DNA of 64,000 nt, taken from NCBI GenBank assembly GCA_032595685.2, contig CP159373.1, positions 2,972,193 through 3,036,192 of the forward strand, read 5' to 3'. The DNA comes from Candidatus Electrothrix aestuarii. Its GTDB lineage: Bacteria > Desulfobacterota > Desulfobulbia > Desulfobulbales > Desulfobulbaceae. The notes beneath the pieces are model-generated. The model saw nothing but the letters and a program-made list of their open reading frames with translations. It searched no databases and was not told where the DNA came from. Positions 1 to 64,000 of this stretch are shown one piece after another; position 1 is the stretch's first letter; every line of letters starts with the position of its first letter. The translations under genes were made by a program, and so were the position numbers.

Positions 1-1233
1 CTTTGCTATGGGACGGTCAAAGACCGGCATGGGGCTGTGCTTGATGAGGTTATGGCTGTTTTCATGCGGGCTCCTCATACCTATACCCGGGAGGACGTTG
101 TTGAGATACAATGTCACGGCAGTTATCTGGTCTTGCAGGCTATACTGGCCGAGATCCTGCTGGTCGGGGCCCGTGCTGCTGAACCGGGTGAATTCACCAA
201 GCGAGCTTTTCTTGCTGGCCGCATTGATCTGACTCAGGCTGAAGCGGTGATTGACCTGCTCCAGGCCCAGAGCATGGGCGGGGTTGAGCTGGCGGTCAGT
301 CAGTTGCGCGGAGAGCTGTATGAGCGGATTAGTGCCATCCGTGATGCCCTTATTGAGCTTCTGGCTGTTGTTGAGCTCGCCCTGGATTTCCCTGATGATG
401 AGACAGATATTCTGGTTGCTGATCGTTTGTTGAACCAGATGCAGATGCAGGTGGAGCAGCCGCTCCAGTTCCTGCTTGCTTTGGCAGATCAGGGCCGGGT
501 AATTCGTGAAGGGGTGAAAGCGGTTATTGTCGGGCGTCCTAATGTGGGTAAGTCCAGCCTGCTGAATCAGCTTCTTCAGGAAGAACGGGCCTTGGTGACT
601 GAGATTCCCGGGACTACCCGAGATACCATAGAAGAGCTGATTGCTGTGCAGGGAATTCCTGTGCATCTGGTTGATACAGCAGGTATTCGGGAGCACGAGG
701 ATGCTGTGGAGGAGCTGGGTATAGAGCGGGCCCGCCAGAAGATGCGGGAGGCTGATCTGGTCCTCTTTGTTGTTGATGCCAGCCGGGGCCTGAGCTCTAT
801 TGATAAGGAATTATACATATCCCTGGATGATCGCAAGCGGATTGCTGTCCTGAATAAAAAGGATATTGCGGATCAGGAGCTGGCCCAGGAACTGAGCAGC
901 TTTTTTGCTGCTGTGCCCCAGGTCTGGACTGCGGCCAAGGCTGGAGAAGGTATTTCGGAGTTACGAGATGCCATATATCAAGCGATAGTCGGTGAAAGGG
1001 AAGAAATGAGTGAAGGAATTTCCTGTGCGCCGAATCTTCGCCATAAGATGATTCTGGAAAAAACACTGAGCGCCTGTGTCCAGGCAAGGCAGACCCTGGC
1101 AATGGGAGGGCCTGCTGATCTGCTGGCTGTTGATCTGCGGCTAGCCCTGGACTATCTTGCTGATATTGTCGGCTTGACCACACCTGATGATGTTCTTGAT
1201 GTGCTTTTCAGTCGCTTCTGCATCGGAAAATGA
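1..1233 (+). CDS. mnmE: tRNA modification GTPase MnmE (5' end outside window)
   Basis: MnmE (TrmE) works with MnmG to install the cmnm5 group on the wobble uridine of certain tRNAs. The frame is open from base 1, and the first visible residues (LCYGTVKD...) match the internal MnmE region before VLDE, so roughly the first 55 residues lie outside the window and the GTG at 37 is not the real start. Visible parts are the tetrahydrofolate-binding N-domain end ([13 protein letters not shown]), helical domain, G1 loop [10 protein letters not shown]2/G3 region (GTTRDT, DTAG), G4 NKKD, and the invariant C-terminal FCIGK with its catalytic cysteine. The gene is complete at the 3' end. In many bacteria mnmE follows yidC/jag; that side is not visible. 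Identification is very secure. Confidence 0.97.
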
Positions 1234-1312
1234 TCTGCCTGAACTCTTCAGCCGCAAGTAGAGAGAAGGTTAAAAAAATTGAACTACTCATGGGGCGGAG
1301 AAGCTTTTCTCC

Positions 1313-1340
1313 TTGACATTTATACTAGGCACATTGTAGT
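1313..1340 (+). promoter_or_regulatory. Possible sigma70-type promoter before the ThiS-like gene
   Basis: A perfect TTGACA box at 1313-1318 is followed after 16 bases by TGTAGT (1335-1340), a weak -10 match. It lies about 110 bases upstream of the ThiS-like start, in the 217-base gap after mnmE. The -35 box is good and the -10 weak, so this is tentative. No THI-box-like structure was recognised in the leader. Confidence 0.35.
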
Positions 1341-1450
1341 AAGTATAGTGTGGTTCTGTATAAATGAGGAGTGACCTCGTTGTAATTATACAGAAAAATC
1401 AGGGTTGGATTTTTTTGCGAAAAAACCATAAGTTTTTTGGAGGAGAAATT

Positions 1451-1660
1451 ATGGAGATCAGGTTAAATGGAGAATCTCGTTTTATTGATAAGGTAACGAA
1501 GATGAGCGTTGCCGGTCTGCTGGAAATGGAGCAGGTTGCTTCCCCGGAGATGGTGGCTGTGCAGCTGAACGGCGAGATTGTTGATCGGAGTACCTATCAT
1601 AACACTATGATTGTGGACAGAAACGAGGTCGATTTCCTATATTTCATGGCAGGTGGTTGA
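1451..1660 (+). CDS. ThiS/MoaD-type small sulfur carrier protein
   Basis: A 69-residue beta-grasp protein ending exactly in Gly-Gly (FMAGG), the tail that an E1-like enzyme adenylates and that then carries sulfur as a thiocarboxylate. The ATG at 1451 is chosen because a GGAGGAG ribosome-binding site lies just upstream and because the resulting length fits ThiS; a start at 1364 would add a non-conserved extension. Downstream come an E1-like enzyme, a JAMM protease and a sulfite reductase-TusA fusion. This is the gene set of thiocarboxylate-dependent sulfur incorporation (compare the HcyS/HcyF/HcyD system of Wolinella succinogenes for homocysteine, or CysO for cysteine). Thiazole synthesis is the alternative role, but no thiG or thiH is nearby. 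Confidence 0.85.
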   Translation: MEIRLNGESRFIDKVTKMSVAGLLEMEQVASPEMVAVQLNGEIVDRSTYHNTMIVDRNEVDFLYFMAGG

Positions 1661-1758
1661 TATGCAGCCCTTGGCAAAAAGTGAAAAGGGCAAATGATGG
1701 TGCTGGTACAGGAAGTCCCTGCCACCTTCTGAATGCTCCAATTGGAAAAGCTTCTTAC

Positions 1759-1790
1759 GGGATGCGGAAGGTGTTCCGCATCCCTTTTGT
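1759..1790 (+). terminator. Rho-independent terminator or attenuator after the ThiS-like gene
   Basis: A perfect 11-bp stem (1759-1769 with 1774-1784) closes a 4-base loop and runs into TTTTGTATTTTT. It lies 98 bases after the sulfur carrier stop and 155 bases before the E1-like gene, so it could end a short sulfur carrier transcript or tune readthrough into the rest of the cluster. Confidence 0.75.
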
Positions 1791-1817
1791 ATTTTTAATA
1801 TTTTTGTTCTTTTTATT

Positions 1818-1843
1818 CTCTCGGCCCGGAGGAGGGCCGAGAG
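1818..1843. other. Perfect 10-bp hairpin with GGAGGA loop
   Basis: Arms 1818-1827 and 1834-1843 are perfectly complementary and the 6-base loop reads GGAGGA. No U-tract follows on either strand, so it is not a terminator. A similar shorter hairpin (CTCGGC arm, GGA-containing loop) occurs before hflK at 9058-9079. A GGA in a hairpin loop is the signature of CsrA/RsmA-type binding sites, which is only a suggestion here. Confidence 0.5.
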
Positions 1844-1944
1844 GAAAATCTTTATTAAAAGGTGCTGGTGATTTTCTGGATCATCCCTTTGTTCTTATGC
1901 CTTGTTGTCCCCACCCTTGAGGGGTGAGAGAGGAGTTTATATAA

Positions 1945-2751
1945 ATGGTGCAATTAACCGACAAGCAGCTGGAACGATACAGTCGTCATATCATCCTTCA
2001 GGAAGTTGGGCCGGAAGGACAGGAGAAATTACTGAACGCAAAGGTGCTGGTTGTCGGCACAGGTGGGCTGGGCTCCCCGAATTCGCTCTATCTGACCGCA
2101 GCTGGGGTCGGTACTGTTGGTATTGTTGACGCTGATGTGGTTGATGCTTCCAATCTGCAACGACAGATAGCCCATTCGACCAAGGATCTGGATCGTCCCA
2201 AGGTAGAATCTGCTGCCGAGAAAATGCGGGCGCTCAACCCTGATGTCACCGTCAAGCCCTATCTCATGTATTTAGATGCCTCAAATATTAATGAGATCAT
2301 CCGCGAATATGATTTTGTCATTGATGGCAGTGATAATTTCGCAACCAAATTTCTTGTGAACGATGCCTGTGTTCTGGCTGGCATTCCATTTTCTCACGGT
2401 GGTATTCTTCGTTTTAATGGGCAGACAACCACGGTGCTTCCTGGGCAGACCGCCTGTTATCGCTGCTCGTTCAGAGAGCCGCCGCCAAATCCGGTCGGGT
2501 GCTCCCGAGCTGGAGTGCTGGGAGCTGTAGCTGGAATGCTGGGCACGATTCAGGCTGCTGAGGCCCTCAAATTCATAACCGGTGCAGGAACTTTGCTCAC
2601 AGATGCCCTGCTGACCTTTGATGCGGCAACAATGAATTTCAGGCGGGTGAATTTGAAAAAACGCTCGGATTGCCCTGTCTGCGGAGAAAATCCCACGATT
2701 ACAAATCTTGAGGAGCATGTCCTGGTGGCGGCCTGCGGTTCCACCGACTGA
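1945..2751 (+). CDS. E1-like ThiF/MoeB/HesA-family adenylyltransferase
   Basis: This 268-residue enzyme should adenylate the C-terminal glycine of the upstream sulfur carrier and pass it on for sulfuration. Seen in the sequence: nucleotide loop GTGGLG (38-43), the downstream DADVVDASNLQRQ segment typical of the family, zinc pairs C171/C174 and C243/C246, and a conserved Cys186 in PVGCSRAG, near the position of the family's catalytic cysteine. There is no rhodanese domain, so it resembles bacterial MoeB/ThiF rather than the longer MOCS3-type proteins. The ATG at 1945 follows GAGAGGAG with good spacing. Its partner is probably the ThiS-like protein; a role with a distant MoaD cannot be excluded. 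Confidence 0.93.
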   Translation: MVQLTDKQLERYSRHIILQEVGPEGQEKLLNAKVLVVGTGGLGSPNSLYLTAAGVGTVGIVDADVVDASNLQRQIAHSTKDLDRPKVESAAEKMRALNPDVTVKPYLMYLDASNINEIIREYDFVIDGSDNFATKFLVNDACVLAGIPFSHGGILRFNGQTTTVLPGQTACYRCSFREPPPNPVGCSRAGVLGAVAGMLGTIQAAEALKFITGAGTLLTDALLTFDAATMNFRRVNLKKRSDCPVCGENPTITNLEEHVLVAACGSTD

Positions 2752-2801
2752 GGGACATTTACTTCGGAATTCAACAAGAAATATCTTACCCGTTATGTGC
2801 A

Positions 2802-2830
2802 TAGGGGGCAGGAACAGAGCCTGCCCCCTA
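2802..2830. other. Perfect 11-bp hairpin just before the JAMM gene
   Basis: Arms 2802-2812 and 2820-2830 pair perfectly around a 7-base loop, followed by a pyrimidine-rich run. The hairpin ends 17 bases before the preferred ATG of the JAMM gene, where no Shine-Dalgarno is visible. It may be a weak terminator for the E1 gene or a translational control element. Confidence 0.5.
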
Positions 2831-2847
2831 CTGCTTCTTCTTCCTTC

Positions 2848-3249
2848 ATGGAGCTGAAAATAACAGAGCAGGTTCTTACTGGCCTGATGGCCCACAGCAG
2901 GGAGGCTGCTCCTCATGAGGCCTGTGGTTATCTGGCAGAGCGAAATGGCGTGGTTGTGCAGATGTTTCCTCTGACCAATATAGATCAGGCCTCTGATCAT
3001 TTCACTATGGACCCGGTAGAACAATTCCAAGCTGTCAGGGAAATGCGAGAGCAGGGTCTGAAACTGCGGGCTGTTTATCATTCACATCCTGAGACTCCGG
3101 CCCGTCCTTCAGCGGAAGACATCCGTCATGCTGCTGATCCTCATATCAGTTATCTTATTATCTCTCTTTTAGCCGGTGTGGACCCGGTTCGTTCTTTTCG
3201 TATTCAACAGGGAATTGTTGAGGAAGAGATCGTCAGGCCAGTTGCTTAG
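2848..3249 (+). CDS. JAMM/MPN-type zinc metalloprotease (sulfur carrier processing)
   Basis: A 133-residue Mov34/PAD-1 family protein with a complete JAMM site: Glu24, His78-x-His80 and Asp91 with Ser88 (HSH...S..D). In related sulfur carrier systems (HcyD, QbsD, Mec+) the protease trims residues after the Gly-Gly of the carrier, or releases it from conjugates. Here the carrier already ends in Gly-Gly, so its substrate is not obvious. The ATG at 2848 is preferred because the domain starts immediately after it; a GTG at 2797 would place a hairpin inside the coding region. No clear ribosome-binding site is seen for either start, so translational coupling is possible. Confidence 0.88.
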   Translation: MELKITEQVLTGLMAHSREAAPHEACGYLAERNGVVVQMFPLTNIDQASDHFTMDPVEQFQAVREMREQGLKLRAVYHSHPETPARPSAEDIRHAADPHISYLIISLLAGVDPVRSFRIQQGIVEEEIVRPVA

Positions 3250-3386
3250 GCTTCCGGGGCAGGCTTAGGCTTACAGGCTGCAAGAGAGTACGAGCTTGCC
3301 AGAAAGAAGCCACAGTATGCGCGCTGTCGTGCGCTTACTGTTATCACCTTGAATGCTTGAGACTATATCAGAATGAGGGGATCATG

Positions 3387-5792
3387 ATGCACTATGCGTT
3401 GCCGCCATCTTTAGATGACGATATTGTCCGTTTTGAACAGGATTTTGCCGAATTCAGAGGTGGGCGACTCCATAAAACTGCCTTCACTGCGAAGCGGGTG
3501 AAAATGGGGGTTTACCTGGAGAGAGATCGGTCCAGCTATATGTGCCGTATCCGTTGCAGCGGCAATATCATAACCCCAAAACAGCTTGCTGGCGTTGCCT
3601 CCCTTGCCAAGATATACGGCAAGGGCCAGATTTGTGTAACCACACGGGCTGAAGTCCAGCTTCACAGGATTGAGGAGCAGGATGTGATTCCGGTCCTCCG
3701 AAAGCTGAAAGAGATCGGTCTGTCCTGTAAAGGAGGCGGTGGCAATACGGTCCGCAATATCATTGCGAATTATGATTCCGGGGTCAGTTCCAAGGAAGTT
3801 TTTGATGTACAGCCCTGTTTGCAGGCCTTGGCAGAGCGCCTGCTCCGCGAGTCGGACAGCTGGGACCTGCCGAGGAAAATGAAGATAGGCTTCTGCTCTT
3901 TGACTGAAGAGGATTCCTTGGGTTTTGTCCAGGATATCGGATTTATTGCCCACCTGAACGCCGACGGCAAGGAAGGATTCAGAGTCTACATCGGAGGAGG
4001 ACTGGGGGCGCATCCTAAGGTTGGTGTACAACTCCATGAATTTATCCCCCAGGAAGAAGTCTATAATGTGGTCAGAGCAGTAAAGAATATGTTCCATCTC
4101 TATGGAAACCGAAGAAATAAGCACCGCAACCGCCTCAAATTTCTCCTTCATGACGACCTCGGCCCCTCAGCTTTTCGTACCTATTATCGCCAGGAATTGA
4201 ATAAGGTCCTTGAGATGGGTTATCCCAAGTTGGATGTTCTTCCTCTTGATAATGAGAAAAATGTGGGACGGGATATTCCCCTGGAGCCTGAGAAAGAGGA
4301 CTCGGATGATTTCCGAACCTGGAAAAAGCGCCATGTGGTCAATCAGCGACAGAAGGGACTCTGTCGGATTAGACTCTCTCTTTTTTTAGGCAATTTGCAG
4401 GGAGATGATTGCATAGCCCTGGAAAAATTTTCCCGGCCTTTTGGGGAGAACATCCTGCGCTTTGGTACAGATCAGAATATGTACCTGGTAAATATTCCAG
4501 AAAAATACCTGGCAAATGTCTACAAAGAGATTGTAGGATACAGTGCCTTGAGTGATAAACCCATGCTCTATGGGAATCTGGTTTCCTGTTCCGGCAGTCA
4601 GGGCTGTCAAGCCGGTCTCACAGCTCCCAAGGCAGTTACAGAGGCTACGTTTAAATATCTTGATACCGTGGCAGCAGCAGATTTTTGTCCGCCCAATGAT
4701 ATTATGATCCGGATCAGCGGCTGCCCGAATTCCTGCAGCAATCACTGGATAGCAGACCTCGGTTTTTACGGAAAGGTGCGGCGGGTGGAGGGGCATATGA
4801 TTCCCACCTATAATGTACTGGGGAACGGGGGTATGTTCGGAGGTATCTTACGAATTGCTGAAAAAATCGGCTGGGTTCATGCCTATGATCTGCCACGCTT
4901 TATCACAGAAGTTATGCGTCGGTACGCGAATTTTAAGGAGCAGTCCGAGACCATAGTTGATTTTCATGATTACTGGCGTAGCGGGGGCAGGGATATTATC
5001 AGCGAACTCTGTACCTCTGGGTATAATGATATCCCTAGCTTTGCCGAAGACAAGAATTATTATTTTGATCATGGCGCTGATGAGCTCTTTTCCCTAAAAA
5101 ATCTCGGGCACGAAGAGTGCTCAGCTGGTATTTATGATATCATCAATGTTGATGATAAGCTTGTCAGGAAAAATCTGATGCAGCTGGCAGTGGAGAAGCA
5201 CCCCACAGATGAAAACCTGGAGACCCTGTTACAGGGTATTCTTTTTCATGGGGCTCGTATGCTGCTTGTTACTCGGGGAGAGGAGGCAAAAACAGAGGCG
5301 GATGTCTATACCCTCTTTACTCGCCATTTCCTTGATACCGGTTTGATCGCTGAGGCACATCGGCCATTATTGCTCTCAGCCTGCCAGGGGAAATCAGACA
5401 GTCTGTGCGAGCAAAAAGAGCAGGTCATCGCATTCGGTGAGGATATCACCACCCTGTATAAGAACATGGATGATACCATGCGCTTTCCTGGTGAGCGGGA
5501 AAATATGATGGTCCAAGCTGCGAAAAAACATGACGACCCCCTGACACCTCCTCTTGGTCAAAGAAGGCGGCCTAACAAGTTTAAGGATTTGAGCGGTGTG
5601 CAATGTCCCTTGAATTTTGCCCAGGTCAAGGTGCAGCTTTTTGCTATGAGCCCAGGCGAAGTCCTCGAAGTTATCCTGGATGATGGCACGCCAATTGAAA
5701 ATGTTCCTGAATCTGTGAAATCAGAGGGACATACTATACTTTGTCAGGAAAAAACTGGCGAACAATGGTCTGTGTTGATTCAGAAGTCCTGA
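3387..5792 (+). CDS. Siroheme sulfite/nitrite reductase fused to a C-terminal TusA domain
   Basis: The first ~720 residues form two ferredoxin-type nitrite/sulfite reductase halves. The coupled siroheme-[4Fe-4S] ligands are visible as C401-x5-C407 and C446-x3-C450 (SGCPNSC). The last ~70 residues are a TusA-like sulfur-relay domain with its active cysteine at C740, in CPLN instead of the usual CPxP. The enzyme probably reduces sulfite to sulfide and may hand sulfur to the adjacent ThiS-like carrier. This is the assimilatory/low-mass type, not DsrAB. Start: GAGGGG at 3375-3380 lies six bases before the ATG at 3387; an ATG at 3384 and a TTG at 3357 are alternatives. It is the last gene of the sulfur cluster. 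Confidence 0.92.
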   Translation: MHYALPPSLDDDIVRFEQDFAEFRGGRLHKTAFTAKRVKMGVYLERDRSSYMCRIRCSGNIITPKQLAGVASLAKIYGKGQICVTTRAEVQLHRIEEQDVIPVLRKLKEIGLSCKGGGGNTVRNIIANYDSGVSSKEVFDVQPCLQALAERLLRESDSWDLPRKMKIGFCSLTEEDSLGFVQDIGFIAHLNADGKEGFRVYIGGGLGAHPKVGVQLHEFIPQEEVYNVVRAVKNMFHLYGNRRNKHRNRLKFLLHDDLGPSAFRTYYRQELNKVLEMGYPKLDVLPLDNEKNVGRDIPLEPEKEDSDDFRTWKKRHVVNQRQKGLCRIRLSLFLGNLQGDDCIALEKFSRPFGENILRFGTDQNMYLVNIPEKYLANVYKEIVGYSALSDKPMLYGNLVSCSGSQGCQAGLTAPKAVTEATFKYLDTVAAADFCPPNDIMIRISGCPNSCSNHWIADLGFYGKVRRVEGHMIPTYNVLGNGGMFGGILRIAEKIGWVHAYDLPRFITEVMRRYANFKEQSETIVDFHDYWRSGGRDIISELCTSGYNDIPSFAEDKNYYFDHGADELFSLKNLGHEECSAGIYDIINVDDKLVRKNLMQLAVEKHPTDENLETLLQGILFHGARMLLVTRGEEAKTEADVYTLFTRHFLDTGLIAEAHRPLLLSACQGKSDSLCEQKEQVIAFGEDITTLYKNMDDTMRFPGERENMMVQAAKKHDDPLTPPLGQRRRPNKFKDLSGVQCPLNFAQVKVQLFAMSPGEVLEVILDDGTPIENVPESVKSEGHTILCQEKTGEQWSVLIQKS

Positions 5793-5865
5793 ATTATACT
5801 TACGTTTGCGAGAATTTTTTTTCCATTTATTCCTTGCGCGGAACCGATAACCTACGAAATAATTT

Positions 5866-7047
5866 ATGAAGCTGCATGAATATCAGGCTAAGGAGTTGTT
5901 CAGCCGCTACGGCCTGCCGATACCAGAAGGTCGCTTGGCGAAAACACCGGAAAAGGCAATGGAACACGTCGGAAGACGTGGTTTTCCCATCGCTATTAAA
6001 GCCCAGGTCCATACAGGTGGTCGGGGGAAATCCGGTGGTATCCTTATTGCCTCTAATCTGGAGGACGCCCGTGAGGCGGTGTATTCCATCCACGGTATGA
6101 CTCTGCACACGGCCCAGACCCTTGGTAAAGGTATAAAGGTCAATAAGCTCCTCCTGGAAAAGACCATTGATATTGACCGGGAATTTTATCTCTCCATCCT
6201 GCCGGAGCCTGCAACCGCCTCTTTCCTTATCATTGCCTCGGCAGAAGGGGGCATGGATATTGAGGAGGTGGCAGCAACCCAGCCGGAAAAGATCCTTCAG
6301 ATCCGGGTTGATCCTCTGCTTGGACTTCAGGCCTACCAGGTGCGTAGGATGGCATTTTTTCTTGGTTTGACAGGAGAACTTTTGCGTCCATTCTCTTCTC
6401 TCCTCAAGGGGCTTTATCAGGCAGTGGTGGAGAATGACCTCTTGTTAGCTGAAATTAATCCACTTGCCCTGACTGTAGATGGTGAGTTGTTCCTGGTTGA
6501 TGCCAAGGCGGAAGTGGATGCAAATGCCCTGTTTCGGCAAAAGGAAGTGGCTGCTCTCTATGATAACTCCGAAGATGATCCCCTGGAGGTAGAGGCGCGC
6601 AAGCATAAGTTGAACTACATCAGGTTGGATGGTAATATCGGGACCATTGTCAACGGTGCCGGGCTAGCTATGGCCAGCATGGATATCATCCAGCAGGCCG
6701 GGGCAGAACCGGCTAATTTTCTCGACGTAGGAGGCGGGGCCAATGAGGAGATGATTGCCAGCGGGTTCCAGATCCTGCTTTCAGATCCCCAGGTGGAGGC
6801 CATTCTGATTAATATTTTCGGAGGAATCCTGCGTTGTGATATTCTGGCCACCGGTGTTGTCGAGGCAGCGCGTAAGACCGGACTGCAACTGCCTGTTGTG
6901 GTGCGCATGGAAGGGACCAATGCAGAGCAGGGAAGAAAAATACTGGCTGAATCCGGGTTGGATTTGATAAGCGCCGAAGATATTGATGATGCTGTGCAGA
7001 AACTCCGGGAGATGACAGGGAGTACTGGTGGAGGGGAAGGAAAATGA
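5866..7047 (+). CDS. sucC: Succinyl-CoA synthetase beta subunit (ADP-forming)
   Basis: Beta subunit of succinate-CoA ligase, which interconverts succinyl-CoA and succinate with ATP/GTP formation in the TCA cycle. The 393 residues match the usual length. The N-terminus [12 protein letters not shown] is diagnostic; the ATP-grasp domain ([14 protein letters not shown]) and the C-terminal ligase domain ([26 protein letters not shown]) are intact. It overlaps sucD by four bases, indicating translational coupling. No strong Shine-Dalgarno is visible before the ATG at 5866. Confidence 0.97.
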
Positions 7048-7916
7048 GTATTTTGGTTAATCAGGATACCCGGCTTCTTGTCCAGGGAATCACCGGGAAA
7101 GAAGGACAGTTCCATGCCCTGCAATGCCTTGAATACGGCACCAAGGTAGTGGCCGGAGTTACGCCGGGTAAGGCAGGGCAGAATGTTGCTGGAATTCCGG
7201 TTTTTAATACAGTGTTTGATGCAGTTCAGGCAACCGGAGCCAATGCCTCGATGATTTTTGTTCCGCCTGCCTTTGCTGCGGATGCCATCCTGGAGGCGGC
7301 AGATGCCGGTGTTGGCCTGATTGTCTGTATCACCGAAGGGATCCCGATTCATGATATGCTACGGGTGCGTAGAGCGCTGCAGGGAAGCACCAGCCGTCTG
7401 ATCGGTCCTAATTGTCCTGGTATCATTACTCCGGGAGCATGTAAGGTCGGTATTATGCCTGGTTTCATCCATAAGCCCGGCTCCATCGGGGTGATTTCTC
7501 GCTCCGGTACCCTGACCTATGAAGTGGTTGATCAGCTGAGCAAGGCTGGCTTGGGACAGTCCACCTGTATCGGTATTGGTGGTGATCCGGTGAACGGCAC
7601 TGGTTTTATAGACTGTCTTGCCGCCTTTGCCCAGGATGAGCAGACCACCGGGATTGTTATGCTGGGAGAGATCGGCGGCACAGCTGAGGAAGAGGCTGCT
7701 GCCTATATCCAGGCTCAGGTCGATAAACCGGTGGCAGGCTTTATTGCCGGGCTGACTGCTCCTCCAGGGCGCCATATGGGCCATGCCGGTGCTATCGTTT
7801 CCGGCTCTCGGGGTAGTGCTGCGGCAAAGATCAAGGCTCTGGAAGAGGCTGGCGTGCATATCTGCCAGGATCTGGGGCGGCTGGGGCGGTTTTGTGCTGA
7901 GATTTTTTCCGGGTAG
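7044..7916 (+). CDS. sucD: Succinyl-CoA synthetase alpha subunit
   Basis: Alpha subunit that binds CoA (Rossmann domain) and carries the phosphohistidine intermediate. Length 290 is typical. Motifs include QGITGKEG at the N-terminus, [25 protein letters not shown] and the phosphorylated histidine in GHAGAI (His247). It overlaps sucC by ATGA and is followed three bases later by a rhomboid protease gene, so all three are probably co-transcribed. Confidence 0.97.
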
Positions 7917-7919
7917 ATA

Positions 7920-8900
7920 ATGATGGAGCAAGCAGAGGGGCAACCTCCTTCACATATCTCTGCTGAGGCCGAGGGTGCTGGGGAAGATACCTGGGTACTT
8001 GTGGCCAAGGGTGGAAGGGGAGATATCGCAGACTGGTCTCTGGTGCTCAGTGCTGTGGGGATTGACCAGCAGCTTGATGCACGCACCGGTGTGATCTTGA
8101 CCAGGAAAAGGGACGCAGCAGAGGCGATGCAGGAACTCCAGTCCTTTTGTGAGGAAAATAAGTATTGGCCCCCACCACCTACAGCGGTTCGTCCAGCGGT
8201 GCGGACCGGTAATCCGCCCACCCTGCTCATGTTCGGCGGGATGATTATCTTTCACTGGCTGACCGGGCCCTGGGTGAAAGATAACCCTTGGTTTGAGGCC
8301 GGTGCAGTACAGAGCCCTGCTATCCTGGAACTGGGCGAGTGGTGGCGCCTGACCACAGCCCTAACCCTGCATGCGGACCAGGTGCATCTTGTGGGCAATT
8401 GTGTCATCGGTGGAGTTATCGTCCACTTGCTTTGCAAGGCTGTCGGTTATGGTATGGGCTGGTTTGTTCTCTTGCTGGCTGCCATGACCGGGAATTTTTT
8501 CAATATCGTCTTCCGCGATATGCCCCATTATTCTGTGGGCTTTTCCACAGCCGTCTTTGCTGCGGTAGGCATCCTGTGCGGGCGCCAGTTAAATAACTCC
8601 GCCTCCACGATGATCCGGCAGTTGGTCCTCCCTCTTGGGGCTGGGGTGGGCTTATTGGCGATGCTGGGCTCTGAAGGAGAGCGAACCGATCTCGGTGCCC
8701 ATCTCTTTGGCCTGGCCAGTGGTTTGCTCTATGGCCTGTTCCTGCAAAGAACCGATCTTGATTTGCTCGGCAGCAGACGAGGACTGCAATTGGGCCTTTT
8801 TCTTCTCGCACTTCTCCTTGTCGTCTTCAGTTGGTTACTGGCAAGCGGTGGAGAATACCCGATCTTTCCCCTTGACCCCCTGTCTGGAATCCGGCAATAA
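7920..8900 (+). CDS. Rhomboid-family intramembrane serine protease
   Basis: A 326-residue protein with an ~100-residue soluble N-terminal part followed by six or seven hydrophobic segments. The catalytic serine lies in GFSTA (Ser209) and its partner histidine in GAHLFG (His261). HxxxN-type residues in the second core helix (His156, Asn160) complete the family pattern. It would cleave membrane proteins within the bilayer; no substrate is indicated. Only three bases separate it from sucD, an unusual partner that suggests chance operon membership. An ATG at 7923 is an equally possible start. Confidence 0.88.
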   Translation: MMEQAEGQPPSHISAEAEGAGEDTWVLVAKGGRGDIADWSLVLSAVGIDQQLDARTGVILTRKRDAAEAMQELQSFCEENKYWPPPPTAVRPAVRTGNPPTLLMFGGMIIFHWLTGPWVKDNPWFEAGAVQSPAILELGEWWRLTTALTLHADQVHLVGNCVIGGVIVHLLCKAVGYGMGWFVLLLAAMTGNFFNIVFRDMPHYSVGFSTAVFAAVGILCGRQLNNSASTMIRQLVLPLGAGVGLLAMLGSEGERTDLGAHLFGLASGLLYGLFLQRTDLDLLGSRRGLQLGLFLLALLLVVFSWLLASGGEYPIFPLDPLSGIRQ

Positions 8901-9222
8901 TTTTTTCCGTTCGGGCCTGTCTCTGTGCTCTGCTGCCTTCCGGGGAAAAGAAAAGAAAAAATACTTGTAAGACAATCCATTACGGTTTTAAATAGCCAGA
9001 TATTTTTATATGAAAGTGGTCGGTGAAGCCGATCAGGCTAATTTTCATGTTTTATTGTCTCGGCACGGAAGGGCCGAGATGGAAGTTGAGCGCCAGTGCA
9101 AATATCGCCAAATATTTTTTGGTGGTCTATCTGTTTGATTATGTTCAGTCGTTGGGAAAGAAAGTTTTCTTCGGCTCCTGAGACATCGTTATTTTTATTC
9201 TTTTATTCGCAAAGGTAGATTT
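8901..9222. other. Intergenic leader region before hflK with GGA-loop hairpin
   Basis: This 322-base gap holds no convincing ORF. The recognisable structure is a hairpin at 9058-9079: seven-base arms TCTCGGC and GCCGAGA around an 8-base loop containing CGGAAGG. It resembles the hairpin at 1818-1843 in arm sequence. The promoter of hflK is presumably here, but no box pair stands out. Confidence 0.45.
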
Positions 9223-10365
9223 ATGCCCATGAATGATCAATCCCCCTGGGGGAAAAAGAAAAAACCAGGAACACCAGAAGATTTCCTGGCCGTCCTGATC
9301 CAGAAGATCAGGGATGCATTTAATGAAGAGAAGCAGGAAGGTCCATCTTCCCAGAAGGGGGGAGACCCGGAACCAGTTAATTTTCTTGCTGGAATTGGCA
9401 AGGTCATCCTGGTCATCTTCGCGGTGGTCTGCTTTCAGGTTATTTACTCTTCCTTTTACACCATTGAATCCGGTGAACAAGGTGTGGTTCTCCGTTTTGG
9501 CCAGTATCATCGGACCACGGAGCCGGGGCTTCATTTTAAAATGCCCTATATTGAACACATGGAAAGGGTGGATGTAAAGACCGTACGAAAAGAGGAGTTC
9601 GGTTTTCGAACCAAAGCACCGGGCCAGAACTCCACCTTCAGTAAAGAGGGATTTGATCGGGAATCACTGATGCTCACTGGCGATAAGAACGTCATTGATG
9701 TGGCCTGGATTGTTCAATACACAGTAAGCGATCCGGTTCGTTTTCTTTTTAAGGTACGTCAGGTCAAACAGGCGGTGCGTGATAATTCGGAAACGGTGAT
9801 TCGCCGTATTGTCGGCAATATGGATTTTGACTACGTACTGGGAAATCGTTCTGTTCTTGCTGAAATGGCCAAGCAGGAATTGCAGAAGGACCTGGATAAG
9901 CTGGAGAGTGGAGTCCATGTGGGAACGCTTCAGCTCCTGGATATCACTCCGACAGATGCTGTTAAACCTGCCTTTAACGAGGTTAATGAGGCAGACCAGG
10001 ATATGAAACGTCTGGTCAACGAGGCAGAAGAAACCTACAACAAGGTTATTCCCAAGGCCCGAGGCTCGGCAAAGCAGATCATCGAAGAGGCACACGGGTA
10101 TGCTGTGCAGCGCGTGAACGATGCAAAGGGTGAGACGGTCCGTTTTAACGCCATTGTTGCGGAGTACCTGAAGGCGGAAGAGGTCACCAGGAGACGCATG
10201 TATCTTGAAACCATGCAGGAAATTCTGCCTCATGCCAAGCAGATTTATGTGATGGATGGTAAGGAACAGGCCGTGCTTCCCTTTATGAATCTGACGGATA
10301 ACGGGCAGACCCGTACGTCATCAGAACAGTTACGATCTCCTCTTAATACCAGTAGGATGCAATAG
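9223..10365 (+). CDS. hflK: HflK, SPFH-domain modulator of FtsH protease
   Basis: HflK and HflC form a large membrane cage around FtsH and tune its proteolysis. The 380-residue protein has a charged N-terminus, one membrane anchor at about residues 64-84, then the SPFH/band-7 domain starting at YTIESGEQGVVLRFG and a long helical region with the VNDAKGET segment typical of HflK. The C-terminus is Gln/Ser/Arg-rich. A weak AAAGGT ribosome-binding site precedes the ATG at 9223. hflC follows after three bases. Confidence 0.95.
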   Translation: MPMNDQSPWGKKKKPGTPEDFLAVLIQKIRDAFNEEKQEGPSSQKGGDPEPVNFLAGIGKVILVIFAVVCFQVIYSSFYTIESGEQGVVLRFGQYHRTTEPGLHFKMPYIEHMERVDVKTVRKEEFGFRTKAPGQNSTFSKEGFDRESLMLTGDKNVIDVAWIVQYTVSDPVRFLFKVRQVKQAVRDNSETVIRRIVGNMDFDYVLGNRSVLAEMAKQELQKDLDKLESGVHVGTLQLLDITPTDAVKPAFNEVNEADQDMKRLVNEAEETYNKVIPKARGSAKQIIEEAHGYAVQRVNDAKGETVRFNAIVAEYLKAEEVTRRRMYLETMQEILPHAKQIYVMDGKEQAVLPFMNLTDNGQTRTSSEQLRSPLNTSRMQ

Positions 10366-10368
10366 ATT

Positions 10369-11307
10369 ATGAAACAGGCAATACAGATACTCATTCTTGT
10401 ACTCGTCGCCGCTGCTGTCGCCAGTGTGTGGGATGGGTTTTATATTCTTCAGGAAGGTAAACAAGCTGTGATCACTCAGTTTGGTGCTCCGGTGGGCGAG
10501 CCAGTGACGGATGCCGGTTTACGGTTTAAGCTTCCCTTTGTCCAGCGGGTGCGTTTTTTTGAAAAACGTATTCTGATTTGGGACGGTGATCCCAACCAGA
10601 TCGCCACCAATGACAAGACCTTTATCTTTATGGATAATACAGCGCGCTGGCGGATTTCCAACGCCCTCCGTTTTCTCCAGGCTGTTGGGACAGAGATGAG
10701 CGCCCAGACCCTGCTTGATGATATCATTAACGGTGCTGTCCGGGATCTGGTGAATCAGAATGATCTTATTGAGATTATTCGCTCTTCGGATTGGGACAAG
10801 GAGTATTCCTTTGCCCGGTCCCGTGATGCGGAGATGATGCGAGCACCGGAAAAGGGTCGTGATAAGATCAGCGAGATGGTCTTGCAACAGGCCTCCAAGA
10901 ACACAGAGAAATATGGGATTGAGTTGATCGATGTTATGTTTAAACGAGTCAACTACATCCAAAGCGTTCGCGAGAAGGTGTATAGCCGGATGATTTCGGA
11001 ACGGAAGCGAATCGCTGCGGAAAAGCGCTCCTTGGGTGAGGGGCGTAAGGCCGAGATTCTCGGTAAGGTGGAGCGTGAACTGAAGGAGATCACTTCAGAG
11101 GCTAAGCGGCAGGCCACTGAGATTCGTGGTCAGGCCGATGCAGAGGCGACCAAGCTGTACGGTGAATCTTATAGTAAGTATGCGGATTTTTATTTTTTCC
11201 AGAAAAGTCTGGAGAGCTACCGCAATATCATCGGGGCGAATACCTCGCTGATCCTTTCCCCCAAATCTGAGCTCTTGCAGTATCTGGAGTCGACTGAGGG
11301 GCGCTAG
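10369..11307 (+). CDS. hflC: HflC, SPFH-domain partner of HflK
   Basis: A 312-residue protein with an N-terminal membrane anchor (residues ~5-22) and the band-7 domain (FYILQEGKQAVITQFG). The VREKVYSRMISERKRIA and GQADAEATKLYG segments are typical of HflC. It lies directly after hflK and before a strong terminator, so hflKC forms a closed two-gene operon. Confidence 0.95.
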   Translation: MKQAIQILILVLVAAAVASVWDGFYILQEGKQAVITQFGAPVGEPVTDAGLRFKLPFVQRVRFFEKRILIWDGDPNQIATNDKTFIFMDNTARWRISNALRFLQAVGTEMSAQTLLDDIINGAVRDLVNQNDLIEIIRSSDWDKEYSFARSRDAEMMRAPEKGRDKISEMVLQQASKNTEKYGIELIDVMFKRVNYIQSVREKVYSRMISERKRIAAEKRSLGEGRKAEILGKVERELKEITSEAKRQATEIRGQADAEATKLYGESYSKYADFYFFQKSLESYRNIIGANTSLILSPKSELLQYLESTEGR

Positions 11308-11349
11308 GAAGAAGAAGGTCCAGCAGCATCCAGCAATGGTGTTTATTGT

Positions 11350-11394
11350 AAACAGAGAGCCCTGTCAGTTATACTGGCGGGGCTCTCTGTTTTT
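11350..11394 (+). terminator. Rho-independent terminator of hflKC
   Basis: A perfect 13-bp stem (11350-11362 with 11380-11392) encloses a 17-base loop and ends in a T-run. The matching A-rich upstream flank is modest, so it acts mainly on the + strand. It lies 43 bases after the hflC stop. Confidence 0.85.
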
Positions 11395-11435
11395 GGGAGG
11401 GGAGATAACTATCAAACAAACGTGAGGAAAATATT

Positions 11436-11855
11436 ATGACACCATCATATCATCATGCCTATCTGAGCAGTAATATGATTGCGGCTCTGCATAAGCTGGA
11501 AAAGTACTCTGTGTTTTCAGAATTGGCTTTGCAACTGGAGAAAGATTATATAGCGGATGTGTGTATCTATCCGAAGCGAAAGATACATTTCTCAGCAGGT
11601 GATGTGATTAACGTAACGGAAGCACCACTCTTGGTGGTCGAGATTCTGTCGCCAACGCAAGGAACCCAAGAGATTCTGGAGAAATTTGTCGGTTATTTTC
11701 AGGCCGGGGTTCAGTCCTGCTGGCTGGTTATCCCGGTTGCTCAATCTGTTACTGTATATTCCTCAATGGAACAAGCCCGGACCTACACGCAGGGTGATGT
11801 CGTTGATACTGTCTTAGATATCCGTATCCCGGTTGAGGGGATCTTTGCGTCGTGA
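11436..11855 (+). CDS. Uma2-like (DUF820) restriction-endonuclease-fold protein, short
   Basis: 139 residues with the Uma2 core: DYIADVCIYP, then PLLVVEILSP, then FVGYFQAGVQSCWLV. In this PD-(D/E)xK superfamily the Asp and Glu-x-Leu-Ser positions form the putative active site. The typical length is about 180-190, so the N-terminus is shortened, and the lysine usually found after the LSP segment is not obvious. GTGAGGAAAATATT before the ATG gives a fair ribosome-binding site. Uma2 proteins are abundant in bacteria with many mobile genes; their function is unknown. Single gene behind the hflKC terminator. Confidence 0.75.
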   Translation: MTPSYHHAYLSSNMIAALHKLEKYSVFSELALQLEKDYIADVCIYPKRKIHFSAGDVINVTEAPLLVVEILSPTQGTQEILEKFVGYFQAGVQSCWLVIPVAQSVTVYSSMEQARTYTQGDVVDTVLDIRIPVEGIFAS

Positions 11856-11950
11856 TGACGCACCAGTGAGATTACTCGTGACCTCACTCATCGACGGAAT
11901 ATATCAATGAGCATCTTTATGTGCCTTTATATGCCGTTATATGCATAATT

Positions 11951-13801
11951 TTAGATAATCAAGCGGACCCCGCCCAGATCGGCCAGACCATAAATGAGGT
12001 GATCGCCAGGGGAACCAATGAACATTAAATTGGCTGGAATGTTCCACTTGGCAGATAACTCCTGGATCAGGGCAGGATTGAATGTTCCGATATTGACGAC
12101 GAATTCAATATCGATAGCCGGGTAGGCCTCATTGAGAAAATCCAGATCACGTTGCAGGTTAGGGGGAACTTCACGTTCATCCTGAACTACGGTAACGATC
12201 TTGATCCGGCTGCTATGTTCGTTATTTTGTACATACTGCATGACCAGATTGAGGTTGGGCAGATTATCGCCGCGAGTAAAGAACACCAGCTGTTGGGCAT
12301 TGATTTGATCAATCTTTGCCTGGATCGCCTGGGTAGCCGCGCGCATACTCTTTATGAACGTCATGAAGAGCGATTTCACAAGGAAGAGGCAGGCTTGCAG
12401 GATGGTGATGCGTTCCAGCATGATAACGATGACCAGCAAGGCAGGAAAGAAAAATTCCAAAAAGACAATCAGGTACGATGGATTCATGATGGCATTGCCG
12501 ACCAGGCCAGTAAGGACAGCAGCAATGGCTATCAGCACGGACGGCAAAGAGGCCACAGAGGAGCGTGGCAGTTTGTTCCGTTTCCATTTGAGGAGAATAT
12601 TTCCTATCCCGAACAGGGCCATCACTGCCAGGAAAGAGATGGTATACACCCCGGCCAGGGCCTTGAGCTCGCCTCCGGTGATCAGCAGCACGGAAAGGGA
12701 AAGGAGAAAAAAGGCGATAATAATGCGATGGGTGGTGCCGCGACGGTTGGTTTTGAGCAGAAATTGGGGGAGACAGCGGTCCAGGGCCAGGCGACGAATC
12801 AAGCCGTTCACACCGACGAAACTGGTCAGGACAGCACCACTCAACACCAGCATGGCGTCAATGGAGATTATATTGGCAAACCAGCTATTGCCGGACAGTA
12901 AGCCCATATGGGCCAGCAGGGCCTCCTGATGCTGCTCTACCTGAGGGATTGGTACCAGTGCTAATGCCAGCAGGGCCATACCAGGGTTGAAAATGGTCAC
13001 GGCAATCCACATATTGCGTAGGGTCTGGGGAAAGACGCCTTCGGCCTGTTCTTCCACGAAGTTAGCAGAACTTTCAAAGCCAGAAATACCCAGCAGAGAG
13101 GCGGCAAAACCGAAAAACAGGGCCGTCCACAAGCCGCCTTCGGTGGGTGTGATCAGATTTAACTGCAAAGTCTCCAGGCCATGTGTTCCCACATAGTAGA
13201 TACCTGCTCCCAGCAATAAGGAGAGGGTTGTCAGGTGGAATAAAAAGATGGCGATGGCAACTTTGGAGGATTCGGTAATACCGATGATGGTGAGTACCAT
13301 AAAAAAAGCCAACAGAGCAATAGTGGCTTCCATCACGGGCAGACCCGACCAGACTGTGTGCAGATAATGCATAGCCTCGCCAGCAGAGATGACAGCTGTC
13401 GCCATATAAGAGAGGATGGTGAGACAGGCGGCTATGGAAGCGCGAAATTTGCTCGTCGTATTTAACAGGGCATTGTAGGCGCCGCCGTTCAAGGGGAGCG
13501 CCCCCACAACTTCAGCATAAATCGAGCGGAATAAATAGAGAACACCGGCAACCAGCAGCAAAACAAGGGGTGCCCATCGACCTGCATAAAGAATCGCCAG
13601 GGCAGAGACATACAGGCAGGAAGAGGTGATATCGTTTCCGCAGATAGCTGTTGCTGCTAACTGCGCTAAACCACCTTCTTTATGTTCCGTAACATGCTTT
13701 CGGGGTGCAGCAGCATCTGTTTTGCCTTCAGCCGCTTGCAGCTGTGTTTGATCTGAAGTGATGGTTTCGGTGGATTCACTAGAGGATATATCGTTTGTCA
13801 T
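11951..13801 (-). CDS. APC-superfamily amino acid permease with C-terminal USP-like domain
   Basis: About twelve hydrophobic segments from residue ~45 to ~480 with the APC signature around TAICGNDITSSCLY and GGAYNALLN identify an amino acid/polyamine/organocation transporter. The last ~130 residues are soluble and begin around VFFTRGDNLPNLNLV, resembling a nucleotide-binding universal-stress-like domain (MFIGSPGDHLIYGL). Such fusions are known for APC transporters and suggest cytoplasmic regulation. The substrate cannot be assigned. The ATG at 13801 is chosen; an in-frame TTG at 13834 has only a badly spaced AGGA. The Gln/Thr/Ser-rich N-terminus is variable. Confidence 0.85.
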   Translation of the reverse strand: MTNDISSSESTETITSDQTQLQAAEGKTDAAAPRKHVTEHKEGGLAQLAATAICGNDITSSCLYVSALAILYAGRWAPLVLLLVAGVLYLFRSIYAEVVGALPLNGGAYNALLNTTSKFRASIAACLTILSYMATAVISAGEAMHYLHTVWSGLPVMEATIALLAFFMVLTIIGITESSKVAIAIFLFHLTTLSLLLGAGIYYVGTHGLETLQLNLITPTEGGLWTALFFGFAASLLGISGFESSANFVEEQAEGVFPQTLRNMWIAVTIFNPGMALLALALVPIPQVEQHQEALLAHMGLLSGNSWFANIISIDAMLVLSGAVLTSFVGVNGLIRRLALDRCLPQFLLKTNRRGTTHRIIIAFFLLSLSVLLITGGELKALAGVYTISFLAVMALFGIGNILLKWKRNKLPRSSVASLPSVLIAIAAVLTGLVGNAIMNPSYLIVFLEFFFPALLVIVIMLERITILQACLFLVKSLFMTFIKSMRAATQAIQAKIDQINAQQLVFFTRGDNLPNLNLVMQYVQNNEHSSRIKIVTVVQDEREVPPNLQRDLDFLNEAYPAIDIEFVVNIGTFNPALIQELSAKWNIPANLMFIGSPGDHLIYGLADLGGVRLII

Positions 13802-14017
13802 GAAAAACGGCCAGCAACTGTTGAATAAATTCAATTCCTAACAGAAATCAGTAAAAACTCTGGACACATCTTACTGCTATATTTCGATATTGTCTCATAA
13901 AAAGTCGCAGCAGCTCCTTGTGAATAAAGTCCTCGCAATTTCTTGAGAGTTTCTAGCTGAAGGCGTATTTTTTGCTTAGAAATAGGTTGATGTTACGTTT
14001 TTTGTTTGCCATGATTT

Positions 14018-14863
14018 TTATAGCTTATCGATTTCGTCAAGAGAAAGCCCGGTGCATTTTTGGATAATTTGGGCCGAAATACCTTCTTTCTTCATTGATC
14101 GTGCTGTTTCCAGTTTTCCTTTTTTCAAACCTTCACTGAATTTCGTTCGAAGCTCGCTGTCTCTTCTGCGCCGATGATCAATATAATTATTATAGTCGAT
14201 CCGGTCTTCTTCTTTCAGTTTGGTATAGGCGAGAACTCTTCCTGCCTCCTGTAAACCCTGGGCAGTAAATTCCGGTTTAATCTCTTCATTTTTTAAGAAG
14301 TATATCCATTCGTCGAGCGTGTCTTTTGCGAGATCATCAAAGCGGTTTATTTTTATCAGGTAGTATTCCGGGAATATCTCCTGCACACTGTTTTTGTCGA
14401 GGTCTTTTTTTTCATTTGCTCTGAGCTGCAAGACGTCGTTTTTATGGATACCTCTGAACGATGTAGAGCCATGATAGACATAATCTTCCCCTTCCCCTAA
14501 ATCGAAATAAATGAGGTTAACAGAGATTACCTTATGCACCCGGAGATAATCATCGCCTTCATGAAGATGCTCTGTCACCACCCTTGATGTGCCCCAGAGG
14601 ATGCGATGGAAGAAGGAGTAGTCGCGGTCGTACTGTACCTCAATGATGATAATTTCGTTTTTAGAATTTCTTACCTTCAGGTCGAGCACATTTTGCTTAT
14701 GTTGTTTGAAGTCTTTATTGGATTCAGACTCCAGGACTTCAAGGACCGTGATGTTTTCCTTGAGGAGTTCAGATAAGAAACCTGCGAGCACGCCGAAATT
14801 AGCTTTTGATCGCAGGAGTCGTTTTATTGCCCAATCAAAGGATACATATTGTCTCGTTTTCAT
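14018..14863 (-). CDS. Rpn-family (PD-(D/E)xK) nuclease/putative transposase, copy 2
   Basis: 281 residues, almost identical to the gene two bases upstream. Features are the N-terminal YVSFDWAIKRLL segment, the LDLKVRNSKNEIIIIEVQ core in which Asp and Glu-x-Gln correspond to the PD-(D/E)xK active site, and the C-terminal GLSLDEIDKL tail typical of Rpn proteins. Known Rpn members are DNA endonucleases that stimulate RecA-independent recombination. Compared with copy 1 it lacks four residues (VEGV-like) near residue 248 and differs in a few C-terminal positions. No ribosome-binding site of its own is obvious, so coupling to copy 1 is likely. Confidence 0.85.
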   Translation of the reverse strand: MKTRQYVSFDWAIKRLLRSKANFGVLAGFLSELLKENITVLEVLESESNKDFKQHKQNVLDLKVRNSKNEIIIIEVQYDRDYSFFHRILWGTSRVVTEHLHEGDDYLRVHKVISVNLIYFDLGEGEDYVYHGSTSFRGIHKNDVLQLRANEKKDLDKNSVQEIFPEYYLIKINRFDDLAKDTLDEWIYFLKNEEIKPEFTAQGLQEAGRVLAYTKLKEEDRIDYNNYIDHRRRRDSELRTKFSEGLKKGKLETARSMKKEGISAQIIQKCTGLSLDEIDKL

Positions 14864-14865
14864 AA

Positions 14866-15723
14866 CTATAGCTTATTGATTTCGTCAAGAGAAAGCCCGG
14901 TGCATTTTTGGATGAGCTCGACAGAAATACCTTCCTTTTTCATTGATCGTGCCGTTTCCAGTTTTCCTTTTTCCACACCTTCCACAAGGCCTTCACTGAA
15001 TTTCGTTCGCAGCTCGCTGTCTCTTCTGCGCCGATGATCAATATAATTATTATAGTCGATCCGGTCTTCTTCTTTCAGTTTAGTGTAGGCGAGAACTTTT
15101 CCTGCCTCCTGTAAACCCTGGGCGGTAAATTCGGGTTTAATCTCTTCATTTTTTAAGAAGTATATCCATTCGTCGAGCGTGTCTTTTGCGAGATCATCAA
15201 AACGGTTTATTTTTATCAGGTAGTATTCCGGGAATATCTCCTGCACACTGTTTTTGTCGAGGTCTTTTTTTTCATTTGCTCTGAGCTGCAAGACGTCGTT
15301 TTTATGGATACCTCTGAACGATGTAGAGCCATGATAGACATAATCTTCCCCTTCCCCTAAATCGAAATAAATGAGGTTGACAGAGATTACTTTATGCACC
15401 CTGAGATAATCATCGCCTTCATGAAGATGCTCTGTCACCACCCTTGATGTCCCCCAGAGGATGCGATGGAAGAAAGAGTAGTCGCGGTCGTACTGTACCT
15501 CAATGATGATAATTTCGTTTTTAGAGTTTCTTACCTTCAGGTCGAGCACATTTTGCTTATGTTGTTTGAAGTCTTTATTTGATTCAGACTCCAGGACTTC
15601 AAGGACCGTGATGTTTTCCTTGAGGAGCTCAGATAAGAAACCTGCGAGCACACCAAAATTGGCTTTTGATCGCAGGAGTCGTTTTATTGCCCAATCAAAG
15701 GATACGTATTGTCTTGTTTGCAT
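14866..15723 (-). CDS. Rpn-family (PD-(D/E)xK) nuclease/putative transposase, copy 1
   Basis: 285 residues; first gene of the tandem pair on the - strand. It has the same Rpn core (LDLKV...EIIIIEVQ) and WGTSRVVTEHLHEG segment. The start ATG at 15723 follows the duplication boundary, and AAGAGAAC upstream could act as ribosome-binding site. Both copies are open over the full length, so neither is obviously dead. No terminal inverted repeats were seen, so these are more likely immobile or trans-acting genes than a complete insertion sequence. Confidence 0.85.
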   Translation of the reverse strand: MQTRQYVSFDWAIKRLLRSKANFGVLAGFLSELLKENITVLEVLESESNKDFKQHKQNVLDLKVRNSKNEIIIIEVQYDRDYSFFHRILWGTSRVVTEHLHEGDDYLRVHKVISVNLIYFDLGEGEDYVYHGSTSFRGIHKNDVLQLRANEKKDLDKNSVQEIFPEYYLIKINRFDDLAKDTLDEWIYFLKNEEIKPEFTAQGLQEAGKVLAYTKLKEEDRIDYNNYIDHRRRRDSELRTKFSEGLVEGVEKGKLETARSMKKEGISVELIQKCTGLSLDEINKL

Positions 15724-16388
15724 AATGTTCTCTTGTCGTTGCTTTGCGAAGACGTTCTGGCGAGAAGAATGTGATATTTGCGTATGATAATGAGATGAAG
15801 CAGGTCGTGTCAGCTTATGATTTCGTCCACAGTATATTCAGATTCTCCAGGAAGTACAATAGTTGTGATGTAACAGGAGGATGGCGAGGAGATGCGCTGT
15901 TTTGGGTGATGGGGTGTTGGTTAGGGACGATTGATCAAGATGGATGGCGGTGAGTCCTCATGTGGAAGAGGTATGGTCGCGATGGTTGTTGGGCGAAGAT
16001 GACATCATTGAGAATTAATTTATGGATGTTTTTGAGTTAAGAATATTTTTTTTGCTGTGCAACAAGAATATTTCGTTACTTTGAGAATGTGAATTGTTTT
16101 TAGCTTCTTGATTTTCTGGGATTTTTTATTGATTTATTGGGTGGGGCATGTTCTGTATACGTATTGTTGATATGTGGCTCTGATATGGTGGGCAGCCCCA
16201 AGGGGCAGGGGGATAGGTCCGGCGGAGTCAGCACTTGCAGAGTGAGTAGGTTGGGCTGCGTTTTTAATGTCGCTCGCACGCTATCTGTTTGTATGCATAT
16301 TGTAACTTTTTAAAACTGAAGCCATTGATTTCGAATTTTGGTGTTATGGGGTTTTCTTATTCGCTTCGTTGAAGAGGAGATTAGCTTT
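15724..16388. other. 665-base intergenic region with a GC-rich structured island
   Basis: No convincing ORF. Most is AT-rich, but 16188-16262 is a GC-rich island framed by inverted repeat GCAGCCC (16192-16198) and GGGCTGC (16253-16259), with an inner GCCCC/GGGGC pairing option. It could be a small structured RNA, or a remnant of a mobile element. The promoter of the downstream PH-Trypco2-protease-STAND genes should be in this region, but no clear box pair is visible. Confidence 0.4.
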
Positions 16389-16892
16389 ATGTTTATGATC
16401 TTTAAGAGAAAGAACAGCAAAGAAGACTTGGAAAAGAGAATAAAGAAATGGCTTACGCATGATGAGAAAATCGAAGTATCTGTTTATGAGCAGCTTAAAG
16501 CTCGTCGGAGTCAGTTTTTGGTTATAACAAATCATCGGGCGATTTTGTTTGAGTCAGATCTGTATGGGAGATTGGAAGATAAGAGTGATAAGCTATGGCG
16601 TCAGCTTCTCTCGGCGCATTTAAAACAGGGAGTGAGATTCTCCTCGTTGGATGTTTTTTTCTTTCAACATCATGACGCAAACTATTTTCATAACCCTTAT
16701 CAGAATCAAGAACCTTTTGATCAGCATTGCTGGCATCTTGCCGGATTGAATAAGGAACAGGCGGGAAAGGTTTATGCGAATTTAAAGTCTAAAGAGTGTG
16801 AGTGGAAGGAGAAGCGGCTTGAGCAGTATGTGGAGCTTATGAAGATACCGGGGCGGCCCGGGGGGATGGGGGGAGGAATGCCGCCGAGGTGA
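16389..16892 (+). CDS. Small PH-like-domain protein with Gly/Pro-rich tail
   Basis: 167 residues. The N-terminal part (KKWLTHDEKIEVSVYEQLKA..., LVITNHRAILFES) follows the bacterial PH-like pattern of a short charged helix, then beta strands with a TNxR turn. The middle contains an unusual aromatic/His-rich stretch (FFFQHHDANYFHNPY), and the C-terminus is GRPGGMGGGMPPR. The ATG at 16389 is chosen because GAGGAGA lies eight bases upstream; a GTG at 16338 would add a hydrophobic extension. It sits 83 bases before the Trypco2 gene and may belong to the same conflict locus, but it has no assigned function. Confidence 0.6.
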   Translation: MFMIFKRKNSKEDLEKRIKKWLTHDEKIEVSVYEQLKARRSQFLVITNHRAILFESDLYGRLEDKSDKLWRQLLSAHLKQGVRFSSLDVFFFQHHDANYFHNPYQNQEPFDQHCWHLAGLNKEQAGKVYANLKSKECEWKEKRLEQYVELMKIPGRPGGMGGGMPPR

Positions 16893-16975
16893 TTGTAAGA
16901 TTCATGCGACTGCCTTACTTGGGAAGGCAGGGCATTGGATAAACAGAAAACCAATTTGAGCACGGGCAGGGAATT

Positions 16976-17293
16976 ATGGCAAACCAGGAAAAAAAGCAAC
17001 TCGAACTTGCGGAAATGATCAAGGGACTGCGTGAGCAACTTGCTGAAGCGCAACGAGAAGGACAAGATAAAGATATCCATTTCACAGTTGAGGATGTGGA
17101 ATTGGAGTTGCAGATCACAGCGGAAAAACAGGCTTCCGGTGGGATGTCTGCCAAATTTTATGTATTTACCGGCAAACTTGATGGAGGTAAGAAGAATATT
17201 GAGACCCAAAAGTTGAAACTCAAGCTGAAGGCGGGAAAAGCTGATGGTAGCCCTCTTGAGGTAGCTGATGACGGTGTGCTACGCCCGGCCTGA
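16976..17293 (+). CDS. Trypco2-domain protein (trypsin-co-occurring domain 2)
   Basis: 105 residues: a leading helix (LELAEMIKGLREQLAEAQREG), then beta strands IHFTVEDVELELQITAEK and AKFYVFTG, and a LKLKLKAG strand. This order and the ELAEMI..LREQL..A motif match the Trypco2 family described in NTP-dependent bacterial conflict systems, where it co-occurs with trypsin-like proteases and STAND NTPases. That is exactly its neighbourhood here: protease 32 bases downstream, then a giant NTPase. Its molecular role is unknown; an adaptor or protease partner is inferred. A 7-bp hairpin (16910-16930) lies just upstream; AGGGAATT before the ATG is the ribosome-binding site. Confidence 0.8.
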   Translation: MANQEKKQLELAEMIKGLREQLAEAQREGQDKDIHFTVEDVELELQITAEKQASGGMSAKFYVFTGKLDGGKKNIETQKLKLKLKAGKADGSPLEVADDGVLRPA

Positions 17294-17325
17294 TTCTCAA
17301 AACTCTTCTCTGAACAAACTGAATA

Positions 17326-18486
17326 ATGAACAAAAACTTGATTGTCACCATCTTTGTTCCTTCAACCGCACAGGGAAAAAGAGGGAAAATCGGCACTGGT
17401 TATCCTGTAGCAGGGAATTTGATTTTGACCTCCCGCCATGTAATGGATGAGGGGAGTGGAGAGATTCAAGTCCGGTGGCACTATTTTACAGATGAAGATG
17501 CTCCAGACAATGGATGGATACCGTTGACAGCAGACGACATTGTCTGGAAGGGTGAGAAGGAACTGGATGCCGTTTTGCTCCGCTGTCCTCGACCTAAAAA
17601 GGCGCAGTGGGAAGGATGGGGCAAGATTATCAATACAGAACCTAATCAACACGATAAATGGCACAGTCTCGGATTTTCCAGAGCTACTCAATACAACAAT
17701 CTGCGAGAACCTGACAATGTCAGCGGCACCATTGAGTCAATGGCTGGCCGGGCAGATCACTTTGAACTCACTGTTAACTGTCCTCCTGAAGAGCTTGAGA
17801 TGTGGCAAGGCGTATCCGGGATGCCGGTATTTGTCGATAAAGAAATTCTGGGGGTAGTTCGTTATGTACCGGATAATTTTAAAAGTAGCAAGCTGTATGC
17901 TGTTCCAAGCTGGAAGATGTTTGAAAATGAAAAATTTCGAAAATTAATCAGTGTGTTTCAGAGGAATTCGATCACGAAAATTATCAAAAATATTGAGGGA
18001 CTATTTGAAAGAAACGTTAATGAAGATGCTCTAAGAAAGTTGGTTTCATTATGCACAAACGAGAAGAGATGTGAAAGATTTTATGGACATGCTGAAAAAG
18101 TTCTCGGAAAATATAACAAATTGAAAGAGAATGAAGAGAATGAAAATAACGCAAGTTACGAATTAAGTTTAAATAAAATAGAGCTGCAAAAAAATCATAT
18201 TTCTTCACTACTATTACTTGTTGAAATGAAAATATTTTTCAAGGGAGAATCTGCAAATTTAACGTATAAGAAAGAAGCTCTTCGTTTGGAAAAGGAGTAT
18301 AACAGATTGTATAAGAGAAAGATAAAAATAGAGGATGAGTTGAATTTGAACAGAGATCCAAATAATACTGCGCAAATAAAAAATATTTTGGAATGCTTAC
18401 ATCAAACAATGAAATACTTACGTCAAACAATAGATTCCATTTTTACTTTAATTGAAGAAGAAATGCCAAACGGTGAAAGAGTATGA
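17326..18486 (+). CDS. Trypsin-like serine protease with C-terminal helical adaptor-like region
   Basis: 386 residues. Residues 1-215 form a chymotrypsin-fold protease with a full triad: His38 in SRHVM, Asp81 in ELDAVLL and Ser164 in GVSGMPV. There is no signal peptide, so it acts in the cytoplasm. Residues ~220-386 are charged and helical, and contain a helix-turn-helix stretch (EKEYNRLYKRK...LNLNRDP...ILECLHQ) that resembles by eye the N-terminus of the next protein. The gene overlaps the STAND gene by four bases (ATGA), so the two are translationally coupled. Inference: the protease is the effector, recruited or activated by the NTPase through the helical regions. The tail is more AT-rich than the protease domain. 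Confidence 0.85.
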   Translation: MNKNLIVTIFVPSTAQGKRGKIGTGYPVAGNLILTSRHVMDEGSGEIQVRWHYFTDEDAPDNGWIPLTADDIVWKGEKELDAVLLRCPRPKKAQWEGWGKIINTEPNQHDKWHSLGFSRATQYNNLREPDNVSGTIESMAGRADHFELTVNCPPEELEMWQGVSGMPVFVDKEILGVVRYVPDNFKSSKLYAVPSWKMFENEKFRKLISVFQRNSITKIIKNIEGLFERNVNEDALRKLVSLCTNEKRCERFYGHAEKVLGKYNKLKENEENENNASYELSLNKIELQKNHISSLLLLVEMKIFFKGESANLTYKKEALRLEKEYNRLYKRKIKIEDELNLNRDPNNTAQIKNILECLHQTMKYLRQTIDSIFTLIEEEMPNGERV

Positions 18487-21400
18487 GTGAACAGAACATA
18501 CTGCGATATGCCAGAGAAGAAGCCGAACTCCTTCGCAAACGAGCTTGGGATTTAATTGACCGTTTGGATAAGTTGGAAAGTCAGCTCAATATATCTGTCG
18601 ATGCGGATGAAAGCAGTTCTCTGAAAATTCGTATTAATAATACTCGTGACTTGTTGGAGAATTACGAGGAGAAATATATAGCAATGTGCGGGAAAGCCGG
18701 TATTTCCCCGGAAATTTTAAGCCGTAGCGAATCTGATCGTGATTCAGGCCATAAGATAAAAAAAGATCAGAAAGGTAAGCTGCCACAGTTATTTCTTGTT
18801 CCTCCCCGTAATCCAAGGTTTGTGGGTAGGAAGAACGAACTCCGAATATTTATTGATCAAGTAATAAAGTTGGAAGACGGAGCCTTTGCCATTTGCGGGG
18901 TCAAAGGAATCGGTGGTATCGGTAAGACCGAAATAGCCAAAGAGGTCTGTTATATATTCCAGGAGACATGGAAAGAACAGCCCAAGTTGGCGGAAAATTT
19001 GGCTGATCTTTTGAGCCAAAGAAAAGGCGGCTTTTTTCAGGACGGTATCTTATGGATACAGTTTGACCCAGAACAACAAAACCCGATGTCCTTGACAAAA
19101 GAGTTAAGCGGTCAGTTGACGAGTCAGCACCCCGATATTTTCAACAAAAAAATTAAGTTGGATGAACTGGCGGATCTGCTGGCTGGCAGAGACCTTTTAA
19201 TGGTGATGGACAGTGTGGAGCAGAACATGCGCACCTTTAATTATGTGCTGGAACGTTTCAAAGGTCGCTTCCCTTTGCTCATCACTAGCCGGCGTGCTAT
19301 TCCCGGCATCAAAAGCGAAGAAATTAATGTTCTTAATGTTCTCGAACCGGAGGACGCCGAGACTTTATTTCTTTGCCATTTGGAAAACCAGAAACTTACT
19401 GAAAAAGACCGAGAAACAGTACGAAAACTTTGCGATCTGCTATGTTATTATCCCTTGCTCATCAAGATCATTGCCTCACGGGTGAAGGCGGGAACCAGTA
19501 ATCTGGCCGAGATTTTTGAAACATACAAAGAGAACCCCCTTCGCCTGCTGGATGAATCCAACAGCAGTGCATCCATTGATCAGCGTCATATTGATGTCCG
19601 CACCTGTTTCATGACGTCGTTTAACAGCTTGAATAAAAAGGAGCAGCATGTTTTTCGTCATACCTCCTTGTTTAATAATTCCTTTACCATTGAGGAACTG
19701 GCAATACTGCTGGGTGATGGTATTAAGAAACCAAAAACGGCTGAGATCGAAGAACTGGGTGAGATCGTCAGTCGATTTGAGCGGTTATCGTTGATCAACT
19801 GTTTGCATGGCAGTGACGGACAGGAAATTACTTATGAACTTCATCCACTGATGCGGGAATTTGCTTTAGACCAGCTGAAGCAAAAGGAGAAAAAAGAACA
19901 AGAAGAGAAAAGAAAGAAGGAAGGGGAGAATTCAGATTGCCGGGAAGAGAATAGCACTGAAAGAGTCAGAAGTCTTTTGCAGGAATTGCAACAGAAAAGA
20001 AAAGAAAAAATTTTACAGGAGCATCTAAAAAATAAACCTTCTTTAGTGAAACAGGCAATAGATGCTGTGCAGTACTGCGACCAAGTTTTTGACTTTTCAA
20101 CGGTGCTGGAGTTCATGGAAGTCCTTGATGAACCGCTTGCTGGCTTGAGCTATTTGGATGACAGGCTCACCTTGTATAAGTCGGCGAAACGGGCAGTGGT
20201 GGTAGCCGCGCCCGATGATTATGACAAGGCGCACTATTGGAAACAGCTTACTGACATGGAGAAGCAACAGGCTCAGTCAAAAAGTAAGTTTGAATTTGTG
20301 GGGCGAGACAAAGAATTAACCTATTTTGAGGATAAATTCCTTTTTCAGCCCGGCTCTTTTATTTTGAATTTTCATACAAATGGTGAGGGAGGCGTTGGCA
20401 AGACACAACTTCTTCTACAAATGTTGGAACTATGCCGAAGCAGGTATCCCGGTAAAATTATCAGCAGTGATGAGTTAATTGATTTTTATTATACCGAAGC
20501 TCGTTCCAAAGCTGGGATTATTGAACAGGTTATCAGGAGATTGGGCGAGCATCATTTTAAGGGAGTTGTTCAGCAGTTAGAAAAATATCGTCAGACCAAG
20601 GACAGCTCGGAGCGGGAATATCTTCTGGATGATGCAGTAACTGCATTGCGTAAAGATTATGAAGTATTCGCAGCAAAGTCTAAAAAAGATAACTGCACTA
20701 TATTGTTGTTTTTTGATACATACGAGGTCGTTCAGTCTATTGATAAAGAGGAAAAACTGGCGAAACCCACAGATTTTTCCAAATGGCTGGAGAAAGATTT
20801 CTTCCCTGCGTTGCAATCAGATAACACACGGCTTGTTGTTGCTGGCCGTTATCCTCTTCTTGATGTCGCAGGCAAGTTTACTTCAAAAAAAGCTCTTTCA
20901 GTGTTCAGATATAAAGAGGCAGTTGACTTTATGTTTGAGTACCTGAAGATTGCAGAGTTTACCACGGAAGAATATCAAGCTTTTCTGGAAAGATTTCCAG
21001 CTGCTGAAAAGCTGTTGCAAGAGTTTCGATACTCTTTCGGGGCAGATGAAACCGGTATTCGGATATATGAATTTCCCAATGGGTACAGAAAAGAACTCGG
21101 TGAAGAAAGTTGGCATGCCTTAGCAGAAAAGATACCTGCCAACAAAGAGGAAAAACTCCGTGAATGGCTAAAGTTAACTCGGCGCGAACTGCTGACAGTC
21201 GTTCGATTGGCAAGGAGACGTCCGATTTATCTTGCGCTTTTTATGTATTGGTTTCGTTTCAACAAAGGAGGGGACGAACCGAGGAAGTTGGTAAAAGAGG
21301 CACAGAATGCCGGTAAAAATGAGACAGATCGTTTTGAGGAGATTATTCTTAACTGGCTCTGGGAAGATGAAGAAAAGAGGGAATACATTTATTGTATGAC

Positions 21401-24400
21401 CGTGGCCTATCGTCGGATGACCTCAGAGCTTATGCAACATTTAACTGGAGACTCGTCTGAACGTTGCCAAAAGATTTTACTGGAAGATATTCGACATTTT
21501 TCTTTTGTTAAACATAAAGAGGACGCACAGAAGGGAGATGTTGTTCTGCTGCATGATGAGATGCGGGAGCTGATAAAAACAAGATGGCAGAATAAGATTG
21601 ATTCCGATCAGGAAAAAAAAAGGAACATATTAGAAAAAACAATTCATTACTATAAAGAAGGTCTTTTGACGCCGAATTATGTTTTGACAGATTTTTCTTG
21701 CAGCCAACTGGGGCAAGGAAATCTTCTTGAGAGTATTGTCGATAAAGTTAAAGGTATTCAGTCGTTTTTCTTTAAAAGAGACGGTTTTCTTTCAGCACTC
21801 AAGACTGAAACTGAACTGACGAAGGACGAGCTGAATAAGTACTCGCCTGTGTTGGTTAAAGCGGCAAGGCAGGAAGTATTTCAGGAAAGACGAGAAGTGT
21901 ACTTTCCTGAACTTATGGAATATGCCTTTATGGTAAATGCTGACAACGGTGTACAGCTATTCTGTGAGGAATTTGATACAGCAATAGAAGATGGGCGAGT
22001 GGCTTATGCTGGTCTGCTCGGTCGCGAGGCTGATTTTTGTTGCAAAAAGTTCAATGCTTCTGTGTTTGCCAGGCTTGAAGTAGCGTTACGGGATGTGCAG
22101 CATTGTATTGAGGGGAATGAAGTTGATATTTCTCAAGCTCTAGATGTCATCAAGACGGTAAATGATAGACAAAAAGATGATGCATCCTGGGAATTCTCTT
22201 TGCTCTCTGGCAAGTTTAAACTCTGGGAAGGAATAGCCCATTTTTGGAAGGATGAATTTGAAGAGGCCATTTCCCTGCTGAAGAAGGCAAGAGGAGTTTT
22301 TATTGTCCATGAAGGGCAGGAAGACCTGATGTTTCTTGCTGAAAACTGGATAGGCTATACATATTACCGAAAAGCTGATTTTATTGAGGCGGAAAGCTGG
22401 ATGAATCAGAGCCTGAACGGGCTTCTGGCTCTGCTGGAAAAAGAAGTGGAGACCAAGACAAGGAAAAAAAGAAATATCCAGCAGCATATTCAGTATGCCT
22501 ACGGCAACCTTGCCATGTTGAATCGTTACAAAGGGAAGTTTGCTGTATCAATACAATATGCTGAGGTTGCACATCGTATTGTTGAGAGTCTGCCCCGCAA
22601 TAAAAAAGAGATTTTCAGGTCCCTGACTACTATGGCCCATGTTCTTGCTGTTGCCGGGCGCACTATGGACGCTCGTTATTACCTTGAAGAGGCGGAAAAA
22701 ATCTATAAAGAAATACCGGATCGCTTGTTAGGAGGCCGAGTATACAGCAACTTCTGCCATCTTTTTTACGGCACGATGGAGTTTTCCAGTCTTATTGAAT
22801 ATTACAGGGCCGAGGAATTGCATCAGGCTGTAAAAACTTCCCAAGGAAAAAATATACCAGAATATGTTGAGGCTGCGGAGAAAGCAATAGCCCTGCTTGA
22901 GGTCGAGCCTGTATTCCATAAAGAGCTGGCTGATGTTTCTTTCAGTTTGGGTGAGCTGTATATGATGATGCCGCCTGCAAAATTTATAGGGAATAAATGG
23001 TCATCGTTTACAGGGGATAAATGGACATCGGCAGAACAGGCATTTGAAAGAGCACTGTACTCCGCCCGGAAAAGCGGATTTAAATACCGGCTCATTGATA
23101 CGCTGGAACGACTTGTTATCCTCTATTATTTTCAAAGTCAGGCAGGAGACGAACTTCCCCAAGAACAAAAGAAGAGAAGCCGAGAGAAACGGTATCAATA
23201 TCAGAATGAGATAGAGAAAGAGCAAGACAGTCTGCAGCGTCATTCTAACTTAGCTGGTCGTTACGAGCTGACTCTGGGTGATATACATTTTGATAACGCA
23301 CTGGAACTGCTCGAAACTGATGATTTTGCAGCAGGCAACGAACAGCTGGAAAAGGCATTTGATCATTACATCGCGTCAATATTTTATAAGAAGAAATTTA
23401 ACGATGACCAGTATCATCTTATGTTGCGGGTTGTTTACAGCCGTCTGAATACCTTGGTTGATTTGGCATACCCAATCACCTTTCCCCGTCTGGTAAGTCT
23501 TGAGCAGAACAGTCGGCAAGATACGCGGAAAGAACGAAATATTTCAAAGGAGACAATAGGCTGGTTTGAAAATAATCGTTCTCAATGGGAAGATAAGATA
23601 GAAGATTTCAAATGGATATTCGATCAGGTGCTTCTGCTGAAGGAAAGAAAGGTAGAAGAGAAAAAACTGAAAGCACTTGCGGAGGAGGTTACCCGGAATG
23701 AGCGAAAAGGGGAATACTGGAAAGCGGTACTGATAAATAAATGCCTGACCGAACTCTACTGGACGCAGGTAAATACTGTAGCAGATTTTGAAAAGGAACA
23801 ATACCGTGAGCGATTAACCCTTCAGTTGAATCAGCAGAGTCGGTTGTACCGTCTTTTGGGAGATTATTACCATGCTAAACGGTCTTATCAGCGTGCGAGA
23901 AAAATAATCGAAGACATTGAAGCACCTTTGTTAAAGAAAGGGCTGGAAGGTCATACGAATATCATTGAAGGGGAATATCTTTTCCGACGAGGAGAATTCG
24001 GCAAGTTGCTTGAATCCATTGTGGTTGATGAGCTACCGTCGGCCAGAAACAAATTTGAAAAACAGTTTCCCGGTGAATTGCAAAATGCTCGGGATTTATT
24101 TGAAAAAGGTGAGGCTCTGCTGCTGGAAGCTCTGGAGAGTGACCTTGTCAACAAAGGATCCTATCAGCAGAAGCTCTCTGAAGCCTATTTTCAGTTAGGT
24201 GAACTCGTTATGATTCAAGGAGACTTTCCTGAAGCATTTCGATATTTGAAAAAATGCATCAAACTGTGTGAGCAAAGTAGAAATAATTTTCGTCTTGATG
24301 ATGCAAAGCAGAGCTATCTAAGTGCTGTGTATTTTTCAGGGTGTGATGACGATTCGATTTATCAGGAAAAAATTGAACAGGAACTTGAGGAGAAAATCAA

Positions 24401-24794
24401 AGCTGAAAATTATGAATTTCCTTGGGTGGCTGCAAAATTTCGCATAACTCAAGGTGATGTTCTATTCAATAGATATTTTCAGGCAGAAGAACAGAATCAC
24501 CATACAGATTCAGCAGCTTTTGGACGTAAAGATATTGTGGATATGTTCCGTAAATACACAGAAGCCTGTAACTATAAAGCATATTTTAACGAGGCGAGTT
24601 TTGCGGCTGGATTGCGGGTTTTGCGGCGGAGGATAGAGATGCTCCCGGACAGCCGTTCCCTTGATATTCTCAGTGACATTTTCCGCCAGATCTGGCAGGA
24701 CGGCGAGAAGTTATGGGACAAAAAAAAGGAACTGGACAGCATCCTGCAGCTCATCCGCATGAGGAGTTTGGTGTTACAGTATGAAGACCAGTAA
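18483..24794 (+). CDS. Giant STAND protein with two NTPase modules and TPR-like tail
   Basis: 2103 residues. Order: N-terminal helical region ~1-80 (possible effector-associated adaptor); first NB-ARC-type module starting at FVGRKNEL with P-loop GIGGIGKTE (Lys148), Walker B LMVMDSVEQ (Asp243), ITSRR sensor and a winged-helix end (ELHPLMREFAL); a highly charged Lys/Glu linker (~460-520); a second module starting at FVGRDKEL with P-loop GEGGVGKTQ (Lys640), Walker B ILLFFDTYE (Asp745) and a VVAGRYPLL sensor; then about 950 residues of helical, TPR-like repeats. STAND proteins are ligand-gated switches; the tail is the likely sensor and the upstream protease the likely effector. Two complete P-loop modules in one chain is unusual. 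The start overlaps the protease stop by four bases. The frame is fully open. Confidence 0.85.
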   Translation: MSEQNILRYAREEAELLRKRAWDLIDRLDKLESQLNISVDADESSSLKIRINNTRDLLENYEEKYIAMCGKAGISPEILSRSESDRDSGHKIKKDQKGKLPQLFLVPPRNPRFVGRKNELRIFIDQVIKLEDGAFAICGVKGIGGIGKTEIAKEVCYIFQETWKEQPKLAENLADLLSQRKGGFFQDGILWIQFDPEQQNPMSLTKELSGQLTSQHPDIFNKKIKLDELADLLAGRDLLMVMDSVEQNMRTFNYVLERFKGRFPLLITSRRAIPGIKSEEINVLNVLEPEDAETLFLCHLENQKLTEKDRETVRKLCDLLCYYPLLIKIIASRVKAGTSNLAEIFETYKENPLRLLDESNSSASIDQRHIDVRTCFMTSFNSLNKKEQHVFRHTSLFNNSFTIEELAILLGDGIKKPKTAEIEELGEIVSRFERLSLINCLHGSDGQEITYELHPLMREFALDQLKQKEKKEQEEKRKKEGENSDCREENSTERVRSLLQELQQKRKEKILQEHLKNKPSLVKQAIDAVQYCDQVFDFSTVLEFMEVLDEPLAGLSYLDDRLTLYKSAKRAVVVAAPDDYDKAHYWKQLTDMEKQQAQSKSKFEFVGRDKELTYFEDKFLFQPGSFILNFHTNGEGGVGKTQLLLQMLELCRSRYPGKIISSDELIDFYYTEARSKAGIIEQVIRRLGEHHFKGVVQQLEKYRQTKDSSEREYLLDDAVTALRKDYEVFAAKSKKDNCTILLFFDTYEVVQSIDKEEKLAKPTDFSKWLEKDFFPALQSDNTRLVVAGRYPLLDVAGKFTSKKALSVFRYKEAVDFMFEYLKIAEFTTEEYQAFLERFPAAEKLLQEFRYSFGADETGIRIYEFPNGYRKELGEESWHALAEKIPANKEEKLREWLKLTRRELLTVVRLARRRPIYLALFMYWFRFNKGGDEPRKLVKEAQNAGKNETDRFEEIILNWLWEDEEKREYIYCMTVAYRRMTSELMQHLTGDSSERCQKILLEDIRHFSFVKHKEDAQKGDVVLLHDEMRELIKTRWQNKIDSDQEKKRNILEKTIHYYKEGLLTPNYVLTDFSCSQLGQGNLLESIVDKVKGIQSFFFKRDGFLSALKTETELTKDELNKYSPVLVKAARQEVFQERREVYFPELMEYAFMVNADNGVQLFCEEFDTAIEDGRVAYAGLLGREADFCCKKFNASVFARLEVALRDVQHCIEGNEVDISQALDVIKTVNDRQKDDASWEFSLLSGKFKLWEGIAHFWKDEFEEAISLLKKARGVFIVHEGQEDLMFLAENWIGYTYYRKADFIEAESWMNQSLNGLLALLEKEVETKTRKKRNIQQHIQYAYGNLAMLNRYKGKFAVSIQYAEVAHRIVESLPRNKKEIFRSLTTMAHVLAVAGRTMDARYYLEEAEKIYKEIPDRLLGGRVYSNFCHLFYGTMEFSSLIEYYRAEELHQAVKTSQGKNIPEYVEAAEKAIALLEVEPVFHKELADVSFSLGELYMMMPPAKFIGNKWSSFTGDKWTSAEQAFERALYSARKSGFKYRLIDTLERLVILYYFQSQAGDELPQEQKKRSREKRYQYQNEIEKEQDSLQRHSNLAGRYELTLGDIHFDNALELLETDDFAAGNEQLEKAFDHYIASIFYKKKFNDDQYHLMLRVVYSRLNTLVDLAYPITFPRLVSLEQNSRQDTRKERNISKETIGWFENNRSQWEDKIEDFKWIFDQVLLLKERKVEEKKLKALAEEVTRNERKGEYWKAVLINKCLTELYWTQVNTVADFEKEQYRERLTLQLNQQSRLYRLLGDYYHAKRSYQRARKIIEDIEAPLLKKGLEGHTNIIEGEYLFRRGEFGKLLESIVVDELPSARNKFEKQFPGELQNARDLFEKGEALLLEALESDLVNKGSYQQKLSEAYFQLGELVMIQGDFPEAFRYLKKCIKLCEQSRNNFRLDDAKQSYLSAVYFSGCDDDSIYQEKIEQELEEKIKAENYEFPWVAAKFRITQGDVLFNRYFQAEEQNHHTDSAAFGRKDIVDMFRKYTEACNYKAYFNEASFAAGLRVLRRRIEMLPDSRSLDILSDIFRQIWQDGEKLWDKKKELDSILQLIRMRSLVLQYEDQ

Positions 24795-25605
24795 GAGAAA
24801 AACAACCAAACAATGACCCCGCTTATTCGGCATAACCGTAACCGACCTGTTCACAGGTTCACCCTACCGCGTTGAACTGGAAAAAGACCTGTCCCTGAAA
24901 CAGCAGTTCGTGGATGTGGTGATTATTGAACGGGAAGAAGGCGAACCTCCTGCTGACCTGCCCGACGGGCTGGACAACCTGGGACCGCATAACATCCTGA
25001 GCTTCAAATCCCATCAGGAACCCTTCACCCCGTGGGCCTGCGACGAGCTGCTGGGACATTATGTCAATTATCGCAAACAGGCAAGTCCGTCAATGGATAA
25101 TCTGCTGCCATCTGAAGATTTCAGATTGTACGCCGTGGCAGCAAGATACCCGGAAAAGCTGGCCCGGAAAGTACAGTTGCATGAACATGCCCCAGGAGTG
25201 TATGATTTTATATGGGCAAGTCGTTCTGTCCGCCTGATTGTTACGGGCCGTGTGGCGCAGGCAAAACGAAACGCTGTCTGGGAGCTGTTCAGCGGGATTC
25301 CTGAACGTGTTGCGCACGGTGCATCCGGGTATGCATGGCGCACGGAAGGGTTGAGCAGCGTTATCTCCACTTTATATACCCATTACCGCTTGGAGGGAAT
25401 TCAAATGCCGTATACTGTAAAAGATTATTTTCGTGAGGTTACCCTGGAGCATCTTGACACTCTGACATTGGAGGAACGACTCCGGGGATTTTCCAAGGAG
25501 GAACTCCTTAAATATTTTTTCTCTGATGAAAGCGGAGGCAAAATTGATGAGGAACAAATTAAGCTCTACATTCAGCGGATTCAGCAAAAAGAATCAAAAA
25601 AGTAG
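24781..25605 (+). pseudogene. Rpn-like/PD-(D/E)xK-related gene, apparently broken by an early TGA
   Basis: The long frame encodes FGITVTDLFTGSPYRVE..., FVDVVIIEREEG, HNILSFKSHQEPF and a C-terminal TLEERLRGFSKEELLKYF tail of the kind found behind Rpn/PD-(D/E)xK proteins. The only ATG upstream of the conserved N-terminus is at 24781, overlapping the end of the STAND gene, but it meets an in-frame TGA at 24814-24816. The next start, a GTG at 24910, would remove the first conserved ~30 residues. So either it is a pseudogene or it begins at a poor start. An internal GGAGGG before ATG at 25405 could still express the last ~66 residues alone. Confidence 0.5.
25378..25532 (+). repeat. Direct repeat of the 3' module, copy 1
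   Basis: About 155 bases beginning ACCCATTACCGC and spanning GGAGGG-ATG-MPYTVKDY... recur at 25673-25827, diverging towards the 3' end. Copy 1 lies inside the broken Rpn-like gene. Confidence 0.8.
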
Positions 25606-25672
25606 CAGGCTGTACGATGTGGTCGGCGGCATGGCAGTCAGAGAGACTAAGCAGCAGCATCTCGCCTAAACT

Positions 25673-25827
25673 ACCCATTACCGCCTGGAGGGAATTCAAA
25701 TGCCATATACTGTAAAAGATTATTTGCGTGAAGTTACCTTGGACAACCTTGATACTCTGACCCCGGAGGAACGTCTCCGGGGAATTTCTCTGGAGGAAGG
25801 TCTGAAATACTTCTTCCCTGATGAATC
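25673..25827 (+). repeat. Direct repeat of the 3' module, copy 2
   Basis: Second copy of the module at 25378-25532, preceded by unrelated sequence (25606-25672), so only the 3' part of the ancestral gene was duplicated or survived. Confidence 0.8.
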
Positions 25828-25897
25828 GGAAGAAAAAAAGCGTACTATTTTGCAAAAGCTGCTGAAAGAAGAACAGAATAATGGAAAAAAAGAGTAA
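25700..25897 (+). CDS. Small protein equal to a stand-alone Rpn-like C-terminal module
   Basis: 65 residues (MPYTVKDYLREV..., TPEERLRGISLEEGLKYF..., charged tail). It corresponds to the C-terminal module of the preceding broken gene but has its own GGAGGG ribosome-binding site seven bases before the ATG. The EERLRG-type segments resemble the short repeats that end many Rpn and Uma2-type proteins. It may be expressed alone, or be a relic. No function can be given. Confidence 0.5.
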   Translation: MPYTVKDYLREVTLDNLDTLTPEERLRGISLEEGLKYFFPDESEEKKRTILQKLLKEEQNNGKKE

Positions 25898-25933
25898 TGC
25901 AGTATATCGCTATGAAAAGCTGAATTAAAACGT

Positions 25934-26107
25934 ATGAAAAACAATAAAACAGTATCGCAGCAGTTTTCCCTGTCCTTTTACACCTTGTCGGAAACACAGC
26001 AGCCTCGCATAAAAGTATCTTTGACCGGCAATAATGGTGACGTAGCTGCTCAGAAGAATGTATCTGGACAGGAACGAAAGAATATTTTTGCCTTAGGCAG
26101 TCACTGA
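25934..26107 (+). CDS. Small peptide ORF A, candidate RiPP precursor
   Basis: 57 residues, not previously named as far as I can tell: starts MKNNKTVS and ends ERKNIFALGSH. The end has the same pattern as peptide B (basic residue, Lys, x, Ile/Leu, Phe/Tyr, Ala-Leu-Gly-Ser, polar residue), and both start with MK..KT.S. The two lie in tandem before a radical SAM/SPASM gene with a PqqD-like tail, which fits precursor peptides of a ribosomally made, modified product. The conserved end would be the core. No strong ribosome-binding site is seen. Confidence 0.5.
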   Translation: MKNNKTVSQQFSLSFYTLSETQQPRIKVSLTGNNGDVAAQKNVSGQERKNIFALGSH

Positions 26108-26129
26108 TTGTGCGGGAGAAGAAGTCAGA

Positions 26130-26288
26130 ATGAAAAAGACAAAGACCGAAAGCTACCTGCAAGCCTATTATGGTTCAGATCAGGCTAGTCCATGTGCTGT
26201 GCGTGTGATCCTGAACAAATCTGGGCGACCTGCGTTGAAGGAACAACAGAAGAAAAGAAAGGGCCTGTATGCACTGGGCAGCAACTAA
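26130..26288 (+). CDS. Small peptide ORF B, candidate RiPP precursor
   Basis: 52 residues: starts MKKTKTESYLQ and ends KKRKGLYALGSN. It shares its start and C-terminal ALGS pattern with peptide A 22 bases upstream while the middle differs, as expected for leader/core precursors. GCGGGAGAAG upstream of the ATG at 26130 is a usable ribosome-binding site. It stops 17 bases before the preferred start of the radical SAM gene and overlaps, in another frame, the extended start of that gene, arguing that the extension is not used. Confidence 0.55.
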   Translation: MKKTKTESYLQAYYGSDQASPCAVRVILNKSGRPALKEQQKKRKGLYALGSN

Positions 26289-26305
26289 GCACAATCATAA
26301 AACCC

Positions 26306-27523
26306 ATGCTCTTCCCCTCAGCCCCCCTGTCCTACGCCGTAGAACTCACCTACGCCTGCAACAACTCCTGCACCGGCTGTGCCAATGTCTGGGGAACCCG
26401 CCGCCAACAGACCCTGACTAATTGGCGAAACCTCTTTGATCGCATTGCCCCGCCTGAAGACCCCAGTAAATATGCCGAACTCATCCGCCTGACCGGCGGT
26501 GAACCAACCCTCCATCCTGAATTGACCCAAATCGTTGAACACATTGATTCTCTAGGCATCGCCCATGTCCTGTTTACCAACGGACGTTGGACCGATCCTG
26601 CCTCTATCATCGACCTGTATCAAGGCCAGAAAAACTGCCTGGGTATGCTTGTCAGCCTGCACGGAAGCACCCCTGCTGCCCATAATACTTTGGTAGGGGA
26701 TACCAACGCCTTTGGACAAACCTGTGCAAATATTCGTCTGGCCGCTGATGCCGGGATAGAGGTCTTTACCAATACCATCCTGACTAAAGACAGCTGCGAA
26801 CAGGTTCAAGAGATCATCCACCTTTCCCAGGAACTTGGTGCGGAATACGCAGTGTTCAATCGTTTTTTGGGAGGAGATAACCCGTATCAACCTGGCAAAG
26901 AGCAGCTTCGGCAAGCTGTCTTGCTGATTGAAAACCTGCACAGACAGGGCGTATCCTGCCGAATCGGCAACTGTGTGCCAAAATGCTTTGCCCCCAATTC
27001 CACCGAAGGCTCCAATGCAGGAATAGAGCATTGTGCGATTTCGCCAGAAGGTCTTGTCCGCCCGGATAATCTCACCAGCACCGTGTTCGGAAATATTTTT
27101 GAACAACCTATCACAGAGATTTGGCAATCGGAACAGGCGCAACTGTACCGACAGCAGATTGCTCCGGCCTGTCTGGAATGTGTTGAGTTATCTCGATGCC
27201 GGGGGGGAGATCGATCTGCCACCCTGGAACAGGGTGAACAACAAGATCCCCTGATGACAGGCCCCATTCAGGAGGCAGAACAGAAACCCATCCATCTGGA
27301 CCCGAGCTGGAAGCCGCTTGCCCGCTTTCGCATCAGGGAGGAACCCTTCGGATACCTGGTAACCCGCTATAATTGGTCAGTACCGGTAGCGTATGAAGCA
27401 AAACCTGTTCTGGATGCAGTGAATGGAGAGTATACCCTGGCAGAAATTCACGAACGTTTCGGAGATGAGGCCCTGGAGCTGATCGGGCGCTTGTACCAGG
27501 AGGATTGTTTGGGCTTTGAATAA
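26306..27523 (+). CDS. Radical SAM/SPASM peptide-modifying enzyme with PqqD-like C-terminal domain
   Basis: 405 residues. The radical SAM cluster is C18-x3-C22-x2-C25 (TYACNNSCTGCAN), followed by LTGGEPTLHPEL (SAM-binding GGE motif). The C-terminal SPASM-like region has cysteines in GNCVPKC, HCAISPEG and CLECVELSRCRGG, ligands for auxiliary clusters. The last ~75 residues (FRIREEPFGYLVTRYN... VLDAVNGEYTLAEIHERFG) resemble PqqD, the RiPP recognition element that binds leader peptides. The ATG at 26306 is chosen because an upstream start at 26192 would overlap peptide B. Likely substrates are peptides A and B. The chemistry (for example Lys/Tyr/Phe crosslinking) cannot be told. Its 3' end is part of a 204-bp repeat. 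Confidence 0.85.
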   Translation: MLFPSAPLSYAVELTYACNNSCTGCANVWGTRRQQTLTNWRNLFDRIAPPEDPSKYAELIRLTGGEPTLHPELTQIVEHIDSLGIAHVLFTNGRWTDPASIIDLYQGQKNCLGMLVSLHGSTPAAHNTLVGDTNAFGQTCANIRLAADAGIEVFTNTILTKDSCEQVQEIIHLSQELGAEYAVFNRFLGGDNPYQPGKEQLRQAVLLIENLHRQGVSCRIGNCVPKCFAPNSTEGSNAGIEHCAISPEGLVRPDNLTSTVFGNIFEQPITEIWQSEQAQLYRQQIAPACLECVELSRCRGGDRSATLEQGEQQDPLMTGPIQEAEQKPIHLDPSWKPLARFRIREEPFGYLVTRYNWSVPVAYEAKPVLDAVNGEYTLAEIHERFGDEALELIGRLYQEDCLGFE

Positions 27524-27604
27524 AAGGTAAGGGCAGGACTGCTGGCCACGGCCTATGTCCTGTTGTTTGCAGTAAGGTTACTCCTTCCCCATCACCTGCC
27601 TGAA
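27401..27604 (+). repeat. 204-bp direct repeat, left copy
   Basis: Covers the last ~40 codons of the radical SAM gene, the intergenic stretch and the 3' tail of a minus-strand frame. The right copy is at 28632-28835, same length with no gaps and about 13 mismatches by eye. The repeats bracket the HEPN-MNT pair. Confidence 0.9.
27534..27568. terminator. Possible terminator between convergent frames
   Basis: Outer stem CAGGAC/GTCCTG (27534-27539, 27557-27562) with inner GGCC/GGCC pairing, then TTGTTT. It is repeated at 28765-28799, where one inner C-to-T change keeps the pairing as a G-U pair. It sits between convergent genes in both places. Confidence 0.4.
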
Positions 27605-27889
27605 GTCAGAGGCCTGCCGGGCATCGCCCGAAACAACATCTTCCAGCTTTGCCTGCGCCGCAGGCATCCGATCAAAAGGATCGCGGTGCTCCGTTTTCTC
27701 GTCTTTTCTTAGACTGCGCTGGCGGAACAAGAGCACCTTATCAGGTGAATGTTCAACCCACTGAACCGGAACCGTTGAGATTCCGGGAAAAATTGAATAT
27801 ACTGAGAATGATGCGATTGTAAGGGATAAAAAAAATCCCGCAGGAGGGAAGAAGTTCAGTCCAGAGAACCCTTTACTTATAAAGAAATG
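27578..27889 (-). pseudogene. Minus-strand coding remnant sharing its C-terminus with the hybrid kinase
   Basis: The minus frame is open for ~103 codons and ends in DFRQVMGKE, the same last residues (FRQVMGKE) and stop as the hybrid kinase at 28809. Upstream the residues differ from the kinase (PVQWVEHSPDKVLLFRQ, FDRMPAAQAKLEDVV) but look protein-like. No good start codon exists. It looks like a gene fragment joined to, or paralogous with, the kinase tail through the 204-bp duplication. The 376-base gap 27524-27899 holds nothing else I recognise. Confidence 0.4.
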
Positions 27890-27899
27890 TTATAATGAG

Positions 27900-28286
27900 A
27901 TGACTGATCAAGTACAATACTGGGTTGAATTGTCAGAATATGATATTGAAACAGCCCAAGCTATGCTGCAAAGCGGGCGGTATCTTTATGTCGGCTTTAT
28001 GGCCCATCAGTCAGTTGAAAAGATACTCAAAGCCTGTTATGTGAAAGATAACGGCAAACCGGCTCCTTTTTCCCACAGTTTGTCTTACCTCGCAAAGAAG
28101 GCGGACATTTATGATGCTTTTTCAGAGAACCAGAAACTTTTTATCGATATGCTCGAACCGATGAATATTGAGTGCAGATACCCGACGCACAAAGAGCAGC
28201 TATTGAGAAGTTTGACGGAAGAACGCTGTAAAGAGATACTTGCAAATGCAAAGGAACTGCAACAATGGATAAAGAAGAAGTTATAA
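27900..28286 (+). CDS. HEPN-domain protein of a HEPN-MNT module
   Basis: 128 residues, all-helical, with the HEPN signature AHQSVEKILKACY near residue 38 and CRYPTHKEQ near residue 98. HEPN proteins of two-gene systems are usually RNase toxins neutralised by the partner nucleotidyltransferase. The R...H spacing here (RYPTH) is shorter than the classic Rx4-6H, so it belongs to the RYP-type subgroup whose toxicity is less certain. It overlaps the MNT gene by 22 bases. Ribosome-binding signals before the ATG are weak; TATAAT at 27891-27896 is too close to the start to serve a normal leader. Confidence 0.8.
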   Translation: MTDQVQYWVELSEYDIETAQAMLQSGRYLYVGFMAHQSVEKILKACYVKDNGKPAPFSHSLSYLAKKADIYDAFSENQKLFIDMLEPMNIECRYPTHKEQLLRSLTEERCKEILANAKELQQWIKKKL

Positions 28287-28573
28287 GGAAACTGGTACAG
28301 TACAAGCGTCTCCTGTCACAATATATGTCGTTCGATAAAATGATGCTCTTCGGTTCTTATGCGCGGGGAACTCAACGGGAAGACAGCGATGTGGATGTCG
28401 CGATAATAGTTGATGAGATGCAGGGGGATTATTTTTCCACAAGACCGCTGCTCTGGAGAATCAGGAGAGAAGTGGATGACAGGATTGAACCGGTTCTTCT
28501 CGAAACAAAACATGACCAAGGCGGTTTTCTGAAGGAAATAATGAAAAACGGAATTCTGATACAGGATTCCTGA
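28265..28573 (+). CDS. MNT-domain minimal nucleotidyltransferase
   Basis: 102 residues with the polymerase-beta fold motif GSYARG...DSDVDVAI (metal-binding aspartates in SDVDVAI). In HEPN-MNT modules this protein is the antitoxin that nucleotidylates the HEPN toxin. It starts inside the end of the HEPN gene, showing coupled expression. The pair is bracketed by a 204-bp direct repeat, suggesting arrival by insertion or duplication. Confidence 0.85.
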   Translation: MDKEEVIRKLVQYKRLLSQYMSFDKMMLFGSYARGTQREDSDVDVAIIVDEMQGDYFSTRPLLWRIRREVDDRIEPVLLETKHDQGGFLKEIMKNGILIQDS

Positions 28574-28631
28574 CTACGAGATAACACTCTAAAATTTTTA
28601 AAATATTCAAGTTAGCAGCGAACTATCTCTT

Positions 28632-28835
28632 AAATCTGTTTTGGATGCAGTGAATGGAGAGTATACTCTGGCAGAAATTCAGGAGCGCTTCGGGGATGGG
28701 GCCCTGGAACTGATCGGGCGCTTGTACCAGGAAGATTGTTTGGGCTTTGAATAAAAGGTAAGGGCAGGACTGCTGGTCACGGCCTACGTCCTGTTGTTTG
28801 CAGTAAGGTTACTCCTTCCCCATCACCTGTCTGAA
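28632..28835 (+). repeat. 204-bp direct repeat, right copy
   Basis: Contains a decayed copy of the radical SAM C-terminus (VLDAVNGEYTLAEIQERFG...DCLGFE and stop) without the rest of that gene, then the intergenic hairpin and the first 27 bases of the hybrid kinase 3' end. See the left copy at 27401-27604. Confidence 0.9.
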
Positions 28836-31800
28836 AATAATCTCCCGCAACTTCTCCTCATCAATGGGTTTGGAGAGATAGTCATTCATTCCGGCAGCAA
28901 GACAATCAGCACGATCCTTTGCCGTGGCATTGGCTGTCAGGGCGATGATCGGGAGGTTAATTCCTTCGGCCCGCAGAATTCGTGTCGCCTCCAGTCCGTC
29001 CATAATCGGCATCTGGATATCCATGAGGACAAAATCATACTCGCCCTCGTAGATCGCATTAATCGCCTCTTTTCCGTTATAGGCGGACTTAACCGATATT
29101 GCCATTTTTTCCAAAAGGATATGGGCGAGTTTCTGGTTGAACAGATTGTCTTCAACAAGGAGACCTTTGAGCCCGGCAAGTTGAGGGGGCTGAGCCGCGT
29201 CCTTTTCTTCCTGCAATCTGGCTGCATGCTCCTGTTCTTCTAAAGCAACTTTGTCAAAGCTGATGGTACAGAGAAAGATTGCACCCTTGCCAGGAGTACT
29301 TTTTACCTCAATGGTCCCCCCCATCATGTGGATAATGGAGGAGGTGATGGCCAGACCGAGCCCGGTTCCTCCGAATTTTCGGGTGGTGGAGGGGTCGATC
29401 TGGGAAAAGGGTTGAAAGAGCTCCTGGATTCGATCAAGGGGGATACCTATCCCGGAATCCTGGACAGAGAAGAGAAGGGTGACCTGCTGCTCTGTTTCCT
29501 TTTCCAGAGATGCCTGAATGGTGATTTGCCCGTGCTCGGTAAATTTAATCGCATTATTGACCAGATTCATTATGACCTGATAGAAGCGGGTGGGGTCACC
29601 TTTCACGGACAGGGGGATATCATCGGCAATATTGCAGACCAGGAGCAGACCTTTGTTTTCCGCCTCGACCCGTAGCATGTCTGCTGTTTTGTGGATCAGC
29701 TCTCCGGGATGAAAAAGAATAGATTCCAGTTCAACTTTGCCTGCCTCGATTTTTGAGAAATCCAGGATATCTTCAATAAGGGCAAAGAGTATCTGGGAGG
29801 AACGATACACTATCTCAACATATTCCCGTTGTCTTGGGGTTAACTCTGTTTCCCGGATCAATTTATTCATACCGATGATCACATTCATCGGTGTCCGGAT
29901 TTCATGGCTCATATTTGCCAGGAAGAGTGTCTTGGCCCGGCTGGCCTGTTCAGCGACTTCCTTGGCGCTCCGAAGAGCCAGAGCTGTTTGTTTCCGCTCT
30001 GTAATATCCTGAACAATACCCACTGAGCAGAGAATATTTCCAGAAGCGTCCCGCTGGTGATGGCACTTTTCATGGACAAAGCGAACCTCCTTGTCCAGTG
30101 GGCGGATGATGCGATGCTCTATTTCATAGTGCTCCGTATTCTGCTGAACTGAATCGGAGTAGGCTTGATGCACGAGGGCACGATCTTCTGGATGCACCAG
30201 TTCGAGAAAGGCCTCATAGTTGGCCTGAAAGTTTTGGGGTTCCAGACCGAAAATATGATAGGTTTCTTCGGACCATTCCAGCTGATTAGCTGAGGTGTTA
30301 AAAACCCAGCTGCCCAACTGGCCAATACTTTGCGACATAGTGAGCAGGTCTGTTTTCTCATCAAGGGCTTTCTTGGCCTGTTGTAAGGCAGTGATGTCGA
30401 CAAAGTTGATAATGCCTTTATCCACCTGACCATTTTCATCAGGGACCGGGATCCCGTTCAGATAGATCCAGGTGATGTTGGGATGATGAGGCCGTTTGAT
30501 TCCCAGCAGTTCATTGGAAACAGTCTCATGATTGCCCAGGACACGTGCAAGCGGGCAGGCTTCTTCCGAGAGGATTTTGCCCTCAGCATCGGTAAAGTAC
30601 CAGTTGATATCACCACTGTTTTGTCTGTGTGCTTGAGGGGCAGGCAGACCTAAAATCCGGCGGGCTTCAGGATTACTGAAGATGATTTCAGCATTACGGT
30701 CATGCACCACCACGCCACTGAGCAAGTTGTCAAAGGTGACCTTATAATCGGTAGCATGTTTTTGCATTGCCAGTTCAGCCAATTTGATATCGGAAATATC
30801 AGTAAAGGTCAGGATAACACCTTTGATCCTGCGGTCCTTGCCGCGATAGGGAACCATCCGTTGCAGGAGCCAGGCCCCATCCTGACTTTGGACCTCATGC
30901 TCCATCATATGGCCGCTCTCCAGCACTTGGCGCACATCATTGAGCATTCGGTTTTGATCTGTCAGCTGATAAGCAATGTGATCAATGGGCCGTTCGATAT
31001 CCTGGGGCAGCAGTTTAAAGGAATAGGCGCTGGCCGGGTTGAATTTGCGGATCACCAGGTGCTTATCGAGAAAGACAACACCTACCTCCAGGCTGTCCAG
31101 CAGGTTCTGATGTTCTCTGTTGAGAGATTCGAGTTCGCTATTTTTTCTCTCGAATTCTGCGTTGACAGTGTAGAGTTCCTCATTAACGGAATGCAGTTCT
31201 TCATTGGTGCTTTGCAGCTCCTCATTTGATGCCAATAACTCCTCGTTGGTGGCCTGGAGTTCTTCATTGCTGGTTTGAAGTTCTTCCACAGTGGTTTGCA
31301 AATTTTCCTTTGAGAGCTGGAGTTCTCCTTCTAAATCTGTGACATAATTTTGTAGTGTACGGACACTCTGAGCATCCTGAGGAAAGGTCATCGAGTGAGT
31401 TGGAGCGACTGGAAGCGAAGGATTTTGGAGAGGGTTCAGGGAGACATGGTAGTGGAAGGAACGGCCTCTTTCTTCTGGAAGGCACAGAACTTCTACGTCC
31501 ACCCGTTGGGGGGTACCAGCACGCAATACATTAACATTGGGTAGGATGAAATCGGAGCCGGTAGCTGCGGCTCGTTGTAGAGCAACACTGACCGCCAGGT
31601 GCAGGTCACCTTCTAACATACAGAGAATATCATTTTCAACTCGGCCTTCAGGGGCTTTGAGATAGGCATTGATATCACCGAAATAATGCAGGACCTGACG
31701 ATGTTGGTTCAGGAGTACGCCACTCAGTATATGGCGTTTGAGCAGCAAGTCATAATCATTGAGTATCTGGCGATCAAGAATGACTGAATTCTTGGTCCTG

Positions 31801-33332
31801 ATTTTTTGACTGGGTAGAGGAGGAAGGTGGGGCACGTTGGTGCGGATTTCTTTGATATTCATTCCCCGGCTTGATTCGCCTGTTTTTTGAAAAATTTTGT
31901 ATTTGCTATGCAGGGCGGCGAATTCATCAGTGAACTTGCCGGTTCCTTCGCTGAGTCCGAGGAGTAACACGCCTTGCGGACGGAGGGCAAAGTAGAAAAA
32001 GCTAAGAGCAGCATTTTGGCTTTCTTGAGAAAAATAAATCAGCAAGTTACGGCAGCAGACCAGATCCATTTTGGTGAATGGAGGGTCATTAATCAGGTTA
32101 TGGGGAGCAAAGATAACCAATTTGCGCAACTCCGGAATGATGCTGTAACACTCTGGTTTTTCCTCTGTAAAATAACGAGCCAGTCGTTCAGGAGAGACGT
32201 TTTTCAGGCGCTCTGGTTCATAAATTCCTTTAGAGGCTGTTTCCAGGGAATGACGGTGGACATCAGTAGCAAATATGCATATTTTTTCTTTGTAATTAAG
32301 TTGTTCCGCTCTTTCGTGAAGCAGTATAGCCAGGGAGTAGGCTTCCTCTCCTGTTGCGCAGCCTGTAAGCCAGACCCGTAAGCCTTCAGGACCAGCCTGC
32401 TGAAAAAGAGTGGGGAGTATTTTTTGTTCCAGATAGGAAAACACCTTAGGGTCACGGAAAAATTCCGTGACCCCGATCAGGAGATCCTTGTACAGGGCAT
32501 CCAGCTCCAGGGGGTTATTGCTCAGGAGCTCAGCATAATCGCGTACCTTTTTGAGTCGGCGAAAATCCATACGACGGCGAATACGGCGATTGACAGTAGT
32601 GGGTTTGTATTTGGAAAAATCCAGGCTATAGCCTTGGCGGAGGTGAGCAAAGATCTCTGCATATTCCCCTTCATTCCAGAACACTTCCATATGTGCTGAA
32701 GGCTTACGTATGAATTCAGGATTTTCTGCATAATCAAGCAGGAGTCCCGGCATTTCAGCGGGCGTGATAACGTAATCGCAGATACCAGTACTGACAGCCT
32801 CCCTGGGCATGCCGTCAAATTGGGCGGATTCAACGGTCTGGGCCAGGACAAGCCCACCTGCATCGTGAATGGCCTGGATCCCTCTGGAACCATCAGAACC
32901 AGTGCCTGACAGGATGATACCCACAGCCTGTTTGCTTGCGGCCTTGGCCAGGGACTCAAAAAAGATGTCCACCGGCAGGGTGAGTTGGTGGCTTGTTCGT
33001 TCCTGGAGATAGAGCCGTCCCTCATTCATGGTCATGACACATCTGGGTGGAATGAGATAGATAGCATTTTTTTCCAGGGTAATGCCGTTTTCCACCCGGT
33101 GAATGGGCATAGTGGTATGACGAGCCAGGAGATTATCCATCAGACTCTTGAAATCAGGGGAAAGATGCTGGACCACGACAAAGGCCATACCCGTGTCTGG
33201 CGGCATGGCACTGAAAAAGGCCTCCAGAGCGGCTAGGCCACCAGCTGAGGCACCGATGCCTACTACCGGGAAGTCCGGGACGCCTTTTTTTTTCTGTTGC
33301 GGAGTATTTCCTGTATGTTGTTGGCTTGTCAT
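28809..33332 (-). CDS. CheB-CheR-PAS-histidine kinase-REC hybrid sensor protein
   Basis: About 1507 residues. From the N-terminus: CheB methylesterase domain with Ser29 (GIGASAGG), His56 (VVQHL) and Asp147 (GTGSDG) but no receiver; CheR methyltransferase with the SAM site [12 protein letters not shown]; a long heptad coiled coil ([15 protein letters not shown]...); three PAS domains; HisKA (MSHEIRTP); HATPase ([17 protein letters not shown]); and a REC domain ([12 protein letters not shown]). Such CheB/CheR-kinase fusions are known in environmental bacteria and are thought to control gene expression or motility. No chemoreceptor or regulator gene is adjacent. The ATG at 33332 starts the conserved part; an upstream start at 33404 adds 24 non-conserved residues. 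Confidence 0.93.
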
Positions 33333-33508
33333 TGGTATTTTCTTATATGAATTTAAAATATTGTACCGTAAATTATCGTGTGCGGACAAGGAGAAAAAAT
33401 GCAAGATAGAATGTTCAAGGCAACTCGTATTTCAGCGCGGTGGAGCAAAACAACAGGTATTTGTATGTGAGGAAAGTCTCTGTGAAAGGGGGGAGGGCAG
33501 TGGTTACC

Positions 33509-34549
33509 TTATCCGCCCGGATGATGGAAAGACACTGAGGACTCGCTATTCCTGATCTGAATAAACTCAGCAGCAATACTCACGGCGATCTCTTCTGGGG
33601 TTCGGCTGTGAATAGGCATACCAACTGGTGCATGAACCCGGCTGAGGAGTTCTTCCTGAACACCCTCGGCGCGCAGTCTGGTAAAGATCTGAGCTGCTTT
33701 GGTCTTGCTGGCCAGCATGCCCAGGTATTGCAAATCCTCCTTAAGCAATTGTCTGAGCACCAGTTCGTCATAGCGATGCGAAGGGGTCATGATAAGGACC
33801 CAGCTCTGTTTTCCCTTGGGGATATGTTGCCGTACCTGAGAAAAGGGGCAGATAATCTTTTCATCAGCACGGACATTGGCATGCAGGGTGCTAATATTCT
33901 GTCTTTCATCTAAGATCACCACCCGGAATCCCAAGGTCTTCAGGAGGCTTGAAACCGCCAGGCTTACATGGCCTCCGCCGATGAGATAGGCTGTGTCTGC
34001 TAAGCCGATTTGCAGGGCAAAGGACCAGTCCGAAGGGCTTGTAAATCGGAAGGTTGCGACTGTTCCTTGCTGCTCTGGCTGCTCAGGATGCAAGGGGGAA
34101 AGAGTCATCCCGGCAGGAGAGAAGCAAAGCCAGCTGCATATTCCTTTTTGCAGGTTTTTTCTTACCTGCTCAAGACAGCTGACATGCCCCTTGGCTAAGG
34201 GATATAGAGGATAGAGCAAGATCTGCTGGTTGCCGCCGCAAACCATGCCTGAATCGTCCTCACCCCCGGAATTTTCATGGGTTCGATAGATGAACTCAGG
34301 GAGTATCTCTTCACCTGTATCGCCTGTGTCGGTGCTGGTTTTGAGTCGCTTATGGGCGTAATCGACTAGCTCATATTCCACAGCCCCACCACCGATGGAG
34401 CCCTGGAGTTGTTTGTCTTGGGATACGGTCATGACAAAGCCGGGTTTTCCCGGTGCCGAGCCCTTTGAAGAGACAACAAGGAGCAGCATGACCGGTACGC
34501 CTGCGCGGAGCTGTTGTTCTATGGCCTGCCAGGAAAATTTTTTATGCAT
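33509..34549 (-). CDS. xdhC: XdhC/CoxI-family molybdenum cofactor insertion protein
   Basis: 346 residues. XdhC binds Moco, promotes its sulfuration and inserts it into molybdenum hydroxylases. Seen: N-terminal XdhC domain (SKGSAPGKPGFVM, GSIGGGAVE with the conserved glycine cluster, GMVCGGNQQ with the conserved cysteine), and C-terminal Rossmann domain (YLIGGGHVSLAV, VLIMTPSHRYDE, PVGMPIHSRTPEEIAVSI). It lies six bases after xdhB in a three-gene operon. The final ~10 residues are variable. Confidence 0.92.
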   Translation of the reverse strand: MHKKFSWQAIEQQLRAGVPVMLLLVVSSKGSAPGKPGFVMTVSQDKQLQGSIGGGAVEYELVDYAHKRLKTSTDTGDTGEEILPEFIYRTHENSGGEDDSGMVCGGNQQILLYPLYPLAKGHVSCLEQVRKNLQKGICSWLCFSPAGMTLSPLHPEQPEQQGTVATFRFTSPSDWSFALQIGLADTAYLIGGGHVSLAVSSLLKTLGFRVVILDERQNISTLHANVRADEKIICPFSQVRQHIPKGKQSWVLIMTPSHRYDELVLRQLLKEDLQYLGMLASKTKAAQIFTRLRAEGVQEELLSRVHAPVGMPIHSRTPEEIAVSIAAEFIQIRNSESSVSFHHPGG

Positions 34550-34555
34550 GGTGGC

Positions 34556-36826
34556 TTAATGCACCTCACTTTGTTGGTGTTTGAGCGCCATGAAGACCTT
34601 TTCCGGTGTCCAGGGGGCATCATATTTGATTGCTATATCAGGATCAAATGCGCGCATGGCATTGGCAAGGGCAAAATAGGCCCCGATACCGTACATAAAG
34701 GGCGGTTCTCCGATGGCCTTGGAATGGAAAGGACCATAGGCATTCTGAGAGTCTTCAAGAAAGGAAATCTCTATATTCTCCGGGGCAAAATAGAGATCAG
34801 GTATTTTATAACTACTCAGGCTGTCCGTCAGCAGGCGTCCGTCTTTGCCGTAGCACAGGGTTTCAAGGCTTGTCCAGCCCAGCCCTTGGACCACTGCGCC
34901 TTCTATTTGTCCTTGGTCAATTTGGGGATGGAGGCTTTTGCCGGAATCATGAACCAGGCGTACCGAATCAATCGAGTAGGTCCCCCGCAAGGCATCCAGA
35001 GTCACTTCCACCAGAGCGAGACCGTAGACATGGTAGGCAAAGGGCTTGCCCTTGCCCGTACTCTTATCAAACCAGATATGAGGGGTCGCGTAATAGGCCT
35101 GGGCCGAGAGATTGACCCGGTTAATATAGGCCAGACGAACCAGTTCTTCCCAGCGCATTGTTTCTTCACAGCCCTGGGCAGAGACCATCCCTTGAGAAAA
35201 TTCAATGCTTGCATTTTGACATCCCCCCAGTTTTTCCGAGGCTACTTTTTTCAGCCTCTCGGCAATGGAGAGACAAGCCAGCTGGGTTGCATTGCCATTA
35301 AGGTCTGCACCACTACTGGCCGCTGTGGGCGAGGCATTGGCGATGCGGGTGGTATTGGTGCTTTCTATCTTGATTTTTTCCCGGGAAAGAGAAAAGGTGC
35401 GGGCTGCGATGGAAGCGATTTTTTCATTCACCCCTTGGCCCATCTCTATAGCACCGGTGCTGATACTAACGCTACCGTCCGTATAGACATGGACCAGGGC
35501 CCCGGCCTGATTTAAAAAGGTGGTGGTAAAGGAGATGCCAAAGCAGACCGGCATCAAGGCCATGCCTTTTTTGTACAACCTGTTGTTTGTGTTGAATTCC
35601 TGGATATTTTGCTTTGTTTGTTTGATATCATAGAGACGCTTGGCTTGGTGCAGGCATTTTCGGGCATTGCATGGCTCCATAGGCATGCCGCAGGGCAGGG
35701 TGTCTCCCTCCTTCAGCAGGTTAGCCCGCTGGATCTGCTCGGCCTCGATATTCATACCCTTGGCCGCGTGATGGATTGCGGCCTCCATAATAAACATGGC
35801 CTGAGGCGCTCCGAAGCCCCGAAAAGCGGTGTTGGGTGTTGTATTGGTTCGGCAGCAGGCCCCGGTGATTTTCACATTGGGGATGTAATAGCTGTTTGTT
35901 GCGTGCAACATGGAGCGCTCAAGGATGGCCGTGGATAAGTCTGCCGAGGCCCCTGCATCCTGGTAATAGGTTGTTTCAAAGGCGAGGATTTTGCCTGCTT
36001 CGGAAAGGCCTATTTTATAGTCAGCAGAATATGGATGGCGTTTGCCGGTCATGATCATATCTTCATGGCGCTCCAGCACGATCTTGACCGGTTTTCCGGT
36101 ATGTTGACTTGCCAGGGCCGCCATGACAGCCCAGGCCGTTGCCTGATCTTCTTTGCCGCCAAAGGCTCCGCCCAGTCTGGCCACATCCACTTCAATCTGA
36201 TGCATGGGGAGACCCAGAACCCTGGCCGTCATGACCTGCACCAAATTGGGGGCCTGGGTTGAAGAGAGGATTTTTATTCCCCCTCCCTCAACAGGAAAAG
36301 CAAGGGCGGATTGGGTCTCAAAATAGACATGCTCCTGGCCTCCGGTGCTGGCTGTGCCTGCAAAGATATGCGCGCATTGCTGCCAGGCCTGGTCTATATC
36401 ACCACAACAGACCGTGATCGGCGGTGCTATAAAGGCATTTTGGGCAAAGGCCTCGCGCGGGTCAAAGATCGGGGCCAGCTCTTCGATTTTTATTTCAAGC
36501 AGAGAGAGGGCCAGGCGTGCAGCAGAAGCAGACTCAGCAACGATTAATCCCAGAGGCTGACCAAGAAAATGGACCTCCTGTTCAGCAAAGAGCAGCTCAT
36601 CCAGGATCACGTTCCCTATCTGGTTGGTCCCGGAGATATCCTGGGCCCGTAAAACAGCCTTAACACCCTTGGCGGTCAGCGCCTTGTCTGTCTGGAAACC
36701 AATAATTCGGCCATGCGGAGAAGGGGAAGGGATGACGGCCCCGTATAATGTTTCTTCTGCTAAAGGGAGATCATCGATAAATAGGGATTTCCCCTGGACA
36801 TTGAGGAGCGGATCTTTGGGCTTCAT
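34556..36826 (-). CDS. xdhB: Molybdenum hydroxylase large subunit (xanthine dehydrogenase type)
   Basis: 756 residues; Moco-binding subunit of a xanthine/purine or aldehyde oxidising enzyme. Motifs: GKSLFIDD at the start, ARLGGAFGGKEDQ, FRGFGAPQAMF, GAIEMGQGVNEK, and GEPPFMYGIGAYFAL with the catalytic glutamate (the base near the Mo centre). It overlaps the FAD/Fe-S subunit by four bases. Length and motif order fit bacterial XdhB; substrate specificity cannot be settled from sequence. The active-site Arg and Glu context looks xanthine-dehydrogenase-like rather than CO-dehydrogenase-like because the AYRCSFR loop of CoxL is absent. Confidence 0.9.
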   Translation of the reverse strand: MKPKDPLLNVQGKSLFIDDLPLAEETLYGAVIPSPSPHGRIIGFQTDKALTAKGVKAVLRAQDISGTNQIGNVILDELLFAEQEVHFLGQPLGLIVAESASAARLALSLLEIKIEELAPIFDPREAFAQNAFIAPPITVCCGDIDQAWQQCAHIFAGTASTGGQEHVYFETQSALAFPVEGGGIKILSSTQAPNLVQVMTARVLGLPMHQIEVDVARLGGAFGGKEDQATAWAVMAALASQHTGKPVKIVLERHEDMIMTGKRHPYSADYKIGLSEAGKILAFETTYYQDAGASADLSTAILERSMLHATNSYYIPNVKITGACCRTNTTPNTAFRGFGAPQAMFIMEAAIHHAAKGMNIEAEQIQRANLLKEGDTLPCGMPMEPCNARKCLHQAKRLYDIKQTKQNIQEFNTNNRLYKKGMALMPVCFGISFTTTFLNQAGALVHVYTDGSVSISTGAIEMGQGVNEKIASIAARTFSLSREKIKIESTNTTRIANASPTAASSGADLNGNATQLACLSIAERLKKVASEKLGGCQNASIEFSQGMVSAQGCEETMRWEELVRLAYINRVNLSAQAYYATPHIWFDKSTGKGKPFAYHVYGLALVEVTLDALRGTYSIDSVRLVHDSGKSLHPQIDQGQIEGAVVQGLGWTSLETLCYGKDGRLLTDSLSSYKIPDLYFAPENIEISFLEDSQNAYGPFHSKAIGEPPFMYGIGAYFALANAMRAFDPDIAIKYDAPWTPEKVFMALKHQQSEVH

Positions 36827-38283
36827 ACGTGACCTCCAAGTGGAGCAGGGAGAAACTGGGCAAAATGGGCCTTGAGCAGCTGCCCGAGCAGGAGCCTCTT
36901 GTAGGTGGCCGAACCTCTGCTATCACTGATCGGGGCAACCTCGGACTCAGCAATCTCCGCAGCCCTGTAAATCACTTCCTCCGTGATCTCTTTCCCGGCC
37001 AGGTACTGCACGGTCTTGCCGAGATACTGGGGAATCGCAGCCACGCCTCCGGCACTTATATGTACTTCTTCAATCCGGCCTTTTGGGGCATAGAGAGAAA
37101 TGGCGGAATTGACACTTGCGATGTCCAGATGGCTACGCTGGCAGACCTTTTCGAAGTTGAAAAGGGTCTGTTCTTTCAGGGCCGGAAACTCGATTTGTTC
37201 GATAAGCTCGCCCTCTTGCAGGTCAAGATCCTTGTAGCCCTTGAAGAAGTCTTTCAGGGCAACCCGCCTGTGCGTTTTCTTATGCTGTAGATGAAGTTGT
37301 GCGTCCAGGGCCAGCAGATATATTGTTCCGTCTGCAATGGGTGAGGCATTAACGATATTGCCGCCCAGAGTTGCCCTGTTACGGATAGGGAGCGAGGCTA
37401 TTCGTTCAAAATGCTGTGTGATGGCGGGAATCATCTCCTGCATGATCGGGGATTCCTCAAGCTCAGAGAAGGTTGTCCCTGCCCCTATTAGACACCTTGT
37501 CCCTTCTCTGCGAATGCCCCGTAGCTTCTTCTCACGGGAAAGAAAAAGGATGTTCTCTTCTCTGGAGGCTTCGCGATGTTGGACAAAAAAATCCGTGCCG
37601 CCTGCAATAATCTGCGCTTTATCAGCAGATACTCTGTTTACTTGGTCTGGCGTAGCTTTTCCAGAATTGGGCGAGGTCGATTGTATTTTTTTCAGACGCG
37701 AGCTGGTGTCGAGGAAGTAGGGCGGAAGGACTTTGGTGTGTACCAGGAATTGCAGCCTCTCTTCCCCTGGAGGGGGGAGGCCGGGTGAGGTCGCATCTCT
37801 CGTAAAGAAGCGCTCCATGCCCAGAACTGCCCGTTTAATTGCTGTGTAGCCGGTGCAGCGGCAGAGATTTCCAGAGACCGAGGCAAGAGCACTTTGCTTG
37901 TCGAAAGCAGGGGCGGTCAGGAGATATGCTGTCATTGCAATGACAACGCCCGGTGAGCAGAAGCCGCATTGGCTGCCTCCCTCCTGAACAAGCAGGGCCC
38001 CTACTGGATTTATTTGCTGACTTTGCTGGCTGCTAAGTCCCTCTATGGTGACAAGATGTCTGCCTTCCACATCACCAGCTGGCAGGATACAGGAATTCAC
38101 TGCCCGGTATGAAAGTCCGTCCTGCTCAAGCGTCCCCAGTAAAACGAGGCAGGCCCCGCAATCACCTTCTTTGCAGGCTGCCTTGGTACCGGTGAGTCGC
38201 AGGTCGCTACGGAGCAGATCCAGCACAGGGTAGCTGGCTGAACAGTGCAGTTCCTGTTGCTCCTGATTGATGATAACAGACAT
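36823..38283 (-). CDS. xdhA: Xanthine dehydrogenase small subunit ([2Fe-2S] and FAD domains)
   Basis: About 486 residues combining two parts as in XdhA. N-terminal ferredoxin domain has CKEGDCGAC and the helical second cluster CGFCSPG and CRCTGY. After a variable linker the FAD-binding domain has AQIIAGGTDF, RNRATLGGNIVNASPIAD and the C-terminal CO-dehydrogenase flavoprotein domain. It passes electrons from the Mo site to NAD+ or another acceptor. The ATG at 38283 is chosen because GAGG lies eight bases upstream; a TTG six bases before it is less likely. First gene of the xdhA-xdhB-xdhC operon. Confidence 0.92.
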   Translation of the reverse strand: MSVIINQEQQELHCSASYPVLDLLRSDLRLTGTKAACKEGDCGACLVLLGTLEQDGLSYRAVNSCILPAGDVEGRHLVTIEGLSSQQSQQINPVGALLVQEGGSQCGFCSPGVVIAMTAYLLTAPAFDKQSALASVSGNLCRCTGYTAIKRAVLGMERFFTRDATSPGLPPPGEERLQFLVHTKVLPPYFLDTSSRLKKIQSTSPNSGKATPDQVNRVSADKAQIIAGGTDFFVQHREASREENILFLSREKKLRGIRREGTRCLIGAGTTFSELEESPIMQEMIPAITQHFERIASLPIRNRATLGGNIVNASPIADGTIYLLALDAQLHLQHKKTHRRVALKDFFKGYKDLDLQEGELIEQIEFPALKEQTLFNFEKVCQRSHLDIASVNSAISLYAPKGRIEEVHISAGGVAAIPQYLGKTVQYLAGKEITEEVIYRAAEIAESEVAPISDSRGSATYKRLLLGQLLKAHFAQFLPAPLGGHV

Positions 38284-38315
38284 GAACAAGTCCTCAATGT
38301 AGATGCTATGATGTC

Positions 38316-38954
38316 TCAGATAATCAGTTCCTCATGCCGGGTCTGGGTGCTCGTGTCGTCTTCTGTATGACCAGCATTTTGCGAAAAACGTTTGAGGAGC
38401 AGCTGAATCAGGTAAAAACCGAACTGGGGGTTTTGGTAGTAGAGTTGCTTGATCTGCTTGTCCGTCATGGAGAGTAACTCCACCTCACTTCCACAGCGAA
38501 GAGTAGCCAAGCGTATAGGGTTACTGGCAAAGACACCCATTTCTCCGAAAAGCTCGCCGGGTTTAATAATCACATCCAGTTCATCGACGCGCAGTACTCC
38601 TGATTTGAGAAGGTAGATTTTATCTGCCTTGTCACCACGATGAAAAACAATATCACCCTCCTTGAGCACTTCTTTGTGCATGTGAGGGATCATGAACTCA
38701 AAGGACATATCATCCTCTGAAGCCGATCGGACCTGTTCGATCAACCTCCGCATCTGTATTAAGCGAAAAAAGTTCATGGGGAGCAAGACAACATGCAGGA
38801 CCAATAAGGGCCAGACCTGGGCATTGACTGCATAGACAATAAAGGTTGCATTGCTTGCCATGCCGATGATGCGCAGAGGGATCATGTTCTTCATGTAGAA
38901 GGTGGAGAACATGAGGCAGGCAGCGAGAAATCCCAGGAGTTGGAGGCAGTCCAT
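38316..38954 (-). CDS. Membrane protein with cyclic-nucleotide-binding domain
   Basis: About 212 residues. Two or three hydrophobic helices (LQLLGFLAACLMFSTFYM, ASNATFIVYAVNA, WPLLVLHVVLLPMNFFRL) are followed by a cNMP/Crp-type beta-roll domain (VLKEGDIVFHRGDKADKIYLLKSG, KPGELFGEMGVFASNPIRLATLR). The phosphate-binding cassette is FGEMGVFASNPR-like. There is no DNA-binding or kinase domain, so it may be a membrane cAMP/c-di-GMP-type sensor. Similar N-terminal helices occur in small YgjV-like proteins. A GTG at 39014 is an alternative start that would add 20 residues. Single gene between xdhA and mnmA, same strand. Confidence 0.75.
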   Translation of the reverse strand: MDCLQLLGFLAACLMFSTFYMKNMIPLRIIGMASNATFIVYAVNAQVWPLLVLHVVLLPMNFFRLIQMRRLIEQVRSASEDDMSFEFMIPHMHKEVLKEGDIVFHRGDKADKIYLLKSGVLRVDELDVIIKPGELFGEMGVFASNPIRLATLRCGSEVELLSMTDKQIKQLYYQNPQFGFYLIQLLLKRFSQNAGHTEDDTSTQTRHEELII

Positions 38955-39054
38955 AATGGCGATAGGGTTATGTGTTTCTTTGTATGAAAGTACGGGCTTC
39001 AGTATCTTTCGCACCTTGTTGTTCCGTCCCTCCTGAAGGAAAAGGAGCGGAACG

Positions 39055-40095
39055 CTATGTGATTATTCCTGATCCGACCACCATGTCGTCCTGATACAGG
39101 ACGGCAAATTGCCCAGGGGTCACAGCGCGCTGGGGCTCCTCAAAGCAAACCCTCCAGTTTCCGTCCGCCTCAGGCAGAACTTCTGCGGCAGCGGCGCGAT
39201 GGCGGGAGCGAAGTTGCACCTTGCCCTGCCAGGACCTTGGCCCGTCCAATTGCCATTGCATATGGGAAAGTCGGAGCTCGCGATGGAAGAGTTTCTCGTT
39301 TTTCCCAACAAGAACTTGGTTTTTTTCTGCATCCAGTCCAACAACATACCAGGGCGTGACATCGGGTATGCCTAGGCCCCGGCGTTGGCCTACGGTGTAT
39401 TTCCAGATGCCCTGATGCGTTCCGAGGACTTTGCCCTCTGTACTGACGATTTTTCCTTGTTCACTCCTGAGCCCTTGCTCAAGGAGAAAGGAGGTCAGAT
39501 CATGCTGGGCCAGAAAACAGACATCCTGGCTTTCCTCACCGCTGAATTGGGTGAAGCCCAGATCCTGTGCTCGACGAAAGATATCAGTCTTGCATTGCTC
39601 AGCCAGGGGGAAAATGATCTGCTGGAGTTGCTGGGAAGAAAGGCGGCAGAGGAAGTAGGATTGATCTTTTTTCGGGTCATCCCCTCGCCGCAGAAAAAAC
39701 CTGCCATTGTTTTGGCATATCCCGGCATAATGCCCGGTAGCGATTTTATTCATACCCTGCGCACACATTGCCTGAATAAGCAAGCCGAATTTGATCTCCC
39801 GATTGCAGACGACACAGGGGTTCGGGGTCCGGCCCAGGCGGTATTCTGTGCAGAAATATTTGATAATTTGCTTGTTGAATTCCTCCCCCATCTCTATGAA
39901 ATGGAGAGGAATTCCCAGACGGTCAGCAACCGCCTGGACTTTGCTTATTTGCTCATCAAGACCGGGGAGCGGTAATTTCATGAAAAAACCATGCACGGAA
40001 AATCCCTGCTCAAGCAGGGTGGCAGCCGAGACCGTGGAGTCCACTCCGCCGCTCATGGCAACGCCGACAGTACAGGGGCTGGTTATTTCCTTCAT
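39055..40095 (-). CDS. mnmA: tRNA-specific 2-thiouridylase MnmA
   Basis: MnmA thiolates U34 of Lys, Glu and Gln tRNAs using ATP and sulfur from a persulfide relay. 346 residues with PP-loop SGGVDS (15-20), catalytic Cys97 (VVCNREIKFG) and Cys193 (SQDVCF), RTPNPC, KDQSYFL, YTVGQRRGLG and the C-terminal beta-barrel. The ATG at 40095 begins the conserved part; a GTG at 40134 overlaps the stop of the manC gene by four bases and could be used through coupling. With mnmE at the window start, two wobble-uridine modification enzymes are present. Confidence 0.95.
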   Translation of the reverse strand: MKEITSPCTVGVAMSGGVDSTVSAATLLEQGFSVHGFFMKLPLPGLDEQISKVQAVADRLGIPLHFIEMGEEFNKQIIKYFCTEYRLGRTPNPCVVCNREIKFGLLIQAMCAQGMNKIATGHYAGICQNNGRFFLRRGDDPKKDQSYFLCRLSSQQLQQIIFPLAEQCKTDIFRRAQDLGFTQFSGEESQDVCFLAQHDLTSFLLEQGLRSEQGKIVSTEGKVLGTHQGIWKYTVGQRRGLGIPDVTPWYVVGLDAEKNQVLVGKNEKLFHRELRLSHMQWQLDGPRSWQGKVQLRSRHRAAAAEVLPEADGNWRVCFEEPQRAVTPGQFAVLYQDDMVVGSGIIT

Positions 40096-40130
40096 AGTCT
40101 TTTCATGGTCTGAGAGGTGGTTAGATCTAT

Positions 40131-41537
40131 TCACACATCTCGTCCGTACTCATCATCAAAGCGGACGATGTCGTCTTCGCCGAGATAGCTACCTATCTGA
40201 ATTTCTATGAGTTCTAGGGGGATGACCCCAGGATTTTCCAGGCGATGGGTGGTTCCCAGCGGGATATAGGTCGATTCGTCCTCTCGGAGCAGGATATCCC
40301 GGTCGCCATTGGCAACCCGGGCAGTACCCCGCACTACAACCCAGTGCTCATGGCGATGATGGTGCATCTGGGAAGAAAGACGGGCCCCTGGATTTACGGT
40401 GATCCGCTTGATTTGAAAGCGATCATGGATCTCCAGGGTCGTATAGCTGCCCCAGGGACGATAGACGGTCCGATGGCTGTAGAACTCTCCGCGCTTCCCC
40501 AGTTTGAGTTTGTTGACGATTTTTTTCACATCCTGGGAACGATCCATCGGGGCAACCAGAACCGCGTCTGAGGTCTCTACAATCAGGGTGTCCCTCAAGC
40601 CGACCGCCGCCACCAGCGTGTCCTCAGAGCGGATAAGACAGTTCTCAACATCTTCAAGCAAAACATCACCGCTGGTTACATTGCCTTTGGGGTCTTTTTC
40701 CGCGATATCCCAAAGAGCTCGCCAGGAACCGATATCATTCCAACCAAAGTTGGCCTCGACCACTGCGGCTTGCTTGGTCTTTTCCATTAGGGCATAATCA
40801 ATAGAATTTGCCGGGCTTTGCTGCATAGCATTGGGGTCAAAGCGGAAGAATACACCATCTGGGGCACCCTTTTTGACGGCTTTTTTCATGCAGCTGACGA
40901 TATCCGGTGCATATTCTTTGAGCTCAGCAATGAGTAGCTCGTTTGGAAAGGCAAACATACCGCTGTTCCAAAAGTAATTGCCGTCAGCGATATACTGTTC
41001 TGCCGTTTCCAGGTCGGGTTTTTCCACAAAAGATTCTACCGCATGCCCTTCCCCCTTACGGATGTATCCGTACCCGGTTTCCGGGCGGTCCGGCACTATG
41101 CCAAAGGTGGCCAGTTTGCCCTGCTTGGCCAGCTTCTTCGTCTGGTTTACAGCTTTGATAAAGTCATCTGGTCGAGCAATAAGATGGTCAGCAGGTAAGA
41201 CGAGCAAGAGGATGTCTTCTTCCTTGCTTTTTTGCGCAAAAAGGGCTGCGCCACAGACTGCCGGAGCCGTGTCCTTACCCAGAGGTTCGAGGAGGAGCTG
41301 GTACTGGGAAAAAATGTTCAGCTCTTCGACCTGATTACGGACCAGAAAACGGTGTTCTTCACCCACAATAATAACCGGGGGCAGGGCATCAGGTATGAGG
41401 CTGACCCGGATAAGGGTGGTTTGTAAGAGTGAATGTTCGCCGATCAGGCTGAGAAGTTGTTTAGGATACAGTTCCCGGGAAAGGGGCCAAAGACGGGTGC
41501 CGGTACCGCCAGCAAGGATGACAGGTTGAATGCGCAT
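40131..41537 (-). CDS. manC: Mannose-1-phosphate guanylyltransferase/mannose-6-phosphate isomerase
   Basis: 468 residues, bifunctional type II enzyme for GDP-mannose. N-terminal nucleotidyltransferase: VILAGGTGTRLWPLSRELYPKQ, FVEKPD, WNSGMF, VEANFGWNDIGSW. C-terminal cupin isomerase: RPWGSYTTLE, QMHHHRHEHWVVVRGTARV, YIPLGTTHRLENPG. The ATG at 41537 starts the conserved MRIQPVILAGG; upstream ORF extension to 41570 runs into a palindromic repeat. Phosphomannomutase, the preceding enzyme in the pathway, is encoded just upstream on the same strand. Confidence 0.95.
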   Translation of the reverse strand: MRIQPVILAGGTGTRLWPLSRELYPKQLLSLIGEHSLLQTTLIRVSLIPDALPPVIIVGEEHRFLVRNQVEELNIFSQYQLLLEPLGKDTAPAVCGAALFAQKSKEEDILLLVLPADHLIARPDDFIKAVNQTKKLAKQGKLATFGIVPDRPETGYGYIRKGEGHAVESFVEKPDLETAEQYIADGNYFWNSGMFAFPNELLIAELKEYAPDIVSCMKKAVKKGAPDGVFFRFDPNAMQQSPANSIDYALMEKTKQAAVVEANFGWNDIGSWRALWDIAEKDPKGNVTSGDVLLEDVENCLIRSEDTLVAAVGLRDTLIVETSDAVLVAPMDRSQDVKKIVNKLKLGKRGEFYSHRTVYRPWGSYTTLEIHDRFQIKRITVNPGARLSSQMHHHRHEHWVVVRGTARVANGDRDILLREDESTYIPLGTTHRLENPGVIPLELIEIQIGSYLGEDDIVRFDDEYGRDV

Positions 41538-41560
41538 ATAATGAAATAATGAAAAAAATC

Positions 41561-41635
41561 GTAGGGGCAAACCCCTGTGTTTGCCCTGTATGTCTTTTTT
41601 TGTAGAAATCGGGTAGGCACAGGGGGCTACCCTAC
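41561..41635. repeat. 75-bp palindromic dispersed repeat (REP/MITE-like)
   Basis: Begins GTAGGGGCAAACCCCTGTG and ends CACAGGGGGCTACCCTAC, so the two ends are imperfect inverted copies. Repeats of the GTAGGGGC...CCTAC type are common as short non-coding palindromes in many bacterial genomes. It lies between manC and the phosphomannomutase gene. Confidence 0.65.
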
Positions 41636-41651
41636 AGTAATGTCGATGTCT

Positions 41652-43025
41652 TTATCCCCTGATCAGGGCCAGGAGCTTCTCTGTTTTCTCCTGCAAGAGT
41701 TTTTCATCGGCACGGGTTTCCACGTTCAGGCGTAGAACCGGCTCGGTGTTGGATTTGCGGAGGTTAAAACGAAATTGCGGATAGGCAACAGAGAGTCCGT
41801 CAGTGTAATCCTTCTCGCCATCACTGTATTGCTCCTCCACCTGCTGGAGAGTGGCATCCGGGTCTGCAACTGTGGAGTTAATCTCTCCACTCACCGGGTA
41901 GGCCTGCATCCGTGCATCAACCATTGCAGATAAATTTGTCTCCTGCTGGCTGATCAACTGGGCAACCAATAACCAGGGGAGCATGCCGGAATCGCAATAA
42001 CCGAATTCCTGGAAATAATGGTGGGCTGACATCTCTCCCCCGTAGACGGCTTGCTCTTTGCGCATGGCCTCTTTGATAAAGGCATGACCGGTCTTCGTCA
42101 TGACCGCTTTGCCACCAGCGTTCTCAACGATTTCCTGGGTGTTCCAGATGAGTCGGGGGTCATGAAGGATGGTTGCCCCTGAATGAAGCTTGAGGGTGGC
42201 AGCAGCCAAAAGACCCACGATATAATATCCCTCTATAAAACGACCGGTCTCATCAAAGAGAAAACAACGATCCGCATCGCCATCCCAGGCCACAGCAAAA
42301 TCAGCTCCATGCTCGCGCACAGCCTGGGCTGTCTCTTCTCGGTTTTCCGGGAGCAGAGGATTGGGTACGCCTTTGGGAAAGGTTCCATCCGGCGTAGTAT
42401 TGAGTTTAATAAAGGTGAAGGGGAGATGCTGTTCCAGCAGATCAATCACCGGCCCGGCGCAGCCATTGCCCGCATTGACAACGATTTTTAAAGGGCGCAA
42501 ACTCTCCTTGTCTATGGAGGAGAGCAAGCGGGAAATGTATTGATACTTATTGGGCATTTTGATATGTCGCCCGATATGATTGGGTTGTTGAGGCAAGATA
42601 TTGTTATACCATTCTTCTGAGGCTGCGTTTTTCGCGACCTCAAGCAGGCCAGAGTCCGAAGACATGGGGCGCGCACCCCGGCAAACGAATTTCATCCCAT
42701 TATAGTCAGAGGGATTATGGCTGGCTGTGACCATAATGCCTCCGTCTACTCCTTCTTTTTCTCCCTGGAAAACAGAAAAGTATATTTCTTCTGTGCAGCA
42801 GAGGCCAATATCTATCACGTTACAGCCTGCTCTGGTCAAAACCTGGCAAAGGCTGTCGTTAATTTCAGGGCTGGAAAGACGAATATCATGTCCTACCACG
42901 ATTTTTTTGGCATCAATCTGTCGGCAGAAGGCCAAGCCAATACGAGCAGCAATCTCTTTGTTCAGCTCTTCGGGCACGCGGCCCCGGACATCATAGGCAG
43001 TAAAACATTTGAGCGGTTCCGACAT
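41652..43025 (-). CDS. Phosphomannomutase/phosphoglucomutase
   Basis: 457 residues of the alpha-D-phosphohexomutase family, converting Man-6-P to Man-1-P (and probably Glc-6-P to Glc-1-P). Active-site phosphoserine in TASHNPSDYNG, metal loop DGDADRC, sugar loop GGEMSAHHYF, and phosphate loop RKSNTEPVLRLNVE. N-terminal CFTAYDVRGRVP is typical of ManB/CpsG/AlgC. Together with manC it supplies GDP-mannose for surface polysaccharide. ACCTCGAGTAG-type sequence before the ATG does not show a strong ribosome-binding site. Confidence 0.94.
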   Translation of the reverse strand: MSEPLKCFTAYDVRGRVPEELNKEIAARIGLAFCRQIDAKKIVVGHDIRLSSPEINDSLCQVLTRAGCNVIDIGLCCTEEIYFSVFQGEKEGVDGGIMVTASHNPSDYNGMKFVCRGARPMSSDSGLLEVAKNAASEEWYNNILPQQPNHIGRHIKMPNKYQYISRLLSSIDKESLRPLKIVVNAGNGCAGPVIDLLEQHLPFTFIKLNTTPDGTFPKGVPNPLLPENREETAQAVREHGADFAVAWDGDADRCFLFDETGRFIEGYYIVGLLAAATLKLHSGATILHDPRLIWNTQEIVENAGGKAVMTKTGHAFIKEAMRKEQAVYGGEMSAHHYFQEFGYCDSGMLPWLLVAQLISQQETNLSAMVDARMQAYPVSGEINSTVADPDATLQQVEEQYSDGEKDYTDGLSVAYPQFRFNLRKSNTEPVLRLNVETRADEKLLQEKTEKLLALIRG

Positions 43026-43066
43026 AACTGACCTCGAGTAGAATGGAAATATTTGACAAACACATT

Positions 43067-43095
43067 TTGAACAACAAAAATAAATACGTTATACT
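43067..43095 (+). promoter_or_regulatory. Promoter for rmlA-rmlD
   Basis: TTGAAC (43067-43072), 17-base spacer, TATACT (43090-43095), in an A-rich stretch. Transcription would start near 43102, giving a ~110-base leader. A competing TTGACA at 43053 has no good -10 at proper spacing. The short inverted repeat CTCAA/TTGAG overlaps the start site. Confidence 0.55.
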
Positions 43096-43211
43096 CAAGC
43101 GTATATTTGAGCAACGAGAAAAAGAATGAGTAAGTAATTCATATCATAGAATCAGCCCCGGAAGCAAGTAGCAAGTGTTAAGTGTTTTTCAGGAGGCTTT
43201 GGAGAACTCAT

Positions 43212-44105
43212 ATGAAAGGTATTATTCTGGCGGGCGGTTCCGGGACGCGTCTTTATCCACTTACTAAGGTTATCAGTAAGCAGCTGATCCCTGTCTACGA
43301 TAAGCCCATGATCTACTATCCTTTATCCGTGCTCATGCAGGCCGGGATTCAGGATATCCTGATTATTTCCACACCAAGTGACTTATCCCGCTTTATAGAG
43401 CTTTTTGGCGACGGTAGCCATCTCGGTCTCAATATCTCCTACGCGGAACAGCCGCGTCCCGAAGGACTAGCCCAAGCTTTCCTGATTGGCAAAGAGTTTA
43501 TCGGTAATGATTCAGTCGCGTTGGTTCTGGGAGATAATATTTTCTTTGGGCACGGTTTTTCTGGAATTGTGCAACGGTGCAGTAAGTTCATAGAGGGCGG
43601 AACCATCTTTGGCTATTTGGTCAAAGACCCGGAGCGATACGGTGTTGTTGAATTTGATGAGGAAAGACGAGTGATCGGCATTGAGGAAAAACCGGAAAAA
43701 CCTAAATCCCGTTACGCAGTGCCAGGTCTCTATTTTTATGATAATAATGTAGTAGATATTGCGGCTTCTATCAAGCCCTCTCCCCGAGGAGAATTGGAGA
43801 TAACCGATGTGAACTCGCATTATCTCAGACAAGGTAAATTGAGCGTGGAGTTACTGGGGCGAGGTTTTTGCTGGCTGGATACTGGTACCCACGAGTCCTT
43901 GCAACAGGCCTCCAGTTATGTTGAGGCGGTGCAGGATCGTCAAGGAGTCAAAATTGCTTGTATCGAAGAGATTGCCTACCGGTTGGGATATATTACAGCA
44001 GAGCAGGTTGCTGAGCAGGCAGAATCCATGATGAAAAATCAGTACGGGCAATATCTCATGTCCATACTGGAAGATGCAAACCCAAAGGACGGATTGTTGA
44101 TTTAA
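43212..44105 (+). CDS. rmlA: Glucose-1-phosphate thymidylyltransferase
   Basis: 297 residues. First enzyme of dTDP-L-rhamnose synthesis (Glc-1-P plus dTTP). N-terminus [18 protein letters not shown], then [44 protein letters not shown]: all RmlA landmarks. The ATG at 43212 is chosen because a start at 43182 adds non-conserved residues, and GGAG lies just upstream. rmlD follows after 14 bases. rmlB and rmlC are not in the window. Confidence 0.96.
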
Positions 44106-44119
44106 GCTGGATTGTCGCG

Positions 44120-44995
44120 ATGAATATTCTTATAACAGGTGCCGGTGGTCAGCTAGGGCAGGATTGTCTCAAGATCGTGGGGGATGAACATGCGGTACAT
44201 GGCCGGACTTCAGGGCAATTAGATATCACCCAAGCCGATCAGGTGCAGCGTGAGATCAAGAAACTACACCCTGATGTGGTGATCAACTGCGCAGCCTATA
44301 CGGCTGTGGATAAATGTGAAAGCGAGCAGGAGGCCTGTTGGGCAGTTAATGCTCAGGGACCTGCCCATCTTGCCGAGGCCTGTGTCGCTGCAGGAACACG
44401 GCTTATCCATATTTCAACGGATTATGTTTTTTCCGGCAATAAACTGGTGCCAGAGCCCTATACGGAACAGGACCCGGTCGAGCCTTTGTCTGCCTACGGA
44501 AGGAGTAAACTGGCAGGAGAACAGGCTATCGCGCAAAGAATGGATGATTTTTTGATTCTCCGTACTTCCTGGCTGTACGGCATGGGAGGGAATAATTTTC
44601 TCAAGACTATGTTGCGCCTGGCAATGGCGGATTCGGAACGAACCATTAGGGTGGTGGATGATCAGTACGGTTCGTTGACTTGGACCATGACCTTAGCTCG
44701 TCAGATAAAACACCTCCTTTCCTCCGAACTCAAGGGGATAGCCCATGCGACTGCGGAAGGATCCAGCACTTGGTATGCAGGAGCAAAATATTTCCTTGAG
44801 TCTATGGGCGTTAATTTTGCTTTGGAGCCCTGTACCACTGCTGAATATCCTACCCCTGCCCGTCGCCCGGTCAATTCCATCCTGGAAAATAATTTTCTGA
44901 AAACAAAGCAGAGTAATCTGATGCTGGACTGGCATCAGGACATTGATGCCTTTGTTGCGGAGTATCGAGATGAATTGATTGCCCAGTTCGCCTAA
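44120..44995 (+). CDS. rmlD: dTDP-4-dehydrorhamnose reductase
   Basis: 291 residues, SDR-type. Last step of dTDP-L-rhamnose synthesis. Rossmann motif TGAGGQLGQD, NCAAYTAVDKCE, STDYVFSG, YGRSKLAGE (catalytic Tyr-x3-Lys), RTSWLYG and RPVNSIL are all present. Co-transcribed with rmlA. Confidence 0.96.
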   Translation: MNILITGAGGQLGQDCLKIVGDEHAVHGRTSGQLDITQADQVQREIKKLHPDVVINCAAYTAVDKCESEQEACWAVNAQGPAHLAEACVAAGTRLIHISTDYVFSGNKLVPEPYTEQDPVEPLSAYGRSKLAGEQAIAQRMDDFLILRTSWLYGMGGNNFLKTMLRLAMADSERTIRVVDDQYGSLTWTMTLARQIKHLLSSELKGIAHATAEGSSTWYAGAKYFLESMGVNFALEPCTTAEYPTPARRPVNSILENNFLKTKQSNLMLDWHQDIDAFVAEYRDELIAQFA

Positions 44996-45055
44996 GTTTT
45001 CTCTAAACGTAGCCTTTCTTATTGTATTTGCTTTATTTGTTTTTTTTGAAGAGTG

Positions 45056-45083
45056 TTGACATATATATGTGATGTGGTAGAAT
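45056..45083 (+). promoter_or_regulatory. Strong sigma70-type promoter
   Basis: TTGACA (45056-45061), 16-base AT-rich spacer, TAGAAT (45078-45083). It points at the small membrane-protein gene at 45199, leaving a leader of ~110 bases. Confidence 0.65.
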
Positions 45084-45198
45084 GGATTTAAATAGTAATT
45101 ATTTTTATTAAGTTGTAACTGTTTAATAAGGTTTTGTTTTTTATACAACAGGGTGCAAAATATGTATGTCTTTATTGTAAGGACATGGAGGAGGGCAT

Positions 45199-45501
45199 AT
45201 GGTTGTAAAAAAAGATCAGCTACGCGTAAAAAAGCAGGAGACGGTTAATGCCTTTGAGAAATTTTTTTTCATTATTCTTGGATCATTGTCTCTTGTTTTT
45301 CTATTTGTCACATGTTGGATTCTCCTGACCGGAGATGACGTTATCCTACTTAATGGGGTGAGTATTACTCCCAGATATTTCTGTATACTTTTCTACCTTG
45401 AGGGCTTTCTGCTCAGAAAAGCTACAAGTATCGAACATAATAACAATCATTCCGAGTTTGAACAATTCACTTGGTCCTTCTCGCCAGTCTACCATTTCTA
45501 G
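45199..45501 (+). CDS. Small membrane protein of unknown function
   Basis: 100 residues. A basic N-terminus is followed by one strong transmembrane helix (FFFIILGSLSLVFLFVTCWILL, about 23-44 when read as two adjoining pieces) and a second weaker hydrophobic stretch around RYFCILFYLEGFLL, then a polar tail. A GGAGGAGGG ribosome-binding site lies directly before the ATG and a good promoter upstream, so it is probably expressed. No family is recognised. It converges on cooC. Confidence 0.5.
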   Translation: MVVKKDQLRVKKQETVNAFEKFFFIILGSLSLVFLFVTCWILLTGDDVILLNGVSITPRYFCILFYLEGFLLRKATSIEHNNNHSEFEQFTWSFSPVYHF

Positions 45502-45585
45502 CTTCATTATTAATTCTTTCCAAGAAAAAAGAGAGGTAAGCGAGTATCCGACAGAACGATTTTCTGCTCAGGCCAGTGTGTTCCT

Positions 45586-46341
45586 TTATTCTGGGGCAAA
45601 GAGTTTGCTGACCAGCTGGCCTGGGGCATCCAAGCTTTCGTGCAATGAGACGATTGCCTGCTCAGTCCGTTCGGCTTTACGGATAACACTGGAGTTCGGG
45701 AAAAAGACAAGAGGTCGCTCGCCCAGCTCCTGCTCAAGGAATTGTTCATCCTGCTCGTCCTGAATCAGATTGCCGATGAAATAGACCCGAGGAATTCCCA
45801 CGTCATCAGCCATTTGTTTGATTTTTAGAGCGGTTCGGATGCCTGACCTGGAAGGAATTGTGACGATCAGGAGGCAATCGGCCCCGGCCACAGTGCCCCG
45901 GCCCAGATGTTCTACCCCCGCCTCCATATCCAAGAGCACTGTTTCATTGGCGGTTAAGAGCATTTTTTTGAGCATCTTGCGGAGGACATGATTCTCCGGG
46001 CAGGCACAGCCACCTTCTGCGGTCTGGACAGCCCCTAAAATCATCAGACGGATGCCGTCCTGCTCCAGCATGAAATCGCGCAGGAGATCATTGACCTCGG
46101 GATTAAGATTATAAAAGGGCGAACCCTGCGTCTTTCCAGCCCGTTCCGCCAGCAAGACACCCATTTCCGCTATGGGTTTAACTTTCTTTGCATCTCCGAT
46201 TCCCAGGGTTTCGGCCATATGAGGGCTGGGATCCGCATCAATCACCAGTACCTTTTTTCCCTGCTTTTGCAGCTCCCCGGCCAACAGGGCCATGATGGTT
46301 GTCTTACCAACGCCTCCCTTGCCACTGATCGCGATTTTCAT
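45586..46341 (-). CDS. cooC: CooC-like nickel-inserting ATPase (CO dehydrogenase maturation)
   Basis: 251 residues, MinD/ParA-type P-loop ATPase. Deviant Walker A KGGVGKTT at residues 8-15, switch VIDADPSPHMAETLG, GGCACPENHVLR carrying the CxC motif that binds nickel at the dimer interface, and LLDMEAGVEHLGRG. CooC loads Ni into the C-cluster of CO dehydrogenase, so a cooS/acsA gene should exist elsewhere. It stands alone here. Confidence 0.9.
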   Translation of the reverse strand: MKIAISGKGGVGKTTIMALLAGELQKQGKKVLVIDADPSPHMAETLGIGDAKKVKPIAEMGVLLAERAGKTQGSPFYNLNPEVNDLLRDFMLEQDGIRLMILGAVQTAEGGCACPENHVLRKMLKKMLLTANETVLLDMEAGVEHLGRGTVAGADCLLIVTIPSRSGIRTALKIKQMADDVGIPRVYFIGNLIQDEQDEQFLEQELGERPLVFFPNSSVIRKAERTEQAIVSLHESLDAPGQLVSKLFAPE

Positions 46342-46479
46342 AATCTTTTCTCCTGAATTCCTTGCCTTGTTCCAATAGAGTGGTTACAATAATCAGAAAT
46401 ATAATTGAAGTATAGCCGACAGTCGAGTGTGCGGCACAATATGGTAAATCCCCTAAATTTTATCAGGAGACTATACAAT

Positions 46480-47199
46480 ATGGAAACAAAGTATGCGAGC
46501 ACTACTACAGCGGGTGCCAGGACCAGGGCGCGACAGGAGGCGTCAACGATATTCTTGGCTAAGGTCTTTAACTGGATGGCAGGCGGACTGGCTTTAACAG
46601 GTATTGTCGCTTGGTTTGCAGTCACGACTGGTCTAACCTTGTCCATTGCCAGGTCGCCACTTTATTTCGTTCTGTTTTTGATTGAACTTGGAATGGTCTT
46701 TTACCTTTCTGCCCGTGTGGACAAGATGAAGGCGGCCACTGCCACGGCCTTATTTACCGGTTATGCTGCTTTGAACGGATTAACTATGTCCGTTATTTTT
46801 CTAAGATATACCGGAACCTCCATTGCGGCTACCTTTATGGTCACAGCCGGGATGTTCGGCGCTATGGCTATCTATGGTATGGTGACCAAGAAGGATCTTA
46901 CCGGGCTTGGGTCTTTTATGTTCATGGGGCTGATCGGCATTATTATAGCCTCGGTTGTTAATATGTTTTTAGGAAGCTCAACACTGCACTTGGCAATATC
47001 CGCTATCGGTGTAATCGTTTTTGTTGGACTGACAGCTTATGACACCCAGAAGATCAAGCATATGGGGGAGCAGGGGATTATGCAGCAGGGCGGTGATGTG
47101 GTTCAGAAAGGAGCGATTCTCGGTGCTCTGGCACTCTATCTTGATTTCGTGAATCTCTTTATCATGTTGCTCAGCTTTTTGGGCGGCAGTCGCGACTAA
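46480..47199 (+). CDS. Bax inhibitor-1/YccA family membrane protein
   Basis: 239 residues with seven hydrophobic helices. BI-1 landmarks are the first helix FLAKVFNWMAGGLALTGIVAW, the TAYDTQKIKHMG segment with the paired aspartate, and ALALYLDFVNLFIMLLSFLGG at the C-terminus. Members are pH-sensitive calcium leak channels or modulators of FtsH (YccA). CAGGAGA nine bases before the ATG at 46480 sets the start; the upstream ORF extension to 46405 is rejected. Confidence 0.92.
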   Translation: METKYASTTTAGARTRARQEASTIFLAKVFNWMAGGLALTGIVAWFAVTTGLTLSIARSPLYFVLFLIELGMVFYLSARVDKMKAATATALFTGYAALNGLTMSVIFLRYTGTSIAATFMVTAGMFGAMAIYGMVTKKDLTGLGSFMFMGLIGIIIASVVNMFLGSSTLHLAISAIGVIVFVGLTAYDTQKIKHMGEQGIMQQGGDVVQKGAILGALALYLDFVNLFIMLLSFLGGSRD

Positions 47200-47240
47200 G
47201 GTTGAGAACTCTCGCTTGCAGGCGGTTTCAATCGTTGAAT

Positions 47241-47279
47241 AAAAAAAAAGGCCGGGGCATTTGTTGCTCCGGCCTTTTT
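47241..47279. terminator. Bidirectional terminator between BI-1 gene and cobJ
   Basis: A run of A residues, a 9-bp GC-rich stem with one G-U pair (47250-47258 with 47266-47274) and a T-run. Symmetric A/T tracts fit termination from both convergent genes. Confidence 0.85.
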
Positions 47280-47325
47280 AATGCTCAGTCCATTCCAGCC
47301 TGTTCTTGTTTTCTTCTTTCCTGCC

Positions 47326-48144
47326 TTATTTCTCTTCCTCTTTTATCATCTTGTCCTTTTTGCCAGCAAGGCCGTACTTGGCTGAATATCCGCGCGGGGT
47401 GACCATCTTGTCGCCAAAAATAAAGGTGGCAGCGTTGCCGATGATGACGGTGGTCTGCATCCCGATGTCCTGATCCAGCATTGCTCCCAGGGTGGTTAGG
47501 CAAACTGACTCATGCTCGCGACTGGCCCCGGAGACGATTCCTACCGGCGTTTGGGGATCACGGTGCTCCAGCATGATTTCCTGCGCACGGACAATCTGTT
47601 CGGTTCTTTTTTTCGATTTCGGATTATAGATCACCGTAACAAAATCAGCCATTGCAGCTGCCTGGAGGCGTTTTTCGATGAGCTCCCAGGGTGTCATGAG
47701 GTCAGAAAGGCTGATGGCCGCGAAATCGTGCATCAGGGGGGCACCCAGGATGGCGGCACAGGCATTGAGGGCTGCGATACCTGGAATGATCTCGATTTTA
47801 CTGGTGCTGCCCGTGTCCTGAGCCAGTTCATAGACCAGGCCCGCCATTGCGTAGATACCAGGATCACCGCCACAGACCAGAATTACGTTCTTGCCGCTGT
47901 CAGCCAGCTCTAAGGCCCGACGACAGCGGTCGATCTCCTGCATCATGGCGGAGGAGAGCACCTCCTGTTCCGGCGAGATGGAGTGACGGATAAGATCGAG
48001 ATAGGTCTTATAGCCCACCACCACCTGGGCCTGTTCAATGGCCTGACGGGCACGGGGCGTTATGAGGTCTTCGGCACCGGGGCCGGTACCGACCACGGTA
48101 AGGGAGCCGTTTTGTTGTTTTGTATTTGTAGCGGGTATAGCCAT
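47326..48144 (-). CDS. cobJ: Precorrin-3B / cobalt-factor III C17-methyltransferase
   Basis: 272 residues, SAM-dependent tetrapyrrole methylase that contracts the corrin ring (CobJ/CbiH). Signature VVGTGPGAEDLITPRA, VVGYKTYLDLI, VCGGDPGIYAMA, EIIPGIAALNACAAILGAPLMHDF, VTVIYNPKSKKR. The extra N-terminal residues and Lys/Glu-rich tail are variable. No other cobalamin gene is in the window, so the pathway is scattered. Confidence 0.94.
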   Translation of the reverse strand: MAIPATNTKQQNGSLTVVGTGPGAEDLITPRARQAIEQAQVVVGYKTYLDLIRHSISPEQEVLSSAMMQEIDRCRRALELADSGKNVILVCGGDPGIYAMAGLVYELAQDTGSTSKIEIIPGIAALNACAAILGAPLMHDFAAISLSDLMTPWELIEKRLQAAAMADFVTVIYNPKSKKRTEQIVRAQEIMLEHRDPQTPVGIVSGASREHESVCLTTLGAMLDQDIGMQTTVIIGNAATFIFGDKMVTPRGYSAKYGLAGKKDKMIKEEEK

Positions 48145-48169
48145 CGAAGGATAAAATGATAAGTTGTGA

Positions 48170-48568
48170 TTATTTTGATAATGACATGAACTCTGAAGCC
48201 AGAGTGGTCAAGATGTCTTGTTCAATAGGAAAACTTCCATGTAGCCTGAACTCGTCAGTACTTTTGCAACCACAGAAAGTGTCCCCGATGCAGAAGGTTA
48301 TCAGTATTTCATTAGAATCGGTTTGACGTAATTTCAGGTAACTCTCGTAGGTGCCTTCTAAAAAAGGTCGAAGTTCTCGGTGCAAAATAAATTGATCCGC
48401 TTCTTCTGCAAACTTTCGAAGATTCAGAAAAGCGAGCGAACTATTGCAGGCTGAAAAAGTACCATGTTCAATATCAATGGCAGCACGAAACTGAAACGAG
48501 GGGAAATCATCGTCTTTGTTTCGTTGGATTTCTATCCAGGACTTGCTGTCAGTTGATGATATGCGCAT
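48170..48568 (-). CDS. Hypothetical protein, possibly immunity-like
   Basis: 132 residues from the ATG at 48568 (an upstream start at 48655 adds a hydrophobic stretch with no ribosome-binding site). It looks like a compact alpha/beta protein: WIEIQRNKDDDFPSFQFRAAIDIE, a helix around LAFLNLRKFAEEADQF, and strands ESYLKLRQ and EILITFCIGDTF. The acidic surface and pattern resemble small WapI/Imm-type proteins, but there is no toxin gene beside it. No function is claimed. Confidence 0.55.
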   Translation of the reverse strand: MRISSTDSKSWIEIQRNKDDDFPSFQFRAAIDIEHGTFSACNSSLAFLNLRKFAEEADQFILHRELRPFLEGTYESYLKLRQTDSNEILITFCIGDTFCGCKSTDEFRLHGSFPIEQDILTTLASEFMSLSK

Positions 48569-48736
48569 ATTTTTTCTGATGCTTAATATGGAGAAGAGGA
48601 GATAGACGACCCATAATTTAGCATATGGGTCGAGGACTATAGCAAACTGAGACATTTTTGCAAAGGATTACAAAAGTGCAAGGGAAAGGAGTCAGGACAA
48701 AGTATGCATCGGGAGCAAAGCTCCGGTCCGCAGTAG

Positions 48737-49642
48737 CTACTTCTTACTAAAGGTGTTGCAGCTCTCCATCCTGCCGCTTGTAAAACCTGTTTTGAACCAC
48801 TGGACCCGCTGTGCTGAACTGCCGTGGGTGAAAGAGTCCGGGCTGACATATCCCTTGGCCTGTTTTTGTAAGCGATCGTCACCAATGGCGCTGGCCGCAG
48901 CAAGGCCCTCTTCCACATCACCCTCTTCCAGTATTTCCTGATTATGAAAGGACCAGACACCGGCAAAACAGTCAGCCTGGAGTTCCTGCAAAACCGAAAG
49001 CTGGTTGCTTTTGACCTTATCGAGTTTTCTGCGGGCCGAATGGACCTTGTCTGAGATGCCGAGCAGTTTCTGCACATGGTGGCCGATTTCATGGGCGATA
49101 ACATAGGCCTGGGCAAAGTCGCCTGGTGCATTGAAACGATTTTTCAGCTCATCGAAAAAAGAGAGATCAAGATAGACCTGTTGGTCACCAGGGCAGTAAA
49201 AGGGGCCAGTGGCGGATTGCGCCAAACCGCAGGCCGATTTTACTGCATCGCGAAAAAGGACAAGGCGAGGCTCCTGGTAGTTTTTTCCCTTTTGCTGGAA
49301 TAGGGCAGACCAGGTTGTTTCGGTATCAGCAAGAATGACGGAGACAAAATCCACTAGTTCTTTCTCCGCTGCTGTTTCCTGAATCGGTCCCCTGGAGCTG
49401 CTGACAGAAGGGCCTTGCTGGAGTCCCAGGAGTCCCAACATGCTCCCGAGATTCCCTGAAAAGAAGCCGTAAGCACCCAGACAGATAACCGCGATAAGGG
49501 TCCCCTTTACGCCGAGAAATTTCACCGCCATCGGCAGCAGGTGCAACATATTGCCGTTGTTGCCAAAGCCACCAGCCCCAGAGACACGCCTGTCGCGTCG
49601 ATCTTCGATATTGTCGCTCTTTCGTCTTCCCTGCCAACGCAT
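48737..49642 (-). CDS. YpfJ-family neutral zinc metallopeptidase
   Basis: 301 residues. The start MRWQGRRKSDNIEDRR is the diagnostic N-terminus of this family and a GGGAG site lies seven bases upstream, so the ATG at 49642 is chosen over the 91-residue longer ORF. One membrane helix near residues ~45-65 anchors it. The zinc site is HEIGHH, followed by ELQADCFAGVW with the third ligand region and SFTHGSSAQRVQWF. Biological role unknown. Confidence 0.92.
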   Translation of the reverse strand: MRWQGRRKSDNIEDRRDRRVSGAGGFGNNGNMLHLLPMAVKFLGVKGTLIAVICLGAYGFFSGNLGSMLGLLGLQQGPSVSSSRGPIQETAAEKELVDFVSVILADTETTWSALFQQKGKNYQEPRLVLFRDAVKSACGLAQSATGPFYCPGDQQVYLDLSFFDELKNRFNAPGDFAQAYVIAHEIGHHVQKLLGISDKVHSARRKLDKVKSNQLSVLQELQADCFAGVWSFHNQEILEEGDVEEGLAAASAIGDDRLQKQAKGYVSPDSFTHGSSAQRVQWFKTGFTSGRMESCNTFSKK

Positions 49643-49769
49643 AGCTTTCTCCCTCTGTTGTGAATTGTAGTGACCTACATGTATATCCTGCATATCTACC
49701 TTGCCCATCTTGCTCGTAGCGGGCGGATTCTGCCAGGATTCTAACAGGACAGAGCCTCTGCTGGCAAGT

Positions 49770-50351
49770 TCAAACTCCCTGCCAGCGTGGCATTCCTTGC
49801 AGATGAAGGCCGAACTGGTCGCAAATACGGCTGGCGAACTGGCGGGCCATTGCCTGGAGATCAGGGGGATGGAGATAAAAGGAGGGCATGGGTGGGCAGA
49901 TGGTAGCCCCGGCATCGTGCAGAGTCAGCATGTTGTGGAGATGGGTGCGGTTGAGCGGAGTCTCGCGCACAGCCAGAATCAGGGGACGTCGTTCTTTGAG
50001 GGTCACGTCCGCTGCCCGGTGGATCAGATTGCCGGAAAAACCGCTGGCAATGGCACCCAGGGTGCCGACGGTGCAGGGCAGAATGATCATGGCATCGTAG
50101 CGGGCTGAGCCCGAGGCAGGTGGGGCCGTGAAATCGTCCGCCGCAAACCAGCGGTTGATGCCGGGCAGGTCTTCCGGGGCCATGTCCTGCTCCAGGTGGA
50201 GCACCTTACGACCGGAGTCAGAGATGATGGCGTCTACCGCCACGTCCTGATCGATAAGCAGGTCCAGCAGGGCCGTGACATAGAGCATGCCGGTGGCCCC
50301 GGTGATGGCGAGGATGAGGCGTTGTGGGTGGGGTGTGTTGCTCGTATTCAT
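49770..50351 (-). CDS. ubiX: Flavin prenyltransferase UbiX
   Basis: 193 residues; makes the prenylated FMN cofactor of UbiD-type decarboxylases. Motifs: ILAITGATGMLY (FMN phosphate site), SDSG, ILPCTVGTLGAIASGFSGNLIHRAADVTLKERRPLILAVRETPL and PPMPSFY. In the futalosine menaquinone route a UbiX/UbiD pair (MqnM/MqnL) acts late; the mqn cluster lies 4 kb away on the same strand, so this may be the pathway's UbiX. No ubiD is in the window. Confidence 0.95.
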   Translation of the reverse strand: MNTSNTPHPQRLILAITGATGMLYVTALLDLLIDQDVAVDAIISDSGRKVLHLEQDMAPEDLPGINRWFAADDFTAPPASGSARYDAMIILPCTVGTLGAIASGFSGNLIHRAADVTLKERRPLILAVRETPLNRTHLHNMLTLHDAGATICPPMPSFYLHPPDLQAMARQFASRICDQFGLHLQGMPRWQGV

Positions 50352-50383
50352 ATTTTCCTTACCGGGCGGAGAAACAGAAAAAA

Positions 50384-50788
50384 TTATGAGATAGCCCAGT
50401 TCTCAATCTGAAGTCCGGGGATTCGTCTGAATTCCCTTTCATTATTGGTGACCAAGGTCAGCTCTTCGGTCAGGGCCTGGGCCGCTATCAGCATATCAAG
50501 CGGGCCGATCACCTCTCCCCGTTTTTCCAAATCCGCCTGAATAGCCCCGTAGGTTCTGACGGTCTCGGTAGTATAAGGAAGCAGCTCAAACGGAGCAAGG
50601 AAAGCCTCAAGGCGTTGCTGATTTTCCTCCAGACGTATACTCTTTGCAACCCCGTATTCCAGTTCGGACACGGTTATTACCGAAATTCCAATATCGCCGG
50701 GTTGGTATTGTTTAAACCTGCTGATAACCGAGGGCGGACGTTTATTGATGAGATAGATGCAGATATCTGTATCAAGTAAAAAGTTCAT
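50384..50788 (-). CDS. vapC: VapC-type PIN-domain RNase toxin
   Basis: 134 residues with the PIN acidic residues: Asp6/Asp8 in [10 protein letters not shown], Glu42 in [11 protein letters not shown], and Asp in [12 protein letters not shown], plus [14 protein letters not shown]. VapC toxins cleave tRNA or rRNA and are held by VapB. It overlaps vapB by 17 bases. Confidence 0.92.
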
Positions 50789-51020
50789 CCAACCCTTCTC
50801 GCTGCTGCTGTTTCTTTGCCTGATTCCGCTCTGGAAGAATGGGTTCCCCGCCCTGAAGAAGCGTTTGCTCCCAGATGTCCCAGACAGACTCTTCTTTTGG
50901 GAGCAACAGAATACCGGCTCCTGTCTTTTTTATAAAAACCTCTTTCCCTTTGAAACGAAATTCCTTGGGCAGGCGGACAGCCTGACTGCGACCATTGGTA
51001 AATAATCTTGCTGTTTCCAT
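50772..51020 (-). CDS. vapB: VapB antitoxin (AbrB/SpoVT fold)
   Basis: 82 residues. N-terminal swapped-hairpin DNA-binding domain ([20 protein letters not shown]), then a polar tail that would wrap the toxin. AAGGAGG precedes the ATG. First gene of the vapBC pair and likely autorepressor. Confidence 0.92.
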
Positions 51021-51063
51021 GTGTATCCTCCTTTTATTTTTTGAGGCAGGGTATATATCAATA

Positions 51064-51092
51064 AATATATATTATATTCCGATAAAGGTCAA
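51064..51092 (-). promoter_or_regulatory. vapBC promoter with AT palindrome
   Basis: On the - strand TTGACC (51092-51087), 17-base spacer, TATATT (51069-51064). The adjoining TATATAT...ATATATA inverted stretch overlaps the -10 and start site, a plausible VapB operator. Confidence 0.6.
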
Positions 51093-51182
51093 CGAGCTGA
51101 GATCCTATGGTGACGGAGCGCGGTACAACAGGAGTGAATGGTTGCACACCGCATAAAGAAATGCATCTGCTCCTCCTTTCGT

Positions 51183-51211
51183 TTGACACAGAACTCAGGC
51201 TGCTGTACCAT
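51183..51211 (+). promoter_or_regulatory. Promoter of the Phd-PIN toxin-antitoxin pair
   Basis: TTGACA (51183-51188), 17-base spacer, TACCAT (51206-51211). The palindrome TTAGCTAA at 51221-51228 sits just after the predicted start and could be the antitoxin operator. Confidence 0.55.
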
Positions 51212-51253
51212 TAAATGGACTTAGCTAAACTTAGTTGCAATAAGGAGCCTGTT

Positions 51254-51511
51254 ATGATTACTGTCAACACACATGAAGCCAAGACAAACCTATCTAAGCT
51301 GCTGACCCTCGTTGCCGAAAAGAATGAGACTATAAAAATATGCAGGAACGGCAAAGTGATGGCGGAACTTGTCCAGCCGAGATCGGGAAAGGCATCCCCT
51401 GGAGAACTCCCGGTCATTCCCGAACTCACCGGAGTTATCTTCAAAGAGCCTGCCGAGGCCCCGCTGCCGGAGGAATTCTTTCCCGATTATACGCCCGGAG
51501 GAGATGAATAG
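51254..51511 (+). CDS. Phd/YefM-family antitoxin
   Basis: 85 residues: ITVNTHEAKTNLSKLLTLVAEKNETIKICRNGKVMAELV is the Phd/YefM fold, followed by a Pro-rich toxin-binding tail. TAAGGAG six bases before the ATG at 51254 sets the start over the 51215 extension. The toxin gene starts immediately after its stop. Confidence 0.92.
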   Translation: MITVNTHEAKTNLSKLLTLVAEKNETIKICRNGKVMAELVQPRSGKASPGELPVIPELTGVIFKEPAEAPLPEEFFPDYTPGGDE

Positions 51512-51898
51512 ATGCTCCTGCTGGACACATGCGCCCTGCTGATGCTTGCCGGTCGCCGGGAAGATATTCCTGACAAGGCCATAAAGAAACTTACAGCGCA
51601 GACAGATGAACTCTTTATCTCAACGATATCCTCCTTTGAAATTGTTTTGAAAAACCGACTAGGAAAGCTTATCCTGCCCATGGATGCCGAGGAATGGTAT
51701 TGCAAGGCGGTCGAAGGCTATGCAATAGAAGAGATACCGGTCAGTTCAACTATCGCTATGAAATCAGCATCTCTGCCTTTCATTCATAAGGATCCCTGTG
51801 ACAGGATTATCATTGCCACTGCATTGGAACACAGGATGCCGATTATTACCGCAGATCAGGTTATTCCTCAATATACCGGCATCAAAGTGATTTGGTAA
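51512..51898 (+). CDS. PIN-domain toxin partner of the Phd-type antitoxin
   Basis: 128 residues. PIN motifs LLLDTCALLML, ISTISSFEIVLKNRLGKL, HKDPCDRIIIATALE, ITADQVIPQY. This subgroup (paired with Phd rather than VapB) is common. It probably cleaves RNA. Adjacent and divergent to vapBC, making two TA modules back to back. Confidence 0.9.
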   Translation: MLLLDTCALLMLAGRREDIPDKAIKKLTAQTDELFISTISSFEIVLKNRLGKLILPMDAEEWYCKAVEGYAIEEIPVSSTIAMKSASLPFIHKDPCDRIIIATALEHRMPIITADQVIPQYTGIKVIW

Positions 51899-51977
51899 GA
51901 TCAACAGATTTCCTCTCCGGCACTTTCTTCAGACCCGAGGGCGAATTTATCCTTTAAGGACACGGCCCGCCGTGACC

Positions 51978-54596
51978 CTACCTCTCCTTCTTTTCCAAGA
52001 TGGTGCCTGTGAGAATGGCACCGTCTAAATTCGCTCCTTCCAAATTGGCCCCTTCCAGTTTTGCGTTTCGCAAATTCGCATCAATAAGGATTGCATTCTT
52101 GAGATTTGCTCCTTCAAGATTAGCATGTTCAAAATTGACCCTGAAAAGGAGCGCGTTTTCAAGCTGCGCCCCGCCCAAATTTGCATTTACAAGAAGTGTA
52201 GAATGCAACCATATTTTTTTAAAATTACACGTTGTAAAGTTTGCATTATAAAAATTCTGTGTTGGAAGATAATAGTCGGATAAATCCAAGAAGCCTAGCC
52301 AGTCTGCACAGTCCCCAAGCCCATTTACTCGTCTAATCCATTCCCCAAAGGCTACACGCGACTCCAAGTCCAGTCTGGAAACTTCTTTGGTCAGCTCTGC
52401 GATATGAAAATGCACGGCCAGCAGAGCCTCTTCTGCATTCTGGGCCAAGTGCAGATGCTCCTTAAAGCCTTTGTCCTTAAAGTCTTCAGGAAAAGGCAGG
52501 CCCTGATTGATGGTGTAACTGAGCAGCCCGCACACCATAGCCTGCAAGTCGAGCAGCTCCTCCTGCGTCATGGCCCGAAACTCGTTGCTGATAAAGCGCA
52601 GCAGGTCTTTGTCCATCTCCGTGATTGCAGAAAAGCCGGTCCAGTGCTGCAAGGCCTCTTTTTCCGACCAGCCGTCATCCGGGTCTTCCTGCCGCCGCCT
52701 GCGCTGCTTCTCCATCTGCCGTAAAACCCGGACAATGCGCAGGGCGGTCAGGTATTCACCAAAGCTCTTATGGGTGAACTCAAAGGTCGGGTCGCCGTCC
52801 TGGCGGCTGTCGCTCTGCCGGAAATAGAAGGCGGTGAGCAGGCGGGTCACACCCGCCTTGGCCCCTTCCTGAAACCGCTCCAGATAGCGTTCAATGCCGC
52901 CTGACTTGCACTTTGCCCGAATCCCGGCCACCGTGGCCGTGCGCCCGTCCCCGTGCCAGACCGCTAGGGCGATTTCTTCTAATACCCGGATGAAGTCTTT
53001 CTCCTCCAGCCCGCCCGTGCAAGCACTCACCCGGCCGCCCTCTTCGTACTGACGGCAATAGACCGCCCGGATAAGGTCGGCATAGATTTGATTCAGGGTG
53101 GTCTCGTCGCTAAACTCGATGGTCTTGCGGTCATAGCTGAGAGCGACCAGGTAATTGAGCAGCGGCTGGGCTGTGATCTCAGCCAGATGCTCCCGCGCCA
53201 GCTCCGCAGGCAGGCCCGCATAGCCCTTGCCCGCAGCCGTGCCGTACTGCTGCCACCATAGCTGCCGCTGATCCGCAGTCAGCAGCTTGTCCGGGTCGGA
53301 ATATTCCTCGCGCTCCTCTTCCGCAACAAAATAGGGCAGAACGTGCGTTATCTGCCGATGCTCGCGCAGCTTGGCCGCCACCTCCTGCACCGCAATCGTC
53401 CGCCCGGTGATAATGACCTGCCGGTGCAGGCCCTGGCTCTTATATTCCTGAATGCGACGCAGCACTTCATCAACAAAGTTATTCGCGACTTCCGAGGCCG
53501 CCTTGCCCTGCAAAGCCAGTTCGTCCAGGCCGTCAAAGATGAGCAGGAGCCGGTCTTTGCCCTCCTTGGCATCAAGGGGGTTGCCGGACAGGAAACGGTT
53601 GTTGCGGATATGCCGCTCCATTGCATCGGTCAGATTATCCGCAGCATCAAAGAGATGCAGGGGGATGTACAGGCAGGGGATGTCGGTTTCCCTGGCGATC
53701 CGGGCGGCGAAGATCTTGGCAAAGGTGGACTTGCCCGAACCCGGCCCGCCGCTGATGAAGCGCACTGCCGGGCCTGCCGCGAAGTTGTCCAGCCAGTTGC
53801 GGAACTCGCTTTCCAGATCCACCACGATCCGTTGCCCCGCATCCCGCTGCGGCGCAAGCTCCGGGCCGCGCTCCTCGTCCTGCTCCTTTTCCTCGTAATA
53901 AGCCCGCAACGGCACATAGACCTTTTCCACGCCGAATGCTTCTTCAAACATCCGCTCGCTGACCTGACGTTGCAGCCATTGCTTGTAGAGCTGCCAGCTC
54001 AGGACTTCATCTGTGGCGCGAGTGAACGGGCTGTCGAAATGCTGGCTCAGGGCGGCGTAGTCCTGCGGGGCCTTGCGCCATGTTTCATGCAGAGCAAAGA
54101 CAAAGTAATCCGGCAGACGGCAGGTGATCTGCTCGGCATCTGTCTGTTGCGCACCCAGCCCTTGCAGCCAGTCGCGTAAAGGCCCTTGTAAATCCTTGAG
54201 CAGCGACAAGTCGCCGGGCCAGTTAAAGAACTTCGGGGTAATAGTCACCTCGGCCCGGCCCATTTGCTCTTCAAAACGGGTGGAAAGGGCTTTGAGCTGT
54301 TCTTCATCAGGGCGATTGCGGAACAGGTCAGAGGAGTTCTTCACCAAATCAAAAAGAGCGGCTGCCAGGGAGCGGTATATTAATAACCAGGCCAGATCGC
54401 CGGGCTTCCTGGCCAGACCAAGTGCATCCAGGGTGTCCACGGCAGCCGAGCCTAAGTCACTCCAATCTTGGCACACCCCTTCGATCACCATCTTGCCGAT
54501 ACCTTGCAGAAACTTCCTCGGTTCAAGACTGATGTCCTTGTTCCAGACAGAAACCGGCCTGCTGATATTGAGTCCGTTCTCAGAAAGTTCGTTCAT
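51978..54596 (-). CDS. NACHT-domain STAND NTPase with pentapeptide-repeat tail
   Basis: 872 residues. Residues 1-270 are helical with no recognised effector domain. NACHT P-loop GGPGSGKST (Lys289), Walker B LLIFDGLDEL (Asp355, Asp358, Glu359), ITGRT sensor, and winged-helix/helical end with FEFTHKSFGEYLTALR. The last ~90 residues are pentapeptide repeats (ANLEGANLKNA...), forming a quadrilateral beta-helix that could be the sensor. Bacterial NACHT proteins include anti-phage NLR-like defenders. It sits beside two TA modules and directly before menG on the same strand, interrupting a menaquinone gene group. The gene is more GC-rich than the STAND gene at 18.5-24.8 kb. Confidence 0.88.
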   Translation of the reverse strand: MNELSENGLNISRPVSVWNKDISLEPRKFLQGIGKMVIEGVCQDWSDLGSAAVDTLDALGLARKPGDLAWLLIYRSLAAALFDLVKNSSDLFRNRPDEEQLKALSTRFEEQMGRAEVTITPKFFNWPGDLSLLKDLQGPLRDWLQGLGAQQTDAEQITCRLPDYFVFALHETWRKAPQDYAALSQHFDSPFTRATDEVLSWQLYKQWLQRQVSERMFEEAFGVEKVYVPLRAYYEEKEQDEERGPELAPQRDAGQRIVVDLESEFRNWLDNFAAGPAVRFISGGPGSGKSTFAKIFAARIARETDIPCLYIPLHLFDAADNLTDAMERHIRNNRFLSGNPLDAKEGKDRLLLIFDGLDELALQGKAASEVANNFVDEVLRRIQEYKSQGLHRQVIITGRTIAVQEVAAKLREHRQITHVLPYFVAEEEREEYSDPDKLLTADQRQLWWQQYGTAAGKGYAGLPAELAREHLAEITAQPLLNYLVALSYDRKTIEFSDETTLNQIYADLIRAVYCRQYEEGGRVSACTGGLEEKDFIRVLEEIALAVWHGDGRTATVAGIRAKCKSGGIERYLERFQEGAKAGVTRLLTAFYFRQSDSRQDGDPTFEFTHKSFGEYLTALRIVRVLRQMEKQRRRRQEDPDDGWSEKEALQHWTGFSAITEMDKDLLRFISNEFRAMTQEELLDLQAMVCGLLSYTINQGLPFPEDFKDKGFKEHLHLAQNAEEALLAVHFHIAELTKEVSRLDLESRVAFGEWIRRVNGLGDCADWLGFLDLSDYYLPTQNFYNANFTTCNFKKIWLHSTLLVNANLGGAQLENALLFRVNFEHANLEGANLKNAILIDANLRNAKLEGANLEGANLDGAILTGTILEKKER

Positions 54597-54602
54597 GATC
54601 TA

Positions 54603-55376
54603 TCACCTGCCTCCCGGTGGTTTTATCCCTCTATAGATTGAAACAATCCCCAAGGTCAGCTGTTTGCGCTCCACCGCAGTGAAGCCCGCCTCCCGCATCA
54701 TGGTAAGCAGCTCCTCTGGTTCATAAAACAAAGCAATGGATTGGGCAAGATATTTGTATGCCTCTCTGTTTTCTGCACAGACTCCGGCGATGCAGGGCAT
54801 GATATGATGGAGATAGTAGGTGTAGAAGGGCTTAAATAGCCTATTGGTGGGACGGGAAAATTCCAGGATCAGCAATCTGCCTCCGGGACGAAGAACCCGG
54901 TGGATCTCGGCCAGGCCCTGTCGGCGGTTGACAAGGTTGCGGAGGCCGAAGGCCACAGTACAGCCGCTGAAGATGTTCCCACCTGCCGGAATCGCCTCAC
55001 CATCTCCGCAGATGGGGAAGATCCTTGATAGATACGGATCATCCTCCAGCTTTTTCACCCCGGCTTTAAGCATGTTCTCGCAGAAATCCAGAGCATAAAT
55101 GTGCCGGTCCGGCGCCTGGCGGGCAAGTTCCCTGGACATGGACAGGGTTCCGGCGCAGAGATCCAGTACCGGACCTTCTGGGATATCGCGGAGCGAACGG
55201 GCAGTGCGCCGGCGCCAGCAGCGGTCTAAGAGCAGGGAGAGCAGGCCGTTCAGGAAATCATAGCGATGGCTGATAGAGGCGAAGGTCCGGCGCACATGCT
55301 CCTTTCTTTCATCCTGAGAGGCCGTGAGTATGCAGAGGTCAGAGGAGGGGGCAAGAGAGCAGGACTTGTTAATCAT
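54603..55376 (-). CDS. menG: Demethylmenaquinone methyltransferase
   Basis: 257 residues of the UbiE/MenG family: FASISHRYDFLNGLLS, VLDLCAGTLSMS (SAM site), FGLRNLVNRRQGLAEIHRVLRPGGRLLILEFSRP, and TLGIVSIYRG at the end. It performs the final methylation to menaquinone. It overlaps mqnA by four bases, so it is co-translated with the futalosine genes. Confidence 0.94.
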   Translation of the reverse strand: MINKSCSLAPSSDLCILTASQDERKEHVRRTFASISHRYDFLNGLLSLLLDRCWRRRTARSLRDIPEGPVLDLCAGTLSMSRELARQAPDRHIYALDFCENMLKAGVKKLEDDPYLSRIFPICGDGEAIPAGGNIFSGCTVAFGLRNLVNRRQGLAEIHRVLRPGGRLLILEFSRPTNRLFKPFYTYYLHHIMPCIAGVCAENREAYKYLAQSIALFYEPEELLTMMREAGFTAVERKQLTLGIVSIYRGIKPPGGR

Positions 55377-56203
55377 GAAAAAATTTTCAGGGGCAGTGCC
55401 TGCTCTGATGCCGCTCCGTGCTGAATCAGGCGACTGAAGAATTCTTCCAGGGCCGCGAGCTTTGCCGGGCCGAGGTTATACTCTATCGCCTGGAGATAGG
55501 CAAGGCAGGCGCTGGGGTCCATAGGGATACGGCGGGCTGCCCGCTCAGCAATCTCCGGCAGACGTTGGCTTCCCTGATCACGACAGGAGAGCAGGGTTTG
55601 GTGCAGCTCCCGCACGCCCTCTTCGTCTCTTGCGAGGAAATCTTCGCGCACGGCGCAGATGGAAAAGACAAAGGGTAGCCCGGTCTGCTGGTGCCAGAAT
55701 TCCGCCAAGTCCAGCTGGATAGGGTAGGGCGTGTTTTCCTCTGTTGCCAGACGCAGGGCCTCGTCGCCGATGGCGAGCACGGCTGCGGGTTCGTTCTCTG
55801 GATTGCGCCCGGCAAAGATCTCTCCCCGGATATACTGCGGTTTGACCTCGAAAAAGTCCTCCAGGATGATGCGCAGGAGCCAGACCGAGGTGTCGGATTG
55901 GCCGGTCATCAGTACCGGCTTGCCGTCCAGCTCCTCCGGCGGAATGGTGGAAAACATAAACACACTACCCACCGGTCCGGTGGCGGAAATGGAGAGGTCG
56001 GCCATTATTCGGTACTGCTCCGGGTGGGCCGCATACTCATAGCAGGAGACAAAGCCGAGGTCCAGCTCTCCGGCTGCCAGCAACGTATTAAGCCGGGCAG
56101 GCGGTGCCTCGGTCACGGACCAGTCCGGGCGCTGCACCTGTTCCTTCCAGATCTCGTAGATCGGTGCGGTGTTAATGTAATTCACCATGCCGAAATGTAT
56201 CAT
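55373..56203 (-). CDS. mqnA: Chorismate dehydratase MqnA
   Basis: 276 residues. First step of the futalosine route: chorismate to 3-enolpyruvylbenzoate. HFGMVNYINTAPIYE, PARLNTLLAAGELDLGFVSCYEYA, VFMFSTIPPEELDG and LAIGDEALRL match the family. The ATG at 56203 has GAGGAA upstream; the longer ORF to 56284 would overlap the deaminase gene. Confidence 0.93.
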   Translation of the reverse strand: MIHFGMVNYINTAPIYEIWKEQVQRPDWSVTEAPPARLNTLLAAGELDLGFVSCYEYAAHPEQYRIMADLSISATGPVGSVFMFSTIPPEELDGKPVLMTGQSDTSVWLLRIILEDFFEVKPQYIRGEIFAGRNPENEPAAVLAIGDEALRLATEENTPYPIQLDLAEFWHQQTGLPFVFSICAVREDFLARDEEGVRELHQTLLSCRDQGSQRLPEIAERAARRIPMDPSACLAYLQAIEYNLGPAKLAALEEFFSRLIQHGAASEQALPLKIFS

Positions 56204-56237
56204 TGTGTTCCTCGTTATTGCTGATCGTTGTTGCTCA

Positions 56238-57455
56238 TTATAGGAGCTGAGCTGCTGCCTGAGGAGTATGAACCAGATAGGCATGGAGTTGGTGTCTGCC
56301 CTGGAGAGAGTCCGTTGTTCGGACTGCCAATATCCTGGCCTCCTTTCCCGCTTCCAGGGAACCCAGCTGTTTATCCAGCCCCAGGGCTTCGGCCCCGCCT
56401 AATGTTGCCATGCGCAGGATATTCGCCGGATCAACAGTCGGGTGTTCTTCTGCCAGCAGGCGCATCTCCCGCCAGATAGAGAGCTCGGGATTACTGGTCA
56501 GGCTATCCGTGCCCAAGGCGGGCAGGAGGCCTTTGCGTAAGTAGTTCTCCACCGGGGCTGTGCCTACGCCGAGATAGCGATTACTGCCTGGGCAGAGGCA
56601 GACCTTGGCATCAGTTTTCACGAGCAGATCCATCTCCTGCGCTGTCACATGAATACAATGCACACAGAGTGTCTGCCTGTCAAGCAGACCATGCTGATGG
56701 AGATAGGAGACAGCACCCTTGCTGTTCGAGCCAGTGGGCTGGAAACTCCCGTCCCAGAATCCACGCTCTTCGAGGAAGTCTCGCATTGCTCCTGTACCTT
56801 GGCTGATTAGGTCGTGCTCAGCAAGGGATTCCGCAACATGGATAGAAAAAACCTGCTGTGCTGCTCTGGCCTTTTGCCTTAGTGCCTGCAAGAGGTCAAG
56901 ATGGGTGGAGTAGGGAGCATGGGCGGTGCAGGTCTGGACTGTTTCTTGGTTCAAGGCAGCGAGCAGGTCAGAAACATTTGCTGCCCGAAGGCCGAGATAT
57001 TCCTTGAGACAGAGGAGCTGACCTTGAAATTCCTGAATCAACTCCTGGGTGAAGCCGGTATTGGTGATGTCAGCGATGGCGACCACGCCCTGGGCCTGCT
57101 GCTGGGTAAGGACGGCACGGGCTGCATCCAGGATGGTGTCCTTGTCCGCATTTACTTTCATTCGTTCTGCCAGCATATGGCCGATCCAGCCGGGAAAACT
57201 GGCAGGGGCAGGTTCCTGGGAAAGATGGGCAAGGTGGGAGAGTTCCAGGTGGGTATGGGCGTTGATCAGGCCGGGCATGAGCACGGTCTCAGGATGATCA
57301 ATAACTTCCGCGCCGGGAGAGCTGCGCGTAATCTCCTGGAACCTGCCGGCCCCGAGGATCTTCCCAGCCTGCACCGCAAGTCCGCCATCGGCAATGGGCG
57401 GATGGCTTACGGGGAGCAACCAGGGCGCGCGATGGATGATGAGTCGGTCTGTCAC
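56238..57455 (-). CDS. Amidohydrolase, probable aminodeoxyfutalosine deaminase
   Basis: 405 residues, metal-dependent amidohydrolase: PGLINAHTHLELSHL (metal ligands), AHAPYSTHLDLLQAL, FSIHVAESLAEHDLI, CVHCIHVTAQEMDLL, CPGSNRYLG, GTDSLTSNPELSIW. In the futalosine pathway such enzymes (MqnX type) deaminate 6-amino-6-deoxyfutalosine. Its position between mqnC and mqnA strongly supports this. It overlaps mqnC by four bases. Confidence 0.88.
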   Translation of the reverse strand: MTDRLIIHRAPWLLPVSHPPIADGGLAVQAGKILGAGRFQEITRSSPGAEVIDHPETVLMPGLINAHTHLELSHLAHLSQEPAPASFPGWIGHMLAERMKVNADKDTILDAARAVLTQQQAQGVVAIADITNTGFTQELIQEFQGQLLCLKEYLGLRAANVSDLLAALNQETVQTCTAHAPYSTHLDLLQALRQKARAAQQVFSIHVAESLAEHDLISQGTGAMRDFLEERGFWDGSFQPTGSNSKGAVSYLHQHGLLDRQTLCVHCIHVTAQEMDLLVKTDAKVCLCPGSNRYLGVGTAPVENYLRKGLLPALGTDSLTSNPELSIWREMRLLAEEHPTVDPANILRMATLGGAEALGLDKQLGSLEAGKEARILAVRTTDSLQGRHQLHAYLVHTPQAAAQLL

Positions 57456-58552
57456 TGTTTTGTTTTTTGTCCGACCGGGGTGTAGTCCATGAGTCGTTGT
57501 TGCGGAGTGAAGCCTGCATCTGTGACCAGATGGCGGATTTCCTGCTCGGAGAGGCGGAAGTGAACTCCAGCTGCTGCAACTACATTTTCCTCAATCATAG
57601 TGGAACCAAAATCATTGGCTCCGAAGAAGAGAGAGAGCTGGGCCACCTTCGGCCCCTGGGTGACCCAGGAAGCCTGCACATTGGCAAAATTATCAAGGAA
57701 GATGCGGCTCAGGGCCAGCATACGCAGATAGGCAAAGGCAGAGGCTTTGGTCATGCCCTGCTCTTTGTGGATAGCCTCGGCCAAGGCGGTGTTGTCGGGC
57801 TGGAAGGGCCAGGGGATAAAGGCGGTAAAGCCGCCAGTGCGGTCCTGGAGGTCACGCAGACGTTGCAGATGCTCCAGCCGTTCCTTCCAGGTCTCGATAT
57901 GACCGAACATCATGGTGGCTGTGGTACGCATACCCAGGGTATGGGCTATTTCCATGACCGCAATCCACTCATCAGCTGAGCATTTGCGCGGGGCAAGCTG
58001 CTGCCGGACCCGGTCGGAGAGAATCTCGGCCCCGCCACCGGGAATAGAATCCAGGCCAGCGCCCATGAGTCGCTCCAACACCGCCTGAACGGACAGGCCT
58101 GAGAGCTCCGCAAAATGGCAGACCTCTGGCGGAGAGAATCCGTGGATATGAATACCGGTTGCCTTCATGAAACGGAGCATATCCTCGTAGAATTCCAGAG
58201 GCAGATCCGGGTGCAGACCACCCTGAAGGAGAATTTGGGTGCCGCCCAGTTCCTGGGTCTCGTGGATTTTTTGTAATAGCTCCTCTTTGCTCAGTACCTT
58301 GCCCTCGGGGGCTTCCGGGGCTTTATAAAACGCGCAGAACGTACAGGCTGAGATGCAGATATCAGTGTAGTTGATATTGCGGTCAATGACATAGGTGACC
58401 ACGGGTTCCGGGTGGAGCCTTTTGCGCACGGCGTTGGCCATGAATCCCAGTTGGTAGAGGTCGGCTTTGTCGGCAAGGAGAAGAAACTCTTCGCCGGAGA
58501 TACGCTCTCCGGCTGTGACTTTATCTGCTATCTGCTGCATGATCATTTGCAA
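57452..58552 (-). CDS. mqnC: Cyclic dehypoxanthinyl futalosine synthase MqnC (radical SAM)
   Basis: 366 residues with the radical SAM cluster C66-x3-C70-x2-C73 (ISACTFCAF), GGLHPDLPLEFYEDML, PGGGAEIL, MMFGHIETWKERLEHL, and FTAFIPWPFQPDNTAL, the diagnostic MqnC segment that separates it from MqnE. First gene of mqnC-deaminase-mqnA-menG. mqnE and mqnD are not in the window. The start is a MQMIM pair; the ATG at 58552 or 58540 is possible. Confidence 0.93.
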   Translation of the reverse strand: MQMIMQQIADKVTAGERISGEEFLLLADKADLYQLGFMANAVRKRLHPEPVVTYVIDRNINYTDICISACTFCAFYKAPEAPEGKVLSKEELLQKIHETQELGGTQILLQGGLHPDLPLEFYEDMLRFMKATGIHIHGFSPPEVCHFAELSGLSVQAVLERLMGAGLDSIPGGGAEILSDRVRQQLAPRKCSADEWIAVMEIAHTLGMRTTATMMFGHIETWKERLEHLQRLRDLQDRTGGFTAFIPWPFQPDNTALAEAIHKEQGMTKASAFAYLRMLALSRIFLDNFANVQASWVTQGPKVAQLSLFFGANDFGSTMIEENVVAAAGVHFRLSEQEIRHLVTDAGFTPQQRLMDYTPVGQKTKQ

Positions 58553-59206
58553 TGGGTGTGGGCGGTATCTGTTCAGGTATTCTTTGTTGCGTACCTGAGG
58601 TGAACATCGGACATGGGTGAATGAAAAAAGTAGGCAAATAGATATCAGGATCTGCTCGTTCTGTCAAATTTTGAGGCTTCTGAAAAAAAATTCTGATTTT
58701 GTAAGATAAAAGATTGTTTTTTGCAAAATTGAAATTATGAGAATAGTTGGCGGAATTGCATAGCTGAAGCATACGACAGTGTGGTTCTTGCGCTGTGTTT
58801 ATCAACAAAAATGTTGATTTTTGCTAACCAATTTTGTAGCTTCTCTTTTGTTGTTAACAGATTTTTAACAAACTAAACATACTGTAAATGATGTGCAGTT
58901 TGTTCTGTCGCTTGCCTTTTTTGTAGTTTTTTCAAAGGGAACGTAGCTGTGGATGCTTGATAACTTTGTCCCCTCCTCTTTTTATATTAGGATGATATAT
59001 ATATTATTACAATTTTGTTGATAGAAGAAGGCTTGTTGCATAAGTTGCTCGGCCCGACATTTCTATGGGATCTTTTTCTATCGCTAGGGCAGGGAAGGGG
59101 AAACGATTATGTTTCGCTCAGTCCTAGTTGATTATGATTATTATTGGTTTATTATTGGCTTTTTTAAATATTTTTTGTGCTATAACTTGCTGGAGGTACA
59201 CATATT
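58553..59206. other. 654-base AT-rich divergent intergenic region
   Basis: No convincing ORF. It must hold the promoter of the mqnC operon (-) and of the 393-aa gene (+). Visible structure: a perfect inverted repeat ATCAACA/TGTTGAT around AAAA (58801-58818) and TTGTTAA/TTAACAA with a 7-base spacer (58851-58871), which are possible operator sites. A short tandem GTTTATTATTGG-like repeat occurs near 59140. Confidence 0.45.
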
Positions 59207-60388
59207 ATGCAGGCAACCCCCCGAGAGATAACTGTTCCCTACCGACCGATTCCGCTCCCGATTCCAGAGGGTATAAAGCCCAATGAGTTTTTCAATAGCG
59301 CTGAGAACCTGCACGATCTGGTGCAGAACAACGGTCTGCTGCTCACCCCGGAAAATTTACTTCTCTACCGCAAGGCGTTAGGCCACAGTCGGGAATTTGA
59401 CACCTCTATCATATATAACACCTCCAAGTGTATTCTTGATCCGCTTGGACGACCTTCACGCCGTACTCAAGTGCCTGATCAAGTGCGGCAGGTCTGGAAT
59501 AGGATGAATCAGATCATCATCTCCTATATGTTGGAGCAGTATCCCGACCCAGAGGAGTGGCTTGTTCTTGCCGGAGAAGCCAGCCTGGACGCAACTTGGG
59601 CGCTAACCTCACCCGGTGTGCCAAGCATCCGCATGCTGCATAACCATTTTATCGTCTTCAGCAAGGAAGAGTTGCGGCAGGCAAAATTGGCTGACCCGAA
59701 CAATCCGAACCTAACCGATGGTGACCAGCACAGCCTTTTTGCAGAACATATCCCCCATGTATACCGGCAGTTCTTTACCAAGGCACTGGATTTGAAAATT
59801 CTGCAGGCGACACATAGGGAATTGACCCGGATTGGAGTGACCGGATACCCGCAGGGGCTCCCAAGCTGGGAGGTGCGCGGAGGTGTAGAAGCCCTGCAGG
59901 ATATCCGTTTCTGGCAGGAATACGATCTGGTACTGAAAGGATTTCTCGACTTTTACCGTACCTTCTTCGGACAAGTATCGACCCGCAATGCAGCTATGCC
60001 TAAACACGTTTATTTTCCAGAGCAGGTAGAGCAGGTGCTGCTTTATAATAACGATTTCCTCAAGACGGTCAAAAAGGTGCGTGATCGCTGCATCAAGGAC
60101 CCGAAGTACGCCAACAGTATCCGCTGGCAGCCAGCTTTTAAGCAACTTATCTATCGTAATGATGAAGGAAAACTGATTGTCACTATTAGCCAAAATTCGG
60201 TAGGTAATGCAATTACTGAGCTGCTGGGCGTGGTGGTGAATCGCGTACCTGATGCCGAAGGTTATTCGGAGATTGAACCGAAGCTGATGGAGCGACTCTT
60301 TGAGTTGCGTCAACGGTTGATTGAGGCGGATCTGGGGATGCCGGTTAAAAATCAGTACTGGGATGGTGATGGTGCCGAGATGCAATGA
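59207..60388 (+). CDS. Unknown protein, 393 aa, first gene of a two-gene unit
   Basis: Soluble, mixed alpha/beta protein without signal peptide or membrane helix; no family recognised. Notable pieces are a Pro-rich start (PYRPIPLPIPEGIKP), IRMLHNHFIVFSKEEL with a His-x-His that could bind metal, and a helical C-terminus (VEQVLLYNNDFLKTVKKVRDR). A CTGGAGG site precedes the ATG. The 784-aa AAA ATPase follows after 148 bases on the same strand, so the two may act together. A distant HIT/GalT-like hydrolase fold is a guess based only on the His motif. Confidence 0.75.
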   Translation: MQATPREITVPYRPIPLPIPEGIKPNEFFNSAENLHDLVQNNGLLLTPENLLLYRKALGHSREFDTSIIYNTSKCILDPLGRPSRRTQVPDQVRQVWNRMNQIIISYMLEQYPDPEEWLVLAGEASLDATWALTSPGVPSIRMLHNHFIVFSKEELRQAKLADPNNPNLTDGDQHSLFAEHIPHVYRQFFTKALDLKILQATHRELTRIGVTGYPQGLPSWEVRGGVEALQDIRFWQEYDLVLKGFLDFYRTFFGQVSTRNAAMPKHVYFPEQVEQVLLYNNDFLKTVKKVRDRCIKDPKYANSIRWQPAFKQLIYRNDEGKLIVTISQNSVGNAITELLGVVVNRVPDAEGYSEIEPKLMERLFELRQRLIEADLGMPVKNQYWDGDGAEMQ

Positions 60389-60536
60389 GCAGGGCTGGCA
60401 TTGTCTGTTTTCCTTTATGTATTATCGGCTTCATCATCATGTTATAAGCCTCAACTTACTTAATTTTTCACCGGAAATGCGCTCGTTAGCTGTGAATTGA
60501 TCAATTAGCTACAGCGTGATATCGAGGGGATAAGAT

Positions 60537-62891
60537 ATGGTCGCCAATAGTTCGAAAATTCTCATCCTGGGTTCCAATATAAAAATAACCAATCTTCCGG
60601 TAAAGGAAGTGAGTTTATTGCAGGAGGGCAGTCTGCCTGCCTATGGTTATAATCCGGGGGATAATATTGATCTTCTGGCTGGCCCTGTGAGTGTAGAAAA
60701 AGGACGTCTGGAACAATGCCTGACCTGGCTGAATTCCTATCTTGCTGAGTCTGGTCTCACCCCCCAGATTGATTCCCTGTCGTACGGAAGCGAGAAACAG
60801 GTCTATCAAACCTTCAAACGGCAGAAGACCGGTGGAAAAGATGATCGTGACGGCTGGTTCATGGTGAACCAGCTGCTCCCGTCTGAGGAACGTCTGAAAA
60901 AGTCATCTGACTTTGTGATCAGTGAGTACGAGTGTTCCGTGGTTGGGAATAATACCGGGATGGTCCTGATAGATGATTCCGGTGTTCCTCCGCAGGTCTG
61001 TGACGATATGATGGCCTTAAATCCTGATATGTGGTGTATTGCGATGGGGATTTCTGTTGCCCACTGGCAGCAATGGGCCAAACGGCTTGGAAAGCGTTTC
61101 TCCCTGTTCTGTCGCCTTTCAGATCTGGAAACCACCCGGATGGAGATGGACTCAGCTGTTACCTGGGAAAGCATTGTGGCGATGTGCCTGCGGGCCCTGA
61201 AAGCAAGCGAGGTTGGGCTCTGGGATCCGCTGAACAATCGCTTCCTCTGCCATGTTGTTGTTGAGATGTTTCCGCATGCCATTCTCTATGTCGGCCCGGA
61301 TGACACGTTTTTTCGCTATCGCAAAGGCATGTTGCCGAAAAAGAGCTCGTTTAAAAAACGCGGCTCTGTTCCCTGTTACGATACGATGGTCACGGCCATG
61401 CTGACCATGAACATCTTTCGCTATAACTGTCTTGATTTCTGCCGCAATTGTTTTTTTGCTTTTTCAAAGCAGGTCTTGGTGAACTGGAAGGTGCTGAATG
61501 ATCATGGATATCTTTTTGACGGACAACTGAAGTTGCCCAAGCTGGATTTCGGCTCGGTTTGTCCGGCAGATTGGCCCTGCTCGGTCAGTGAATGCGGTGA
61601 GAATCGCTCTTGCCGCGTACGGGGGGCATGGCGGCAAACCCAGGCTTCCGGGTGTCAATATGATTGTCCCTGCGCTTCTCCGGAGATGATCAGGAAGGAC
61701 CCAAATTTTGTTGAATTACCCAGTGCATCTACCGAATTTGAAAAAAATCTGACCTTGGTATCCAGTCAATGCTGGGGGGAGGAAAAGAAGAAGGCACTGC
61801 GCTCCTTTTTTCATCGGAGGTATGAATCCCATTGTAACCTGCAAAGCGACGGGGTTCGCTATGCAGGCCATATTGACACCATCATTTCCGTGCTACAGTA
61901 CCTAAAAGAAGAGGTCAATCGAGGTGCCGGTTTTGATAATCTGCCGATGTTTCAAATAGGTCACCTGCGGACCACGGACCCGGCGGAAATTGATCCGGTT
62001 GTCACCTTGCATCAGGTTATGGATTCCTATGTATCCAAGGAGTCGGTTCTTCGGCCCCTTTGTATAGGAATATTCGGACCTCCCGGCTCAGGGAAATCCT
62101 TTGCTGTTAAGCAGGTTGCCAGTGAGATAGCCCGTTATCACGAAGGGAATCCCTTCGATTTCTTTGAGTTTAATTTGACTCAATTTGCCAGCCCGGAGGA
62201 AATTAACTCGGCAATTGATCCGGTCAGGGCTTCTGTGGCCCGAGGCCGGGTGCCTATCGCCTTCTGGGATGAATTTGACTGCAGGTATAATGGAGATGAA
62301 TTCGGCTACCTGCGCTTTTTTCTGCCCTCAATGCAGGACGGCGTGACCTATGTTCACGGTATTCCTTACCATATAGGGCGGGCTATCTTTGTCTTTGCAG
62401 GCGGTGTGAAGGCAAGCTGGGAAGGGATGGAGGATCTACTCTCCCCGGACAATCCTGAACGATTGAAAAGGGCTAGAACATTAAAAATACCTGATTTTAT
62501 GAGCCGTCTTCGGGTGGTTCTGGATATTGATGGAATTGAGATCCCTGCCCATCTCTTGCAGGAATCAGCCACTGACGAGGATTTGGAAGAACTGCGCAGG
62601 ATACTCCATAAACGTGCTCTGATTATCTCTCATCAGATGCAGACCCATTGGAAAAAGGCTGCGCGGAAAAGTTCTGGGCTCCTGCTCCGTCTCCTTCTGG
62701 GTGAGTATAAATTCGGTGCCCGATCCATAGAGGCGGTGATTGAGGCCAGTCGGGCAGCTGATCGTCTGGTTTATGGCCTGCCGGAGCTGATCGCTCCGTC
62801 TGCGGCCCGTATCCATGCCAATTGGCGAGTGGAGCTGGAGCGTCGGATTGATCATGTTCGTAAGTCTACAGGGTTACGTGCTATTTGGTGA
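60537..62891 (+). CDS. Unknown protein with Cys-rich centre and C-terminal AAA ATPase domain
   Basis: 784 residues. N-terminal half (1-300) has a possible PfkB/ribokinase-like half-fold: VLIDDSGVPPQVCDDM, RLSDLETTRMEMDSAVTWESIVAMCLRAL, and HVVVEMFPHAILYVG. This is a weak similarity. The centre (~345-395) is rich in cysteine (CPADWPCSVSECGENRSC, CQYDCPC), suggesting a zinc or Fe-S site. The ATPase has P-loop GPPGSGKS (Lys520), Walker B AFWDEFDC (Asp578, Glu579), and a VFAGGVKASW sensor strand. GAGGGG lies before the start. No known family can be named with confidence. Confidence 0.8.
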   Translation: MVANSSKILILGSNIKITNLPVKEVSLLQEGSLPAYGYNPGDNIDLLAGPVSVEKGRLEQCLTWLNSYLAESGLTPQIDSLSYGSEKQVYQTFKRQKTGGKDDRDGWFMVNQLLPSEERLKKSSDFVISEYECSVVGNNTGMVLIDDSGVPPQVCDDMMALNPDMWCIAMGISVAHWQQWAKRLGKRFSLFCRLSDLETTRMEMDSAVTWESIVAMCLRALKASEVGLWDPLNNRFLCHVVVEMFPHAILYVGPDDTFFRYRKGMLPKKSSFKKRGSVPCYDTMVTAMLTMNIFRYNCLDFCRNCFFAFSKQVLVNWKVLNDHGYLFDGQLKLPKLDFGSVCPADWPCSVSECGENRSCRVRGAWRQTQASGCQYDCPCASPEMIRKDPNFVELPSASTEFEKNLTLVSSQCWGEEKKKALRSFFHRRYESHCNLQSDGVRYAGHIDTIISVLQYLKEEVNRGAGFDNLPMFQIGHLRTTDPAEIDPVVTLHQVMDSYVSKESVLRPLCIGIFGPPGSGKSFAVKQVASEIARYHEGNPFDFFEFNLTQFASPEEINSAIDPVRASVARGRVPIAFWDEFDCRYNGDEFGYLRFFLPSMQDGVTYVHGIPYHIGRAIFVFAGGVKASWEGMEDLLSPDNPERLKRARTLKIPDFMSRLRVVLDIDGIEIPAHLLQESATDEDLEELRRILHKRALIISHQMQTHWKKAARKSSGLLLRLLLGEYKFGARSIEAVIEASRAADRLVYGLPELIAPSAARIHANWRVELERRIDHVRKSTGLRAIW

Positions 62892-63422
62892 GGTTGTTTT
62901 CAGAAGTAAATAGAGGAAAATTTCCAGAGGAAGGGCGCATGAGTCAGCTAGTTAGAAACTCCGCTAAGTTTAGGGTGCTATTTCGCTATCTACCTTATTG
63001 TTTTTAGCAGCTTTTAGATTGGAGACTTTTATTGAGGTACTCTCGGGTATTTCTTCATAAGTTAAATGCAATAATAACATGATGATAATTGACAATAATA
63101 TAGTAAATAAAAATTCCATTTTTTCATTCATAGGTAAATTCGTTTGGCAGATTTAAAAGTCGAAAAGCTAGCGTTCTGAAATTACATTAAAAATACAGCG
63201 GGTAAGTTGGGGTCGGAATGCTAGCGCAGAGCATTGCAAAATATTTTTTCTACTACTTAATAGTACTATTTGATGGCGCAATTTTCTACGAATATCACTC
63301 AGGGGTCGTTTAATAGGGGATTCACTTAAACTTAATTGTGTTTGTAATTATTTGTTTTGTTTGTGGTAAAATAAAATGCAAGCCCCGGTTAAATATAGAA
63401 AGAGGATATGCATCGCGATAGG
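62892..63422. other. 531-base AT-rich region between convergent genes
   Basis: Between the AAA gene (+) and the coiled-coil gene (-). Apart from the short minus-strand ORF at 62970-63131 I see no gene, terminator or repeat with confidence. TTGACA occurs at 63089-63094 but without a good -10 partner. Confidence 0.5.
62970..63131 (-). CDS. Possible 53-aa single-pass membrane peptide
   Basis: Minus-strand ORF starting MNEKMEFLF, with a hydrophobic helix at about residues 6-24 (FTILLSIIIMLLL), then a polar tail (TYEEIPESTS..., KAAKNNKVDSEIAP). The composition is protein-like: charged N-terminus, one membrane span, soluble end. No ribosome-binding site is evident before the ATG at 63131, so expression is uncertain. 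Function unknown; it could be a small toxin-like or sensor-associated peptide. Confidence 0.35.
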   Translation of the reverse strand: MNEKMEFLFTILLSIIIMLLLHLTYEEIPESTSIKVSNLKAAKNNKVDSEIAP

Positions 63423-64000
63423 CTACTGCTGGCGCAAATATTTCAGTTTGTTGTTCAATAGATCAAGATTGGCTTCAAGGTCCATGATTTGTTGCTGTAA
63501 TCCAGAAGGTAGTTCCTCGGCATCTTGTGCTTGAGAAGAGAGTTGCTTGAGCTCGCCTTCAATGTTTTTATATTCCCTTTCCGTTCTTTCAATGACGTGC
63601 ATTAGGCGAATGCGCTCTTTCTCCTGAATTTCTGTGAGATGAGAGGCTGTTCGCGCTTGGTTTTTAATCTGTTCGTATTCTAGCTCAATTTTTTTTAATT
63701 TCAGGATAAGTTGCTGTTGTTTCGTCTCGAATTCTTGTCGTTTTTTTTCTGGAGCGGACTCTTTCAAAAGGCTGGAAATTTCATTTTGACCTGCTTCGAT
63801 TCGGTCCAGTGCGTTTTGTAGACGAAATTGTTCATCTGGACGAGATTCAAAGAGATACTCTTCATAGAGGACTAGGCGTTTTGAACTGAGTAATTCCCAT
63901 TGTTGTTCAAGTTTATCAAGAGGTTCGTCAGCTGGTGATGGAGTTCTTTTGGAATGATGAAGTGGTGCATCTCGTTGAGATTCAATATTCTTTCGAGAGA
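63423..64000 (-). CDS. Coiled-coil protein, 5' end beyond the window
   Basis: The minus frame is open from the window edge (192 codons visible) to the stop at 63423; a TTG at 63767 is internal. After a polar, low-complexity segment comes LDKLEQQWELLSSKRLVLYEEYLFESRPDEQFRLQNALDRIE (pieces), then a long coiled coil (RQEFETKQQQLILKLKKIELEY..., IERTEREYKNIEGELKQL). The first helical hairpin resembles adaptor-like helices found in EAD-type conflict proteins and the N-terminus of the giant STAND protein here. The missing N-terminal part may hold an effector or sensor domain. Confidence 0.7.
   Translation of the reverse strand, partial: SRKNIESQRDAPLHHSKRTPSPADEPLDKLEQQWELLSSKRLVLYEEYLFESRPDEQFRLQNALDRIEAGQNEISSLLKESAPEKKRQEFETKQQQLILKLKKIELEYEQIKNQARTASHLTEIQEKERIRLMHVIERTEREYKNIEGELKQLSSQAQDAEELPSGLQQQIMDLEANLDLLNNKLKYLRQQ

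Follow-up and report, generated by a model that had tools for sequence, protein, structure and literature searches.

A candidate radical SAM RiPP cassette within a STAND ATPase operon of cable bacteria

The closest described analogue of the locus considered here is the module of FxSxx-COOH peptide, FxsB enzyme and AP-ATPase-TPR protein found in actinobacterial VMAP conflict systems (Kaur et al. 2020, PMC7159879), which follows a similar logic with a different family of proteins. Trypsin- and caspase-type peptidases have been described as partners of STAND proteins (PMC10907252), and triceptide enzymes are known to crosslink aromatic-x-x motifs, in which the aromatic residue of known substrates is F, Y or H (PMC11002830). 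Among open-licence papers we found none that describes a RiPP linked to a STAND protein in cable bacteria or their relatives.

We examined a stretch of 64,000 nucleotides (hereafter ‘the window’) from the genome of Candidatus Electrothrix aestuarii, which is 5.1 Mb in size and consists of one contig. An earlier note on this DNA had proposed a RiPP locus in which two very small ORFs precede a radical SAM enzyme. Our analysis supports that interpretation, and the peptides are probably modified. The features concerned are as follows.

17326..18486, + strand: trypsin-like serine peptidase (386 aa), the first gene of the operon, overlapping the next gene by 4 bases
18483..24794, + strand: STAND-type ATPase-TPR protein (2103 aa), with an NB-ARC domain at 132-334, a second P-loop region at ~604-745 and TPRs (Pfam)
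25934..26107, + strand: candidate precursor peptide 1 (57 aa), leader motif FSLSFY, core KNIFALGSH
26130..26288, + strand: candidate precursor peptide 2 (52 aa), leader motif YLQAYY, core KGLYALGSN
26306..27523, + strand: radical SAM/SPASM peptide maturase (405 aa), CxxxCxxC at 18/22/25 (Pfam, alignment, AlphaFold2 and fold search)
27287..27520, + strand: predicted RiPP recognition element (RRE/PqqD-type) domain of the maturase

The two ORFs and their ALGS endings are present where, and as, they had been described. Both recur 5' of the same enzyme in three other cable bacterium genomes (G001, Ca. Electrothrix gigas and Ca. Electrothrix aarhusensis; loci L023, L024 and L025, respectively), and a further genome, G007 (L028), carries ORF 2 without ORF 1 in that position; because of this recurrence the ORFs are more than chance. 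Their substitution patterns are those of coding sequence, with pairwise dN/dS values between cable bacterium homologues (Nei-Gojobori) of 0.15-0.33 for ORF 1 and 0.14-0.39 for ORF 2, and with codon position 3 the most changed in nearly all comparisons. A profile built from nine peptides matched these loci at E-values of 1e-23 to 1e-26 across 18 related genomes, in which no orphan precursor was found elsewhere (two extra hits, with E-values of 0.03 and 0.07, do not exceed chance level). These comparisons confirm, at the level of sequence, that both are real conserved genes in cable bacteria of the Ca. Electrothrix type.

A profile search yielded further homologues in the order to which Desulfobacterales bacterium HSG2 belongs, and in the Desulfobacterales every full-length enzyme has one small ORF directly 5' of it. 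The tails of the peptides from the wider family are given here.

HSG2: IKVFALSSSG
G480: KQFALSSGC
G558, copy 1: SSVYGSCN
G558, copy 2: NFYFSSQCGG
G465: IYMNGQCAG
G003 (a cable bacterium): KTSILRSH

The MK..KT.S start shared by the two window peptides, to which the earlier note had drawn attention, proved not to be a feature of this family; the conserved leader element is instead [FYL]xxx[FYL]Y, which is present in all eight peptide types and is followed 6-13 residues later by a strand-like element in seven of the eight. Shuffle frequencies for the leader motif (product 3.6e-11) are descriptive only, since the motif was defined post hoc from the same sequences. The C-terminal part varies, and ALGS is only the form that this variable core takes in cable bacteria; the G003 core lacks an aromatic residue at the expected place. 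The search for small ORFs upstream of homologous enzymes that had been proposed as a check returned an ORF with the leader motif directly 5' of every intact full-length homologue found, except in G006, where the enzyme has an RRE yet no recognisable peptide was found at the locus. For a distant homologue from G525 neither a peptide nor an RRE was found, and another, from G459, is cut off at a contig end. The picture of the family is drawn from few independent loci. It comprises a small precursor gene with a conserved leader and a distinct core, adjoining the gene of a maturase; the leader is constant, the core varies and the enzyme has a fused, putative leader-binding domain, which together make up what is, judged from sequence, the anatomy of a radical SAM RiPP.

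The enzyme follows directly after the two ORFs, as had been noted. Alignment of the homologues identifies ATG 26306, and not ATG 26192, as its start, which they share; a gene beginning at the latter would overlap ORF 2. Radical_SAM and SPASM are its only Pfam matches above cut-off. Its closest named relatives are proteins of Ca. Electrothrix gigas, Ca. Electrothrix aarhusensis and a Desulfobulbaceae MAG (81-84% identity). In the Ca. E. aarhusensis copy (L025:11793-13000) the coding sequence is in two frames near residue 335-359, reflecting either a frameshift or an assembly error. SkfB, PqqE and SuiB head the list of solved relatives found by sequence profile, and comparison of the AlphaFold2 model with known folds gave SkfB (Z 26.5 over 278 residues, 3.6 Å), SuiB (25.6) and CteB (23.6), followed by ChlB, PqqE and TigE, with anSME and viperin-type enzymes interspersed. 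No NCBIfam model matched at its cut-off, all scores lying far below, so the view that this is not a described family stands within NCBIfam. Identification as a viperin (pVip) was considered and rejected: the NCBIfam viperin model scored 37.7 of 180 bits over residues 14-114 only, and the PADLOC pVip matches are confined to the radical SAM core.

A Pfam search of the C-terminal domain of the enzyme gave no match, and the domain was therefore folded alone. Its 78 residues formed a confident winged helix in AlphaFold2 (pLDDT 91.5), for which the top structural match is the RRE of PbtF (Z 9.2 over 73 residues, 2.1 Å); ThcOx, lasso B1, TigE, MccB, PqqD and TruD follow lower in the list. The corresponding Foldseek E-values are weak (0.008 at best), and comparable scores were obtained for certain winged helices other than RREs. 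Assignment as an RRE is a sound reading of a predicted structure, since RREs are frequent among the matches and the other domains of the protein are those of a RiPP maturase. The PqqD-like domain that had been suggested from the sequence is borne out as a predicted RRE-type fold, although not as a Pfam match.

The genes upstream of the cassette, a context that the earlier note had missed, place it within a STAND ATPase-TPR operon. The first product has candidate catalytic residues H37 (TSRHV), D81 (LDAVLL) and S164 (GVSGMP), which were assigned by eye; its Pfam match to Trypsin_2 is below threshold (E 0.041), and the PADLOC HamA1 model matches its N-terminal part (E 1.9e-9). No second copy of the STAND ATPase-TPR protein was found in the window's genome with an 839-aa piece as query. 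Wherever a locus of the family offers enough upstream sequence, the gene 5' of the peptide or enzyme encodes a protein with TPRs and/or a P-loop ATPase; in most cases this is a homologous STAND-type ATPase with TPRs, itself mostly preceded by a smaller ATPase of ~460-510 aa. In one of the two G558 loci (copy 1) the STAND gene is split by an insertion, and G006 has the TPR protein first, then the ATPase and then the enzyme. The slot farther upstream is variable, being occupied by the trypsin-like peptidase in the window, in several cable bacteria by proteins for which one or two membrane segments are predicted, and by the following proteins in G558.

L039:12676-14301: TIR-domain protein whose N-terminus is P-loop-like, immediately preceding the ATPase pair (copy 1)
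L040:2255-4945: caspase-domain protein, directly before the ATPase pair (copy 2)

These loci thus combine a STAND ATPase that carries a repeat sensor with an effector-type gene, as in STAND conflict systems. The enzymes of the window and G007 are 95% identical, whereas their STAND-TPR proteins share only 42-44% identity, a gap that would fit a fast-changing sensor; such a sensor, a swapped effector-type gene and a patchy distribution are typical of conflict systems.

On this basis we consider it probable that the locus is a radical SAM RiPP cassette inside a STAND ATPase conflict operon, and that the modified peptide serves the switch. A stronger form of that reading, which we put forward only tentatively, is that the RiPP is an obligate part (ligand, safety catch or toxin) of an NLR-like STAND immune switch of cable bacteria and related sulfate reducers, with an enzyme clade from which auxiliary cluster I has been lost carrying out undescribed chemistry on a Cys-free aromatic-Ala-Leu-Gly-Ser core.

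The alternative that fares best is a stand-alone RiPP, for example a bacteriocin, a signal or a redox cofactor of the PQQ or mycofactocin type, which merely adjoins the STAND genes or is co-transcribed with them. The enzyme is similar in sequence to PqqE and the mycofactocin maturase, and in the window the STAND gene and peptide 1 are set apart by 1.1 kb of unrelated ORF fragments. Nevertheless, the STAND ATPase-TPR neighbour is kept across enzymes that are just 36-41% identical, and elsewhere the genes overlap, by 11 bases between STAND-TPR and peptide 1 in Ca. E. aarhusensis and by 1 base between peptide and enzyme in G003; nor did we see a transporter or a cofactor-using dehydrogenase in these loci. 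We regard a stand-alone RiPP as unlikely.

The 1.1-kb interval itself contains two ORFs (24910-25897) that share a repeated module (167 bp, 83% identical) and have no Pfam match. L023 has a longer relative; in L025 and L028 it is lacking and the genes abut. On the other side of the cassette, a 204-bp direct repeat (27401-27604 and 28632-28835, 93.6% identical) comprises the 3' end of the enzyme gene and the 3' end of a sensor kinase gene on the opposite strand. A pair of genes resembling a HEPN/MNT toxin-antitoxin system (27900-28573) is inserted between the repeats, and in G007 the junction is the same but the insert is absent.

A second alternative holds that the small proteins are binding partners or adaptors of the STAND complex and that the enzyme acts on another target, such as the STAND protein. 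The enzyme without a peptide in G006 would agree with this, as would a sub-threshold Pfam match of peptide 1 to TCAD3 (ternary complex associated domain 3; E 0.078), but that match is at chance level and is absent in peptide 2. The leader motif, the RRE-type domain and the maturase fold all indicate a substrate and its enzyme instead. So does a second copy of the locus in G007 (L029:8539-9714, minus strand), from which the peptide gene is absent and the N-terminus of the enzyme, including CxxxCxxC, is gone; such joint decay of peptide and catalytic motif is, as far as sequence can indicate, what would be expected of substrate and enzyme. Adaptors are accordingly an improbable reading of these small proteins.

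Two other distant or degraded copies were noted. Just 3' of the enzyme in G006 lies a remnant (L020:1301-1405, minus strand) of an enzyme C-terminus close to that of the window (...RFGDEALGLIGRLYQEDCLGFE), a trace of a second copy that was lost or recombined in that genome. The G525 homologue (L036 / L043:7429-8541, minus strand) follows a STAND-TPR gene and has a 45-residue N-terminal extension. At an E-value of 1e-40 the enzyme was found in no other genome among 395 of the phylum (a sparse draw, in which only the first few candidates per genome were scored); the contig scan for relatives used exact short patterns, which distant relatives would escape. One plasmid match was found, at 26% identity, and viral contigs gave only weak, partial matches.

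The earlier note had also recognised SPASM-type cysteines in the enzyme. CxxxCxxC and the other SPASM cysteines are indeed present, but auxiliary cluster I is predicted to be incomplete, with S236, D254 and D302 in the window enzyme. We take positions 236, 243, 254 and 302 of the family to be the ligands of cluster I, an assignment made by spacing only, as in anSME. All four cysteines are kept in L027, L034, L035 and L038, whereas in the window clade, HSG2, G480 and G003 the residues at the four positions are, in that order along the sequence, S/A, C, D/N and D/E/Y. Each of the intact-cluster loci that have a peptide (three of three) encodes a Cys in the core, while in the degenerate-cluster clade a core Cys occurs in G480 only. 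This pattern, which reflects few events, suggests that thiol chemistry may go with cluster I, and the joint absence of cluster-I and core cysteines in one clade would amount to a natural experiment on the function of the SPASM cluster. That the intact-cluster clade makes thioether (sactipeptide- or ranthipeptide-like) peptides and the cable bacterium enzymes are decayed or inactive is very improbable: the window clade has lost three of the four predicted cluster-I cysteines, one cable bacterium copy lacks CxxxCxxC and one is frameshifted, but the window enzyme retains CxxxCxxC and its other SPASM cysteines, its conservation across several species is 81-95% over 400 residues, and both peptides are under purifying selection.

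Returning to a RiPP cassette that serves a STAND switch, we envisage the following mechanism. The two small genes would encode precursor peptides, whose leader ([FYL]xxx[FYL]Y and the beta-strand after it) would dock on the C-terminal RRE of the enzyme, which would then modify the C-terminal core, aromatic-Ala-Leu-Gly-Ser-His/Asn. Most likely, the side chain of the conserved aromatic residue would react oxidatively, for example to form an aromatic-x-x crosslink. For the STAND ATPase-TPR switch, whose gene lies just upstream, the product would be a ligand, a signal or a toxic output, with a putative role in immunity or cell death, and the trypsin-like partner may cleave the peptide or act as the effector. 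The position of the cassette suggests that a ribosomally made, modified peptide may form part of a bacterial self-defence switch. If so, this would be a radical SAM RiPP family of cable bacteria and their relatives that is tied to NLR-like ATPases, with a context that indicates immunity rather than antibiosis or cofactor synthesis. Coupling of RiPPs to STAND proteins has already been suggested by the actinobacterial FxSxx module, and its occurrence with an independent enzyme family in Desulfobacterota would point to a recurring design, for which peptide, enzyme and ATPases offer a compact set for testing.

Comparison with the FxSxx module illustrates both sides of that relationship. Both have a small, fast-changing protein with a conserved C-terminal motif that includes an aromatic residue and Ser, a radical SAM/SPASM enzyme, a linked AP-ATPase/STAND protein (an NB-ARC-type ATPase with TPRs), and peptidase and TIR partners. 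The window enzyme is not an FxsB, as TIGR04269 (cut-off 370 bits) has no match to it at E 0.001. Unlike the FxSxx peptides, those of the cable bacteria end in aromatic-Ala-Leu-Gly-Ser-x; no MoxR, vWA or VMAP gene or zincin peptidase was seen at the present loci; and, in contrast to the actinobacterial module, the predicted RRE is fused to the C-terminus of the enzyme and the hosts are Desulfobacterota.

Like triceptide precursors, the present cores hold aromatic-x-x motifs (FAL, YAL, HAL, YGS, FSS and YMN), and a crosslink of that type would be our guess for their chemistry. The Leu at the third position of the cable bacterium cores is, however, not among the residues listed for triceptides (PMC11002830), and the enzymes score as no listed NCBIfam family. 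With SkfB, SuiB, CteB and PqqE the enzyme shares the radical SAM/SPASM fold and an RRE (both predicted here), but differs in that its RRE lies at the C-terminus, it is predicted to have lost one auxiliary cluster and the cores of the window clade, except that of G480, are without Cys.

PADLOC models for Avs matched none of the proteins tested. The operon nonetheless resembles conflict systems described for multicellular bacteria, and it shares with antiviral STAND proteins (Avs/NLR-like) a STAND-type ATPase with a TPR region and effector-type genes of the TIR, caspase and trypsin-like classes. It differs from them in that its putative effectors are separate genes and a candidate RiPP cassette is coupled to the ATPase.
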